From the NCBI GenBank assembly GCA_030066685.1, contig JASJBF010000035.1, forward strand, positions 1 through 59,025: DNA of 59,025 nucleotides, in the 5' to 3' direction. Of this stretch, positions 1 to 59,025 are shown piece by piece; within the stretch, counting starts at the first letter, position 1; each line of letters begins with the position of its first letter. Position numbers and translations under genes: made by a program. Below the pieces are notes generated by a model. That model saw only the letters and a list, made by a program, of their open reading frames with translations, made no database searches and was not told the origin of the DNA. Origin of the DNA: Kiloniellales bacterium. Its GTDB lineage: Bacteria > Pseudomonadota > Alphaproteobacteria > Kiloniellales > JAKSBE01.

Positions 1-5
1 AGCGA

Positions 6-57
6 TAGCGCACGACTCCCGGCCAGACGCGAACGCGTCTGATCGGGAAGTGCGCTA
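6..57. repeat. long interrupted hairpin at the 3' end of mutL
   Basis: Three nested complementary blocks are visible: 6-13 pairs with 50-57, 18-21 with 44-47, and 24-31 with 34-41, leaving almost no loop. The outer arm contains the mutL stop codon (55-57). It could be a terminator or an RNA-stability hairpin for the mutL transcript, but no T-run is seen before the window edge. Confidence 0.5.
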
Positions 58-1862
58 GCGGCGGCCGAAGAGCCTTTCGATGTCGGCGAGCTTGAGTTCG
101 ACGTAGGTGGGGCGGCCGTGGTTGCACTGGCCGGAGTGGGGGGTCGCCTCCATCTGGCGCAGGAGGGCGTTCATCTCCTCGGTGTTGAGCCGGCGCCCGG
201 CGCGCACCGAGCCGTGGCAGGCCAGGGTGCCGCAGACCTCTTCCAGCTTCTCCTTGACCGTGAAGGCCTGGTCGAGCTCGGCCAGCTCGTCGGCGAGGTC
301 GGCGACCAGGCGCTGGACGTCGGGCTGGCCGAGCAGCGCCGGGACCTCGCGCACCACCACGGCGCCGGGGCCGAAGGCCTCGAGCACCAGGCCGATCTCG
401 GCCAGCTCCGGGGCGCGGGCCAGGAGGCGGGCCGCCGAGTCCTCGCCCAGCTCGACCACCTCGGGGATCAGCAGGATCTGCCGGGCGACGCCCTTTTCTG
501 CCAGCTCGCGCTTCATGCGCTCGTAGACCAGGCGCTCGTGGGCGGCGTGCTGGTCGACGATGACGATGCCGTCCCCGGTCTGGGCGACGATGTAGGTCGC
601 GTGCAGCTGGGCGCGGGCGGCGCCCAGGGGATAGTCGGGCGCAGCCTCGGCCGCTTCGGCGGCGGGCTCGGCGCCGCGGGCGCCGGGGGGTTGGGCCAGC
701 TCCGGCAGGGGGGCGTGGTAGGCGGCGCCGGCCTCGGCTAGGCCGCGCGGCAGGACCGTGGTCGGCGGGCGGTAGGCGTAGGCCCCGTTGGCGTTCGGCC
801 CGGCCGGCGCCTCGGCGGCGCGCAGGGCGCCGAGGGCGGCCTGGGCGACCGTGGTCGAGGCGCGGTGGCCGGCCTCCGACAGGGCGTGGCGGCAGGCGCC
901 GACGATCAGGCCGCGGACCAGGCCGGGGTCGCGGAACCGGACCTCGGCCTTCATGGGATGGACGTTGACGTCGACCGCCTCGGGCGGCAGCTCCAGAAAG
1001 AGCGCCAGCAGGGGATGGCGGTCGTGGGCCAGGAAGTCGCGGTAGGCGCCGCGCACCGCGCCGTGCAGCAGCTTGTCGCGCACCGGCCGGCCGTTGACGA
1101 AGAGGTACTGGTGGCGGGCGTTGGCGCGGTTGAGGGTCGGCAGGCCGATGTGGCCGGAGAGCTTGAGGCCCTCGCGCTCGGCCGCGATGGCCAGCGCGTT
1201 CTCGGCGAAGTCCTTGCCCAGGATCGCGCCCAGGCGGGCGAGCCGGGCATCGAAGAGGTCGCCCGTGGCGGCGGTCAGGCGCAGGGTGGTGCGGCTGCCG
1301 TCGGAGAGGGAGACGCCGACCTGGGGGAAGGCCATGGCCAGGCGGGCGACCACGTCCTCGGCGTGGCCGTACTCGGTGCGCGGGGTCTTGAGGAACTTGA
1401 GCCGGGCCGGGGTCGCGAAGAAGAGGTCGCGGACCTCGACCCGGGTGCCCGGGCCCTGGGCCGCCGGCTCGGGCGCGGCCTTGCGGCCGCCCTCGATCGT
1501 CAGGCGCCAGGCCTGGTCGGCGCCGGCCGGGCGGCTGGTCACGGTCATGCGGCTGACCGCGCCGATCGAGGGCAGGGCCTCGCCGCGGAAGCCGAGGCTG
1601 GCGATGCGGACCAGGTCGTCGTCGGGCAGCTTGGAGGTGGCGTGGCGCTCGACCGCCAGGGCCAGCTCCTCAGGGCCCATGCCGCAGCCGTCGTCGGTCA
1701 CCGCGATCAGGCTGCGGCCGCCGTCGCGCAGCACGACCTCGACCTGGCCGGCGCCGGCGTCGAGGGCGTTCTCGACCAGCTCCTTGACCGCCGAGGCCGG
1801 GCGCTCGACGACCTCGCCGGCGGCGATGCGGTTGACCAGGGTCTCGGGCAGCAGGCGCAGGC

Positions 1863-1866
<4 letters not shown>
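55..1866 (-). CDS. mutL: DNA mismatch repair protein MutL
   Basis: MutL couples mismatch recognition by MutS to strand incision in the cytoplasm. The 603-residue product has the N-terminal GHKL ATPase motifs [14 protein letters not shown] and GFRGEAL. Near residue 437 is [12 protein letters not shown], the DQHA(X)2E(X)4E metal-binding motif of MutL proteins with intrinsic endonuclease activity, and near the C-terminus is GQCNHGRPT, the matching C-terminal motif. It is therefore probably an endonuclease-competent MutL, as in bacteria lacking MutH. The low-complexity Ala/Pro-rich linker around residues 340-410 is normal for the family. The ATG overlaps the pgi stop in an ATGA, so the two are translationally coupled. 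Confidence 0.97.
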
Positions 1867-3152
<1,286 letters not shown>

Positions 3153-3253
3153 GGCCAGCCGGCTCCGGGGACGATTCTCCAGGCGATCCTGGAGGCGAAT
3201 CGCCTGCGTCCGAGTCTAGCAGAGCCCCCGGCGCGGCAAAACCGGCCGTGCGG

Positions 3254-4615
3254 TCAGGAGTTGTCGGGCGGGGCCTCGCGGGTCGCCTCGACGCCGTCCG
3301 GCTGGCCGACCACGACCACGGTCAAGGCTTCGGGATCGAAGAGCCGGCGCGCGACCCGCTTGGCGTCTTCCGGGGTCACCGCTTCGATCAGCTCCTTCTG
3401 GCGGTCCAGGTAGTCGATGCCCAGCTCCTGGAGCTGGATGCCGACCATCATGCGGGCGATGCGCCCGGTGCTGGAGAGCCGCAGCGGGAAGGAGCCGGTC
3501 AGGTAAGTCTTGGCGTCTTTCAGCTCCTCGGCGGTCGGCCCGGCTTCGGCCATGCGCTTCCATTCGGCGCGGATCAGGTCGAGGGACTCGCCGATCCGGC
3601 CGTTCTGGGTCGCCACCCCGCCGAGGATCATGGCGCCGTGGTCCAGGGGCTGGAGAAAGCTGTAGACCGAGTAGGCCAAGCCGCGCTTCTCGCGCACCTC
3701 CTCATAGAGCCGCGAGGCGAAGCTGCCGCCGCCGAGCACGTAGTTGACCACCCGGGCGGCGTAGTAGTCCGGATCGTCGCGGCGGATCCCGGCATGGCCG
3801 AAGATCGCCGTCGACTGCGGGATGTCGCGCTCGACCACGACCACGTCGCCCTCGGCCCGGGGCTCGGCCGCCGCGACCTCGATCGGATCGCCGGTCGCGG
3901 GCAGGCCGAGGAAGGTCTCGTCGAGCAAGTCTGCCAGGTCCTCCGGCGTGATGTCGCCGGAGACCCCGACCACCAGGCGGTCCCGGCTGAAGATCCGCCG
4001 CGTGTAGGCGACCAGGTCGTCGCGGGTGATGCCGCCGACGCTTTCCGCCGTGCCGCGCAGGGGCCGCCGGTAGGGATGGTCGGGCAGCAGCAGCCGGCGC
4101 ATCGTGAGGATGGCGATGGTGTCCGCATCCTCGGAGTCCCGGGCCAGGCGGGCCAGGATCTGGCTGCGGATCCGCTCGACCGGCTCTTCGTCGAAGCGCG
4201 GCTCGGTCAGCGCCAGGCGCAGCAGGTCGAAGGCCTTGTCGCGGTGCTTGGTCAGGGTCTGGACGCCGCCGAAGAAGCGGTCAAGCCCGGCGGTGAAGGA
4301 CAGCGAGATCGAGCGGTTCTCCATCTCGCGCCGGAAGCCGCGCGAGTCCAGCTCGCCGGCGCCCTCGTCGATCAGCCCGGAGACCATGTTGGCCAGGCCT
4401 TCCCGGCCCTCCGGGTCGATGACGCTGCCGCCGTCGCGGAAGGCGAGCTCGACGGCGATGATCGGGTTGCTGTGGTCCTCGACCAACCAGGCCTCGATGC
4501 CGCCGGGGCTGACCACCCGCTGCACCTCGACGGCCTTGGCCGGCTGGACCGCGACGAGGGCCAGGGCGACCACGGCCGCAAGCCCCTGGAGGATCGCTCG
4601 GGTTCCGGAGGTCAT
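3254..4615 (-). CDS. M16-family peptidase-like protein, non-catalytic partner
   Basis: A 453-residue pitrilysin-fold protein with an N-terminal hydrophobic segment ending in AKA, consistent with periplasmic export. The C-terminal half has the M16 substrate-binding motif [18 protein letters not shown]. Where active M16 enzymes have HxxEH it reads [14 protein letters not shown], so the zinc site is missing. In known M16B pairs, a catalytic and a degenerate subunit form a heterodimer; the upstream gene (4625-5980) supplies the intact HFLEH. The two genes are 9 bases apart and surely co-expressed. The substrate is unknown. Confidence 0.88.
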
Positions 4616-4624
4616 GGTCGGTCC

Positions 4625-5980
4625 TCAGCTGGTCGGTTCGGGTTCGAGCACGGCGGTCACCGAGCGGCGCTCGTCGAAGACGGCCCGGGCCACGGCGTTG
4701 ATCTGTTCGGCGGTGACCGCGCCGATGCGCTCGGGCCAGGACTCGACGTCCTCCAGGGTCTGGCCGGTCACCAGGGCGGCGCCGATGACCCGCGAGGGGG
4801 TCGAGACGCTGTCGCGGGCGAAGACCGCCGCGGACTGCAGCCGCTCCTTGGCCTCGGCGACCTCCTCGTCGGTGACGCCGTCTTCCAGCAGCTTGTCGAT
4901 CTCCTTGCGCAGCGCCGCCTCGGTCAGGGCCAGCTCGGTGCCCGGGCGCGGCGAGGCGTAGAAGGTGAAGGTGCTGAGATCGAAATCGTCGCCGCCGTAG
5001 CCGCTGCCGGCCGAGGCGGCAAGCCCCTGCTCGACCACCAGGGAGAGGTAGAGCCGGCTGACGGTGCCGCCGCCCAGGATCTCGGACAGGACCTGGAGGG
5101 CGTAGGCCTCGCCCTCCTCGCCGCGGTTGTAGCTGGGCGCCAGGTAGGAGATCGAGAGCGAGGGCTGGCGTACGCGCGGGCTCTGCAAGGTCACGCGGCG
5201 CGGCGCCATCTGGGCCGGCTCCTGCGGGCGCGCCCGTTCGGGCACCGCGCGCCGCGGGACGGCGCCATAGTACTTCTCGGCCAGCGGCCGGACCTCCTCC
5301 AGCGAGACGTCGCCGGAGATCACCACCACCGCGTTGTTCGGCGCGTACCAGCGCCGGTAGAAGGCCAGGGCGTCCTCGGTGGTGAGCTGCCGCATCTCGT
5401 GCTCCCAACCGATGATCGAGATGCCGTAGGGGTGGTTCATGAAGAGCGCGGCCCGGGCCATCTCCGAGAGCTGGGCGCCGGGCTCGTTGTCGACCCGGCT
5501 GCGCCGCTCCTCCAGGATCACGTCGCGCTCGGACAGGACCACCTCATCGGTCAGGACCAGGTTGGCCATGCGGTCGGCCTCGTACTCCATCATGAGCGCC
5601 AGGCGGTCGCTGGCGATGGTCTGGAAGTAGCCGGTGTAGTCGTAGCTGGTGAAGGCGTTCTCCCGGCCGCCGTTGCGCGCGATCAGGTCGGAGAACTCGC
5701 CGGGCCCCGCGGTCTCGGTGCCCTTGAACAGCAGGTGCTCGAGGAAGTGGGCCAGGCCCGACTTGCCCGGCGCCTCGTCCGCGGCGCCGACCTTGTACCA
5801 GACCATGTGGTTGACGATCGGCGCCCGCCGGTTTGTGACGACCACGACCTGGAGGCCGTTGTCGAGGGTGAAGCTCTCGGGTTCGAAGACGCGGGCCTGG
5901 ACGACCCGGCCAGAGGTGAGCAGGAGCGCGGTCAGGCCGGTCAGGACGGCGAGCCGCCGCAGCGAGCGAAAGCGTGTCAC
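4625..5980 (-). CDS. M16-family zinc metallopeptidase, catalytic subunit
   Basis: A 451-residue pitrilysin-type protease. Zinc ligands are visible as HFLEH at residues 78-82, followed by the downstream glutamate region VILEERRSRVDNEPG. A hydrophobic segment ending in VVQA near residue 29 is a likely signal peptide. I start it at the GTG at 5980 because GGAGGAACC lies directly upstream; an in-frame ATG at 6070 would add 30 Arg-rich residues with no such site. It partners with the degenerate M16 protein just downstream. Probable role is breakdown of peptides in the periplasm. Confidence 0.92.
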   Translation of the reverse strand: MTRFRSLRRLAVLTGLTALLLTSGRVVQARVFEPESFTLDNGLQVVVVTNRRAPIVNHMVWYKVGAADEAPGKSGLAHFLEHLLFKGTETAGPGEFSDLIARNGGRENAFTSYDYTGYFQTIASDRLALMMEYEADRMANLVLTDEVVLSERDVILEERRSRVDNEPGAQLSEMARAALFMNHPYGISIIGWEHEMRQLTTEDALAFYRRWYAPNNAVVVISGDVSLEEVRPLAEKYYGAVPRRAVPERARPQEPAQMAPRRVTLQSPRVRQPSLSISYLAPSYNRGEEGEAYALQVLSEILGGGTVSRLYLSLVVEQGLAASAGSGYGGDDFDLSTFTFYASPRPGTELALTEAALRKEIDKLLEDGVTDEEVAEAKERLQSAAVFARDSVSTPSRVIGAALVTGQTLEDVESWPERIGAVTAEQINAVARAVFDERRSVTAVLEPEPTS

Positions 5981-6144
5981 GGTTCCTCCGGAAGGGCGGT
6001 CCGACCTGCGCCGGCGCAGGCCGCTCACCGCATCGATATAGGCGTGTCTGCGCGGGCGCGCAACAGGCACGCCAGGGTGACGGCCGAAGCTTGTGCGAAG
6101 GTTAACGCCGAGCCACGGCGGGCCCGGCCGTCACGCCCTTGGTA

Positions 6145-6723
6145 TCAGTCGAAGACGCCTTCGAGGATGCCCCGCTGACGGCGTTTGATGACCGGGGTCT
6201 CGCCGGTGTTGACCGGGCGGTTCAGGGCCCGGTTCTCGCGCAGGCGGTCCGACTCGGCCCGGGCATCGACCACGTTGCCGGTCGGCTCGGGATCACGCCA
6301 GAAGATCAGGTTGTCGAGAAAGGTGTTGGAGTCCTCGTTGATCTGCTCGGTCTCGAGCTCGACCATCTGACGGATCTGCGGATCCACCCGATCGGCCCCA
6401 GCGCGTTGGGTCAGCGCCCGCTCGCCGGCGCTCTGGGCGCCCTGGGCGCCGTAGACCCGCACCGGCGTTGCGCCGTCCGCGCCGTTCAGTTTGAAGACGC
6501 TGCTGCGCGCCCGCTGGGTCGGCGTGCCCTCCTGGGGCCGGACGGCGCCCGGCTCCGGCGGGCGGAGGCGGTAGTCGGGCGGCAGGCTCAAGGGCGCCTG
6601 CGAGGCCACCCGGAACTCGTCGGGCGACTGCTTGCCCATCCCCAACTGCTTTTGCACACCACTGCAGGCCGCCAGCCCAAAAACCAAAAAGGCCGCGCCT
6701 GCGACGAAGGCCGCGCGTCTCAT
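6145..6723 (-). CDS. DUF3035-type lipoprotein
   Basis: A 192-residue predicted lipoprotein with signal peptide and lipobox LAAC (Cys about residue 20). The rest is polar and Pro/Gln-rich, including SLPPDYRLRPPEPG, typical of the alphaproteobacterial DUF3035 family; its function is not known. The ATG at 6723 overlaps the lspA stop as TGATG and follows an AAGGGGACGG ribosome site; the TTG one codon upstream is less likely. Sitting directly after lspA, the signal peptidase that matures lipoproteins, it may be an outer-membrane or cell-envelope component. Confidence 0.8.
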   Translation of the reverse strand: MRRAAFVAGAAFLVFGLAACSGVQKQLGMGKQSPDEFRVASQAPLSLPPDYRLRPPEPGAVRPQEGTPTQRARSSVFKLNGADGATPVRVYGAQGAQSAGERALTQRAGADRVDPQIRQMVELETEQINEDSNTFLDNLIFWRDPEPTGNVVDARAESDRLRENRALNRPVNTGETPVIKRRQRGILEGVFD

Positions 6724-7298
6724 CAACCGTCCCCTTGCTTCCTTCCTTCCCCCGAGGGTGCAAGTGTATCGCCCTGTTGCTGAAGGAACAAGCCATCGTA
6801 AACCAAGGCCAGAACCCCGACGACGATCGCGCTGTCGGCGAGGTTGAAGGCCGGCCAGTGACCGTTCAGCGGCGGAAAGCTGAACAGGAAGCCGTGGAAG
6901 TCGAGGAAGTCGACCACCGCCCGCTCGGCCCGGAACAGCCGGTCGACGGTGTTGCCGAGGGCGCCGCCGATGATCAGCCCGATCGCGGTCGCCGGCAGCC
7001 AGTGCCGGATCTGCCAGAGCCAGTAGACCAGCCCCAGGGAAATGGCGATCGCCAGGGCGGAGAGCGCCCAGGGCTGCCAGGTCGCGGCGCCCTCGGCGAA
7101 CATACCGAAGCTGACGCCGCGGTTGTAGACCAGCACGATGTTGAAGAAGCTGGTCACCTCGACGAAGCGGCGCTCGGCCAGGACGAGGTCAAGGATCAGC
7201 CACTTGCTGAGCTGATCGAGGACCAGGACCAGGGCGGCCAGCCCGAGGCCCAGCCGCTGCAGCCCGCCCAGGCCCTTGCGGTCCGCCGGCACGGTCAT
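6723..7298 (-). CDS. lspA: lipoprotein signal peptidase (signal peptidase II)
   Basis: Inner-membrane aspartyl protease that removes signal peptides from diacylated prolipoproteins. The 191-residue protein has four hydrophobic segments and both catalytic-Asp motifs: GGALGNTVDRL and WPAFNLADSAI. The ATG at 7298 overlaps the ileS stop (ATGA), reproducing the widespread ileS-lspA order, and its stop overlaps the start of the lipoprotein gene downstream. Length is normal, with a slightly extended polar C-terminus. Confidence 0.96.
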   Translation of the reverse strand: MTVPADRKGLGGLQRLGLGLAALVLVLDQLSKWLILDLVLAERRFVEVTSFFNIVLVYNRGVSFGMFAEGAATWQPWALSALAIAISLGLVYWLWQIRHWLPATAIGLIIGGALGNTVDRLFRAERAVVDFLDFHGFLFSFPPLNGHWPAFNLADSAIVVGVLALVYDGLFLQQQGDTLAPSGEGRKQGDG

Positions 7299-10132
7299 GC
7301 CGGCGCCAGCACGTCGGCGCAGCGGCCGCAGAGGGCCGCGGACTCGGCCTGCTTGCCGACCTCGGGCAGGATCCGCCAGCAGCGGGCGCACTTGTCGCCG
7401 GCCGCCGGCCCCGGGACCACCCCGACCCCCGGCACCTCCTCCAGGGTGAAGGCCCCGGCCGGCGCCGCGCCGGCGGCGAGCTCGATTCCGGAGGTGATCG
7501 AGACTTCGGCCAGGTCGACCCCGTCGAGCGCCCGGCGGAGCGTTTCGTCCGCGATGAAGACCTCGGGGCCGGCCTGGAGGCTCGAGCCGATCCGCTTCTC
7601 GGCGCGCTCCAGCTCCAGCGCGCCGGTCACGACCCGGCGGACCTGGCGCACCTTGGCCCACTTCGCGGCCAGGGCCTCGTCGCGCCATTCGGCCGGGACC
7701 TCCGGGAAGAGCCGCAGGTGGACGCTGTCCTCGGCCGCCGGGGTCTCGCCGAAGCGGCTCAGCCAGGCCTCCTCGGCGGTGAAGCAGAGGATCGGCGCCA
7801 GCCAGGCGGTCAGGCAGGAGAAGACCCGGTCCAGCACGCTGCGGCAGGCACGGCGCCGGATCGAGTCCGGATGGTCGCAGTAGAGCGAGTCCTTGCGGAC
7901 GTCGAAGTAGAAGGCCGAGAGGTCGACCGCGCAGAAGGCGTTGAGCGCCTGGTAGATGGCGTGGAAGTCGAAGTCCGCGCAGCCCTGGCGCACGATCCGG
8001 TCGAGCTCCGCCAGACGGTGCAGGACCCATCGCTCGAGCTCCGGCATCTCGGCCGGCGCCAGGCGCTCCTTCTCGGCGAAGCCGTCCAGGTTGCCGAGCA
8101 GGTAGCGCAGGGTGTTGCGCAGGCGGCGGTAGGCGTCGACCTGGGTGCGCAGGATCTCGGGGCCGATCCGCACGTCCTCGGCATAGTCGGAGGCGACGAC
8201 CCAGAGCCGCAGGATGTCGGCGCCGCTCTTGTCGATGACCTCCTGGGGCGAGGTGATGTTGCCCAGGGACTTGGACATCTTCTTGCCGTCCTCGTCGAGG
8301 GCGAAGCCGTGGGTCAGGACCGCGTCGTAGGGCGCCCGGCCGCGGGTGCCGGCCGATTCCAGGAGCGAGGTGTGGAACCAGCCGCGGTGCTGGTCCGAGC
8401 CTTCGAGGTAGAGCGAGGCCGGCCACTCCAGGTCGTCGCGGGCCTCGAGCACGAAGGCGTGGGTCGAGCCGGAATCGAACCAGACCTCGACCACGTCGGT
8501 GATCTGGTCGTAGTCCGCGGCCGCATGGTCGTTGCCCAGGAAGCGCTGCGGATCGCTGGCGAACCAGGCATCCCCGCCCTCCTCTTCGAAGGCTGCGGCG
8601 ACCCGGTCGATCACCGCCTGGTCGCGCAGCACCTCGCCGCTCGCCTTGTGGACGAAGAGCGGCAGGGGCGTGCCCCAGAAGCGCTGGCGCGAGACGCACC
8701 AGTCCGGGCGCTGCTCGATCATGGCGTAGAGCCGCTGCTTGCCGGCGGCCGGCACGAAGCGGGTGTCCTCGATGCTCTTCAGCGCCTTGGCCCGCAGGTC
8801 GTTGGCCTCCATGGAGATGAACCACTGCGGCGTGTTGCGGAAGATCAGCGGCGCCTTGGAGCGCCAGGAATGGGGATAGCTGTGCTTGAGCTTACCTTTG
8901 GCGAGCAACGCCCCGGCCCCGGCCAGGGCCGAGATCACCTTGCCGTTGGCATCACCTTCCTTGCCGTCGGCGTCGTAGACGACGGTCCCGGCGAAGAGCG
9001 GGACGTGGGGCAGGAAGCGGCCGGCGCCGTCGAGGGTCTGCGGCACCTCCAGGCCCTTGGCGCGGCCCAGCTCGAAGTCGTCGGCGCCGTGGCCGGGCGC
9101 GATGTGCACGAAGCCCGTCCCCTGGTCCATGGTGACGAAATCGGCAGGGAAGAGCGGCACGTCGAAGTCGTAGCCTTGCCCGCGGAAGGGATGGGCGGTC
9201 AGCGTGCCGGCGAGTTCGGCGCCCTTGACCTCGGCCAGGACGCTGTGCGCCGTGACCTTGGCGTCGGCGAGCACGGTCTCCAGCAGGGCCTTGGCGACGA
9301 CGATCTTCTCGCCCGGCCGCACGCCGGATTTCTCCTCCGCGGCGCCCAGCTCGACCACGAGGTAGGCCTCCTCCGCGGCGAAGGCGATCGCCCGGTTGCC
9401 GGGGATGGTCCAGGGCGTGGTGGTCCAGATCACCACGGCGGCGCCATCGAGCGCCGGGACGCTCGCCTTCGTCACCGGGAAGCGCACCCAGATGGTCGGC
9501 GAGACGTGGTCGTGGTACTCGACCTCGGCGTCGGCCAGGGCGGTCTTCTCGACCACCGACCAGAGCACCGGGCGGGCGCCGGCGTAGAGCCCGCCGTTCA
9601 TCAGGAACTTGCCGAGCTCGCGCACGATCTGCGCCTCGGCGGCATAGCTCATGGTGGTGTAGGGCGTCTCCCAGTCGCCGATCACGCCCAGGCGCTTGAA
9701 CTCCTCGGTCTGGACGCCGATCCAGTGGGTCGCGAAGTCGCGGCATTCGCGGCGGAACTCGACCGCCGGGACCTCGTCCTTGTCCTTGCCCTCGGCGCGG
9801 TAGCGCTCCTCGACCTTCCATTCGATGGGCAGGCCGTGGCAGTCCCAGCCGGGCACGTAGTTGGCGTCCTTGCCCAGCATCTGCTGGGAGCGGTTGATGA
9901 CGTCCTTCAGCACCTTGTTCATGGCGTGGCCCATGTGAAGGTGCCCGTTGGCGTAGGGCGGCCCGTCGTGGAGGATGAACTTCTCGCGGCCCCTGGCGGC
10001 CTCGCGCTGGCGGCGGTAGAGGTCCATCGCCTCCCAGCGCGCCAGGATCTCGGGCTCGCGCTTGGGCAGGCCGGCGCGCATCGGGAAATCCGTGCGCGGC
10101 AGGAACACCGTGGATTTGTAGTCTTCGCTCAT
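7295..10132 (-). CDS. ileS: isoleucyl-tRNA synthetase
   Basis: Class I aminoacyl-tRNA synthetase, 945 residues, charging tRNA-Ile. The HIGH motif is HLHMGH at residues 64-69 and the KMSKS loop is at about residue 617 (KKMSKSLGN). A CP1 editing domain fills the region between them. The C-terminus has a zinc finger, CARCW followed by CGRC, as in bacterial-type enzymes. It overlaps lspA by four bases downstream; ribF is the next gene upstream. Confidence 0.98.
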   Translation of the reverse strand: MSEDYKSTVFLPRTDFPMRAGLPKREPEILARWEAMDLYRRQREAARGREKFILHDGPPYANGHLHMGHAMNKVLKDVINRSQQMLGKDANYVPGWDCHGLPIEWKVEERYRAEGKDKDEVPAVEFRRECRDFATHWIGVQTEEFKRLGVIGDWETPYTTMSYAAEAQIVRELGKFLMNGGLYAGARPVLWSVVEKTALADAEVEYHDHVSPTIWVRFPVTKASVPALDGAAVVIWTTTPWTIPGNRAIAFAAEEAYLVVELGAAEEKSGVRPGEKIVVAKALLETVLADAKVTAHSVLAEVKGAELAGTLTAHPFRGQGYDFDVPLFPADFVTMDQGTGFVHIAPGHGADDFELGRAKGLEVPQTLDGAGRFLPHVPLFAGTVVYDADGKEGDANGKVISALAGAGALLAKGKLKHSYPHSWRSKAPLIFRNTPQWFISMEANDLRAKALKSIEDTRFVPAAGKQRLYAMIEQRPDWCVSRQRFWGTPLPLFVHKASGEVLRDQAVIDRVAAAFEEEGGDAWFASDPQRFLGNDHAAADYDQITDVVEVWFDSGSTHAFVLEARDDLEWPASLYLEGSDQHRGWFHTSLLESAGTRGRAPYDAVLTHGFALDEDGKKMSKSLGNITSPQEVIDKSGADILRLWVVASDYAEDVRIGPEILRTQVDAYRRLRNTLRYLLGNLDGFAEKERLAPAEMPELERWVLHRLAELDRIVRQGCADFDFHAIYQALNAFCAVDLSAFYFDVRKDSLYCDHPDSIRRRACRSVLDRVFSCLTAWLAPILCFTAEEAWLSRFGETPAAEDSVHLRLFPEVPAEWRDEALAAKWAKVRQVRRVVTGALELERAEKRIGSSLQAGPEVFIADETLRRALDGVDLAEVSITSGIELAAGAAPAGAFTLEEVPGVGVVPGPAAGDKCARCWRILPEVGKQAESAALCGRCADVLAPA

Positions 10133-10203
10133 AACGAAGGTCTCGCGATCTTGTCTTGGTGGCTGACGATCAGGCCGTGTCCGGCTGGGCTTGGGGCGGG
10201 CCG

Positions 10204-11172
10204 TTACCCTGCGGCGCTGGCCGCCGCCGGGTCCCGACCCTCCAGAATTCGCCGGGCCGCGCGGCAGTCCTCGGCGATTTGTGCCTTCAAAGGCTCCAGG
10301 CCGTCAAACCTCTTGTCCGCCCGGACGTAGTCGACCAGCTGCACCCGGAGGTGGCGGCCGTAGAGGTCGCCGGGGTCGGCGAAGAAATGGACCTCGAAGG
10401 GCGGCCGCTGGCCGGCCGTGACCGGCTCCTCGCCGAAGTAGCCGACCCCCTCGGCGAAGACGGTCTCGGCGCCGGCGTCGACCCCGGCGCGGACCGCATA
10501 GATGCCGTGGGCCGGCGAGAGGTAGTCGCCGAGGTCGATGTTAGCGGTCGGGAAGCCGAGGGTCCGGCCCCGGCCGCGGCCGCGGTCGACCCGGCCCTCG
10601 ATCTCCCAGGAGCGGCCGAGCAGGGCCGCCGCCTTGGCCGGGGCGGCGTCCTGGAGGTAGGTCCGGATCCGGCTGGAGGCGTAGACCTCGCCGCCGGGCG
10701 CCGCGACCGGGGCCACGGCGGTGGTGCCGAAGCCGCGCTCGGCGCCCAGGGCGTCCAGCAGCGCGACGTCGCCGCCGCGCTTGTGCCCGAAGTGGAAGTC
10801 CCAGCCGGTCACCACGTGGCGGGCGCCGAGGTCGCGCAGCAGGACCTCGTCGACGAAGGCCTCGGCCGAACGCTTGGAGAAGTCGAGGTCGAAGTGCAGC
10901 ACGATCATGTTGTCGACCCCGACCGCCTCCAGCGCGCGGGCCTTGATCCGCAGGGGGGTCAGGCGAAAGGGCGGCAGGCCGGGCTGAAAGACCTGGCGGG
11001 GGTGCGGCTCGAAGGTCAGGACGTTGAGCGCGGCGCCGAGGCCGTCCGCCCGGTCGCGCGCAGCCGCGATCACCGCCTGGTGGCCCAGGTGAACGCCGTC
11101 GAAGTTGCCGACCGCGATCACCGCGCCGCGCGCCTCCGACGGCAAACCCTCGCTATGCCTGTAGATCGCCAT
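10204..11172 (-). CDS. ribF: bifunctional riboflavin kinase / FAD synthetase
   Basis: Converts riboflavin to FMN and then FAD. The 322-residue protein has an N-terminal nucleotidyltransferase domain with GNFDGVHLGH (HxGH-type motif, residues about 23-32) and a C-terminal flavokinase domain with GRTLGFPTANID. The order ribF-ileS-lspA is common in proteobacteria and supports the call. It is followed by a 71-base gap before ileS. Confidence 0.96.
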   Translation of the reverse strand: MAIYRHSEGLPSEARGAVIAVGNFDGVHLGHQAVIAAARDRADGLGAALNVLTFEPHPRQVFQPGLPPFRLTPLRIKARALEAVGVDNMIVLHFDLDFSKRSAEAFVDEVLLRDLGARHVVTGWDFHFGHKRGGDVALLDALGAERGFGTTAVAPVAAPGGEVYASSRIRTYLQDAAPAKAAALLGRSWEIEGRVDRGRGRGRTLGFPTANIDLGDYLSPAHGIYAVRAGVDAGAETVFAEGVGYFGEEPVTAGQRPPFEVHFFADPGDLYGRHLRVQLVDYVRADKRFDGLEPLKAQIAEDCRAARRILEGRDPAAASAAG

Positions 11173-11325
11173 GAACGTCCCGCGAACTGCCCGCTCCCGT
11201 CGCAGCCGAGCTGCCTCAAGCGGGCGACACCTTATCGCGGCGGGCGGCGGCTGGGTAGGCCCCTGCCGCCGAGGCCCGGGCCGGGCCTGCGCCGCCTCGC
11301 CGAAGGCCCGGGCGGCCCCGGCGCC

Positions 11326-11772
11326 CTACGCGACCCGGTCGACGGCCGCGCGCTTGGACACCAGGAGCTGCGCCTGGCCGTCGATCACGACCTTGTCGCC
11401 CACCGTGCACACGGTCTCGAGGTCGATCTTGCCCTTCTCCGGGTCGATGGCGGTGATGGTCGCCTTGGCGGTCACCGTGTCGCCGATCCGCACCGGCGCC
11501 CGGAACTTCAGGTTCTGGCTCAGGTAGATGCAGCCGGGGCCGGGCAGCCGGGTACCCAGGACGGCGGAGATGAAGCTGGCCGAAAGCAGGCCGTGGGCGA
11601 TTCGTTCCCTGAAGCGGGTCTGCCGGGCGAAGTCGTCTTCGAGGTGAACCGGATTGGTGTCCCCGGAGACGTTCGCGAAGCCGATGATGTCCTGGTCGCT
11701 GACCTGCTTGGTGAAGCTCTCGCTCATGCCCACGGAGAGCTCCTCCAGGAAGTAGCCGTGCCCCTCGTGCAT
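11326..11772 (-). CDS. MaoC-family (R)-hydratase / dehydratase-like protein
   Basis: A 148-residue hot-dog-fold protein. The stretch GFANVSGDTNPVHLEDDFA contains the conserved hydratase-2 Asp and His (D-x4-H spacing) used by (R)-specific enoyl-CoA hydratases, and AHGLLSASFISAVLGTRLPG follows as in the family. Likely acts on short acyl-CoA thioesters, for example in PHA or fatty-acid metabolism; the true substrate is not readable. The ATG at 11772 follows GAGGGGGACTGCAGG, which decides against the start 16 codons upstream. Transcribed alone, divergently from the lipoprotein at 11999. Confidence 0.9.
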   Translation of the reverse strand: MHEGHGYFLEELSVGMSESFTKQVSDQDIIGFANVSGDTNPVHLEDDFARQTRFRERIAHGLLSASFISAVLGTRLPGPGCIYLSQNLKFRAPVRIGDTVTAKATITAIDPEKGKIDLETVCTVGDKVVIDGQAQLLVSKRAAVDRVA

Positions 11773-11819
11773 CCTGCAGTCCCCCTCTTTCCGCCATGTT
11801 CTTGTTGTGCGCTGCAGCA

Positions 11820-11825
11820 ATTATA
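11820..11825 (-). promoter_or_regulatory. TATAAT-type -10 element for the MaoC gene
   Basis: A perfect TATAAT on the minus strand lies about 48 bases upstream of the MaoC start, in an AT-rich patch of the 226-base divergent intergenic region (11773-11998). No convincing -35 box is seen at 16-18 bases, so it is suggestive only. Confidence 0.35.
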
Positions 11826-11998
11826 CCGCAATGCAAGATAACCAAACCTTTACGACGGGGCAAGCGGCCTAAGCTGCGACGGTTTAAGGCTTTCTTCGCA
11901 TTGCGATGAGACCTTGGCGGTTTCCGCCGCTGCCGCCCGGGGTCCGTGCCGGGAAACCGGCCCTGGAAATCCGGTCCTCAAGGCTCAGGAAACCCGCG

Positions 11999-12514
11999 AT
12001 GCCGCGCCGCCTGGCACAGCACCTTCTCGCCGCCGCCCTCGGACTCGTGCTTCTGTCCGGCTGCGCGGCGGGCCCGAAGCTGAACGAGATCTACGCCGAG
12101 CCGCCGGGCCCCGAGCCCGGCCAGGCGCGGATCTACTTCTACCGGCCGCTCGACGCCTTCCTGATCGCCCGCGACACCGAGTTCGTGATCAACGACCAGC
12201 GCATCGGCCTGGCGGTCTCCGGCGCGGTCTTCTTCCGCGATGCCCTGCCGGGGCGCTACCGCATCCATACCGTGGACGACGAGGCCAGCATCATCTACCT
12301 GAGCCTGGAGGCCGGCGACGTCGCCTATGTCCGCGCCCAGAGCCAGCTCGGCAGCATCGGCTTCGGGGTCGGCGCCGTGCTGGTCACGCCGGACCTCGGC
12401 CGTTCGGAATCCGCCGGCCTGGTGCTGACCGACGGCCGGCCGCCGGCCGGGCCGCAGGGCGCGCCGCAGATCGTGCTGCGGCCGGCCGAGCGGCACTGCT
12501 GCGACCCGCGCTGA
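11999..12514 (+). CDS. DUF2846-like lipoprotein
   Basis: A 171-residue predicted lipoprotein: a short basic start, hydrophobic core and lipobox LLSGC (Cys 22). The body begins GQARIYFYRP and contains RYRIHTVDDEAS, which resembles DUF2846 proteins, small beta-sandwich envelope proteins of unknown role. The ATG at 11999 follows CAGGAAACCCGCG; an upstream ATG at 11906 would bury the signal peptide and is rejected. Two adjacent Cys residues near the C-terminus are unexplained. It stands alone before glpR. Confidence 0.75.
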   Translation: MPRRLAQHLLAAALGLVLLSGCAAGPKLNEIYAEPPGPEPGQARIYFYRPLDAFLIARDTEFVINDQRIGLAVSGAVFFRDALPGRYRIHTVDDEASIIYLSLEAGDVAYVRAQSQLGSIGFGVGAVLVTPDLGRSESAGLVLTDGRPPAGPQGAPQIVLRPAERHCCDPR

Positions 12515-12622
12515 GCGCCGCCGGGCGGAGGCCATCGCCGAGCCGCCGCCTTTGAGCTATGCTGCCCTCCCCACGGACCCGAAGGCCCTGCGCCGAGGAT
12601 CCGGAACGGGAGGGACGCGACG

Positions 12623-13408
12623 GTGAGCTCTCAGGATCGCCGACAGAAGGAAATCCTCGCCCTGGCCGGGCGCCAGGGCTTCGTGTCGATCGAGGCCCTG
12701 GCCCAGCTCTTCGGTGTGACCCCGCAGACCATCCGGCGCGACATCAACCAGCTCTGCGAGAAGGCCCAGCTGCAGCGCTACCACGGCGGGGCCGGCCTGC
12801 CCTCCTCGGTCGCCAACCTCTCCTATTCGACCCGCCAGGTGCTCTGCCTGCCCGAGAAGCAGCGCATCGCCCGGGCGGTCGCGGCCGAGATCCCGGACCA
12901 GGCCTCGCTGTTCATCAACATCGGCACCACCACCGAGGAGGTCGCCCGGGCCCTGCTCGACCACCAGGGCCTACGGGTCATCACCAACAACCTGAACGTC
13001 GCCGGCCTGATGAGCGGCAACCCAGACTTCGAGGTGATCGTCGCCGGCGGGGTGGTGCGCAGCCGGGATCGGGGCATCGTCGGCGAGGCGACCATCGAGC
13101 TGGTCCGCCAGTTCCGGGTCGACTTCGGGATCATCGGGATCAGCGGCATCGACGCCGACGGCAGCCTACTGGACTACGACTACCGCGAGGTGCAGGTCGC
13201 CAAGACCATCATCGAGCAGTCGCGCGCCGTCTTCCTGGCCGCCGACCACAGCAAGTTCGGCCGCCAGCCCATGGTCCGCCTGGGGCACCTGGAAGACGTC
13301 GACGCCCTCTTCACCGACCGCCCGCCGCCGGCGGCCATGCTGCCGGTGCTCAAGGCCGCCAAGGTCGCGGTCCACGTCGCCCGCGACGAGGCCCGGGCGG
13401 CGGAGTAG
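12623..13408 (+). CDS. glpR: DeoR-family transcriptional regulator, probable glycerol 3-phosphate repressor
   Basis: A 261-residue DeoR-type protein: N-terminal winged helix (SIEALAQLFGVTPQTIRRDI, residues about 21-40) and a C-terminal sugar-phosphate-sensing domain (NIGTTTEEVARAL, DFGIIGISGIDADG). This matches GlpR, which senses glycerol 3-phosphate and represses glp genes. The GTG start follows GGGAGGGA. glpD and the glycerol ABC operon lie 4.9 kb downstream on the same strand, separated by an unrelated minus-strand island. A candidate operator is seen before glpD (18263-18278). Other DeoR specificities cannot be excluded from sequence alone. Confidence 0.82.
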   Translation: MSSQDRRQKEILALAGRQGFVSIEALAQLFGVTPQTIRRDINQLCEKAQLQRYHGGAGLPSSVANLSYSTRQVLCLPEKQRIARAVAAEIPDQASLFINIGTTTEEVARALLDHQGLRVITNNLNVAGLMSGNPDFEVIVAGGVVRSRDRGIVGEATIELVRQFRVDFGIIGISGIDADGSLLDYDYREVQVAKTIIEQSRAVFLAADHSKFGRQPMVRLGHLEDVDALFTDRPPPAAMLPVLKAAKVAVHVARDEARAAE

Positions 13409-13517
13409 GCGAAGATCGACGATCGCCTGTCGGCCCCTCCAGCTCTTCCCCCAAACCGCGGGCCTTCTGGACCCCTCTTTTCTTCGCCCGAGTCCCGGCG
13501 CGTCGCAGGCCTTGATT

Positions 13518-14954
13518 TCAGTTCGGCGCTGAAGGGTTCATTTCGACCTTGAGCCGGAGACTTGCATCACCCGGATCCCCCGAAACCGTCAATCGGATCC
13601 CGGTCCACTCACCGTCGGGCAAGTTGAGGGGCGGAACGCTCGCTTCGTCGATCTTGCGCTTGTCGTCCAGGGGGTAGAGGTCTTGTGCGTCGCCGGAATT
13701 GCCTTGGTTGAAGATCTGCGCGAGATCGCGTTTCCCGTCGGCCTGAATCAGCTCGATCGCGAGGTTCTGCTCGTCGTTCACGTTGTCGATGTCCTCATCA
13801 ACGACGTAGACGGCGAGGCCCTCATCGGGAAGAAAGGCTTCCTGATCCGACCGCCTCCGGTACTCGCAGAGAACGTACTGTCCCTCTTTCATCACCTCCG
13901 GATTGAATAGAACAGCAACACCGCCGCCTTCGTTGGCGGGCGTGAGCTCGACGCTGTCCCTGGATTCCTGAATGAGCTCGACGTCCACCCAATCGTGGAA
14001 CATCCGCAGCATGCCGTTGGGATAGGTCGGGCGAAGACCGCTGTTCCCCCAGGAACCGCTCGCCATCAGGCAATAGTGGCCGAGGCCGTTGCTCTTAAAC
14101 AGCTCGCTGCTGCCGGTGTCGTAGAAGTCCGCCCAACGCGCTGCGAGATGCCCCCATTCGTGGGCACAGACACCGACCTTGCAGTCCTCAGGCACCGTCA
14201 GGAAGGTGTTGACGCGCACCCCATCCGCGACGTCGACGGGAGCCGGCAGGACCCATTTCAAGCTCCAGAGATCGCCCGTGTCCCCGGTTTCCTCTGCGCC
14301 GCGACCGGCATGCACGATGAACAGCGCGGTCACGATGCCCTCGCCCAGCGCATCGTAGTCCGAAAAATCGACACCAGCGTCGAGAGCGGCCATGACGGCG
14401 TGATGAGCGAGCGTTCGCGCGTTCGGCTGGGTTCCGCTGGTCCCCGAGTTCTGCCCGGCGTAGAAGCTCATATCTTGCGGCATGCGAAACCAACCGTGCA
14501 CCTCCCCATCGATGTCGACCTTCGATCGGCTGATCTCGCGGTAGTAGCTGCGCATGCTGCCTGTCGGGAAGGACTCGCCGAAGAGCAGGTTCCGGAAATG
14601 CGCAGGTGTCTTTGACGGATGGTGAGGCCGATCGTCGAAGTCCACCAAGAGCACCAGTGTTCGGATCAGGCCCTCGAGCTTCTTGGGCGGACGCTCGATC
14701 AACTGAGGCTGCAGCCGCGCGCCCGACTCGATTGTCCCATCGTCGAGCCCCACCAGGTTCTCGCCGCGACGGGTCGAGCGCCAGACCGCGAAGAACTGCG
14801 CGAAGGTGAAACCGGCGGGAAGCCTGCCCTCCGCGACCAGGACGCTATAGCGCGACAAGAGGTCCGCCATGAGACCGGGTGACGGAGGCACCAGGCAACG
14901 CGAGCGGCGACAGCAATGCGGGCCCGGCAAGGCGGGCAGGCGCAGGAGAGTCAT
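13518..14954 (-). CDS. M6-like (immune inhibitor A-type) zinc metalloprotease
   Basis: A 478-residue protein. AHEWGHLAARWADFYD (HEWGH at residues 265-269, Asp following) gives a zinc site, and LMASGSWGNSG about 30 residues later is the M6-type downstream turn. VLLVDFDDRPHHP and SYYREISRSKVDIDG earlier match the M6 pre-catalytic region. The C-terminal part is beta-rich. M6 proteases are usually secreted, but no classic signal peptide is visible; the N-terminus is Cys/Arg/Pro-rich. The ATG at 14954 follows GAAGAGGAGGCTGATCC, clearly better than the ATG at 14870. Codon use is less GC-biased than neighbours. It lies 80 bases after the nuclease-trypsin gene and is probably co-transcribed with it. 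Confidence 0.8.
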   Translation of the reverse strand: MTLLRLPALPGPHCCRRSRCLVPPSPGLMADLLSRYSVLVAEGRLPAGFTFAQFFAVWRSTRRGENLVGLDDGTIESGARLQPQLIERPPKKLEGLIRTLVLLVDFDDRPHHPSKTPAHFRNLLFGESFPTGSMRSYYREISRSKVDIDGEVHGWFRMPQDMSFYAGQNSGTSGTQPNARTLAHHAVMAALDAGVDFSDYDALGEGIVTALFIVHAGRGAEETGDTGDLWSLKWVLPAPVDVADGVRVNTFLTVPEDCKVGVCAHEWGHLAARWADFYDTGSSELFKSNGLGHYCLMASGSWGNSGLRPTYPNGMLRMFHDWVDVELIQESRDSVELTPANEGGGVAVLFNPEVMKEGQYVLCEYRRRSDQEAFLPDEGLAVYVVDEDIDNVNDEQNLAIELIQADGKRDLAQIFNQGNSGDAQDLYPLDDKRKIDEASVPPLNLPDGEWTGIRLTVSGDPGDASLRLKVEMNPSAPN

Positions 14955-15034
14955 GGATCAGCCTCCTCTTCGATCTGCGGGCGGCGCCGTTCTGGGCGCA
15001 GGTTCTTGCGCTTCCGCGCCGCCGTCGGCGCGCC

Positions 15035-17272
15035 TCAGCAGGGATCAGCCCATTCGAGGAACTCGCCCTCGCCGGTGCCGTCGCCCGTCTCCGGCCGGTG
15101 GAACCTCACGACCTCGCCGGACGAGACTTTGCCGTATTCCTCCCTCTGGATCTCCATCCCGTCGCGATAGAGGCGCACCTCGTCGCCGCGGTTCGACAAC
15201 TGAACCTGGGAGCCCGCCGGAATCCGGAAGCGATGGGTCGCACCCCCGGACAAGGAACCGGACAGCGTTTCCCTGGCGCCCTGCTTGTCGCCGACCGCAT
15301 AGCGGCCCAGTGCCACGGCTTCGCCGCTGGCATTCGACACCTCGATCCACTCGTTTCCGAAGTCCGAGCCCGTGGGATTCGGCAGGGCCGCGCTGAGATA
15401 GATGAAGTCCGTCTCGGGCCCGGTGGCGTGATCCGGCGCCGGCGCCTCGAAAGACACGGCGCCGTCGGTCGCCTCGCCGACGGCCGCGCTGATCCACCCG
15501 AGATAGGGCACAACGCGGGTGTAGATCCCGCCATCTCCGCAGCGTTTCTCGGAGGAAAAAGACGCCCGAGAGGTCAGGGCCGCCAGGCTCATCGCGTCAC
15601 CCTGATACACGTAGGCCGGCCCGCCGCTGTCGCCGTTGCAGCTGTCGATGCCCAGCTCCTTGCGCCCGGCGTGCATCTCGAAGGTATTGTCGAATCCGTG
15701 CAGCGCCTCGCTCAGCGCGACAGCCTCCTCCTCCTGATCGTGCAGCACGGTTCGGCCGAGGTTCGCGCGACGCTTGGTGCCGAAGCCGATGTTCATCGAA
15801 GGATGGTTGAACCCGAAGCCGACCAGCTCGACGTTCGCGGATTGATCCACGTCGGCCTGCGACGCAATTGACGCGGGCTCGACGCCCGAATCCGTCGCGA
15901 GAACGAGCACGGCAATATCGTGCGAGGGCACGAGATCCGGGTCGTAGTCCGGGTGGACCAGCACGTGCTCGACCTCCACCACCTCGCCATGCTGGCCGGC
16001 GAGGTGCACGGAGCGTCCGCCGAGAAAGACCTGCGAGATCCCCGGCGCGCAGTGCGCCGCGGTCAGAACAATGCGCGGATGAATCAGCACCCCGGAACAA
16101 AACCACCGATCTTCGTCACCGATGCAGGCGCAATCCGGATATGTGCCCGGAGCGACGGTCTCGCCGCCGACGATCCTTTCGAGGTTCCGCAGCGCGAGCG
16201 ACGCAGAGGCTCTTCGCTCGCCGTCGTCCGAACCCTTGTCCCGCGCAAGTAGCTCGTCCACGACGTCGCGCAAGGCATCGACCTCGCGCGACAGAAACTC
16301 GACGCGCTCGTCAACGACGCCGGATCGATCTTCACAGCTCGGACAGTGCCGAACGGCCTCCGGACCCGACGCGACCTCCGTGGGCGCGGACGGAGGACCG
16401 GAGCGAAGCGCTCGAACGCCCAGGCTGCGTCTGCGATGGCCGTGAAACTCGATGTCCTCAGGCTTCGAAACCTTCACGGGCCTCATGCGCCCCCGGCTCC
16501 GGAAGCGCGCCTGCCGCCATTCGAACTCGTCGAGCAAGGCGAGCTGGCCGAACTCGAGCCCTGCATAGCGGCCAATCTCGCGAATGCCCACCTGGTAGAG
16601 GGTCAGGTCCAGGGTCGCCGCACCGTTCCAGTCGTGCCAAAGCTCGTTCTGCTTCATGACGAAACCGATGGCGGCCAGATCCTCGCCCTCGGCGGCGGGG
16701 TCGCGGAGAACAACCACCTTCCAGAAGGCGGAGGGAACACGGAACCCTCGATGAGTCTGGTCATTGCGCGTGTAGATCGGACCGGTGAACACGCAGAGCC
16801 GGGATCCGGTGGAACCCGACTGGCCCAGGACCCAGTCCTCGAGATGGACCCATTCGTCCTGGTTGAAGCGCTCGTGCTGGAGGGCGGCGTTCGTGTAGTA
16901 GAAGGTCGCGTCGCTGGCGGCGCGCGCTTCCGCCTCGGAATCCCCGAAGGCGACGGCGGCGCGTCGGACAAGGTGCCCGCGGTCCCATACATTGCCCGTA
17001 TAGGCGCCGGGCGGAGTCTGGATGCCCGTTGCCCGCGGATCGAGATCCCAGTCCGTGCGCGGGACCGAGAAACGTCGAGACGCGTCGATGTTGTGCGCGG
17101 AGAAGAGCGCACTCCGGCGATCCGCGTGCATCACGATCGACGCGTAGATGTAGTCGAGCGGAGCGCCCGTCTGGAAAAGCCGTCCCGTGCACACGGGTGT
17201 CGGCAGGGGTACCTCGAAGCCGCCGCCTAGGAATGCCGGGTCGTAGGGAACCACGTAGGGAAGTCTCGCCAT
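15035..17272 (-). CDS. fusion: DNA/RNA non-specific endonuclease, coiled coil, trypsin-like protease, lamin-tail domain
   Basis: A 745-residue multidomain protein. Residues about 30-250 are a NUC1-type nuclease: DRGH at 97-100 (catalytic His 100), then the TNAALQ..N...W..LE pattern with Asn 128 and Asn 137 as metal-site candidates. Residues about 318-345 are a heptad-like helix after a CPSC pair. Residues 367-597 are an S1 protease: IVGG at 367, TAAHC (His 407), HDIAVL (Asp 452), GDSGGP (Ser 549), and Asp 543 six residues before the Ser, the trypsin Arg/Lys-specificity position. Residues about 622-728 match a lamin-tail (LTD) beta domain. The sequence LER|IVGG looks like a zymogen cleavage site. 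No signal peptide is obvious. The ATG at 17272 follows AGAGGTGG; the GTG at 17344 has no such site. Transcribed before the M6-like protease gene. Role unknown: secreted predation or toxin enzyme, or a cytoplasmic defence effector. Confidence 0.85.
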   Translation of the reverse strand: MARLPYVVPYDPAFLGGGFEVPLPTPVCTGRLFQTGAPLDYIYASIVMHADRRSALFSAHNIDASRRFSVPRTDWDLDPRATGIQTPPGAYTGNVWDRGHLVRRAAVAFGDSEAEARAASDATFYYTNAALQHERFNQDEWVHLEDWVLGQSGSTGSRLCVFTGPIYTRNDQTHRGFRVPSAFWKVVVLRDPAAEGEDLAAIGFVMKQNELWHDWNGAATLDLTLYQVGIREIGRYAGLEFGQLALLDEFEWRQARFRSRGRMRPVKVSKPEDIEFHGHRRRSLGVRALRSGPPSAPTEVASGPEAVRHCPSCEDRSGVVDERVEFLSREVDALRDVVDELLARDKGSDDGERRASASLALRNLERIVGGETVAPGTYPDCACIGDEDRWFCSGVLIHPRIVLTAAHCAPGISQVFLGGRSVHLAGQHGEVVEVEHVLVHPDYDPDLVPSHDIAVLVLATDSGVEPASIASQADVDQSANVELVGFGFNHPSMNIGFGTKRRANLGRTVLHDQEEEAVALSEALHGFDNTFEMHAGRKELGIDSCNGDSGGPAYVYQGDAMSLAALTSRASFSSEKRCGDGGIYTRVVPYLGWISAAVGEATDGAVSFEAPAPDHATGPETDFIYLSAALPNPTGSDFGNEWIEVSNASGEAVALGRYAVGDKQGARETLSGSLSGGATHRFRIPAGSQVQLSNRGDEVRLYRDGMEIQREEYGKVSSGEVVRFHRPETGDGTGEGEFLEWADPC

Positions 17273-17344
17273 GTGCCGCCACCTCTGTTGGAGCCCAACC
17301 GAGAAGGACTCGGAACGGCTGAACTTTGCCGCTCCGGCCATCAC

Positions 17345-18351
17345 TCTTGTGAGGACTTCGTGTCGCTCTTTGTCTGGGTTCTGCCCGCGCCGATCATCTC
17401 ACCGTGAGCGGCCACTGTTCCTCGGCGGCGAATTCAATTGCGCCCGATCGAAGAAACTCAGGACCCCTGGGTCACATGCCCGCTTGGGTCGTTTTCGGCG
17501 AAGAACAACAATAACACGCGCCCGGAGAATCACAAGGCCAAGCTGGCCGTTCCAACTCAATTAAGTCTGGCGCAAATTCGAATGTCGCGCACGGAACGAC
17601 GCAATTTAGTCGCAGCGACTCCTTGCAAAGATCACGCGTTAGACCCGAGTCTGCGCACGCTTCCGTCGAGAATCAGATGACGGGCGATGCCAAGAGCCTC
17701 GCCGGGATCCACCCGCAGACCGACGAAAGTCCCGCAGGCCCACTGGGTCTCTGAGCTACGCCGGGCTCCGGTGCGGCCTGTCGGGCGGCGCTTTATGGGG
17801 GCCTGCGAGGTATTGCCACGAGAAGTCCGGTCGGAAACCAAGCGTGAAGCGATCCGTTGTAGGGCTCAAATGATTTCGACGATGCTCGGCTGTTCTCACC
17901 GCTCACCTGAAGTATCAATCCGCGCGGCCTCACAAATGAACCGGCGTCGGTCGCGTGACATTACGCCGGCAACATCGCTCAAGGAATGTAAATTATCCGT
18001 CCGATGCCCGGCACATCTATAAACCGGATCAAGAGCCCAAATGTCGCGGCGCTGGGATCAAAAGACTTTGGGGCTCTTCTTCCCCAGACTATTCTCGCCC
18101 CTTTCGGTGATCACGTATCGGCACTTGGAGACAGTGTCAGATCTCCTGGGAGGCCGAAGACAGGCCGGGCGCCTCCGACACTGCACCCCGACTCTCCGGC
18201 GGAGCATCGAGACCTGTAGCTCGCCAAGTGATTTTCGATTTCCAACATCTGGAAGCCAAGAATTTTCGGTTGCGAAATTCGCCGTGGGGCGTAAAACGTT
18301 AACGAACGAAGCGGGCGCACGGCAAGACGCCCGATCCACGGGGAGCAGGGC
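17345..18351. other. about 1 kb intergenic region between the protease island and glpD
   Basis: No supported gene. Base composition is visibly lower in GC than the flanks (for example 17500-17600 and 17850-18010), with several short open frames lacking ribosome sites or family likeness. It must hold the promoter of the minus-strand nuclease-protease genes and the promoter/operator of glpD; a GlpR-like palindrome lies at 18263-18278. It looks like the edge of an insertion between glpR and glpD. Confidence 0.5.
18263..18278. promoter_or_regulatory. candidate GlpR operator upstream of glpD
   Basis: TTCG-GTTG-CGAA at 18265-18276 is a dyad flanked by A/T bases. The known GlpR operator core is TTCG-N4-CGAA. 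It is about 75 bases before the glpD start. A second related piece, CGTTAACGAACGAA (18297-18310), lies between it and the gene. Assignment is by resemblance and position only. Confidence 0.42.
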
Positions 18352-19868
18352 TTGGCTCGCGACGAGGCCTTCGACCTTCTGGTCATCGGCGGCGGAATCA
18401 ACGGTGTCGGCATCGCGCGCGACGCCGCCGGCCGCGGCTTCAAGGTGTTGCTCTGCGAGCAGGGCGACCTGGGCCACGCGACCTCCTCGGCCAGTTCCAA
18501 GCTGATCCACGGCGGCCTGCGCTACCTGGAGCAATACGCCTTCCGCCTGGTCCGCGAGGCCCTGATCGAGCGCGAGGTGCTGCTGGCCGCGGCGCCGCAC
18601 ATCATCTGGCCGCTGCGCTTCGTGCTGCCCCACGTCAAGGAGCTGCGCCCGGCCTGGATGCTGCGCGCCGGGCTGTTCCTCTACGATCACCTGGGCGGCC
18701 GCAAGCGCCTCGAGGCCTCCAAGGCCTTGAACCTGCGGCGCGATCCCGCCGGCGCGCCCCTGGTCGAGGGCATCACCAGGGGCTTCAGCTACGCCGACTG
18801 CTGGGTCGAGGACTCCCGCCTGGTCGTGCTCAACGCCCTGGACGCCGCCGAGCGCGGCGCCGAAGTGCTGACCCGGACCCGTTGCCGCTCGGCCCGGCGC
18901 GAGGGCGGCGCCTGGAGCGCGACCCTGGAGGCCGAAGGCGGCGGCGAGCGCCAGGTCCGCGCCCGCGCCCTGGTCAACGCCGCCGGGCCCTGGGTGATGG
19001 AGGTCCTGGGCGAGGTCGCCGGCGCCAACCGGCGCAGCACCCTGCGCCTGATCAAGGGCAGCCACATCGTGGTGCCCCGGCTCTACGAGGGCGAGCAGGC
19101 CTACATCCTGCAGGCCGCCGACCAGCGCGTGGTCTTCGTGATCCCCTACGAGGGCGCCTTCAGCCTGATCGGCACCACCGACGTCGATTTCGACGACGAT
19201 CCGGAGCGGGCGGCGATCACGGCGGGGGAAACGGCGTACCTCTGTACCACGGTCGGCCGCTACTTCGAACGGGCGCCGCGGCCCGAGGACGTGGTCTGGA
19301 GCTACGCCGGCGTCCGGCCGCTCTACGACGACGACAGCGGGACCGCCTCGACCGTGACCCGGGACTATGTCTTCGACCTCGACGCGCCGGCGGACACCCC
19401 GCCGCTGCTGTCCATCTTCGGCGGCAAGATCACCACCTACCGCAAGCTGGCGGAGCACGCCCTGGCCCGGCTGACGCCCTTGCTGGGCAGCGCGGCGCAG
19501 CCCTGGACCGCGGCCGCGGCGCTGCCCGGCGGCGACATGCCGGACGCCGACTTCGAGGCTTTCCTGGGCGGGCTCACAGCCGCCCGGCCCTGGCTGCCGG
19601 CGCCCCTGGCGCGGCGCTTGGTGCGGGCCTACGGCACCCGGGTCGAGGAAATCCTGGCCGATGCCCAGGGGCTGGCCGGCCTGGGCGCCGACCTGGGCGG
19701 CGGCCTGACCGAGGCCGAGGCCGACTACCTGCTGCGCCGGGAATGGGCGCGCTCGGCCGAGGACATTCTCTGGCGCCGCTCCAAGCTGGGGCTGCACGCC
19801 CCGGACGGGACCGCCAAGCGGGTCGAGGCCTGGCTGAGCGGGCAGCGTCCCGGAAAGGCGGCGGCGCG

Positions 19869-19872
<4 letters not shown>
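18352..19872 (+). CDS. glpD: glycerol-3-phosphate dehydrogenase (FAD, aerobic type)
   Basis: Membrane-associated flavoenzyme oxidising glycerol 3-phosphate to dihydroxyacetone phosphate and passing electrons to quinone. 506 residues; FAD-binding motif LLVIGGGINGVG near residues 9-20, then SSASSKLIHGGLRYLE, a GlpD signature. The C-terminal cap domain is present. The start is a TTG after GGGGAGCAGGGC; no ATG or GTG fits better. It overlaps the first transporter ATPase by ATGA, so it is the first gene of the glp operon. The upstream palindrome at 18263-18278 suggests GlpR control. Confidence 0.95.
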
Positions 19873-20975
<1,103 letters not shown>

Positions 20976-20985
20976 GGGGCGGCGC

Positions 20986-22071
20986 ATGGCCAGGATCGTC
21001 CTCAAGGACATCGCCCACAGCTACATGGCTAGCCCCCAGGCCGATGCGGACTGGGCGCTGAAGCCGCTGAAGCACGTCTGGGAGGACGGCGGCGCCTACG
21101 CCCTGCTAGGCCCATCGGGCTGCGGCAAGACGACCCTCCTGAACATCATCTCCGGCCTGGTGACGCCGAGCCGCGGGCAGGTCCTCTTCGGCGAGGACGA
21201 CGTCACCGCGCTGCCGACGGCGCAGCGCAACATCGCCCAGGTCTTCCAGTTCCCGGTGATCTACGACACCATGACGGTCTACCAGAACCTCGCCTTCCCC
21301 TTGCGCAACCGCAAGGTCCCGGAAAGCCAGATCCGCGACCGGGTCGAGGACGTCGCCGAGATGCTGGAGCTGACCGGCCAGCTGAACCAGAGGGCCCGGC
21401 GCCTGACCGCCGACGCCAAGCAGAAGATCTCCCTGGGCCGCGGCCTGGTCCGGGCCGACGTCGCGGCGATCCTCTTCGACGAGCCGCTGACCGTGATCGA
21501 CCCGCACCTGAAGTGGCAGCTCAGGCGCAAGCTGAAGGAAATCCACGAGCGCTCGGGCCTGACCCTGATCTACGTGACCCACGACCAGAACGAGGCCCTG
21601 ACCTTCGCCGACAAGGTCGCGGTGATGAACGACGGCCGGGTGCTGCAGATGGGCACGCCCCAGGAGCTCTTCGAGGCGCCGCAGCACACCTTCGTCGGCT
21701 TCTTCATCGGCAGCCCGGGCATGAACTTCCTGCCCTGCGGCTTCGAGGCCGGCGCGGCGACGATCGAGGGCGCGCGCCTGCCGCTGAAGGCCGAGCTGGC
21801 CGCGAAGGCCGCAGCCGCGGCGGGCGCGTTGAAGCTGGGCATCCGGCCGGAGTTCCTGAGCCTGGCCAGGGAAAACGGCGAGTCGCGCCTGGAGGTCGCA
21901 GTGCGCGCGGTCGAGGACCTGGGCAACTTCAAGATCGTCTCGACCGAGCTGCGCGGCCGGATGGTCAAGGTCAAGGTGCCGGAAGACCAGGAGGTGCCGG
22001 GCGAAACCGCCTACCTGGATTTCCCGCGCGACTTCACCCGGCTCTACGCCGACGACCAGCTGATCGGCTGA
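20986..22071 (+). CDS. glpT: glycerol ABC transporter, ATP-binding subunit GlpT
   Basis: A 361-residue ABC ATPase with normal Walker A (GPSGCGKTT) and Walker B (ILFDEP), but a degenerate signature, LTADAKQKISLGRGLVR in place of LSGGQ. That asymmetry with GlpS is a known property of the glycerol importer's two ATPases. A C-terminal regulatory domain follows. The start has GGGGGCGGCGC upstream. This GlpT is the ABC subunit, not the glycerol-3-phosphate antiporter of the same symbol. Confidence 0.92.
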   Translation: MARIVLKDIAHSYMASPQADADWALKPLKHVWEDGGAYALLGPSGCGKTTLLNIISGLVTPSRGQVLFGEDDVTALPTAQRNIAQVFQFPVIYDTMTVYQNLAFPLRNRKVPESQIRDRVEDVAEMLELTGQLNQRARRLTADAKQKISLGRGLVRADVAAILFDEPLTVIDPHLKWQLRRKLKEIHERSGLTLIYVTHDQNEALTFADKVAVMNDGRVLQMGTPQELFEAPQHTFVGFFIGSPGMNFLPCGFEAGAATIEGARLPLKAELAAKAAAAAGALKLGIRPEFLSLARENGESRLEVAVRAVEDLGNFKIVSTELRGRMVKVKVPEDQEVPGETAYLDFPRDFTRLYADDQLIG

Positions 22072-22085
22072 GGAGGGGGACCGCG

Positions 22086-22955
22086 ATGGAGAAGTGGGAA
22101 GACAACCGCGCCTGGTTCATGGTCCTGCCGGTCTTCGTGATCGTCGCCTTCTCGGCGATCATCCCGCTGATGACCGTAGTCAACTACTCGGTCCAGGACA
22201 TCTTCGGCCCGGGCGAGGCCTACTTCGTCGGCACCGAATGGTTCGCCGAGATGCTGTCGAACCGCCGCCTGCACGACGCGCTCTGGCGCCAGTTCATGTT
22301 CTCCGGCCTGGTCCTGCTGATCGAGATCCCGCTGGGGGTGCTGATCGCCCTGGCGATGCCGGCCCAGGGCTGGCGGGCCTCGCTCTGCCTGGTGCTGCTG
22401 GCGCTGCCGCTGCTGATTCCCTGGAACGTGATCGGCACGATCTGGATCATCTTCACCCGCCCCGACATCGGCCTGATGGGGGTCTCGCTGAACGGCCTGG
22501 GCCTGGACTTCGACCACACCGCCGCCCCGCTGGACGCCTGGGTCACCGTCATGCTGATGGAGGTCTGGCACTGGACGCCGCTGGTCGCGCTCTTGGCCTA
22601 CGCCGGCCTGCGGGCGATCCCCGACGCCTACTACCAGGCGGCGCGGATCGACGGCGCCTCGGCCTGGGCGGTCTTCCGCTTTATCCAGCTGCCCAAGATG
22701 CGCGGCGTGCTGACCATCGCGGTGCTGCTCCGGTTCATGGATTCCTTCCTGATCTACGCCGAGCCCTTCGTGCTGACCGGCGGCGGGCCCGGCAACGCGA
22801 CGACCTTCCTGTCGATCTACCTGGTCAAGCTGGCGACCGCCATGGACCTGGGGCCGGCGGCCGCCTTCTCGATCATCTACTTCCTGATCGTCCTGCTGTT
22901 CTGCTGGCTGTTCTACCAGGCGCTGCAGAACGTCGGCACGGGAGACAAGGCATGA
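22086..22955 (+). CDS. glpP: glycerol ABC transporter, permease subunit GlpP
   Basis: A 289-residue inner-membrane permease of the MalF/UgpA class with about six transmembrane segments. The cytoplasmic EAA-type loop is at PDAYYQAARIDGASAWAVFR, which docks onto the ATPases. The ATG at 22086 follows AGGAGGGGGACCGCG, a strong ribosome site. It lies between glpT and glpQ with short gaps in the operon. Confidence 0.93.
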   Translation: MEKWEDNRAWFMVLPVFVIVAFSAIIPLMTVVNYSVQDIFGPGEAYFVGTEWFAEMLSNRRLHDALWRQFMFSGLVLLIEIPLGVLIALAMPAQGWRASLCLVLLALPLLIPWNVIGTIWIIFTRPDIGLMGVSLNGLGLDFDHTAAPLDAWVTVMLMEVWHWTPLVALLAYAGLRAIPDAYYQAARIDGASAWAVFRFIQLPKMRGVLTIAVLLRFMDSFLIYAEPFVLTGGGPGNATTFLSIYLVKLATAMDLGPAAAFSIIYFLIVLLFCWLFYQALQNVGTGDKA

Positions 22956-22965
22956 GGACCCGACC

Positions 22966-23769
<804 letters not shown>

Positions 23770-23794
23770 TGGAGCAAGGCGTGAGGGGCTTGCC

Positions 23795-24073
23795 ATGAAC
23801 CTCGACTGGATGGCCTGGACCCTGCCGACCGCGGTCTTCTTCTCGACCATCGTGGTGATCCTGATCGGCATGACCATCTGGCAATTGGTCCAGCCGACCG
23901 TGGAGCGGCGCGGGCTCCTGCCGATCCGGACCACCCGCGGCGACCGGCTGTTCATTGCGCTCCTGACCGCGGCCTACATCCACCTCGGGTTCATCGGCCT
24001 GACCGACTTGAGCCTGTGGATCGCGCTCGGCGTTTCGATCGTATGTGGCCTGGCGATCCTGCGATATGCTTGA
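23795..24073 (+). CDS. DUF2160 small membrane protein of the glycerol transporter locus
   Basis: A 92-residue, very hydrophobic protein with three predicted membrane segments: one near residues 10-32, then AALLTAAYIHLGFIG-like and LSLWIALGVSIVCGLAIL segments near the end, separated by an Arg-rich loop. Small DUF2160 proteins occur regularly between glpQ and glpV in alphaproteobacterial glycerol loci; an accessory role in the transporter is inferred and not proven. The ATG at 23795 sits after GTGAGGGGCTTGCC. Confidence 0.85.
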   Translation: MNLDWMAWTLPTAVFFSTIVVILIGMTIWQLVQPTVERRGLLPIRTTRGDRLFIALLTAAYIHLGFIGLTDLSLWIALGVSIVCGLAILRYA

Positions 24074-24194
24074 TGGCGAAAAGATGCCGCGTACCCGAAG
24101 ACCCGCAGCTTCCTCCGGCGGCGACTCGACGCCCTCGGCGTGGGTGCGGAGAAACTCCAAAGGCACAGACAGCAAAGAATGGGAGGTAACGCAG

Positions 24195-25952
<1,758 letters not shown>

Positions 25953-25985
25953 GGCCTCGGGTCTCTACGGCCGAAGGAACGGCGA

Positions 25986-26014
25986 CGGGCGGGGAGAGGA
26001 TCCCCGCCCGTTTT
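25986..26014 (+). terminator. rho-independent terminator of the glp operon
   Basis: A perfect 10-bp stem, CGGGCGGGGA / TCCCCGCCCG, with a 5-base loop, immediately followed by TTTT. It begins 34 bases after the glpV stop. Confidence 0.9.
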
Positions 26015-26071
26015 CCTTGCGGCGGACTGCAGCCTGTTATGAGCTAGGTCTCGATTTGGTGAGCCGCGGTC

Positions 26072-26172
26072 TCACCCCCTCCCAACCCTCCCCCATCGAG
26101 GGGGAGGGCTTGTCCTGGCGCCGCCTGCAAATCCCCCTCCCCCTCGATGGGGGAGGGTCGGGGTGGGGGTGA
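26072..26172. repeat. large inverted intergenic repeat (nested palindrome)
   Basis: Two arms of about 36 bases (26072-26107 and about 26136-26172) are near-perfect reverse complements separated by 28 bases. Each arm itself holds the palindrome CCTCCCCCATCGAGGGGGAGG. Such C-rich palindromes are a recurring intergenic repeat type in alphaproteobacteria. It lies between the convergent glpV and cyclase genes and may help terminate the cyclase transcript. Confidence 0.75.
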
Positions 26173-26196
26173 CTCTCGGAGCTGTGGAGGTGAGCG

Positions 26197-28221
26197 CTAG
26201 CCGACCGGGCCGACCAGGCGGGACTGGGCGCCGCCGCTGCGCTGTGGCGCGAGCAGGGCCCAGACACCGAGCGGGCGCCGGCGGCCGCGGATGGTCCGCA
26301 TCGGCAGCTCGTGGAAGCCCCGGACCACGGCCTCGCCGCCCATCGCCCGGGCGCTCTCGATCACGGCGTCGGAGGCGATGATCTTGGCGTTCTCGTTGCG
26401 GGTCAGGCTTTCCAGGCGGCTGGCGATGTTGACCGTGTCCCCGGTCACGGTCACCTGGGACTGGCGGTTGCCGCCCAGCACGCCCAGGGTCACCGGGCCG
26501 AAATGCAGCCCGGCCCGGACGTCGAGCATGGGCAGGCGCTGGCGATCCAGCTCGTCGTTCAGAGTCTCGACCTCGGCGATCAGCTGGCGCACCGCCCTGA
26601 GCGCGTTGACCGCGGCCGCCGGATCGCTGTTCGGAACCCCGAAGACCGCCATCGCGCCGTCGCCGACGAACTTGTCGATGGTCCCCGAGTTGGACAGCAC
26701 CGCGCGCTCCACCGCACGGTGGAAGCGGCGCAGGAGTGTCATGGTCTCGCCGGGCGAGAGGTTCTCGCTGAGCGAGGTGAAGCCCTTGAGATCGGCGAAG
26801 ACCACGGTGGCGTGGTGGCCCTGGCCCTCCGGGTTGGTCCGCACCTCCTGCGACAGCTGGCTGGTCGCGAGCGGCGAGACGAAGCGCGCCATCTCGGCGC
26901 GCTCGCCTTCGGCGACGCGGCGGTCCTGATGGGCGCCGAGGTGGCTGCCGACCGTCAGGATGCCGAGCGAAAGCACGATCGCGATCAGGGGAAAGGTCAT
27001 GTTGAGCCACAGACCGGCGGCGGTGAAGGCGAAAAGGTTGCCGACCACGCAGAGCGCGACCAGCCCCAGCGAAACCCCGACCCCGACCAGCGGTGCACGG
27101 ATCGGCAGCAGGATCAGGCTGGCCAGCCCACAGGCGAAGATCACCAGAAGGTCGAGGGCGAAGGTCCAGTCGCCGCGGCGCAGGACCCGGTCGTGGAGCA
27201 TGTTGTCGACCAGGGTGGCGAAATGCTCGACGCCGGGCAGCCGCTGGCTGAAGGGCGTCGAGAAGGCGTCACCGACCCCGAGCGCGGTCGCGCCGACCAT
27301 GACGATCCGCCCGTTGAAGGTGCCCGGCGGCAGGCGTCCCTCGAGGACGTCGGTCAGGACGTAGTGCTTGAACTTGCCCTCGGGCCCGTAATAGTTGACC
27401 GGCAGGCGCAGGTCGGCATCGGTCGGCACGAAAAGCTCGCCGATCGAGATCCCCTCGCCCAGGTGAAGGGCAACGGCGCTGCGCGGCTGGTCGAGGAACA
27501 TCCGCAGGGCTTCGACCGGGAGCGAGGGAAAGTGGCGTTCGCCGAAGGCGAGCGCCGGATTGGCCTGGCGCAGGGCGCCGTCGGGTTCCAGAAAGACGTT
27601 GACCTGGGCCGGAAAGGACGGCCGCAGGAAACGCTTGGCCGGCGCCAGCAGCCCGGTCGGCCGCGGCGCTCCGCCGAAGCCCAGGCCGGCGCCCTGCGCG
27701 GCGCTCTGCCTGACCACCTTGAAGGCGACCTCGCCGATCTCGCTCGGCACTTGGCGATAGTTGGCCTCGGCCGAGTCGAAGGTGAAGGCGAAGGGCAGGA
27801 TCACGTTGCCGGCGCGGCTGAGCGCGGTGGCCAGCGCCCGGTCGCTGGAAACCGACCGCCGGCCCCGGGAGCCCGGCGCGTCGACCAGCAGCAGGTCGAT
27901 CGCGATCACCTTGGCCCCGTCGGCCGAGAGCGCGCCGACCATGGCGGCCAGGCTTTCCCTGGGCAGCGGCCAACCGCCGAGGGCGGCGACGGAGGCGTCG
28001 TCGATCTCGACGATCACGGTTTCGCTTCCCGGTTGCCGCTCGCCGCGCAACTGGAAGCGCCAGTCCAGCAGGCGCCCTTCGATCCCGCGCAACAGGCCGG
28101 CGTCGTGCCAGACCGCGTAGAACAGCGCGACCAGGGTCACGGCGGCCATCACCAGCCCGGCCTGGCTCTTAAAGCGGCGCAAAGGCCCCGAAGGCCGGCT
28201 TATGGCAAGATGCTTGGGCAC
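26197..28221 (-). CDS. CHASE2-domain adenylate/guanylate cyclase (class III)
   Basis: A 674-residue membrane protein. A membrane segment (about 20-40) is followed by an extracytoplasmic CHASE2 sensor (ETVIVEIDDASVAALGGWPL, then up to about residue 320), two or three membrane helices (about 345-430), and a cytoplasmic class III cyclase domain. Catalytic features: FADLKGFTSLSE (metal Asp near 477), DKFVGDGAMAVFG (second Asp near 521), and GDTVNIASRLES. It makes a cyclic nucleotide in response to an unknown periplasmic signal. The start is a GTG 16 bases after the FecR gene stop; the pair is transcribed together, as is common for CHASE2 cyclases. Confidence 0.92.
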   Translation of the reverse strand: MPKHLAISRPSGPLRRFKSQAGLVMAAVTLVALFYAVWHDAGLLRGIEGRLLDWRFQLRGERQPGSETVIVEIDDASVAALGGWPLPRESLAAMVGALSADGAKVIAIDLLLVDAPGSRGRRSVSSDRALATALSRAGNVILPFAFTFDSAEANYRQVPSEIGEVAFKVVRQSAAQGAGLGFGGAPRPTGLLAPAKRFLRPSFPAQVNVFLEPDGALRQANPALAFGERHFPSLPVEALRMFLDQPRSAVALHLGEGISIGELFVPTDADLRLPVNYYGPEGKFKHYVLTDVLEGRLPPGTFNGRIVMVGATALGVGDAFSTPFSQRLPGVEHFATLVDNMLHDRVLRRGDWTFALDLLVIFACGLASLILLPIRAPLVGVGVSLGLVALCVVGNLFAFTAAGLWLNMTFPLIAIVLSLGILTVGSHLGAHQDRRVAEGERAEMARFVSPLATSQLSQEVRTNPEGQGHHATVVFADLKGFTSLSENLSPGETMTLLRRFHRAVERAVLSNSGTIDKFVGDGAMAVFGVPNSDPAAAVNALRAVRQLIAEVETLNDELDRQRLPMLDVRAGLHFGPVTLGVLGGNRQSQVTVTGDTVNIASRLESLTRNENAKIIASDAVIESARAMGGEAVVRGFHELPMRTIRGRRRPLGVWALLAPQRSGGAQSRLVGPVG

Positions 28222-28237
28222 GACTTGGAGGCTCGAC

Positions 28238-28900
28238 CTACTCTATCCCGGTCCTCGAAAGGGCATCGGCTGCCCGCTTTGCACCCCAGATCTTCGGTGT
28301 CGTCGGGCCCTCCGCCGCCGTGAGCGCCACGCTGGTCCCCTCGCCCGGCGAAACCCGGACCGAGGTGGACCGCGACGCGTCCGCCACCGTCACGACCCCC
28401 GATAGCACAAAAACCGTCGTTTCCGAAGGCTGAGCCTCGACGATCCAATCGGTCGAGCGGGCGGACGCGACCGCGGTCTGGGTCCGGACGCTGAAATTCT
28501 CGGCCTTGGTGGTCTGGACAATGCTCATCCTCAGGATCCCGCCGAGAAGGGAAAGCAGGCCCTTGAGGCTCCCCGAAGCGTTCTCGATGGCATAGTCGTC
28601 GAGGCGGACTTCGGTCCGGGAGCCCAAGGCGAGCAGGGAGCGATCGGTGAACTCCAGCAGGAGCCGGCCGCCCTCGCCCGTGACCACGCTGTCGCCCGCG
28701 TAGAGCAGGCGGCCCAGATGCGATGCCAGCTTGGCGTCGTCCCGGCGCACCTCGACCGGTCCGGCCTGCTGGATCACCCTTGCAATGGGCGCGGCCGCGG
28801 TGACCCGCTCCGCCGGATCGGCGTGCGCGTTCCACGTTGTGACCGGCAAGATCGCGGCAGCCAGCAGAAGCGCCAGCCCGCGCCTGAAGCGTTGCGTCAC
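28238..28900 (-). CDS. FecR-domain periplasmic protein
   Basis: A 220-residue protein with a signal peptide (hydrophobic core, NAHA near residue 27) followed by a FecR beta domain: LLYAGDSVVTGEGGRLLLEF and SLLALGSRTEVRLDDY. This FecR type has no TonB or sigma partner; it typically sits before a CHASE2 sensor and is thought to act in envelope sensing. GTG start after GGGGGGAGAAC. First gene of the two-gene unit with the cyclase. Confidence 0.88.
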   Translation of the reverse strand: MTQRFRRGLALLLAAAILPVTTWNAHADPAERVTAAAPIARVIQQAGPVEVRRDDAKLASHLGRLLYAGDSVVTGEGGRLLLEFTDRSLLALGSRTEVRLDDYAIENASGSLKGLLSLLGGILRMSIVQTTKAENFSVRTQTAVASARSTDWIVEAQPSETTVFVLSGVVTVADASRSTSVRVSPGEGTSVALTAAEGPTTPKIWGAKRAADALSRTGIE

Positions 28901-29670
28901 GTTCTCCCCCCTCGAGTCGCCGGGGTCGGGCCGCTCGGATCACAGCCCTCGAGGCGACCGCTTGGCCAATTTGGGAAGGCCCCCGTCGCGAGTCAATCGG
29001 CAAACGCGCGCGAAAGCGACGCCGGGGGTGGAGTTCCGGTCGATCAGGGTGCGGCGACGGCCCGGCCAGAGCGGCCTCCGGGCCGGGCCGGGAGCCGCCC
29101 GGGGTGCCGCGAGAAGCTTGCCCGGGCGGCCCGAGAACCGCCGGAGGCGGAACGCCTCCGCCAGCGGCGCGGCCCCTGCCATCGCCGCACAGGAGAAAGC
29201 GAGCACGGCCGAGGACAAGTCCTCCTATCTATTACGGTCATTACATTGGATATACTTGCCGAGACAGGGCCCAGGTAAAACCAACACGCGGCACGATAAT
29301 GACCATGGAGAATATTGTATATGCCTGGTTGAACGCCGTGGGAAAGGAGGCCCATACTTGGAATATGGTCCTAAGGTTTCGTGTGGCGCAACATTCTTGC
29401 GGATTTTGCTCGGGATAGTTCTTACCTAAGCTATAAATAAAGTATGGCTAAGGGCATACACGTGGAAATGCCTCCTTACTAATCAGACTGCAATGTATAG
29501 TATTGATAGTCTTTTATAGGACTTTAATTTAACTGTTGACTTACGTAATCAGGACACTAAGCTCCCACTGCAATGGAGGATCGGGCATCTGCCGCGATCT
29601 GTCGAAGGACAAAACCGGCGTTTCTTCAGAACCAGCGTAGGTAGCGCTCCTTCATCGAAAGCATGGGGGT
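28901..29670. other. 770-base divergent intergenic region with an AT-rich core
   Basis: 28901-29215 is GC-rich like the rest of the window but shows no supported gene. From about 29220 to 29600 the DNA turns strikingly AT-rich with many TATA-like runs. TTGACT at 29536-29541 is a possible -35, but no good -10 sits 17 bases on. It separates the FecR gene from the divergent response regulator, so it must hold at least one promoter. A 39-codon open frame (29299-29418) has no supporting evidence. Confidence 0.5.
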
Positions 29671-30387
29671 ATGCCGTTGATGGCCATTTCAGAAGGTCGG
29701 GCATCTATGGATGTGGGGATCTCGCGGCTGCGGATCATCGTCGCCGACGAACACCCCTTGATTCGCATCGGTCTGCAGGAGTTCCTGACACGACTGAGCG
29801 ATGAAGTCGAGATCCTCGAGGCGAAGAGCCTGGAGGACGCCCTGGAAATCCTGGATCGGGAAGGTCCTTTCGACCTGATCATCACGGACCTGCTGGTCCA
29901 GGCCATGAGGGGCTTCGACGGGCTGCGGCAGCTGCACCAGAAGGCGCCGGACATCCCGGTGGTGGTGCTTTCGGTCAAGGACAGCGCACACGATGTGCGC
30001 AGCTCCATCGAGGCCGGCGCGATGGGCTTCATCCCCAAGACCTCGAGCCCCGAGGTCATGGTCAACGCCCTGAAACTGGTGCTGTCCGGCGGCGTCTACC
30101 TGCCGCCCAACGTGCTGCGCGGCGAGCCGGGGCGGGCCGCGGCTTCGCTCGGCGGCGAAGGCGGCGGGGAGGCGGCCCTGTCGCACCTGACGCCACGGCA
30201 ACGGGAAGTCCTGGCGCTCCTGGCCCAGGGCAAGACCAACAAGCAGATCGCCAACGAGCTGGGCCTGGCGGCCGGCACGGTCAAGGTTCACATGTCGAGG
30301 ATTTTGAAGGCCTTGAACGTGCACAACCGCACCCAGGCGGTGATCGCGGCCTCCCAGTTCGCCAAGACCGGGCAGATTGAACCTTAG
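29671..30387 (+). CDS. NarL/FixJ-type response regulator (orphan)
   Basis: A 238-residue two-domain regulator. The receiver domain has the acidic pair Asp26-Glu27, phospho-acceptor Asp 73 (IITDLL) and Lys 123 (IPKTSS). The C-terminal LuxR-type helix-turn-helix is LTPRQREVLALLAQGKTNKQ onward to NRTQAV. No histidine kinase is adjacent, so its partner and targets are unknown. Alternative starts at 29680 and 29707 are possible; I keep the first ATG because none has a decisive ribosome site. It follows the AT-rich non-coding stretch. Confidence 0.9.
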   Translation: MPLMAISEGRASMDVGISRLRIIVADEHPLIRIGLQEFLTRLSDEVEILEAKSLEDALEILDREGPFDLIITDLLVQAMRGFDGLRQLHQKAPDIPVVVLSVKDSAHDVRSSIEAGAMGFIPKTSSPEVMVNALKLVLSGGVYLPPNVLRGEPGRAAASLGGEGGGEAALSHLTPRQREVLALLAQGKTNKQIANELGLAAGTVKVHMSRILKALNVHNRTQAVIAASQFAKTGQIEP

Positions 30388-30542
30388 TGCTAAGACCGGT
30401 GTCCAGGGCCTAACGAAGTGGCCCCGGGCTCCGCTAAAGGCAACGGTTCATTCACAAAATACGACGAAAATGAGTGTTAACCGGGCTGGCGGCCGGAAAC
30501 CCTGGCCTGCCGGATGGTTAGGCATGGAGGCAGGCCCCACCT

Positions 30543-32915
30543 ATGTCCGAAGAATACGGACCAGCGGACCCGGGCGACGACGGCGCCCCGCCGCCTGTGG
30601 CCGGCAACAGCGTCCCGCTGATCATCGAGTCTTCGATCATTGACGAGCGTGAAGGCGAAGAGCTCGCCATCACGGTGACCAACCTGCCCGACGGCGCCCG
30701 CCTTTCGGCGGGCCGGAACAATGGCGACCGGACCTGGTCCCTGACCCCGGATCAGCTGCCCGGGCTGGAGTTCCAGCCGCCGGCCGGCAGCGACGACGAC
30801 GAGACCTTCTCCCTCAACATCCGGGTCGCCAACATCGACGAGGGCCTGCTGGCCGCGACCATCGTCGGGGCCTTCGACCTGGAGCTCAACCTCGCCGAGG
30901 CGCGCGCCGCCAAGGCCAAGGCCGAGGACGAAGCCAAGCGCAAGGCGGAGGCGGCCGCCCAAGCCAAGGACGCGGAAAGCAGCAAGCGGAAGGAAGAGGA
31001 AAAGCGCCGCCAGGAGGAGATGGAAAAGCGGCTGGCCGAGGCCGAGGAGAAGCGGCGCGAAGAGATGGAGCGCCGCCTGGCCGAGGCCGAGGCGAAGCGC
31101 AAGGCCGAGATCGAGAAACGGCTGGTCGATGCGGAGAGCGCGCGCCAGGAGGAACTGGAGCAGCGCCTGGTCGAGGCCTTCCGCAAGGCCGAGGAGGAGA
31201 AGCTCAAGGCCGAGCAGCTGCGCAAGAAGGTCTCCGCCGAAGCCAAGGAGCAGACCCAGTCGCTCAGGGAGCAACTCGAGCAGGAAGCCAAGCGCCGCGC
31301 CGAAATCGAGAGCCGCCTGGCCGCCGCCGAATCCGAGCGCGAGGAAGAGATCAAGCGCCGGATCGAGGCCACGGAGACGGAGCAGGTCGCAGAGCTCGAA
31401 CAGCGCCTGGCGGAACGAGAGGCCGAAAGACAGGCGGAGATCGAGCGGCGCCTGGCGGAGGCCGAGGCGGAGCGCCGGGCAGAGCTCGAGCGGCGCCTTG
31501 CCGAGGCGGAGCTGAAGCGCCAGGAAGAGCTCGAACAGCAGCAGGCCTCGTCCGCAGCGAAGCGCCAGCTGGAGCTCGAGGAAAAGCTCTCGGAGGCCGA
31601 AGCCAAGCGACAGACGGAGATCGAGCGCAAGCTGGTCGAGGCCGAAGCCAAGCGCCAGGCCGAGATGGAGCGACGTCTGCTGGAGGCCGAGAAGCGTTGG
31701 CAGAAGGAAGAAGAAAAGCGCCTGGCGGAGCTGCGCGAGAAGCTGAAGAGCGAGGCCGAGTCCAAGGTCGCCGATGCCGACGCCAAGGCCAAGGCCAAGG
31801 CCGAGGAAGAGCGCCGCAAGGCCGAGGAAGAGGCGCGCAAGAAGGCCGAGGAGGAGCGCCGCAAGGCCGAGGACACCATCCGCCGCGAGGTCGAGGAGCA
31901 ACGCCGCAAGGCCGAGGAAGAGGCGCGCAAGAAGGCCGAAGAGGAGCGCCGCGAGGCCGAGGCGGCCGCCAAGGAGGCCGCCGAGGAAGAACGCCGCAAG
32001 GCCGAGGAGCTGGCCCAGCGCCTGGAGGAGGCGGAACGCCGCAAGGCCGAGGCGGAGGCCAAGCGCCTGGCCGAAGAAGAGCGCCGCAAGGCCGAGGAGG
32101 AAGCACGCCGCCTGGCCGAGGAAGAACGCCGCAAGGCCGAAGAGGATGCCAAGCGGGCTGCCGAGGAAGAGCGCCGCAAGGCCGAAGAGCAGGTCCAGCA
32201 GCAGCTCCAAGAAGCTCAGCAGATGGCCGAGGCCGAGCGCCGCAAGGCCGAGGAGGCCCAGCGCCAGGCCGACGAGGCCCGGCGCCAGGCGGAGAAGGCC
32301 AAGCAGCAGGCGGAGGCCGAGCGACGGCGCGCCGAATCCGAGCGGCGCCAGGCCGAAGAAGCCGCCCGGCGCCGGCGCAGCGAGGAGGAGCGCCGCCGCG
32401 AGGAGGAACGCCGCCGCAGCGCCGAGAACCGCGCGCGCCCCAAGCCGGAGGTGGTCGCGGAACCGCAGCCCCTGCATCCGGCCGGCAGCAAGCCGGCGGC
32501 GAACATCAAGCCGGCGGCGAACATCAAGCCAGCGCCGAGCGGCAAGGCCGAGGCCCTGAGCATGATCGCCCAGGCCTTCGGCACCAAGGCACAGAAATCC
32601 GACGACGAGGTCCTGGCGCCGGACTCCGGGCGCGACACGGCTTCACCCGAAGACACCGGGGACACGGACAGCCGTGCCGAGCGGCGCCGGGCCAAGCGCG
32701 GCGGCGGCAGTGCCGCCCAGGCATCCCAGGGCGGCGGCCTGGCGATCGAGGTCAAGAGCAAGCGCCGCGACGAGGAGCCGGCCAAGCCTCAAGAGGAGTC
32801 CAAGGCCGCAGAGGCCAGAGGCCGCCGCGGCCGGCGCAGGTCCTCGGACGACGAGGTGGACGGCGACGGGGACGGCGAGGAGACCAAGTCGACGGTGGTC
32901 CGGGTTCGGCGCTGA
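30543..32915 (+). CDS. charged coiled-coil protein with an N-terminal adhesin-type beta domain
   Basis: A 790-residue protein of unknown function. Residues about 24-112 form a beta domain with RNNGDRTWSLTPDQLPGLEF and a DDDETFSLNIRV end, strongly like the Ig/cadherin-type repeats of giant bacterial surface adhesins. Residues about 116-640 are an almost uninterrupted Glu/Lys/Arg/Ala/Gln helix rich in AEAERRK and RRKAEEEARKKAEEE repeats. The tail has a doubled short motif (PAANIKPAANIKPAP), a region rich in Asp/Ser, and ends in KSTVVRVRR. No signal peptide is seen. GGAGG lies 12 bases before the ATG. It could be a cytoskeletal, scaffold or tethering protein; resemblance to TolA is only compositional. 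Confidence 0.8.
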   Translation: MSEEYGPADPGDDGAPPPVAGNSVPLIIESSIIDEREGEELAITVTNLPDGARLSAGRNNGDRTWSLTPDQLPGLEFQPPAGSDDDETFSLNIRVANIDEGLLAATIVGAFDLELNLAEARAAKAKAEDEAKRKAEAAAQAKDAESSKRKEEEKRRQEEMEKRLAEAEEKRREEMERRLAEAEAKRKAEIEKRLVDAESARQEELEQRLVEAFRKAEEEKLKAEQLRKKVSAEAKEQTQSLREQLEQEAKRRAEIESRLAAAESEREEEIKRRIEATETEQVAELEQRLAEREAERQAEIERRLAEAEAERRAELERRLAEAELKRQEELEQQQASSAAKRQLELEEKLSEAEAKRQTEIERKLVEAEAKRQAEMERRLLEAEKRWQKEEEKRLAELREKLKSEAESKVADADAKAKAKAEEERRKAEEEARKKAEEERRKAEDTIRREVEEQRRKAEEEARKKAEEERREAEAAAKEAAEEERRKAEELAQRLEEAERRKAEAEAKRLAEEERRKAEEEARRLAEEERRKAEEDAKRAAEEERRKAEEQVQQQLQEAQQMAEAERRKAEEAQRQADEARRQAEKAKQQAEAERRRAESERRQAEEAARRRRSEEERRREEERRRSAENRARPKPEVVAEPQPLHPAGSKPAANIKPAANIKPAPSGKAEALSMIAQAFGTKAQKSDDEVLAPDSGRDTASPEDTGDTDSRAERRRAKRGGGSAAQASQGGGLAIEVKSKRRDEEPAKPQEESKAAEARGRRGRRRSSDDEVDGDGDGEETKSTVVRVRR

Positions 32916-33009
32916 CTCCGCCGCGGCAGCGCGCACGGATGCCGTGACAAGCGCTCGGACGGGGCGCCAAGCGCGGCGGGCGAAGATAGACCTCTTGGCA
33001 AAAGAAGAA

Positions 33010-33031
33010 AGCCGGGCCAGGGCCCGGCTTC
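33010..33031. terminator. hairpin between convergent genes, probable bidirectional terminator
   Basis: AAGCCGGGCC (33010-33019) pairs perfectly with GGCCCGGCTT (33022-33031). On the minus strand it is followed by TTCTTCTTTTGCC and on the plus strand by CTCGCTCTCC. It lies between the coiled-coil gene (ending 32915) and the minus-strand gene ending at 33069. Confidence 0.6.
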
Positions 33032-33068
33032 TCGCTCTCCTATGGCACCGACCCGCGGCGCCGACGAG

Positions 33069-33485
33069 CTAACGTCGGGCCGACTTCGGCGCGCCGCCCT
33101 GGGACCGTCTGCGGATCGCCTCGAGCGCCTGCAGAACCTGCGATCGCCGCCGCGCGGCGACCACGATCGCAGAGAGGCCGATACCGAGCGAGAGGCAGGC
33201 CACGACCACGTAGAGCAGGGACCCCGGCTCCGCGGGCCGGCTGTCCATCAGCGCGGCGAAGACCGCCTCGCCCGCCTGGAACGCGGTGCCGAAGAAGAGG
33301 CCGCAGAAGATCGCGGCCAGTATCATGGGCAAGGCCTTCTGCTTCATCAGAACCCCCAGCTCCTTGTTGTCCACTGCGTGGTAACCGCCCATGGCGAGGC
33401 CCAGCGGCTGGAGCGGCGACAGGGACGCGGCCGGCAGGGCCGCCGCCTCGATCGTGCCGCTGCTGTCTGCGTCAGTCTTCGACAC
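33069..33485 (-). CDS. small membrane protein of unknown function
   Basis: A 138-residue protein with two hydrophobic segments (ALPMILAAIFCGLFFGTAF, about 52-70, and LLYVVVACLSLGIGLSAIVV, about 90-109) and a basic C-terminal tail (RRRSQ repeats). The polar N-terminus is probably cytoplasmic. The GTG start lies inside the end of the upstream zinc-ribbon gene (14-base overlap), so the two are co-translated. I do not recognise a family. Confidence 0.62.
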   Translation of the reverse strand: MSKTDADSSGTIEAAALPAASLSPLQPLGLAMGGYHAVDNKELGVLMKQKALPMILAAIFCGLFFGTAFQAGEAVFAALMDSRPAEPGSLLYVVVACLSLGIGLSAIVVAARRRSQVLQALEAIRRRSQGGAPKSARR

Positions 33486-33816
33486 TGGCTGCGAGCTCCT
33501 CGATTCTCTGCTTTCCGAACATCCGCAGATTGCCGCAGCGCCGGCACTGCAGGGCGTAGGCCAGGTAGCACTGGCCCAGCTCCACGGCGGGACCGTGGCG
33601 AATCGGCAAGGCGAGGCCGTCGGCGCTGTCGGTGGCGACCAGGCTCCAGTCCGGATAGCCGCAAAGCTCGCAGTTCACGTCGACCCCGGCGCCTTCCCAG
33701 GCCTTGGCGACCAGCCTGACGATCTCGACCCGGTCCGCTTCCGAGACTCCGGTCTCGGCGGGCGACTCGGGCGCCTGGGTTTTGCTTTTGGGCAGGGTGC
33801 CATCGGGTGGTGACAT
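33472..33816 (-). CDS. zinc-ribbon protein of unknown function
   Basis: A 114-residue protein with two CxxC knuckles: CELC (about residue 49) and CRRC (about residue 91), 40 residues apart, fitting one zinc-ribbon site. The N-terminal third is Pro/Ser/Lys-rich. ATG at 33816 after GGGGACCGATCC; a longer start at 33879 lacks a ribosome site. It overlaps the membrane-protein gene by 14 bases. Coding is supported by the knuckles and the overlap; function is not known. Confidence 0.6.
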   Translation of the reverse strand: MSPPDGTLPKSKTQAPESPAETGVSEADRVEIVRLVAKAWEGAGVDVNCELCGYPDWSLVATDSADGLALPIRHGPAVELGQCYLAYALQCRRCGNLRMFGKQRIEELAASVED

Positions 33817-34024
33817 GGATCGGTCCCCAGTTCGATGAAGGTCGTCGGCCAAGGCGGCGCCCCGGCGACTCCACGGCAATGAAGCCCTTGGCCGGCCGCC
33901 GTTCGGCCGCGCCGAGACTCGGCCGGGAGGTTAACCGTACAGGCGTAAAGAAGGACTTACCGAACCGCTGCCGCGGACAGGGAATCCGAGCGGCGACCGG
34001 CGCGCGGCAGACGTGAATCGCTTG

Positions 34025-34066
34025 AAAAAGCAAATGCGGCGGAGGTTGGTCGACCCCCGCCGCATT
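34025..34066 (-). terminator. rho-independent terminator of the histone H1-like gene
   Basis: On the minus strand AATGCGGCGG (34066-34057) pairs with CCGCCGCATT (34042-34033), followed by a run of five T at 34029-34025. It begins 27 bases after the stop of the H1-like gene. Confidence 0.85.
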
Positions 34067-34092
34067 GGTTTCGCTTTCGTCCGAAGCAACCC

Positions 34093-35148
34093 TCAGAAGT
34101 TGGGGAAACCTCGGTTGCCGCCCGGGAAGGAGGGAAACACGGGCTGCATCGCCAGGCTCATCGAGCTCGAATCCTTCGATTCGACCTTCTTGGCAACCGG
34201 CTTCTTAGCGACGGCTTTTTTTTTGACCGTCGTGCGCTTTTTCGCGACCGTCTTCCTGGCGGCGGGCTTGCGCTTGGCCATGGTCTTGCGAACCGGCTTC
34301 TTGGCCGCAGTCTTCCGCTTCGCCGCGGTCTTGCGGACCGGCTTGCGAGCCGTGGTCTTCCGCTTCGCAGCGGTCTTGCGGACCGGCTTGCGGGCGGTCG
34401 TCTTCCGCTTCGCCGCGGTCTTGCGGACCGGCTTGCGGGCCGTGGTCTTCCGCTTGGCAGCGGTCTTGCGAACCGGCTTGCGAGCCGTGGTCTTCCGCTT
34501 CGCGGCGGTCTTGCGGACCGGCTTGCGGGCGGTCGTCTTCCGCTTCGCAGCGGTCTTGCGGACCGGCTTGCGGGCGGTCGTCTTCCGCTTCGCCGCGGTC
34601 TTGCGGACCGGCTTGCGGGCGGTCGTCTTCCGCTTCGCCGCGGTCTTGCGGACCGGCTTGCGGGCGGTGGTCTTCCGCTTCGCCGCGGTCTTGCGGACCG
34701 GCTTGCGAGCCGTGGTCTTCCGCTTCGCAGCGGTCTTGCGGACCGGCTTGCGAGCCGTGGTCTTCCGCTTCGCGGCGGTCTTGCGGACCGGCTTGCGGGC
34801 GGTCGTCTTACGCTTCGCCGCGGTCTTGCGAACCGGCTTCTTGGCCGCAGTCTTCCGCTTCGCAGTCGTCCTGCGCGCGGTGGTCTTGCGGGCCGTGGTC
34901 TTGCGCTTGACGGTGGTCTTGCGGGCCGCGGTCTTCTTCGCGGCCGGCTTCCGCTTCGCGGTCGTCTTGCGAGCGGTGGTCTTCTTCGCAGTGGTCTTGC
35001 GCTTGGTCGTGGTGCGACGCTTCGCGGCCGCACTCCGCGCGGAGACGGTCCGGCGACCGGTCGCAGCCTTGCGACGGGTCGTGGCCGCCTTGCGCGTCGT
35101 CGTACGCTTACGTTTCGGCGAAGCTTTCGCCGTTCGAGTCGTAGCCAT
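34093..35148 (-). CDS. histone H1-like Lys/Ala/Thr/Arg-rich repeat protein
   Basis: A 351-residue, extremely basic protein resembling bacterial histone H1-like DNA-binding proteins (AlgP/HctB-like composition). The core is 13 tandem copies of a 15-residue unit, KPVRKTAAKRKTTAR, flanked by irregular KKTTARKT-type sequence. It ends in a non-repetitive tail with SSSMSLAMQPVFPSFPG, which is unusual and may be a functional tip. The ATG at 35148 follows GAGGAGCGTGAGAG; an upstream ATG at 35217 is not supported. It is likely to bind DNA non-specifically and compact the nucleoid or regulate; this is inference from composition. Single-gene unit with its own terminator. Confidence 0.82.
   Translation of the reverse strand: MATTRTAKASPKRKRTTTRKAATTRRKAATGRRTVSARSAAAKRRTTTKRKTTAKKTTARKTTAKRKPAAKKTAARKTTVKRKTTARKTTARRTTAKRKTAAKKPVRKTAAKRKTTARKPVRKTAAKRKTTARKPVRKTAAKRKTTARKPVRKTAAKRKTTARKPVRKTAAKRKTTARKPVRKTAAKRKTTARKPVRKTAAKRKTTARKPVRKTAAKRKTTARKPVRKTAAKRKTTARKPVRKTAAKRKTTARKPVRKTAAKRKTTARKPVRKTAAKRKTAAKKPVRKTMAKRKPAARKTVAKKRTTVKKKAVAKKPVAKKVESKDSSSMSLAMQPVFPSFPGGNRGFPNF
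34291..34875 (-). repeat. 13 tandem 45-bp repeats inside the H1-like gene
   Basis: The core ACCGGCTT recurs exactly every 45 bases, 13 times, from 34291 to 34831. Copies differ mainly at third codon positions (for example GCGAGCCGTGG versus GCGGGCGGTCG), so the protein repeat is kept while DNA has drifted. The unit keeps the reading frame, so copy-number change would alter length without breaking the protein. Confidence 0.9.
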
Positions 35149-35513
35149 CTCTCTCACGCTCCTCGGGAATTGGGTATGGATATGGCTTGGAGATGCCATC
35201 AATAGAGATGATCTCAAAAAAACTATCGCGATAAAGGGTTACCGAATCCTTTAAATCCGAGGCAGCGACTCGGTGTTGGTCCTGGCGATTAAAAGAAGCG
35301 AAAGGAGATCTTCTGACATGACTCGCACCTGTATCTTCGACCTTCAGTGAAGTGCGCAGTGGAGTCGCAAGCGACTTGCATCGGATGGCCGAGACTGTGA
35401 AGCGAGTTCTTGACAGACAAGTTCCCGGACGGAGTCCTGGACTTCACTACGCCGCACGACGTGGCCGAAGCTGCAGCTATTCTTGGCCCCGCTGCCGGCC
35501 TTCTCACGAAGCC
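35149..35513. other. intergenic region between H1-like and DUF2339 genes
   Basis: About 365 bases on which no gene is supported. It carries the promoter of the H1-like gene (minus strand) and the 3' end of the DUF2339 transcript. 35210-35300 is AT-richer than the surroundings. No clear terminator hairpin with a T-run was found for DUF2339. Confidence 0.4.
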
Positions 35514-38261
35514 CTAAACGGCTTCTCGCGGCTTCTGTGGAGCAAAGACAACCCTTTGATAGAAAATGCCGATTCCAATCAACGCTAGGCCAAGTCCGGC
35601 AAAGGAAAGGGCGCGCAGCAAGCCCGTCAGCTCGGCCATGTCGATCAGGAAGACCTTGCCGACGGCGAGCAATACGATGGCCAGAGAAGCGTAGCGCAGC
35701 ACCGCGCTGGACCACAGGAAGGCGAACCCGAGCAGCCCGGCCGCGTAGACCAACCAGACCAGCGAATAGGCGTAGAGCTCGCCGTCGGTCATGCCCGGCA
35801 GCGACAGGTCCGGCCCCTGGAAGGCGCGTCGGACCTCCAGGCTGACGTAAAAAAAAGTTAGTACCAGCGCGGCGATTCCGGACGGCGTGGCAAAATTCGG
35901 ATGCGCGCTTCGCCGAAACACCGGAACGAAGAGCAATGCGAAGGCCGCGGGCGCAGCGTAGGCGAGCAGCAGGACGTTGAGCAGCGGCCAGTCGCCGACC
36001 GCCTCGCCGCTCCACAAGGGATTGTCGACGATGACCTGCAACCCGGCAATCTGCAGCGCCGCGAGTCCGACCAGAATCACCCAGGCCCATTCCATCACCT
36101 TGCGGGGATAGCGCGCATTCAACTGCGCCAGCCCGTAGGCGACGGAGAGCCAGGCGATGCTGTGCAGGCTCTGCTCGAGCAACCCGTAGCGCGGATGGTC
36201 GAGCGCGCCGAAGAGGAGCGTGCGGATCTCGAAGCTGATCAGCAGCACGCCGAAGGCGATGCAGCCGGCCTCGAGCAACATGACCAGAGGCCCGTCCTCC
36301 TGCTTGCGGAACCACCAGGCGGCGAAGAAGAAGGCGACCGCCGGCAGACCGTAGCCGTAGAGCACCCAGGTGAAGCCCGACCAGGTGCCGAGCGGATAGG
36401 ACAGGACCTCGGGGTTCGCCAGCAGGCGCACCAGCACCGTCGCCGCGGCGACCCAGGCCAGGTTGCGCAGCAAGTGGATGCGCAGGTTGAGCGCGACCCA
36501 GGCCAGCGCCGGCAGCTGAAGCGCCAGGCCGACGGTCAGCCAGGCCCGCTCCAGGCCGATCGCCGTGCCCAGGCCGATCGCAGCGAAGCAGCAGGCGGCG
36601 TAGACGCCGAGCGCGCCGTCGTAGCCGGGCCGGTCGCGGTAGCGGGCCAGCAGGCTGGCGGCGCCGACCGAGAGCGCGGCCAAGACCAGGGCCACGCCGG
36701 CCCAGGGCAGGTCCGCCTCGAAGCGGCCGACGCGCCAATAGATCACGACCAGGATCAGGAAAGAGCTGGAGGCCGAGAAGGCGGCCCAGACGTCCGGCCG
36801 GCGCGCGCCCCAGAGCACGGCGAAGCCGCCGCCGCCGAGGATCAGCCCGAAGATCATAGCCATGGCCCGCAGGCCGGAGCCCGCGACCGGCCCGCCGCCC
36901 GAATAGGACAGCGGCCAGGTCGCGAGCAGCGCCAACGCGAGCAGGGTGCCGAGATAGCTCACCGGCTGGAGGACGCTGAAGCGCCAGGCCACCAGGACCG
37001 AGCCGGCCACCGCGACCGCCGCGAAGGCCAGGGAGAGGTTGCCGTGGTCGTCGCTCTGGACCAGGCCCCAAAGCAGCGCCGCGGCCGCCGAGGCGGCGAC
37101 TAGGAAGAGCCGAGCCGGCGGCGCGAGCGGCAGGAAGACCTCCAGGAGGGACTCCTCCTTCTCGGCGCCCTCGGGCGGCATCGCCCGGACGAAAAAGCTG
37201 ACCACGGTCGTTGCCAGGATGTAGAGCCCGAGCGGCAGAGTCTGGCCGGGGACATGCGTGGTCAGCAGCCAGAGCAGGGCCCAGCCGAAGCTGCCGCCCA
37301 GGGTCGCCCAGGCCAGCCACCACCAGTCCTTGTAGCGCACCACGCCAAGCGCGGCGGCGGAGATCACCAGGAGATAGGTGAAGAGCGGCCAGGGCTGCGG
37401 CGTGCCGGTGGAGACCAGCAGGGGCGTCGCGAAGCCGCCGGTCAGGCCGATCAGGGCGATGACCGGCCCTTGCAGCAGGGACAGGGCGATCCCGCCCAGG
37501 GCGACCGCGGCCAAGGCGATGAAGGCCGTCACCGGGCCGAGGAAGCCGTAGAGCGCGTAGGCCGCATAGAGGCTGGCAAAGGCGATGAAAAGCCCGGCGC
37601 CGGCCAAGGCCGGCGGCACGTAGTCCGGGCGCAGGCTGGCGATCGCTTTCTGCAGGGGCCGGCGCCGCAGCCATTCGCCGGCGCCGACGCAGGCCAGGCC
37701 GAAGAGGAAGCCGAGGGTGACGCGCAGGCCGGGCCCGAGCCAGCCGCGCTCGATCGAGACCTTGACCAGGAAGGCGCCGCCCAGGGCCAGGGCCAGGGCG
37801 CCGACCCAGACCAGCCAGCGCGAGGCCAGGGATTCCTCCAGGCCGGCCAAGCGGGTGAACCCGCTTTCCGCCGGCGCAGCTCGCTTGCCGGCGTCGGGGG
37901 CGCGAGCGGCGGCGGCCGGCGGCGGCGCAACGGGCCGCGCCGGCTCCGGCGGGCTCTCTTGCGGCGCCTCCTCCCGTGGCGGGGTCCCGGGATCGGGCGG
38001 GGGCGCGGGGGATGGCGCCTCGGGCGCGGGCCGGGGCGCGTCGTCCTGCGCCGGCGACGCCGGGGGCGCACCGTTCTGCAGCGCCTCGATCGCCTTTCTG
38101 GCCGCGGCCAGCTCCTCGCCCAGACGGGCGACCGCGTTCCGCAGGCTGCGGAGCTCGGTCTCGCTGCGGCCGACGCCGGAGTGGGCGATGATTCCGAAGA
38201 TCGGTGCGATGAAAAGGTAGCCCAGGATCACGATCGCGAGCAGCCCGAGCATGGCCTCCAT
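35514..38261 (-). CDS. DUF2339 polytopic membrane protein
   Basis: A 915-residue integral membrane protein. The N-terminus has one membrane helix, a short coiled coil (ELRSLRNAVARLGEELAAAR), and a Pro/Ala-rich linker to about residue 130, followed by more than twenty hydrophobic segments beginning SRWLVWVGALALALGGAFL. This layout is the DUF2339 family, whose function is unknown. ATG start after GGGGGAGAGACC. It is the last gene of the TetR-headed lipid operon, 25 bases after the unknown gene at 38287, and may be unrelated to the chemistry or may serve in export. Confidence 0.85.
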   Translation of the reverse strand: MEAMLGLLAIVILGYLFIAPIFGIIAHSGVGRSETELRSLRNAVARLGEELAAARKAIEALQNGAPPASPAQDDAPRPAPEAPSPAPPPDPGTPPREEAPQESPPEPARPVAPPPAAAARAPDAGKRAAPAESGFTRLAGLEESLASRWLVWVGALALALGGAFLVKVSIERGWLGPGLRVTLGFLFGLACVGAGEWLRRRPLQKAIASLRPDYVPPALAGAGLFIAFASLYAAYALYGFLGPVTAFIALAAVALGGIALSLLQGPVIALIGLTGGFATPLLVSTGTPQPWPLFTYLLVISAAALGVVRYKDWWWLAWATLGGSFGWALLWLLTTHVPGQTLPLGLYILATTVVSFFVRAMPPEGAEKEESLLEVFLPLAPPARLFLVAASAAAALLWGLVQSDDHGNLSLAFAAVAVAGSVLVAWRFSVLQPVSYLGTLLALALLATWPLSYSGGGPVAGSGLRAMAMIFGLILGGGGFAVLWGARRPDVWAAFSASSSFLILVVIYWRVGRFEADLPWAGVALVLAALSVGAASLLARYRDRPGYDGALGVYAACCFAAIGLGTAIGLERAWLTVGLALQLPALAWVALNLRIHLLRNLAWVAAATVLVRLLANPEVLSYPLGTWSGFTWVLYGYGLPAVAFFFAAWWFRKQEDGPLVMLLEAGCIAFGVLLISFEIRTLLFGALDHPRYGLLEQSLHSIAWLSVAYGLAQLNARYPRKVMEWAWVILVGLAALQIAGLQVIVDNPLWSGEAVGDWPLLNVLLLAYAAPAAFALLFVPVFRRSAHPNFATPSGIAALVLTFFYVSLEVRRAFQGPDLSLPGMTDGELYAYSLVWLVYAAGLLGFAFLWSSAVLRYASLAIVLLAVGKVFLIDMAELTGLLRALSFAGLGLALIGIGIFYQRVVFAPQKPREAV

Positions 38262-38286
38262 GGTCTCTCCCCCGTGTTGCGCGCGC

Positions 38287-39243
38287 TCAGGCGTCGGACG
38301 CCGGCGCCGTCCTGCTCAGATGGTCGAACTCGCCGCGCTTCCACTGCCGCAGGTGATAGTGCAGCTGCTCGGCCGCCAAACCGTGCAGCATCAGCCGAAA
38401 GCCGGCGCGCAGGGTCGCGAGCGGGATCATCGGATGGCGGTTGTTGGCGAAGGCGAGGTGAAAGGGGCTGCCCAGCAGCTTGGCGACGTAGATGCCGATG
38501 GTCTCGTCGAGCTGCAGGGAGTTGCTGGCGCGCCAGAAGTCGTTGTTGCGCAGGAAGAGCTGGTAGAGCGGGGTGTAGGCCTCGATCGCGGTCTGCAGGT
38601 CGACGAAGTTCCAGCGCCCCTCCGGCATGGCCTCGATGGGAAACTCGGCGTCGGTGATGGTCCGGAAGTTCAGCTTGCCGCGCGGCGCCAGGTCCTTGCC
38701 CTGGCGGCGCAGGTGGGCGCTGAGCTGGGCGATGAAGATGAAGATGTTGAGGTCGTGCTGGAGGAAGACGTCGTCGATCAGATCCTCCAGGGTGTTGGGA
38801 TGCAGCGGCACCGTGTCCGCCTTGAAGCCGGGCACGTTGTCGGCGATGAAGGCCAGGATCTCGCTGCCGATGTGGAAGTGGCGCAGGATCAGGTAGTTCG
38901 CCTCGGGCGTGACGAAGGTCTTGAGGCCCCAGTAGATCAGCCTGTGCAGGCGGGCCGAGGAATGCCAGCGGTTGGGGATCAGGATCCGGACCACGGTGTT
39001 GAGGATGATGAAGGCCCGCGCGACGGGCCGCACGAAGGGCAGCAGTCGGGCCCGCGACGGCCGGCGCATCGAGCGCAGCAGCGCCGCCTTCGCCGAATCG
39101 TCGATCGGGATGCTGCGGTCCAGGTAGAGCGTCAGCCAGGGATCGGGATCGGAGAGCTCCAGGGTCGCCGGGTCGAAGTCCGGCGGGAAGGGCCCGGCCG
39201 CCAGCTCGGCGACCCGCCCGGAGTCCCGCTTGCGTCTGCTCAT
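38287..39243 (-). CDS. unknown protein of the ketosynthase operon
   Basis: A 318-residue protein I do not recognise. A hydrophobic patch (ARAFIILNTVVRILIPN, about residues 75-91) could be membrane-associated. Several His clusters (LRHFHIG, QLHYHLRQW) and acidic/His helices would suit a metal site but no known motif fits. Its ATG overlaps the ketosynthase-fusion stop (ATGA), so expression is tightly coupled and a role in the same pathway is likely. Normal codon use for the region. Confidence 0.75.
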   Translation of the reverse strand: MSRRKRDSGRVAELAAGPFPPDFDPATLELSDPDPWLTLYLDRSIPIDDSAKAALLRSMRRPSRARLLPFVRPVARAFIILNTVVRILIPNRWHSSARLHRLIYWGLKTFVTPEANYLILRHFHIGSEILAFIADNVPGFKADTVPLHPNTLEDLIDDVFLQHDLNIFIFIAQLSAHLRRQGKDLAPRGKLNFRTITDAEFPIEAMPEGRWNFVDLQTAIEAYTPLYQLFLRNNDFWRASNSLQLDETIGIYVAKLLGSPFHLAFANNRHPMIPLATLRAGFRLMLHGLAAEQLHYHLRQWKRGEFDHLSRTAPASDA

Positions 39244-41144
39244 GTCTTGCCCAACTCCTCAAGCTGCAAGCGATAGAGCCGCGCCGTGACCTTGGCGGTC
39301 TTGACGATGTCCCTGACCAGCTGCGGCGTCAGGATGCCGCTGTCGAAGGCCGCCCACATCTTATCCAGGTGCCGGTCGTCGTTGTCGCCGTGGTAGAGCA
39401 GGAAGCTGACCTGTTCCGGCGACAGGCCGAGCTGGTCCTGGAAGGCCTGGCCCCACTTCAGGGCGAGGCGGTTGCCCAGGCCCTCGATGATGAACATGGC
39501 GCCCAGGAGGTCGATGGGGTTCTCGCGGCTGGCCTTGTGGAACATCCAGGCCGAGAGCGCCTCGGAGCCGATGTTCTTCTCGGCACTCTGGATCTCTTCC
39601 AGGCGGCCGCCGACCGCGACGTAGTTGCGCTCCAGCATCTGGAAGTCGCGGTGCTCCTCGTGGGCGTGGCCGAGGAAGGTCGAGCGCAGGTCGAAGCCCT
39701 CGGCGGTGATGTTGGAGGCGGCGCGGGCGATCCAGCGCGCGCCCTCGACGACCTGCTGGCGCAGGTTCAAGAGCACCAGCTTGTAGTCCTCGAGGCGCAG
39801 CTTGCCCCGGTTCAGCTTGTCGATGACCGGGACCCGGTTGAGCTCGGCCTCGAAGTCGGACCAGACCAGGGTCAGCTGCCGGATCAGCGAGGCCTTGAGC
39901 TCGGCGGCCGAGGGCGCTTCCCCCGCGGTCGCCGGCACGGCGGAAATCGGGACGGTCTCGACCCCAGCGCCCTTGGCCTCGGCCTCTTCGGGCCCGACCA
40001 CGGTCAGCAGCATGGTCGCGACGATAAAGCGGCCGCTCTCCGGGACCACGCAGAGGATCTGCTGGCCCGGCGCCAGCGCCCGCTCGTTGAAGAGCTCCTC
40101 GAGCATGATGAAGATCGAGGCCGAGCCGGTGTTGCCCTTGCTGGCCAGGTTGGTGAAGAGCCGGTCCTCGTCGATGGGACAGCCGGCCTCGGCCGCGGCC
40201 CGGATCGTCTTGCCGCGGAAGACCTCCGAGGAGAAGTGGTAGAGGGCGTGGTCGACCGCCGCGGGATCGATGCGGCCGGCCTCGACCAGCTCGAAGTAGC
40301 GGCGCACCCCGAGCAGGACGATGTTGTCCAGCAGCTTGAGGTCCTGGCGCAGGTGGAAGGCGCCGTCGGCCACGGCCTCCTGCAGGCTGGGGTAGTTGCT
40401 CCAGGGCAGGCCGGGGCGGTTGCCGCCGGTCTTCAGCGCGCCGCCGTACATGCAGGTCTCGAAGCGGCCGGCGTAGGACACCAGGTCGACGAACTCGACC
40501 CGCAGCGACAAGCCCTGGCGGTTCGGCCGGTCCTCCAGGACCATGGCGCCGGCGCCGTCGGAGAGCATCCAGCGCAGGAACTCGCTGTCGGTGCTGGTCT
40601 CGGCGCCCTGCAGGTAGCCGGCGCGCAGGAACCGGCTGGCGAACTCGGAGGCGCAGACCAAGCCGTTGCGCCGCTGGCCGCCGAGGATGTTCGACCAGGC
40701 CGACTTCACCGCCATCATGCCGCTGGCGCAGAAGCTAAGGAAAGAGGCGATCTCGGCCTGAGGCAGGCCCAGCTCGCCCTGGACCTGGCTGGCGAAGCCG
40801 GGGGCCAGGAGGTCGCCCTGGGAGGAGGCGGCGGCGAGCATCTCCAGCTCGCCCAGAGTCAGCTCGCTGCGGCCCAACGCGTCGCGCGCCGCCGCGGCGG
40901 CCATGCCGGCGTTGCTGTGCAGCGGCCGGCCCTCCCGGTCGAGCGCGTAGTGGCGGGTGGCGATGCCGTTCTGCTGCAGCGCCTTGTTCTTGATCCGCCG
41001 CTGCCGGGCGTCGAGGGGGCCGAGGAAGCCCTCGACCGCGTCATTGCCGACCGGCGCGCCCGGCAGGAACTTGCCCAGAGCGGTGATGTAGGCCCGCCGG
41101 TCGCCGCTCGCCTCGACGGGCCTGATCAGGGCGCCGGCGGTCAC
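39240..41144 (-). CDS. StlD/DarB-type beta-ketoacyl synthase III fused to a haem-oxygenase-like diiron domain
   Basis: A 634-residue two-domain enzyme. Residues about 18-385 are a FabH-fold ketosynthase starting YITALGKFLPGAPVGNDAVE, the signature opening of the StlD/DarB family (dialkylresorcinol and cyclohexanedione synthases). The Cys-His-Asn triad is visible: Cys 139 (SFCASG), His 303 (LYHFSS), Asn 338 (KGNTGS). Residues about 415-634 are an all-helical 'iron-containing redox enzyme' domain with candidate ligands Glu 468, HEEH at 495-498, Glu 554 and DDRH at 589-592, like haem-oxygenase-like diiron oxidases (UndA relatives). It would condense acyl chains and then oxidise or cleave the product. 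GTG start overlaps the acyl-ligase stop (GTGA). Confidence 0.85.
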   Translation of the reverse strand: MTAGALIRPVEASGDRRAYITALGKFLPGAPVGNDAVEGFLGPLDARQRRIKNKALQQNGIATRHYALDREGRPLHSNAGMAAAAARDALGRSELTLGELEMLAAASSQGDLLAPGFASQVQGELGLPQAEIASFLSFCASGMMAVKSAWSNILGGQRRNGLVCASEFASRFLRAGYLQGAETSTDSEFLRWMLSDGAGAMVLEDRPNRQGLSLRVEFVDLVSYAGRFETCMYGGALKTGGNRPGLPWSNYPSLQEAVADGAFHLRQDLKLLDNIVLLGVRRYFELVEAGRIDPAAVDHALYHFSSEVFRGKTIRAAAEAGCPIDEDRLFTNLASKGNTGSASIFIMLEELFNERALAPGQQILCVVPESGRFIVATMLLTVVGPEEAEAKGAGVETVPISAVPATAGEAPSAAELKASLIRQLTLVWSDFEAELNRVPVIDKLNRGKLRLEDYKLVLLNLRQQVVEGARWIARAASNITAEGFDLRSTFLGHAHEEHRDFQMLERNYVAVGGRLEEIQSAEKNIGSEALSAWMFHKASRENPIDLLGAMFIIEGLGNRLALKWGQAFQDQLGLSPEQVSFLLYHGDNDDRHLDKMWAAFDSGILTPQLVRDIVKTAKVTARLYRLQLEELGKT

Positions 41145-44100
41145 GCGGCCGCCTCGCCCAGGACTTCCCGGCGCGCCAGGGTCGTGGCCCCGACGTAGTC
41201 GGTCTTGCCGGTGCCCAGGACCGGAAGTCGCTTCACCGGCAGCACGGTCTTGGGAACCATGAGCTCGGTCGCGCCCTGGCTGCGGGCCCAGTCGCGCAGG
41301 ACCGGCAGCGCCGCGTCCTCCTGCTCGGTCACCAGGATGAGCTGCTCGCCCTTGCGCGCATCGGGCAGGCTGACCACGGCGTGCAGGCTGTCGGGCCAGA
41401 GGCCGCCGGCCAGGGTTTCGACCGCCGAGAGCGAGACCATCTCGCCGGCGATCTTGGCGAAGCGCTTGGCCCGGCCGAGGATGCGGATGTAGCCCTCGGC
41501 GTCGATGTCGACGATGTCGCCTGTGTCGTACCAGCCCTCGGGCGGGGGCTCGAGCTGCCCGGGGTTCTCGGCCCGCAGGTAGCCGAGCATGACGTTGGGG
41601 CCGGAGACCGAGAGGCGCTGTCCGTCCTCGATGCCCGGGACCGGCTCGAGCCGCGCCTCCATGCCGGGCAGCAGACGGCCGACCGTGCCGGCCTTGAAGT
41701 TCATCGGCGTGTTGACCGCCAGGACCGGCGCGCATTCGGTGGCGCCGTAGCCCTCGAGGATGCGCTTGCCGAACTTCTCCGCCCAGGTGCGGTGGGTCTC
41801 CTCGCGAATCTTCTCGGCACCCGCGAAGATGTGGCGCAGGGCGTAGAAGTCGTAAGGGTGCGCGACCCGGGCGTAGCCGGTCAGGAAGGTGTCGGTGCCG
41901 AAGAGGATGGTCGCGTTGATGGCGTAGGCGATCTCCGGGACGATGCGGTAGTGCAGCGGCGAGGGATAGAGGAAGGTCCGGGTCCCGGCGAAGAGCGGCA
42001 GCAGCATCCCGCCGGTCAGGCCGAAGGCGTGGAAGACCGGCAGGGCGTTGAGGACCACGTCGGTAGGGTTGAAATCGACCCGGGCCGCCAGCTGGTTGCA
42101 GTTGGCCAGGATGTTGGCGTGACTGAGCACCACGCCCTTGGGCGTGCCCTCGGAGCCGGAGGTGAAGAGGACCACCGCCGGCGAATCGGGATCGCGGCTC
42201 GCCTTGTGCAGGCCGAAGCGCAGCAGGACCTTCCGCCACAGGCCGAGCAGCTTGTCGCCCAGACCCAGGCTCTCGCGCAGGTCCTCCAGGTAGACCAGCT
42301 CGACCTGCTCGGCGAGGGCGGCCGCCGTCTCCCCCAGGCGCGCCATCTCGATGAAGCGGCGCGAGGTGTAGACGGTCTCGATCTCCGCCGCCTTGCAGGC
42401 CGAAAGCAGGTTCGCCGGCCCGGCGGTGAAGTTGAGCATGGCGGGCACCCGGCCGAAGGCCTGGAGCCCGAAGAAGGTGACCGCGACCGCGGCGGTGTTG
42501 GGCAGCAGCACGCCGGCCATGCCGCCGCGCGGCACCTTGCGCGCCATGCGCGCGCCCAGCACCAGGCTGCCCAGCGCCAGCCGGTCGTAGTGCAGCGGCT
42601 CGCGGTTGATGTCCTCCAGCACCTCGTGCCCGCCGCCCTGGACATAGCGCGCTTCGAGCAGGGCCTCGAAGAGGCTGCGGGCCTTGCGGCTCTGGGTCTC
42701 GAAGATCATCTGCGACATGACGTCGTAGAGCTGCCGGCCGATCGCCTGGCGCCGGCGCCGGCCCTTGAGGTCGTCCGGGACCTCGAAGCGGCGGGGCGCC
42801 AAGACGGTCACGGTGATCTTGGGGAAGAAGCGCCGGCGCAGCTTGCCCTTGAGGCGGGTGAAATGGCTGTGCTGGGCGCCCTCGATCCGCACCGGGACCA
42901 CGGTCGCGCCGGCCTTGTCGGCGACCATGCCCGGGCCGTCGTAAACCTTCATCAGGGAGCCGGTCACGGTCAGGCGGCCCTCGGGGAAGATCACGCAGTG
43001 CTTGCCCTTGGCGACCTCGCGGATCAGCGCCTTGGTCGAGAGCGGCCTGGTCGGGTCCATGGGAAAGGCATCGACCAGCTTCATGAAGGGCCGCACCCAC
43101 CAGCGCCCGGCCATCTGGGTATCGATGGCGAACATCGGCCGCCCGGGCAGCAGCGCGGCCAGCAGCGGGCCGTCCAGGAAGGAGGCGTGGTTGACCACGA
43201 TGACCGCGGTGTCGCCGGCGGCCTTGATGTGCTCCAGCCCGCGGACCTCGGCCCGGTAGAGCAGCTTAAAGACCGCCGAGATGAAGCCCTTGATCACGTG
43301 GTGCGACAGCAGCCGGCAGGCCTTGACCGCGACCAGCACGTTGGCGAGCGCGGTGACCAGGAAGATCTCCGCGATGCTCAGGCCGAGCTCGAGCAGCAGG
43401 GCGCAGGCCCCCGCCGCCGCGACCATGAAGAGCGCGTTCATCACGTTGTTGCTGGCGATGACCCGGGCGCGGGCTTCCGGCGCGGCCTCGCTCTGCAGGA
43501 TCGCGTAGAGCGGCACGATGAAGTAGCCCGAGGCGGCCGAGAGCAGAAGCAGGTCGACCAGGACCCGCCAGGCGCCGGGCGAGGCCAGGTAGGCGGCCAG
43601 GCCCAGCTCGGCGCCGCTGGGCGCCAGGCGGGTGCTGGCGAAGTAGAGGTCGAGGGAGAAGATCGCCATGCCGAGTGCGCCGAAGGGCACGGTGCGGGCC
43701 GAGATCTCGCCCTTCAGCAGGCGCTCGCAGAGCACCGAGCCGACTCCGATGCCGACCGAGAAGACCGTCAGGAAGAGGGTGAGCACGTCCTCGTTGCCGC
43801 CGAGCTCGGCCTTCACGTAGCTCGGCGCCTGGGTCAGGAAGACAAAGCCGACCAGCCAGAACCAGGAGATGCCGAGGATCGACAGGAAGATCGACTCCTT
43901 CTCGGCCGAGTAGCGCAGCAGCCTCACCGTCTCGCCGAGGACGTTGTAGTTGACCTTGAGCTGGGGCGCGGCCGCCGGCGCCCGGGGAATCGCCAGGCTG
44001 GCCAGCCAGCCGGCCGCGGCGACGGCCAGGATCATACCGATCACCAGGTCGCTGCCGTCACCGCGCAGGATGACCTGGGTGCCGGCGATCATGCCGAAGA

Positions 44101-44572
44101 GGATCGCCAGGGAGGTGCCGGCTTCGATCACCGCGTTGCCGGCGACCAGCTCTTCCCGCTTCAGGTGGTCCGGCAGGATTCCGTACTTCAACGGGCCGAA
44201 GAAGGTCGACTGCAGGCCCATGAAGAACAGCACGGCGAGCAGGAACTCCGGCTGCTGCGTCGCGAAGCCGAAGGCGGCCAGGCCCATGATGCCGACCTCG
44301 AGCAGCTTCACTCCCCGGATCATGCGCGCCTTGTCGAACTTGTCGGCGAGTTGGCCGGCGGTTGCCGAGAAGAGGAAGAAGGGCAGGATGAAGAGGCCGC
44401 CGGCCACGGTGACCAGCAGCTCGCCCTGCCCGGGCTCCTGCACCAGGCGGAAGGTGATCAGGGTGACCAGCGCGGTCTTGAAGAGGTTGTCGTTGAAGGC
44501 GCCCAGGAACTGGGTGACGAAGAGCGGCAGGAAGCGCCGGTTCCCCAGGATCTGATAGGCTGACTTCGACAT
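41141..44572 (-). CDS. LplT-PlsC-Aas fusion: lysophospholipid transporter, acyltransferase and acyl-ACP/CoA ligase
   Basis: A 1143-residue three-part protein. Residues about 1-410 are an MFS transporter of the LplT type (FLGAFNDNLFKTALVT near the start). Residues about 440-620 are a PlsC acyltransferase with NHASFLD (HX4D, near 459) and FPEGR (near 529). Residues about 650-1140 are an adenylate-forming ligase with TSGSEGTPKG (near 804), GYGATECAP, YDTGD (near 1014) and GRAKRFAKIAGEM. The architecture is known from proteobacteria and serves lysophospholipid re-acylation. Here it could activate fatty acids for the downstream ketosynthase. ATG at 44572 follows AAGGGGGCAACGAG; the GTG at 44593, overlapping the upstream stop, is the alternative. 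Confidence 0.9.
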   Translation of the reverse strand: MSKSAYQILGNRRFLPLFVTQFLGAFNDNLFKTALVTLITFRLVQEPGQGELLVTVAGGLFILPFFLFSATAGQLADKFDKARMIRGVKLLEVGIMGLAAFGFATQQPEFLLAVLFFMGLQSTFFGPLKYGILPDHLKREELVAGNAVIEAGTSLAILFGMIAGTQVILRGDGSDLVIGMILAVAAAGWLASLAIPRAPAAAPQLKVNYNVLGETVRLLRYSAEKESIFLSILGISWFWLVGFVFLTQAPSYVKAELGGNEDVLTLFLTVFSVGIGVGSVLCERLLKGEISARTVPFGALGMAIFSLDLYFASTRLAPSGAELGLAAYLASPGAWRVLVDLLLLSAASGYFIVPLYAILQSEAAPEARARVIASNNVMNALFMVAAAGACALLLELGLSIAEIFLVTALANVLVAVKACRLLSHHVIKGFISAVFKLLYRAEVRGLEHIKAAGDTAVIVVNHASFLDGPLLAALLPGRPMFAIDTQMAGRWWVRPFMKLVDAFPMDPTRPLSTKALIREVAKGKHCVIFPEGRLTVTGSLMKVYDGPGMVADKAGATVVPVRIEGAQHSHFTRLKGKLRRRFFPKITVTVLAPRRFEVPDDLKGRRRRQAIGRQLYDVMSQMIFETQSRKARSLFEALLEARYVQGGGHEVLEDINREPLHYDRLALGSLVLGARMARKVPRGGMAGVLLPNTAAVAVTFFGLQAFGRVPAMLNFTAGPANLLSACKAAEIETVYTSRRFIEMARLGETAAALAEQVELVYLEDLRESLGLGDKLLGLWRKVLLRFGLHKASRDPDSPAVVLFTSGSEGTPKGVVLSHANILANCNQLAARVDFNPTDVVLNALPVFHAFGLTGGMLLPLFAGTRTFLYPSPLHYRIVPEIAYAINATILFGTDTFLTGYARVAHPYDFYALRHIFAGAEKIREETHRTWAEKFGKRILEGYGATECAPVLAVNTPMNFKAGTVGRLLPGMEARLEPVPGIEDGQRLSVSGPNVMLGYLRAENPGQLEPPPEGWYDTGDIVDIDAEGYIRILGRAKRFAKIAGEMVSLSAVETLAGGLWPDSLHAVVSLPDARKGEQLILVTEQEDAALPVLRDWARSQGATELMVPKTVLPVKRLPVLGTGKTDYVGATTLARREVLGEAAA

Positions 44573-44589
44573 CTCGTTGCCCCCTTGGC

Positions 44590-45519
44590 TCACAAATCGT
44601 CGCGCGTCTCGGCCGGTCCGAGCCGGCCGTGATCGAGGAAGCTGCGGGTCGCCGCGATGGCGTCGCCGTCCTCAGCTATGAAGGTATGCAACGCGTCGAC
44701 GCGCAAGGCCGCATCGCCGCCCTTGAGCGGCGTCTCGGCGACCCGGACCACGCCGTCGTCGTCGCCCGGCAGCAGCGGGTTGTAGCCCCGGCCCGCGCAG
44801 CAGCCGCCGGCGATGATGCCGAGCGCGACCTCGTCGGGCAGCGCCGCCGGCAGCACCTTGCCTTCGGCCAGGTCCGCAAAGCTCGGCCCGAGCAGGAAGC
44901 GCGCAGGCGTCCAGCGGTCGAGCTTGCGGGCGATCAGCGCCCCCTGGTTGGGCGGCGCCAGCATGACGACCGGGCCCAGGGCCACCCGCTTGCGCCAAGC
45001 CGGATCCTGGGCCAGGGCCGCGCGCAGCACCAGCGCCCCGAGGGAATGGGTGACGAAGGAGACCTTGTTCACCCGCGGATGCTGGTCGAGCAGAGCATTC
45101 AGCCAAAGGCCGTGGGATTCTAGGTCCCGGGTTACGCTGGGATAGCGCAGGGCGACAACCAGGCGGCCCTCGGAATCCAGCGCCGGCTTCAGGTCGCCGA
45201 ACATCGCCGGCGTCCGGCCCAGGCCGTGCAGCAGGATCACCAGCTCGCCGGGCGCCGCCTCGGGGCGCAAGGCCGCGTAGGCGCCCCCGCAGGCTTCGCC
45301 GAACCCGCGCTCGACCACCTCGCCGGCCGGATCGAGGACCCGGCAGCGTCCGCTGACGGCCTGGGCCTGGAGACGCCAGCCCGCCGAGAGCGCCCGGTCC
45401 TGCCAGAGCTGGGTCTCGGCAAAGACCAGGAGGCCGCCGGCGGCGAGAAGCAGAACCGCGAGAAGGCCGCGGCGCAGCCAGCGGCTCGGCTTGGGGCCAG
45501 GGCGGGTCGGCGCGGCCAT
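44590..45519 (-). CDS. membrane-anchored alpha/beta hydrolase, lipase-like
   Basis: A 309-residue alpha/beta hydrolase with an N-terminal membrane anchor (LLAVLLLAAGGLLVFAE, about residues 19-35). The oxyanion-hole segment VILLHGLGRTP and nucleophile elbow FVTHSLGALV are clear; a late His in ALHTF (near residue 279) may complete the triad. The fold is closest to short lipases and PGAP1-like hydrolases. It follows the TetR gene by four bases and precedes the LplT-PlsC-Aas gene, so it may release fatty acids for the pathway. Confidence 0.85.
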   Translation of the reverse strand: MAAPTRPGPKPSRWLRRGLLAVLLLAAGGLLVFAETQLWQDRALSAGWRLQAQAVSGRCRVLDPAGEVVERGFGEACGGAYAALRPEAAPGELVILLHGLGRTPAMFGDLKPALDSEGRLVVALRYPSVTRDLESHGLWLNALLDQHPRVNKVSFVTHSLGALVLRAALAQDPAWRKRVALGPVVMLAPPNQGALIARKLDRWTPARFLLGPSFADLAEGKVLPAALPDEVALGIIAGGCCAGRGYNPLLPGDDDGVVRVAETPLKGGDAALRVDALHTFIAEDGDAIAATRSFLDHGRLGPAETRDDL

Positions 45520-45523
45520 GGAG

Positions 45524-46096
45524 CTATGCCGATCCGCCGAGGGTCAGCCAGCAGGCCTCGCTGAGGCGCTCCGAGAGCGCCGTCATCGGCTCGCCGATCT
45601 GGCCGTAGACCTTGAAGAGCGCCGGCTGCAGCACGACGCCGAAGACCAGGGCGTTGGCGACATCGGGATCCTGCGCCGGGATCTCGCCGCGCTGGATCGC
45701 ATCCTCGATGACGCCGCGCACGACCCGGACCGGGGTCCGGGCATCTGGCGGCATCTTCTGGATCTCGCCGTGCTGAACCAGGAGCAGGAAGCGGAACATG
45801 TCCGGATCCTCCTCGAAGAGCACGCAGAAAGCGCGGACCATCGCCGCCAGCTTCCGGCGCAGGCCGGTCTCACGGCCCTGGAGCTCGTCGAGCTCGCCGG
45901 CCAGACGCAGGTAGTTGGCCGAGAAGAGCTCGTGCACCATGGCGTCCTTGCCCTCGAAATGCCGATAGATCGCACCCTCGGAAATGCCCGCCCCGGCCGC
46001 GATGTCGCGGGTCGTCGTCTGATCGACGCCCTTCTCGGCGAAGAGCTTGATCGCCGAGGTCTCGATCTTCGCTTTGGTGGCCAAAGCCCGCGGCAT
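45524..46096 (-). CDS. TetR-family transcriptional regulator
   Basis: A 190-residue TetR regulator: N-terminal helix-turn-helix TTRDIAAGAGISEGAIYRHF at about residues 30-49, and a variable ligand-binding C-terminal domain. A perfect dyad, AAGTGA-N4-TCACTT, lies 17 bases upstream of its start (46114-46129), consistent with autorepression of the whole operon. The ligand is probably an acyl chain or acyl-CoA given the downstream genes; that is inference. Confidence 0.93.
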   Translation of the reverse strand: MPRALATKAKIETSAIKLFAEKGVDQTTTRDIAAGAGISEGAIYRHFEGKDAMVHELFSANYLRLAGELDELQGRETGLRRKLAAMVRAFCVLFEEDPDMFRFLLLVQHGEIQKMPPDARTPVRVVRGVIEDAIQRGEIPAQDPDVANALVFGVVLQPALFKVYGQIGEPMTALSERLSEACWLTLGGSA

Positions 46097-46113
46097 GGCA
46101 TTCCCTCTAAAGT

Positions 46114-46129
46114 AAGTGAATACTCACTT
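46114..46129. promoter_or_regulatory. TetR operator palindrome
   Basis: AAGTGA-ATAC-TCACTT, a perfect 6+6 dyad, about 17 bases before the TetR start. Many TetR/AcrR regulators of fatty-acid or efflux genes bind sites of this form (AAGTGAGTATTCACTT). The next divergent gene (cupin) starts 190 bases away, so the site mainly serves the minus-strand operon. Confidence 0.75.
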
Positions 46130-46319
46130 GCGATCTTCGGTTCTGGATTTCAAGGCCCCAAGTTCTTTTTGCCACCGGCAAGGGCGGAACTGTGCCAGAT
46201 TGTCGCGCAGAGCGCCCGGACTCCTTTCGTCGGCAGCGCGGCATGAAATCCGACAAGACCCTGACTCTCCTGGACAAGCGCGAAGTTCCAGCTCCAATGA
46301 TTAAGCAAGACGGAGCAAA

Positions 46320-46682
46320 ATGAACCAATCGTTAACCATGACCGAAGCGTGCCCCCGGCACGAGGTTTTCGACTGGGGAGAGATGGCCTGGCTCCTGGAC
46401 GCGGGCAGCTACGCCGGGGCGGACCTCAGCCTGGCGAGGATGACCCTCCGGCCCGGCTGCGCGGCGCCGCGGCACCGGCATCCGGACTGCCAGGAGGCGC
46501 TGCACCTCCTGTCCGGACGCGTCGAGCTTCGGGTCGACGGCGCCGTTCGGGTCCTGGAGGCCGGCGACACGGCCCTGGTGCCCGAAGGCCGGCCGCACGA
46601 CCTGCGCAACCCCGGGAGCCGTCCGGCGGTGCTGATGATCGCCTACGGCTCCGGGGCCAGGCGCTACCAGCCGCTCGCTTGA
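46320..46682 (+). CDS. cupin-domain protein
   Basis: A 120-residue single-cupin protein. Metal motif one is visible as PRHRHPDCQEALHLLSGRVE (HxH and Glu), and motif two as GDTALVPEGRPHDLRN. Such proteins are often metal-binding dioxygenase-like or sensor proteins; the substrate cannot be read. ATG after GACGGAGCAAA. It is transcribed divergently from the TetR operon and alone. Confidence 0.88.
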   Translation: MNQSLTMTEACPRHEVFDWGEMAWLLDAGSYAGADLSLARMTLRPGCAAPRHRHPDCQEALHLLSGRVELRVDGAVRVLEAGDTALVPEGRPHDLRNPGSRPAVLMIAYGSGARRYQPLA

Positions 46683-46823
46683 GCGCGCTACGCAGTATTT
46701 CTTTCGCCTTTTAGCTGGTCATATATTCTTAAGTCGCTGTCTCTTAGGCTTTTCTTCGGTCCTACTCCAACTGAGCAAGAATTGGAGACGGACATAGCAG
46801 AAGAGTAGAGAGAGGAAAGCCGA

Positions 46824-47186
46824 ATGCCAGCGACGATCACCCCCGTCGGCGTGACCGCCGTCGCCGTCCCCGAGCGGCGCCGCAATGCCCGCCAGTCCTG
46901 CAACATCAAGGCCTGCGTCGTGCAGTGCGGCTTCGAGTACGCCTGTGTCCTGACCAACATCTCCGCCGGCGGCGCCTGCCTGATCTCACCCTGCCTGCTG
47001 GAGGAGATGCAGCTGCTGCGCTTGGAGATCGTCGGCTTCGGCGGAGTCACGGCCGTCGTGCGCTGGACCGAGGACGGCGAGACCGGGGTCGAGTTCCACA
47101 GCAATGCCGAAACCGCCAGCCGGCTCGAGGACTTTCTGGCGCAGGCCGCCGCCCGGCCGGAGGCCGTAGTAGCGGGAAGCTGCTGA
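46824..47186 (+). CDS. PilZ-domain protein (c-di-GMP binding)
   Basis: A 120-residue single PilZ domain. The c-di-GMP motifs are visible: ERRRNAR near residue 18 (RxxxR type) and NISAGGACL near residue 45 ([D/N]xSxxG). A beta-barrel follows (VVRWTEDGETGVEF). It is likely a stand-alone c-di-GMP adaptor. ATG after AGAGAGGAAAGCCGA. No partner gene nearby reveals its output. Confidence 0.9.
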   Translation: MPATITPVGVTAVAVPERRRNARQSCNIKACVVQCGFEYACVLTNISAGGACLISPCLLEEMQLLRLEIVGFGGVTAVVRWTEDGETGVEFHSNAETASRLEDFLAQAAARPEAVVAGSC

Positions 47187-47190
47187 GCCG

Positions 47191-47242
47191 CCGAGCCGGA
47201 CCCGCGCGAAGGGCCGGCTCGGAAGCTTGGGATCCGAGCCGG
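47191..47242. repeat. three-copy inverted repeat between PilZ and sorB
   Basis: CCGAGCCGG occurs at 47191-47199 and 47234-47242, with its complement CCGGCTCGG at 47214-47222 between them. Two mutually exclusive hairpins are possible. It lies in the convergent 63-base gap and may end both transcripts, though there is no T-run. Confidence 0.4.
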
Positions 47243-47249
47243 CCCTGCG

Positions 47250-47567
47250 CTACTGCGAGCCCGCGCCGCGGCCGTCGATGCCGTAGTGCTCGGCGAGGTA
47301 GTCGATGATCAGGTCCAGGGTCTCCCGGTCCAGTTCCGGCATGCCCTGCTCCTCGACCATCCACTCCATGGTCTCCGCCCAGGCGTCCCGGCTCAGGCCC
47401 TGCTGCTTGACGATCATCAGGGAATGGCAGGCACCGCAGAGGCCGTAGACCTCCTCCCGCCCGGCGCCCACCGGCAAGCCGTCCCACTCGTCGGCGGCCG
47501 CGGCCCAGATGCCGCAGCCCAGGGACAGGACCGGCGCCAGCGCGGCCAGTAGCAGGCGCCGCCTCAT
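47250..47567 (-). CDS. sorB: sulfite dehydrogenase cytochrome c subunit
   Basis: A 105-residue exported monohaem cytochrome c: signal peptide, then CGACH haem-binding motif near residue 45, with downstream Met (EQGMPE) as candidate axial ligand. It overlaps sorA by ATGA, the standard sorAB arrangement, and would pass electrons from SorA to the respiratory chain. Symbol given by context and size, not by a unique motif. Confidence 0.85.
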   Translation of the reverse strand: MRRRLLLAALAPVLSLGCGIWAAAADEWDGLPVGAGREEVYGLCGACHSLMIVKQQGLSRDAWAETMEWMVEEQGMPELDRETLDLIIDYLAEHYGIDGRGAGSQ

Positions 47568-48877
47568 GCCGTCACGCGCAGGGCGATGCGGTGCAGCGAG
47601 TTGTTGAGGTAGCCCTTGGGGTTCCAGGCGATGGCGAAGGGCTGCATGGCGCCCTGGTCGTCGGTCGCCTTGGCCCAGACCTCGTAGTAGCCGGCCTGCG
47701 GCAGCTCGACCGTCGCCCGCCAGCGCTGCCAGGCGTAGCGGTTGGGCGCCGGCTGCAGCGTCGCCTCGGTCCAGTTCACACCGAAGTCGTGGCTGACCTG
47801 CACCGACGCGACCGCGCGGTCGCCGGCCCAGGCCTGGCCGCGGACCTCGAGCGACTGGCCGCCGCCGGAAAGCTCGAGCCCGGTCTCCGGGAAGGTGATC
47901 AGCGACTTCACCGGCATGGACTCGATGATCACGAAGTCCTTCTTGTCGACCTTCTCGCCGGGCGCGACCGGGTAGCTCGGCACCCGGTAGGAGGTGCCGG
48001 TCATCTTCGGGCCGTCGTGGACCTGGTCGCGGACCCAGATCCGGCGCAGCCACTTCTGCGAGCAGGAGCCCGGCCAGCCGGGCGCGACGACCCGCAGGGG
48101 GGCGCCGTTCATCGGGTGGATCGGCCCGCCGTTCATCTGGAAGGCGATCAGGGTGTGCGGCTCCATGGCCTTGGCGATGGGCACGCCGCGCGAGATCGGC
48201 AGCGTCTTCGGATTGCCGGAAAGGTGGCCGTCGGCGCCGATGTGGCCGGTGTAGACCGCGCTGTCCTTCACGCCTGCCGCCTTGAGGACCTCGGCGTAGC
48301 GCACGCCGGTCCATTCCGAATTGGCGACGGCGCCGACGGTCCACTGGTTGCCCTTGGCCGGGGGATTGAAGGAGGCGCGGCCGTTGCCGCCGCATTCGAG
48401 CTGCAGCTTGAGGGAGACCACCTCGAAGCGCGACTGCAGGTCGTCGATCGAAAGCTCGAGCGGCGTGTCGACCTCGCCGTCGACGGTCAGCGTCCAGCCC
48501 GCGGCGTCGACCTCCTCCGGCGGAATGCCGTTGTTGCGGATGAAATGCCGCTCGACCGGGGTCACGTCGTCGTCGAGCAGGTGCGCCGGGGTCTCGGCGT
48601 TGAGCGGCCGGTCGTTGAGCAGAGTCAGACCGGACTTGCCGGCGATCTTGAAGTCCTCGGTCGTCTCCGCCAGGGCCGCGGGAATCAGGCCCGCCGGGTA
48701 GTTGCGATGGAAGGGCAAGGCGGCGCCCACGACGGCGCCGAGCGCGGTCAGGCCGGCGCCCTTCAGAAAGCCCCTGCGGTCGGCCTCGGCCCGCCGGCCG
48801 AAGACCAAGTGATCGGCGCGCTCCGGATCCTCGGCATAGAGCTCGCAGAGTCCGCGTTCCCGTTTGGTGATGGCCAT
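47564..48877 (-). CDS. sorA: periplasmic sulfite dehydrogenase, molybdopterin subunit
   Basis: A 437-residue sulfite-oxidase-family protein. Twin-arginine signal DRRGFLKG at about residues 33-40, so it is exported folded with its cofactor. The molybdenum-ligand Cys sits in LECGGNGR near residue 161, and a C-terminal Mo-co dimerisation domain begins around PVKSLITFPETG. It oxidises sulfite to sulfate in the periplasm with SorB as electron acceptor. YedY-type reductases are less likely because of the partner cytochrome and the C-terminal domain. Confidence 0.9.
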   Translation of the reverse strand: MAITKRERGLCELYAEDPERADHLVFGRRAEADRRGFLKGAGLTALGAVVGAALPFHRNYPAGLIPAALAETTEDFKIAGKSGLTLLNDRPLNAETPAHLLDDDVTPVERHFIRNNGIPPEEVDAAGWTLTVDGEVDTPLELSIDDLQSRFEVVSLKLQLECGGNGRASFNPPAKGNQWTVGAVANSEWTGVRYAEVLKAAGVKDSAVYTGHIGADGHLSGNPKTLPISRGVPIAKAMEPHTLIAFQMNGGPIHPMNGAPLRVVAPGWPGSCSQKWLRRIWVRDQVHDGPKMTGTSYRVPSYPVAPGEKVDKKDFVIIESMPVKSLITFPETGLELSGGGQSLEVRGQAWAGDRAVASVQVSHDFGVNWTEATLQPAPNRYAWQRWRATVELPQAGYYEVWAKATDDQGAMQPFAIAWNPKGYLNNSLHRIALRVTA

Positions 48878-48996
48878 GGTGTCCCCTTTCTCCGACGCCG
48901 CCGCTGGCGGCGCGTTTCACTACCGTAGCGGAAGAAACGAGCGAGGGTGCCGGAATATTCCCTCCGCCGAGACGCGGCCGCGGCGGGCCGCAGGCG

Positions 48997-49794
48997 TCAG
49001 GCCTGGCAGGGCGGGCTGGCTTCGCGGCTGCGACGCAAAGCGCTGCGGGTGGCCTCGTCAAAGGCCGTCCCCCGGCGGGTCGCCTCGCCGACCTTCTCGG
49101 CGATCAGGTCGAAGCGGCGGCGGTCCATGCCCTCGGCCAGGAGCAGGTAGCCCAAATCGGCGACCCGCCAGCCGACGCCGAGGCGCGATCGCCCGCCGGG
49201 CAGGGCCAGGTCCTGCGGCCAGCCGGCGTCGGCCGCGAAGACGAAGAGCGAGAGCCGGCAGCCCCGCGTGCCGCGATAGCCGAGGTGAAGAAGCGCGCCG
49301 CCCGTCTCGCCACCCGGCAGCACCGCGACGTGGTCGAGATGCAGCCGCGCGGAATCGAGCTGCGGAACCTGCGCCCCGGCGCCGAGCGCCGCCAGGGCCG
49401 CGAAGACGACGCCGGGCTCGGCCCGGGCGCCGGACTCGCCCGCCCCGGCCAGCCAGGCCTCGTGCCCGGCCCAGGCACGGGCGACCCGGGCGCTGCCCTC
49501 CGGCCCGGCGATCCGATCCGAGAGGAAAATCCCGGCGCCCAGGACCAGCAGCGCCAGGCAGGTCGCGATCCCGAGGCCTCGGCCGACCCCCCGTCGCGGC
49601 GGCGGGGGCACGCTCGGCAGGGTCTGCTCGACGGCGCGGTCCGCGACCGCCTTGAGGCGCTGCAGCGCGGCGATCTGGGAGGCGACCTCGGGATCGGCGG
49701 CGGCCGCCCGGGCGACCGCCTCGGCGCGGCCGGCGTCGAGCTCGCCGTCGACGTAGGCGTTGAGCTCGATCCAGGACGGCTCGCAAGCGGTCAT
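48997..49794 (-). CDS. anti-sigma factor, single-pass membrane protein
   Basis: A 265-residue protein: cytoplasmic N-terminal anti-sigma helix bundle (ELNAYVDGELDAGRAEAVAR), a membrane helix at about residues 75-92 (GIATCLALLVLGAGIFLS), and an extracytoplasmic C-terminal domain. It lacks the usual HxxxCxxC zinc site. The ATG overlaps the sigma-factor stop (ATGA). The signal it senses is unknown; sorAB lies directly downstream on the same strand. Confidence 0.85.
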   Translation of the reverse strand: MTACEPSWIELNAYVDGELDAGRAEAVARAAAADPEVASQIAALQRLKAVADRAVEQTLPSVPPPPRRGVGRGLGIATCLALLVLGAGIFLSDRIAGPEGSARVARAWAGHEAWLAGAGESGARAEPGVVFAALAALGAGAQVPQLDSARLHLDHVAVLPGGETGGALLHLGYRGTRGCRLSLFVFAADAGWPQDLALPGGRSRLGVGWRVADLGYLLLAEGMDRRRFDLIAEKVGEATRRGTAFDEATRSALRRSREASPPCQA

Positions 49795-50315
49795 CTGGCG
49801 CCTCGGCGCAGACGCGCGACGGCGCTGCCGCTCCCGGCCTCCTGGGACAGGACCCCGAGCAACGCCCGCCGGGCCCGGCTGAGGCGGCTCATGACGGTGC
49901 CACGCGGCAGGCCGAGGACCTCGGAGGTCTCGGCATAGGAAAGGCCGACGATGTCGACCAGGGCGATGATCTCGCGATGGGTCGCCGAGAGCTTGGCCAG
50001 GCCGAGGCGCACGGTGAGCGTGTCGATCCGGCGCGCGTCGCCGACCCAGACGTCGACATCCGCAGCCCATTCGTCGCCCGGCAAGCCGGTCTCTTCCAGC
50101 CTGGGGCGACGCAACCGGTCCAGCCAGGCGTTGCGCAGGATCCGGAACAGCCAGGCCCGATAGGCCGCCTCGTCGCGGGGCGTCCGCCGCGCCGAAAGCG
50201 CGCGCAGCGCGCAGTCCTGCACCAGTTCCGCCGAGTCCTCGCGGTTGCGGGTCAGGCTGAAGGCATAGCCGAACAGGCGCTCCAGATAGGGCTCGATTCG
50301 ACGGCGCTGGCGCAA
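49791..50315 (-). CDS. ECF RNA polymerase sigma factor
   Basis: A 174-residue ECF sigma factor with region 2 (LFGYAFSLTRNREDSAELVQ, then AYRAWLFRILRNAWLDRLRR) and region 4 (LSATHREIIALVDIVGLSYA, EVLGLPRGTVMSRLSRARRA). I start it at a TTG at 50315 because GAGGAGGGTGCC lies directly before it and it gives the usual ECF size; the in-frame ATG at 50528 would add 71 residues unlike any sigma domain. It is held by the overlapping anti-sigma gene. Possible targets include sorAB or the divergent lipoprotein. Confidence 0.88.
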   Translation of the reverse strand: MRQRRRIEPYLERLFGYAFSLTRNREDSAELVQDCALRALSARRTPRDEAAYRAWLFRILRNAWLDRLRRPRLEETGLPGDEWAADVDVWVGDARRIDTLTVRLGLAKLSATHREIIALVDIVGLSYAETSEVLGLPRGTVMSRLSRARRALLGVLSQEAGSGSAVARLRRGAR

Positions 50316-50644
50316 GGCACCCTCCTCGAAGGCGACGGCTGATTCTCGGGGCAAGGCTCGCCGTCCGCAAGTCGGGAGCCTGCACGATTGACACCCGGGA
50401 GGTCCCGGAGCTGCGGCACACCGACTCAACACGACCGCGTTTCTTTCCATCCCGAGGGCCGTGACCAAAGTGTGGCATACTTGTGTGAAGCGGGCCGGGT
50501 CGCTTGCCCCCTCCCGTCGCTTTGCCATTTTGTGGGAGCGACGACGCGTCCGCGCCTTCTTCTCGGTTGCCGGACGCGCGTTCGGACCGAACCGTACCGA
50601 CGCAGGCGCGTCGGTCCGGCTCGAAACTGAGGGAGGGCATCCTT
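50316..50644. other. divergent promoter region between ECF sigma and small lipoprotein
   Basis: About 330 bases with no supported gene. It must contain the promoters of the sigma/anti-sigma unit (minus) and the small lipoprotein gene (plus). I did not find a pair of matching GGAAC/GTT-type ECF promoters that I would defend. Confidence 0.4.
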
Positions 50645-50851
50645 ATGCCTAAAGTACTTGCGACGATCTCCGGGGCCCTGATGGCCCTCGCCCTGCTGTC
50701 CGGCTGTGGCGAGGACCAGAGCGCCCAGAATCCCAGCGAAAGCCTCGACGGCGCCGCAGAGCAGCCGGGCCAGGCCATGGAAGGTCAGGCCTTGGAAGGC
50801 ACGACCGAAACCCAGGTCCAAGAGGCGACGGGCGAGCAGCAGACGCAGTAG
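50645..50851 (+). CDS. small lipoprotein
   Basis: A 68-residue lipoprotein: signal peptide and lipobox LLSGC (Cys 21), then an acidic Gln/Glu/Thr-rich tail without hydrophobic core, probably unstructured. GGGAGGGCATCCTT before the ATG and a strong terminator after it support a real gene. It is divergent from the ECF sigma gene and could be its target. Function is unknown. Confidence 0.75.
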   Translation: MPKVLATISGALMALALLSGCGEDQSAQNPSESLDGAAEQPGQAMEGQALEGTTETQVQEATGEQQTQ

Positions 50852-50902
50852 GCCCCGGACGTCTCGGCGAGAGACGACTGCAAACTTCCTCATGTAGAGC
50901 TG

Positions 50903-50934
50903 GACGCCCCGCCCCCGCCGGCGGGGCGTCTTTT
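50903..50934 (+). terminator. rho-independent terminator after the small lipoprotein
   Basis: GACGCCCCGCC (50903-50913) pairs with GGCGGGGCGTC (50920-50930), loop of six, then TTTT. Its T-run touches the stop of the convergent ybdK-like gene, so it may serve mainly the plus strand. Confidence 0.9.
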
Positions 50935-52132
50935 ATGCCGCCCCGGATGACGCGGGCGACGCCGCCGCCGCGGACGACGGCGGCTCGAGTCCGTGGACGG
51001 TCTCTTCGATCAGCCAGTCGACCACGGCCTGCAGGGCCTCCTTGCGATCGGCGCCGGCGGCCAGAGCGGCGTGGAAGACGTGGCGCTGGGTGTCGGCGCT
51101 GGTGCCGCGCGCGAGGATCTCGCGGGCGTGCGCGACCTCGGCGATGCAGCCCAGGGCCTCGGCGTCCTCGCGGATCAGCTCGATCATCTCTTCCAGAAGG
51201 TCGGCGAACGGAACCGCGGTCCAGCGGCCGAAGTCGATCAGCTCGCCCTCGGTCCCGTAGCGCTGGGCCCGCCAGCGGTTCTCCTCCATCAGGATCTGCG
51301 GATAAATGCGCCAACGCTGGTTCTCGCGGCGCAACCGGCAGAGCATGCGGATCAAGCATTGGTAGAGGGCGGCGACGGTGACGGCGTCGTCGAGGCGGGT
51401 GCAGACGTCGGGGATCCGCAGCTCGAGGGTCGGAAAGCGGACGCTGGGCCGGACGTCCCACCAGAGCTTGGTGCCGTCCTGGAGCACCCCGGCGGCGACC
51501 AGGTTACGGATCAGGCGCTCGAACTCGCCGTAGCTCTCGAAGCGCTCGGGCATGCCGGTGCGCGGCAGGTTGTGGAAGATCGAGAGCCGGTAGCACATCA
51601 AGCCGGTTTCCTCGCCGCCCCAGAAGGGCGAGGAGGTGCTGAGCACCAGGAGGTGCGGCAGGAAGTAGCGGACCTGGTTCATCAGGTCGATGCGCAACTC
51701 CGGGTCCTCGACGCCGACGTGGACGTGCATCCCGCAGATCAAGGCGCGCCGGCCCACGACCTCCATCTCGCCGGCGATCGCCCGGTAGCGGTCCTTGTCG
51801 GTGTGCCGCTGCTCGCGCCACTGCGCGAAGGGATGGGTCGAGACCGCCAGGGGTGCCAGGCCGTGCTGGGCCGCGACCTCGGCGATGGTGGCGCGCAGGT
51901 GACCGAGCTCGCGGCGCGCCTCGGCGACGCTGGCGCAGACCCGGGTGCCGATCTCGATCTGCGAGCGCAGCAGCTCGGGGCTGACCTGGCCCTCAAGCCG
52001 CGCCTCGCAGTCCGCCAGCAGGCTGGGCGGCGGATCCTTGGCCAAGTCGCGCGTCTCACGGTCGACGAGGAGGTATTCCTCCTCGATCCCGATGCTCGAC
52101 TGCAAGCCGTCCTTCTCGGCAAACGCGGCCAT
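50933..52132 (-). CDS. YbdK-family carboxylate-amine ligase (glutamate-cysteine ligase type 2)
   Basis: A 399-residue ATP-grasp-like enzyme of the GCS2 family: SIGIEEEYLLVD near the N-terminus, GMHVHVGVEDPE in the middle, and RFPTLELRIPDV later are its active-site signatures. YbdK makes gamma-glutamyl-cysteine weakly and its natural role is uncertain. It lies downstream of soeC on the same strand after a 94-base gap containing an FNR-like box (52195-52208), which suggests its own promoter. Ala/Ser-rich C-terminal tail. Confidence 0.9.
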   Translation of the reverse strand: MAAFAEKDGLQSSIGIEEEYLLVDRETRDLAKDPPPSLLADCEARLEGQVSPELLRSQIEIGTRVCASVAEARRELGHLRATIAEVAAQHGLAPLAVSTHPFAQWREQRHTDKDRYRAIAGEMEVVGRRALICGMHVHVGVEDPELRIDLMNQVRYFLPHLLVLSTSSPFWGGEETGLMCYRLSIFHNLPRTGMPERFESYGEFERLIRNLVAAGVLQDGTKLWWDVRPSVRFPTLELRIPDVCTRLDDAVTVAALYQCLIRMLCRLRRENQRWRIYPQILMEENRWRAQRYGTEGELIDFGRWTAVPFADLLEEMIELIREDAEALGCIAEVAHAREILARGTSADTQRHVFHAALAAGADRKEALQAVVDWLIEETVHGLEPPSSAAAASPASSGAA

Positions 52133-52194
52133 GCCTCCCCCGGCGACGTTGCCCCCCTGGGAAGAACTTCAGCGCAAAGCGCGGCGATCGCGCC

Positions 52195-52208
52195 TTGACC
52201 TCGATCAA
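52195..52208 (-). promoter_or_regulatory. FNR/FixK-type box upstream of the ybdK-like gene
   Basis: On the minus strand the site reads TTGATCGAGGTCAA, matching the TTGAY-N4-RTCAA consensus of FNR, FixK and Dnr regulators with all five bases in each half. It lies 63 bases before the start of the ligase gene. Matches of this quality occur by chance rarely but not never. Confidence 0.5.
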
Positions 52209-52226
52209 GGCTCCGATCCGGCCCTC

Positions 52227-53168
52227 CTACTGGCTGCGGTAGTAGGACATCACCACGTGGCGGGCCTCGGCAAAGAACAGCCAGCGCTCGACCACGACGC
52301 CGGCCAGGCCGGCCCCGGCCGCGAGCCAGGCGGCGAGGATACCGAGGGGGCCGGTGCCGGGGATCATGACCAGGCAGCCCAGGGCGGGCAGCAGGAACCC
52401 GAGAGCGAGCGCGATCCGGCGCAGCTTGCGGGCGTGCCGACGGCCGATCCGGAAGCCCATCTCGGTCATGACGTAGTTGGCGCCGGCGTGGGGCGGGTCG
52501 AAGGTGCGGATGCCGCCCGGGCGGCCCAGGCCGGTCGCGCTGGCGGTCGAGGTCTCGTGCTTGAGGCCGTCGATGCGCCGCCAGTAGAGCAGCTTGAGTC
52601 CCCAGGCCAGGACCAGGGCGATCAGGGCGAAGATCGGCGCGAAGGGGGCGGAGACCCCGAAGGACCAGGTGACCGCGTTGACCCAGAGCGTGCCCGTGGC
52701 CAGCGCGTAGGCGAGGTAGAGCGGCAGGACCAGCGGATCCTGCCACTCAGGTATCGTGCGCAGGCTGGCATAGATCTGCGCCGTGCAGACCAGGACCAGC
52801 ACCGCGCCCAGGGCCGAGAGCAGGGGAAAGAGGGCCCAGATGCCCTCGAGCCGGACGAAGGCCAGCCAAGCCACGGCGAAGATCACCGCCGGGACGAAGG
52901 TCAGCACGACCGCGACGGCCTCGCGCGACAGCCACGAGGAGCGCCATTGGGAGAAGGCGCGCCAGGCCCGCTCCGGATGCTTGAGGTGCCGGATCGAGGA
53001 CAGCAGCCCGACGATCATCAACACGAAGGTCAGGACCAGGCAAACCAGGTTGAAGCGCAGGTCGGCGGGATGGTGCCGCGCCGCGGCCAGCAGCCCGAGC
53101 AGGAACAGCATGCCGTAGCCGGCGCCGGCGAAGCTGGTGAAGATAACGACCGAGAACGCGGGATGCAT
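52227..53168 (-). CDS. soeC: membrane anchor of cytoplasmic sulfite dehydrogenase (DmsC-type)
   Basis: A 313-residue membrane protein of the DmsC family with about eight hydrophobic helices, ending in the family's typical AEARHVVMSYYR. It anchors the SoeAB catalytic pair to the inner membrane and passes electrons to quinone. It starts 7 bases after the soeB stop. DmsC of a DMSO or thiosulfate reductase is the alternative. Confidence 0.78.
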   Translation of the reverse strand: MHPAFSVVIFTSFAGAGYGMLFLLGLLAAARHHPADLRFNLVCLVLTFVLMIVGLLSSIRHLKHPERAWRAFSQWRSSWLSREAVAVVLTFVPAVIFAVAWLAFVRLEGIWALFPLLSALGAVLVLVCTAQIYASLRTIPEWQDPLVLPLYLAYALATGTLWVNAVTWSFGVSAPFAPIFALIALVLAWGLKLLYWRRIDGLKHETSTASATGLGRPGGIRTFDPPHAGANYVMTEMGFRIGRRHARKLRRIALALGFLLPALGCLVMIPGTGPLGILAAWLAAGAGLAGVVVERWLFFAEARHVVMSYYRSQ

Positions 53169-53175
53169 CGCGGCG

Positions 53176-53922
53176 TCAGTCCGCCAGCACCCGGTCGAGC
53201 CAGCCGAGGAAGCCGCCCGCCTCGGCCAGCGGCTCCAAGCGCCGGGTCTCGCCCTGCCCCGCCGTCTCGGCCCGCCGCGGCCGCGGCGGCAGGTACTTGT
53301 TGGTCGGCGCGCAGTCCATCTCGGGCATGAGGTCGTAGCCGCCGCGCGCCGCGACCAGGCGCGAGACGTCGGAGGTCGGATCCGCGAGATCGCCGAAGTG
53401 GCGCGCCGAGGCCGGGCAGGCCTGAACGCAGGCCGGCACCCGATCGACCGGGTCCAGGCCCTCGTCGGTGATGCGGTCGACGCAGAGGGTGCACTTCTTC
53501 ATCACGCCGGTGCCGGCATCGAGCTCCCGCGCGCCGTAGGGGCAGGCCCAGGCGCAGAGGCCGCAGCCGAAGCACTTGTCCTCGTCGACCAGGACGATGC
53601 CGTCCTCCCCACGCTTGTAGGAGGCGCCGGTCGGGCAGACCGTGACGCAGGGCGCCTCGTCGCAGTGCAGGCAGGAGCGCGGAAAATAGACCGTGCGCCC
53701 GGGTTCTTCTCCCTCGGCCTCCAGCTCGTAGCTGTGGATGCGGTTCAGCCAGGTTCCGGTCGCGCCGGCGCCGTAGGGGTCCTGGTCGGTGAGCGGCGCC
53801 GGGTAGCCGCCGGTGTTCCACTCCTTGCAGACGACCGCACAGGCGTGGCAGCCGACGCAGGTGTCGAGGTCGATGACCAGCCCGAGCTTCTTGGCCGGCG
53901 GGGTCCCGGGCAGCGAGGTCAC
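53176..53922 (-). CDS. soeB: iron-sulfur subunit of cytoplasmic sulfite dehydrogenase
   Basis: A 248-residue ferredoxin-like electron-transfer subunit. Four Cys clusters are visible: CVGCHACAVVC, CLHCDEAPCVTVC, CFGCGLCAWACP and CTLCVDR with CVQACP, enough for four [4Fe-4S] centres. It connects SoeA to SoeC. GTG start overlaps the soeA stop (GTGA) after GGAGGAGGACGC. Confidence 0.85.
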   Translation of the reverse strand: MTSLPGTPPAKKLGLVIDLDTCVGCHACAVVCKEWNTGGYPAPLTDQDPYGAGATGTWLNRIHSYELEAEGEEPGRTVYFPRSCLHCDEAPCVTVCPTGASYKRGEDGIVLVDEDKCFGCGLCAWACPYGARELDAGTGVMKKCTLCVDRITDEGLDPVDRVPACVQACPASARHFGDLADPTSDVSRLVAARGGYDLMPEMDCAPTNKYLPPRPRRAETAGQGETRRLEPLAEAGGFLGWLDRVLAD

Positions 53923-56831
53923 GCGTCCTCCTCCGGCGCGCGGAACTCGGCGCCGTAGCGCAGCTCGCCCGGGCTCTCGCGAAGGCCGCCGGGCGTCTCG
54001 ACCGGGTCGAAGAAGGGGCTGGTCAGCGCCGCCTCCTCGGGCGCGGCCGGCTCCAGGCGGACCCGCAGGTCGAACCAGGCCGCCTGGCCGGTCACCGGGT
54101 CCGCATTGGCGTAGCGGTAGCCGTCGTCGCGGACCGGCAGCAGCTCGTCGATGACGTGGTTGAGCAGGAAGCCGGTGGTCGCCTCCGGCACGTCCACCGC
54201 CAGGTTCCAGGCGCCGGCGCGCTTGCCGATGGCGTTCCAGGTCCAGACCACCCGGTCGTTGACGCCGTCCATGCCGCGGACCCGCGCCTTGACCCGGTCG
54301 TGGCGGCTGATGACCCAGGCCCAGTCGTCGTCCTTGAGCCCGGCCGCGGCCATGACGCCGCGCGGCACGTAGAGCCGGTTGGCGCCCATGATCTGGCGCA
54401 GCCAGGCGTTCTGCCCGCCCCAGGAGTGATACATGGCCATGGGCCGCTGGGTCAGGGCGCTGAGCGGATAGTCGGCGGCGCCCGTCACCTCGTCCTCGAA
54501 GGGCGGATACCAAAGCGGCAGGGGATCGAAGTAGGCCTCGATCCGCGGCGCCTTGTCGGCCGGCGGCCGGACCGGACCGCGGCCGCGGGCGGCCAGGCGG
54601 AAGCGCTGCAGCTCCTCGCAGTAGAGCTGGAGGAAGACCGGCTCGGCGGCGCCGAGGAACTTCATCTCCGCGGCGTAGTCGAGGTAGCCCCGGTTGACGT
54701 GGCGGTAGTAGCGGTGCTCGAGCGGCAGCGCCCGGTGCCAGTAGCAGCCGTTCTCGATATAGCGTTCGAGCTGCGCCGGGTTGGGCGCGCCGACCCCGTC
54801 GGCCGCCCCGCCGGGGCCGCGCCAGCCGGCGAGCGAGCCGACGCCGGGCTGGCGCTCGTGGTTGACCAGGTAGTCGGAGTAGCCCCCCGGGTATTGCGGC
54901 CCGCCGCCCTCGGCGACGAAGCCGGGCAGGCCGAGCCGGGCGCCGAGGTCGAGCAGCACGTCCTGGAAGGGCCGCACGTCGCGGTCCGGCGCCACCACCG
55001 GCCGGCGGATCGAGTCGGCCGGGCCGTCGGCCTCGGAGATCGGCCGGTCGAGCAGCGACATGCAGTCCCAACGCTCGAGGTAGGTGGTGTCCGGCAGGAC
55101 CAGGTCGGCGTAGGCGACCATCTCGGAGTAGTAGGCGTCGGCGTAGATGATGCGCGGGATCCTGTAGGCGCCGGTCGCTTCGTCCTTGTCGGAGAGCATC
55201 TCCATGGTGCCGGCGGTGTTCATGGCCGAGTTCCAAGCCATGTTCGCCATGTACATGAAGAGCGTGTCGATGGGATAGGGATCGCCGTTCCAGGCGTTGA
55301 CGATGACGCTGTGCATCATGCCGTGGTTGGCGAGCGGCGCGTCCCAGGAGAAGGCCTTGTCGATGCGCTGCGGCCGGCCCTCGCCGTCGATCAGCAGGTC
55401 TTCCGGGCCGCGCGGGAAGCCGAGCGGCGGCCCCGGCAAGGGCGCGCCGGGTCGGATCTGGTCCGGCCGCCCGGTCGGCTTGACCGGCGGCGGCGCCGGC
55501 TTGGGATAGGGCGGCTTGTAGCGGAAGCTGCCCGGGGTATCGATGGCGCCCAGCAGGACCTGCAGGAGATGCAAAATCCGGCAGGTGTGGAAGCCGTTGG
55601 AATGGGCCGAGATGCCGCGCATGGCGTGGACGCTGACCGGCCGCCCGACCATCTTTTCGTGGCGCCGCCCGGCCCAGTCGGTCCAGGGCTGGTCGAAGAC
55701 CAGCGCCCGCTCGAAGGCGACCTCGGCCAGCTCCGCCGCGATGCGCCGGATGGTCGCGGCCTCGATGCCGCAGCGCCCGGCGACGGCGTCGGGCGCATGG
55801 GCCGGATCGAGGCAGCGTTCGACCAGCAACTGGAAGGACGGCACCGCCGCGCGTCCGTCGGGCAGGGTGACCTCGCCCTTGAGCGCCGGGGTCTCGCAGG
55901 CCTCCGTGACCGGGCGCGGCGCCCCGGCCTTGCGGTCCCACACCAGGGGATTGCCGTCGCCGTCCCGGGCGAAGAGGCCTTCGTCGGCGGCGCCCTCGTC
56001 ACGGATCACCAGCCAGGGCGCGTTGGTGGTCTGGGCCAGGAAGTCGAGGTCGACCTTGCCGGCCGACAGCAGCTCGTGGATCAGGGCGAGGATGAAGAGG
56101 CCGTCGCTACCCGGGCGGATGCCGATCCATTCGTCGGCGATGGCGGAGTAGCCGGTGCGGATCGGGTTGATCGAGAGGATCTTGGCGCCCCGCGCCTTGA
56201 GCTTGGCGAGGCCGCGCTTGATCGGGTTGCTGCCGTGGTCCTCGGCGACCCCGAAGAGCAGCAGGTACTTTGCGTGCTCCCAATCGGGCTCGCCGAACTC
56301 CCAGAATGCGCCGCCCAGGGTGTAGAGCCCGGCGGCGGCCATGTTGACCGAGCAGAAGCCGCCGTGGGCGGCGTAGTTGGGCGTGCCGAACATCTGCGCC
56401 CACCAGCCGGTCAGGGCCTGGCTCTGGTCGCGGCCGGTGAAGAAGGCGAGCGTCCTGGGGTCGGTCTCGCGGATATCCGACAGCCAGCCGCTCGCGAGCG
56501 CGAGGGCTTCCTCCCACTCGATCTCCTCGAATTCGCCGCTGCCGCGCTCGCCGACCCGCTTCAGCGGCTTGGTCAGGCGCGCCGGCGAGTAGTGCTGCAT
56601 GGCGCCCGAGGCGCCCTTGGCGCAGAGCACGCCGCGGTTCACCGGGTGGTCGCGGTTGCCTTCGATGTATCGGATGCGGCCGTTCTTGAGGTGCACCTTG
56701 ATGCCGCAGCGGCAGGCGCACATGTAGCAGGTCGTCGCCTTGACCTCCTCGGCCGCCGGCAGCGCACAGGACTCCTCCGGCACCGCCTGGCCGAGGCTGA
56801 AGCCTCTCCGGTCCGCCGGATTGGATGCCAA
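53919..56831 (-). CDS. soeA: molybdopterin catalytic subunit of cytoplasmic sulfite dehydrogenase
   Basis: A 970-residue complex-iron-sulfur molybdoenzyme. CYMCACRC (Cys 35, 38, 42) and Cys 70 (VLCAKG) bind a [4Fe-4S] cluster. It has no Tat signal, so it stays in the cytoplasm, which fits SoeA and argues against DmsA, PhsA or PsrA, which are exported. The gene order A-B-C and sizes match SoeABC, described in purple sulfur bacteria and Rhodobacterales. The start is a TTG after GGGAGACGGGAC. Sulfite oxidation is inferred by family resemblance and context. Confidence 0.82.
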   Translation of the reverse strand: MASNPADRRGFSLGQAVPEESCALPAAEEVKATTCYMCACRCGIKVHLKNGRIRYIEGNRDHPVNRGVLCAKGASGAMQHYSPARLTKPLKRVGERGSGEFEEIEWEEALALASGWLSDIRETDPRTLAFFTGRDQSQALTGWWAQMFGTPNYAAHGGFCSVNMAAAGLYTLGGAFWEFGEPDWEHAKYLLLFGVAEDHGSNPIKRGLAKLKARGAKILSINPIRTGYSAIADEWIGIRPGSDGLFILALIHELLSAGKVDLDFLAQTTNAPWLVIRDEGAADEGLFARDGDGNPLVWDRKAGAPRPVTEACETPALKGEVTLPDGRAAVPSFQLLVERCLDPAHAPDAVAGRCGIEAATIRRIAAELAEVAFERALVFDQPWTDWAGRRHEKMVGRPVSVHAMRGISAHSNGFHTCRILHLLQVLLGAIDTPGSFRYKPPYPKPAPPPVKPTGRPDQIRPGAPLPGPPLGFPRGPEDLLIDGEGRPQRIDKAFSWDAPLANHGMMHSVIVNAWNGDPYPIDTLFMYMANMAWNSAMNTAGTMEMLSDKDEATGAYRIPRIIYADAYYSEMVAYADLVLPDTTYLERWDCMSLLDRPISEADGPADSIRRPVVAPDRDVRPFQDVLLDLGARLGLPGFVAEGGGPQYPGGYSDYLVNHERQPGVGSLAGWRGPGGAADGVGAPNPAQLERYIENGCYWHRALPLEHRYYRHVNRGYLDYAAEMKFLGAAEPVFLQLYCEELQRFRLAARGRGPVRPPADKAPRIEAYFDPLPLWYPPFEDEVTGAADYPLSALTQRPMAMYHSWGGQNAWLRQIMGANRLYVPRGVMAAAGLKDDDWAWVISRHDRVKARVRGMDGVNDRVVWTWNAIGKRAGAWNLAVDVPEATTGFLLNHVIDELLPVRDDGYRYANADPVTGQAAWFDLRVRLEPAAPEEAALTSPFFDPVETPGGLRESPGELRYGAEFRAPEEDA

Positions 56832-56969
56832 GTCCCGTCTCCCTCGCCTTGCCGAGACAAGGTTTTACCCTGTTCCGAGAGGGTTGGGCCATATCCGACC
56901 CGACTTGGACTGCCGTTTTTGCGGCAACTGGCTGAGGAATCAGGCGCCGTCGGACGGCCGCGGGCCGCG

Positions 56970-58544
56970 TCAGGCGGCGGAGCTGAGTGCCCGGTCCAAG
57001 GCCACGCCCGTCATTTCTGCGGGAACCGGAACGTCGAGCAGGGAGAGGATGGTCGGGGCGAGATCGAGCACGTTGCCGCTGGCACCCTCGAGCCCGGCCG
57101 GAAAGCCCGGCGCCCTGATCCAGGCGCGGCTGTCCGGCGTGTGGTCGCCCATGCGCTTGTAGGCCGCCTTGTGCAGGCTGTAGCGGAAGCGACCGATCGA
57201 GGGCGATTCACAGGCCTCGATGGCCCCGAGATCGCTGCGGAAGACGACGATCAGGTCGGGGACCAGCGGCGAGCGTTCGGCGCCGAAGAGGTCGTCGGCG
57301 CGCTCGACCCGGGCCACCAGGCGGCGGCCGGAACCGGGATCGGTCAAGGCCAGGAGCTCCTGCTCGATAAAGGCCATCAGGGGCTCGGCGTCCTCGGGCG
57401 GAACGATGCCGTAGCGGTCGCGGCCCCGAAGGTTGAGCCGGACCGCGCCGCAGCGGTTGTTGTTGACCGTCAGCGCCTTGCAGACCGGCGAGCCGAGCCG
57501 CTTGTCGTCCGAGCCAACGCCGGCGGTCCCGGCCCGGGCATCCAGCCACGCCGGACCGGGCAGGCGTCGCAGCCGATAGACCAGACGCTTGAGCGCCGGC
57601 GGCAGGTGGCGCAGCGGGCGGATCGCGGTCCTGAGGGCGCGTCTGGCCCCCGTGTCCGGACCGGCGCTGAGACCGAGCCGAATCAGCACCTCGGGCAGGA
57701 GCTGCGGCCCACCGATGTAGGGACCGATCCCGTGGCTGGCGACGAAGACCACCCTGGCCTCCGGGCCGGCGGCGGCCATGAGGCGGCCAAGGCCCGCGTC
57801 CATCTCCCTGTAGACCTCGCGCAGGGCGGCCCAACGGTCTTCGGGCCCGCGCTCCGATCCCGCCCGTCCGCTCCAGTTCCACTGCGGCGCCGGCCAAAGC
57901 TGGTGCCCGGCGCAGTGGCCTTCGCCGTAGACGCAATAGAAGAGGTCCCAGGCTTCCCGCTCGAGCAGATGGGCCAGCATCTCGGTCTTGCAGCGGGCGC
58001 GCGCCGTCAAGGCCTGCAGCAAGGCGGCGCGGCCTTCGCGGTGCACCAAGACGTCGCAACGCTGCTCGTGCATCGGGATCGGCCCGAAGCGCGCGCTCAA
58101 CTCCTCGAACAGCGGCTCGGGATCGGATTTGGGCCCGAGCCAGAGGTCGTGTTGGGCCCATTCACGCAGCTGGATCCCGTTGAAGTCGGGCAGGAAAGCT
58201 TGAAAGGGAACGTCGACCACGGCGCAGCGCAGGTCCGCCCGACTGCAATCCGCCCAGACCTGGTGGTCGGGGTCGATATCGCTCTCGCGCAGGCGGCGAA
58301 TCGCGCCTTCTTCCGGAAAGGCCTGGCCGTAGTGGAAGAACTGGCTTTCGACATGGCACGGACGCCCTTGGACGATCTCCGTCCAGATGGCGCCGGGCAG
58401 GGTCTCCATCGGCGTATCCAAGACGATGCTGGTCGCGTCCTTCCGCAGCCGCGCAAGATTCGGCAGGTCGCCGGCCTCGGCCCAGCGTTCGAGCAAGGGT
58501 GCGCCTGCGGCATCGAAGCCAACGAACAATAGGCGCGCGGTCAT
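56970..58544 (-). CDS. alkaline-phosphatase-superfamily phosphodiesterase/pyrophosphatase-like protein
   Basis: A 524-residue protein of the type I phosphodiesterase / nucleotide pyrophosphatase group. LLFVGFDAAG near the start gives the first metal Asp, TLPGAIWTEIVQGR holds the Thr nucleophile, VFVASHGIGPY and GDHTPDSRAW supply later metal ligands, and the C-terminus has DLAPTILSLLDVPVP as in the family. No signal peptide is visible. ATG at 58544 after GAGGGGGGAGTGAGC, preferred to the GTG two codons upstream. It precedes soeA on the same strand with a 138-base gap; a functional link is doubtful. Confidence 0.85.
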   Translation of the reverse strand: MTARLLFVGFDAAGAPLLERWAEAGDLPNLARLRKDATSIVLDTPMETLPGAIWTEIVQGRPCHVESQFFHYGQAFPEEGAIRRLRESDIDPDHQVWADCSRADLRCAVVDVPFQAFLPDFNGIQLREWAQHDLWLGPKSDPEPLFEELSARFGPIPMHEQRCDVLVHREGRAALLQALTARARCKTEMLAHLLEREAWDLFYCVYGEGHCAGHQLWPAPQWNWSGRAGSERGPEDRWAALREVYREMDAGLGRLMAAAGPEARVVFVASHGIGPYIGGPQLLPEVLIRLGLSAGPDTGARRALRTAIRPLRHLPPALKRLVYRLRRLPGPAWLDARAGTAGVGSDDKRLGSPVCKALTVNNNRCGAVRLNLRGRDRYGIVPPEDAEPLMAFIEQELLALTDPGSGRRLVARVERADDLFGAERSPLVPDLIVVFRSDLGAIEACESPSIGRFRYSLHKAAYKRMGDHTPDSRAWIRAPGFPAGLEGASGNVLDLAPTILSLLDVPVPAEMTGVALDRALSSAA

Positions 58545-58550
58545 GCTCAC

Positions 58551-59025
58551 TCCCCCCTCGGAACTTGTAAGCCCCTGCTGGCCGGATCTTCACCGCCCTG
58601 CGACGCCGAAGTCACAGAAAGCCTCACGGCGCTCACAGCGGGCAGGCTTCAGGGCGCCAGGCGACTTCTGACATCGCAGAGATCCAAGTAACGGACTGGC
58701 GAATATTGACATATTAATAGAAAATAATCCAAGAAATATTTCGTGTTACAAATGGTCTAGATCAAAATGCACTCAATTCGGCTCAATTGGGCGCAGATAA
58801 GCAGCTCTAGGTCAGATTTACTGACTTTGGCGGCACGCCTTTGGTCCAGCGCGCGCACGTCCCGATTCGGCTCGGTCGCGCCTGGCCGGGGGTCTTGCCC
58901 TGATGCATCGGAGAACGGGCACTATACCAAGGGAAGGAAGTATTGACCTGTTTCATGGGCCTCATCGGCCGCCCGGGCAGGCGCGGTGCGCGGCGCGATG
59001 CGGGGCATCGGGCAAGCATCGCAAC
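58551..59025. other. terminal intergenic region with an AT-rich patch
   Basis: No supported gene in the last 475 bases. 58700-58790 is AT-rich and includes TTGACATATTAATAG, a perfect -35 hexamer with no convincing -10 at 17 bases. A 70-codon minus-strand frame (58807-59019) lacks any family likeness or ribosome site and is probably not a gene. Confidence 0.4.

Follow-up and report, generated by a model that had tools for sequence, protein, structure and literature searches.

The closest described counterparts of the locus analysed here include the DarAB dialkylresorcinol system and the haem-oxygenase-like dimetal oxidases (HDOs). In the former, darB has been described as a 'DAR-cyclase' and darA as a 'DAR-aromatase' (PMC3949708). 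The products reported for DarB are 4-carboxy-2,5-dialkylcyclohexane-1,3-diones (PMC5515871), and dialkylresorcinol is obtained from darA and darB together (PMC3992019), darA mutants yielding none (PMC6403133). HDOs bind two metal ions, use O2 and include the oxidative decarboxylase UndA. Their canonical motif, E-H-E-H-(D/E)-H, has its first two residues on alpha-1, the second Glu on alpha-2 and the last three residues on alpha-3, and according to the survey in the FlcD paper it is present in about 85% of groups; PqqC and TenA work without a metal (PMC11363339).

The window, a stretch of 59,025 nucleotides of contig JASJBF010000035.1 from a Kiloniellales bacterium, encodes a protein in which an StlD/DarB-like ketosynthase (KS) is fused to a domain of predicted haem-oxygenase fold (HO). 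The fusion gene, KS-HO, belongs to a run of minus-strand genes that overlap or lie close together, and its GTG start overlaps the upstream gene by 4 nt. From the head of the run, the features are as follows:

45524..46096, minus strand: TetR-type regulator, head of the gene run (PF00440)
44590..45519, minus strand: possible alpha/beta hydrolase (sub-cut-off matches only; 4-nt overlap with the LplT-Aas-type gene)
41141..44593, minus strand: LplT-Aas-type gene comprising MFS, acyltransferase and AMP ligase parts (NF005291, 1664 bits, cut-off 1349; 4-nt overlap with KS-HO)
39240..41144, minus strand: KS-HO fusion gene, 634 aa, GTG start (single open frame with homologues)
39993..41096, minus strand: StlD/DarB-like KS domain, residues 17-384 (NF005293, 351 bits; StlD 5gk0; triad C139/H303/N338)
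39243..39899, minus strand: HO domain, residues 416-634 (PF14518, structural model, fold matches, conservation)
38287..39243, minus strand: DUF6999 gene, 318 aa (PF22523, 386.8 bits; 4-nt overlap with KS-HO)

The LplT-Aas-type gene was seen beside KS-HO only in close relatives of the window; it is possibly the acyl supplier. That a ketosynthase is fused here to an HO-like domain, as the original prediction held, is borne out by the single open frame, on a strand (minus) that the prediction had left unstated, by a PF14518 match to the C-terminal half above the gathering score (34.2 versus 28.9 bits) and by homologues carrying both halves in other phyla, at 47-57% identity. Since such two-halved homologues occur, a chance ORF could be ruled out. 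Among three close Kiloniellales copies, omega was 0.14-0.18 for the KS half and 0.28-0.36 for the HO half, and the linker was far more variable than either. Constraint acts on both halves, though more weakly on the HO half at this range, and values below 0.4 in both also rule out a decaying pseudogene. Two single relatives, L010 and L080, have broken frames. On the strand opposite the gene lies an open frame of 609 aa (39369-41198, plus strand), which we ascribe to shadowing by the G+C-rich coding sequence.

The N-terminal half is StlD/DarB-like, as had been proposed. Among solved structures it comes closest to StlD (5gk0, E=2.1e-68), Foldseek matched it to 5gk2 (E=5.9e-16), and the Cys-His-Asn triad C139, H303 and N338 is invariant in all 57 aligned KS rows. 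It belongs with the StlD/DarB ketosynthases by sequence, fold and triad, but differs from them in its attached or adjoining HO domain and in falling below both NCBIfam cut-offs (NF005293, the StlD/DarB family, 351.2 bits against a curated 450; NF053539, 294.4 bits against 550). Four other HO-linked KSs scored 360-441 bits with NF005293, and two DarA-linked KSs 504 and 558 bits. By homology, the KS half would condense two acyl units to a 1,3-cyclohexanedione.

As the full-length model, built from 8 rows, was middling (pLDDT 62.5), we modelled the HO half alone (residues 405-634, 9 rows) and obtained a predicted haem-oxygenase bundle with a pLDDT of 86.0 and a pTM of 0.84. The closest solved fold is 3DDE (Z 24.9), a TENA/THI-4-type protein of unknown function from Shewanella denitrificans and the only PDB chain that the HO profile reached by sequence. 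It is followed by CADD (22.9) and by a mostly tied group of PqqC (20.9), TenA (20.8), haem oxygenase (20.1), FlcD and HrmI (both 20.0), UndA (19.4) and BesC (18.9); in the viral fold library nothing matched at E≤0.001. The matches to UndA and the other HDOs support an HDO-like fold, but metal-free PqqC and TenA match equally well, so that the fold alone does not prove a metal.

Conservation was counted over 47 distinct HO sequences, one of them truncated at C-terminal positions, and residues were matched by aligning the sequences to 3DDE and to two canonical relatives (L128 and L132), together with the aligned ranges. H493, E497 and D500 are present in 47/47 sequences, and E554, H585, D589 and H592 in 46/46, the truncated row excepted. 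H498 is found in 46 of the 47, residue 467 is Glu in 33 and Asp in 14, and H495 and E496 vary. The metal site first proposed therefore holds in part: E554 is indeed invariant, as are D589 and H592 in 'DDRH 589-592', and the second half of 'HEEH 495-498' is kept, but its first half is not, the helix carboxylate is residue 467 instead of 468, and the invariant H493, D500 and H585 had been missed.

Read against the canonical motif, the HO half gives E-D-E-H-D-H, which agrees in five of six places and has Asp (D500) at the second place in 47/47 sequences. We place D500 at the position of the canonical His because alpha-1 aligns E-E-H-R-D of the KS-HO-type HO domains against E-E-x-G-H of 3DDE, L128 and L132. 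With the HDOs (UndA, CADD, FlcD, HrmI, BesC; PF14518) the HO half has in common the fold (Z 18.9-22.9), the alpha-1 and alpha-2 Glu and the alpha-3 H-x3-D-x2-H; it differs from them in Asp500 for the alpha-1 His, in the E/D at 467, in the invariant H493 one turn before E497, and in its ketosynthase partner. 3DDE shares His at 493 and Glu at 497 but is unfused and keeps His at the D500 position; L128 and L132 have Tyr at 493. The replaced alpha-1 His and the conservation pattern rule out a plain UndA-type site. The spacing of E467 may resemble that of the extra Glu of SznF. Judged by these residues, the HO half is a putative O2-using metal oxidase, which would bind metal and activate O2. The earlier idea of a condensing enzyme with a built-in oxidase accordingly draws support from the HDO fold, from metal-type residues invariant in 46-47 of 47 sequences and from a pairing kept across phyla, features that also speak against the degenerate scaffold named at the time as the refuting outcome; it is weakened by the departure from the canonical motif and by metal-free folds scoring like UndA. 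PDB entry 3bjd, the FlcD structure, carries the title 'putative 3-oxoacyl-(acyl-carrier-protein) synthase'; that this was carried over from KS-HO fusions is a guess.

We then compared loci. The locus table (n=57) holds 43 loci with KS and HO, 13 with KS and no HO, and one (L114) with HO and DUF6999 only, at a contig edge. KS and HO are fused in 34 of the 43 and encoded by adjacent genes in nine. DUF6999 could be scored in 40 of them, three fused loci being cut too near downstream, and it lies in the flanks of 39, the exception being L089. DUF6999, which the original prediction did not mention, is thus a near-constant third partner, and the proposed search for proteins with the same two domains and for their neighbours has been answered by a pair that is fused or adjacent across phyla. 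In crude clustering of the neighbours, no family besides the module was seen to recur across lineages. Eleven His, Asp, Glu, Arg or Asn residues of DUF6999 (D42, R64, R121, H122, N136, H163, D164, D215, D246, H287 and E292) are invariant in 30/30 rows, and could include a second metal site. Our searches found for DUF6999 neither a solved relative (best PDB match E 0.53) nor any protein of known function related to it by sequence or fold, and no paper in the open-access literature.

The 13 KS loci lacking HO comprise eight with DarA, three Paenibacillales loci without partners, L095 with DUF6999, and L110 at a contig edge. The three Paenibacillales loci (L101, L102 and L113, from genomes G682, G654 and G670) encode a KS with an intact triad and no HO, DUF6999 or DarA nearby; these KSs may work alone. 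In L095 (G483) the KS sits beside DUF6999, and its genome has no HO match at E≤1e-20. As these four loci keep a KS without HO, the KS can do without it.

A first scan had found both halves in 8 of 13 loci (Kiloniellales, Acidobacteria, Archangium, Paenibacillus and cyanobacteria), and because it had matched them, four groups were searched with profile A1, the threshold being E≤1e-20. A KS with an HO, fused or in the next gene, occurred in 42/926 genomes: 6/289 in the window's class, Alphaproteobacteria; 18/195 in Myxococcota, the phylum of Archangium; 10/198 in Paenibacillales, the order of Paenibacillus, with one pair across two contigs; and 8/244 in the cyanobacterial phylum, one of them with an internal stop. 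The Acidobacteria case, and one in Pseudoalteromonas, come from searches outside this set of 926.

'DarA' denotes here a flavodoxin-like protein beside the KS in four Bacteroidetes loci and four others, a name based on gene position and the established darA-darB pairing. It was found beside none of the 43 KS-HO pairs, compared with 8 of the 13 KS-only loci. Genome-wide, DarA profile A3 matched 0/26 KS-HO genomes, including that of the window, and 5 of the 35 genomes searched; these were the five DarA-linked ones, whose loci partly built the profile, and the other four gave no match. The earlier remark that no 'DarA-type cyclase' adjoins the gene is correct, and extends to the whole genome, although the name is not, since darA is the aromatase and darB the cyclase (PMC3949708). 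In a maximum-likelihood KS tree (57 rows, leaving out the short L080 and repeat or partial loci), a 100/100 branch separates the eight DarA-linked KSs from all the rest, namely 35 fused, nine split and five other KSs. The 'fused' state needs seven changes on this tree, in which long branches meet at L049/L053 and at L021/L022, making placement there unsure. Like DarAB, KS-HO pairs a related condensing enzyme with a second, putatively oxidising one; unlike DarAB, in which DarA is encoded beside DarB, it has an HO-fold protein and DUF6999 instead of flavodoxin-like DarA, and the 26 KS-HO genomes searched lack a DarA match.

We propose that KS-HO is a two-step lipid-ring enzyme, whose HO half would oxidise the cyclohexanedione made by the KS to a resorcinol-type lipid in DarA's place, and we put the probability of this reading at about 45%. 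The data themselves show the fusion, the predicted fold, the invariant residues, the module of three genes, the lack of DarA and the division of the KS tree; what the enzyme acts on, its chemistry, whether it holds metal and what DUF6999 does are inferred, as follows. The KS, by homology to DarB, would condense a pair of acyl units to give a 2,5-dialkylcyclohexane-1,3-dione, probably still with its carboxylate. The HO domain, with O2 and a bound metal centre, would then aromatise this product by oxidation, whether or not CO2 is lost, to yield a dialkylresorcinol-type lipid. It would thereby fill the role that flavodoxin-like DarA has in DarAB pathways; DUF6999 would act as a third partner. The reading rests on the homology of the KS to StlD/DarB with an intact triad, on an HO domain with the predicted fold of the O2-using HDOs including UndA, on the occurrence of the pair both fused and as adjacent genes, on the fact that HO and DarA were never seen together and that the KS tree sets DarA-linked KSs apart, and on the cyclohexanediones made by DarB becoming dialkylresorcinol with DarA. 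Of the products first considered, nothing here points to an alkene, and an StlD/DarB-like KS without DarA is better matched by an oxidised ring. Counting against the two-step enzyme are the four loci with a KS and no HO (L101, L102, L113 and L095), the Asp in place of the alpha-1 His, the PqqC and TenA fold matches and a KS score below the StlD/DarB cut-off.

Part of this evidence could be read otherwise. Characterised HDOs act mostly on fatty or amino acids (PMC13108848), cyclohexanediones are signals in their own right (PMC4414361), and desaturase- or hydroxylase-family genes adjoin the KS-HO pair in some myxobacterial loci, all of which would suit an HO domain that acts on the acyl chain before or after condensation (by desaturation, hydroxylation or UndA-like alkene formation), any ring staying a cyclohexanedione. 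We consider this unlikely, as it leaves the mutual exclusion of HO and DarA beside related KSs unexplained. The regular presence of DUF6999 with its own invariant His, Asp and Glu residues raises another option, namely that DUF6999 performs the aromatisation and the HO domain hydroxylates the ring further to a hydroquinone or quinone lipid. Such a division of labour seems to us somewhat less probable again, given that our searches linked DUF6999 to no protein of known function by sequence or fold and that L089 keeps a KS-HO pair with no DUF6999 in its flanks.

The replaced HDO ligand and the Z scores of 19-21 for TenA and PqqC, which share the fold and are metal-free (PMC11363339), might also indicate that the HO half is metal-free and has a purely scaffolding or regulatory part, serving only to hold the KS dimer or its substrate. 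This is improbable, because a scaffold would not need the alpha-3 H-x3-D-x2-H, E554, E497 and the carboxylate at 467, which are kept over several phyla. Returning to the two-step enzyme, its fullest form would be a DarA-independent ring-lipid synthase with an in-built O2-dependent metal oxidase marked by the alpha-1 His-to-Asp change and H493, with DUF6999 as a third, possibly metal-binding enzyme, the module occurring in at least five phyla and perhaps in the laboratory model Caulobacter; we advance this form only tentatively.

The KS-HO fusion is real, conserved and undescribed in the open-access literature searched, where the titles and abstract beginnings of the matches listed contained no description of it. 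An HDO review makes no mention of ketosynthase, fusion, polyketide or resorcinol (PMC13108848). The pairing in several phyla suggests an undescribed way of finishing ring lipids: it predicts a second route to oxidise or aromatise lipids that elsewhere are pigment parts and cell-to-cell signals. It also gives a first lead to the function of DUF6999, and a haem-oxygenase-fold site, altered by nature at one ligand, in which the influence of HDO ligands on reactivity could be tested. Where the two genes are adjacent and unfused, the two activities could be assayed apart. Among 14 control genomes, PF14518 scored in two, PF22523 in one and NF005293 in two, and Caulobacter vibrioides was the only one to score for all three. 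The module is perhaps present there, and if the three genes adjoin, it would be open to ordinary genetics.

One split form lies on a plasmid. Of the 32 records that matched in the plasmid collection, one covers at least 80% of the query, and a Pseudoalteromonas plasmid carries genes for KS, an 'iron-containing redox enzyme' and DUF6999 in a row, the HO protein having no Pfam match at E≤0.01. In Pseudoalteromonas sp. THAF3 (L153, 9433-14541), these three are preceded by a 185-aa protein without Pfam match and followed by a 634-aa protein. A gene for 184-193 aa, similar in size to the 185-aa protein of THAF3, also precedes the KS in L092-L094.
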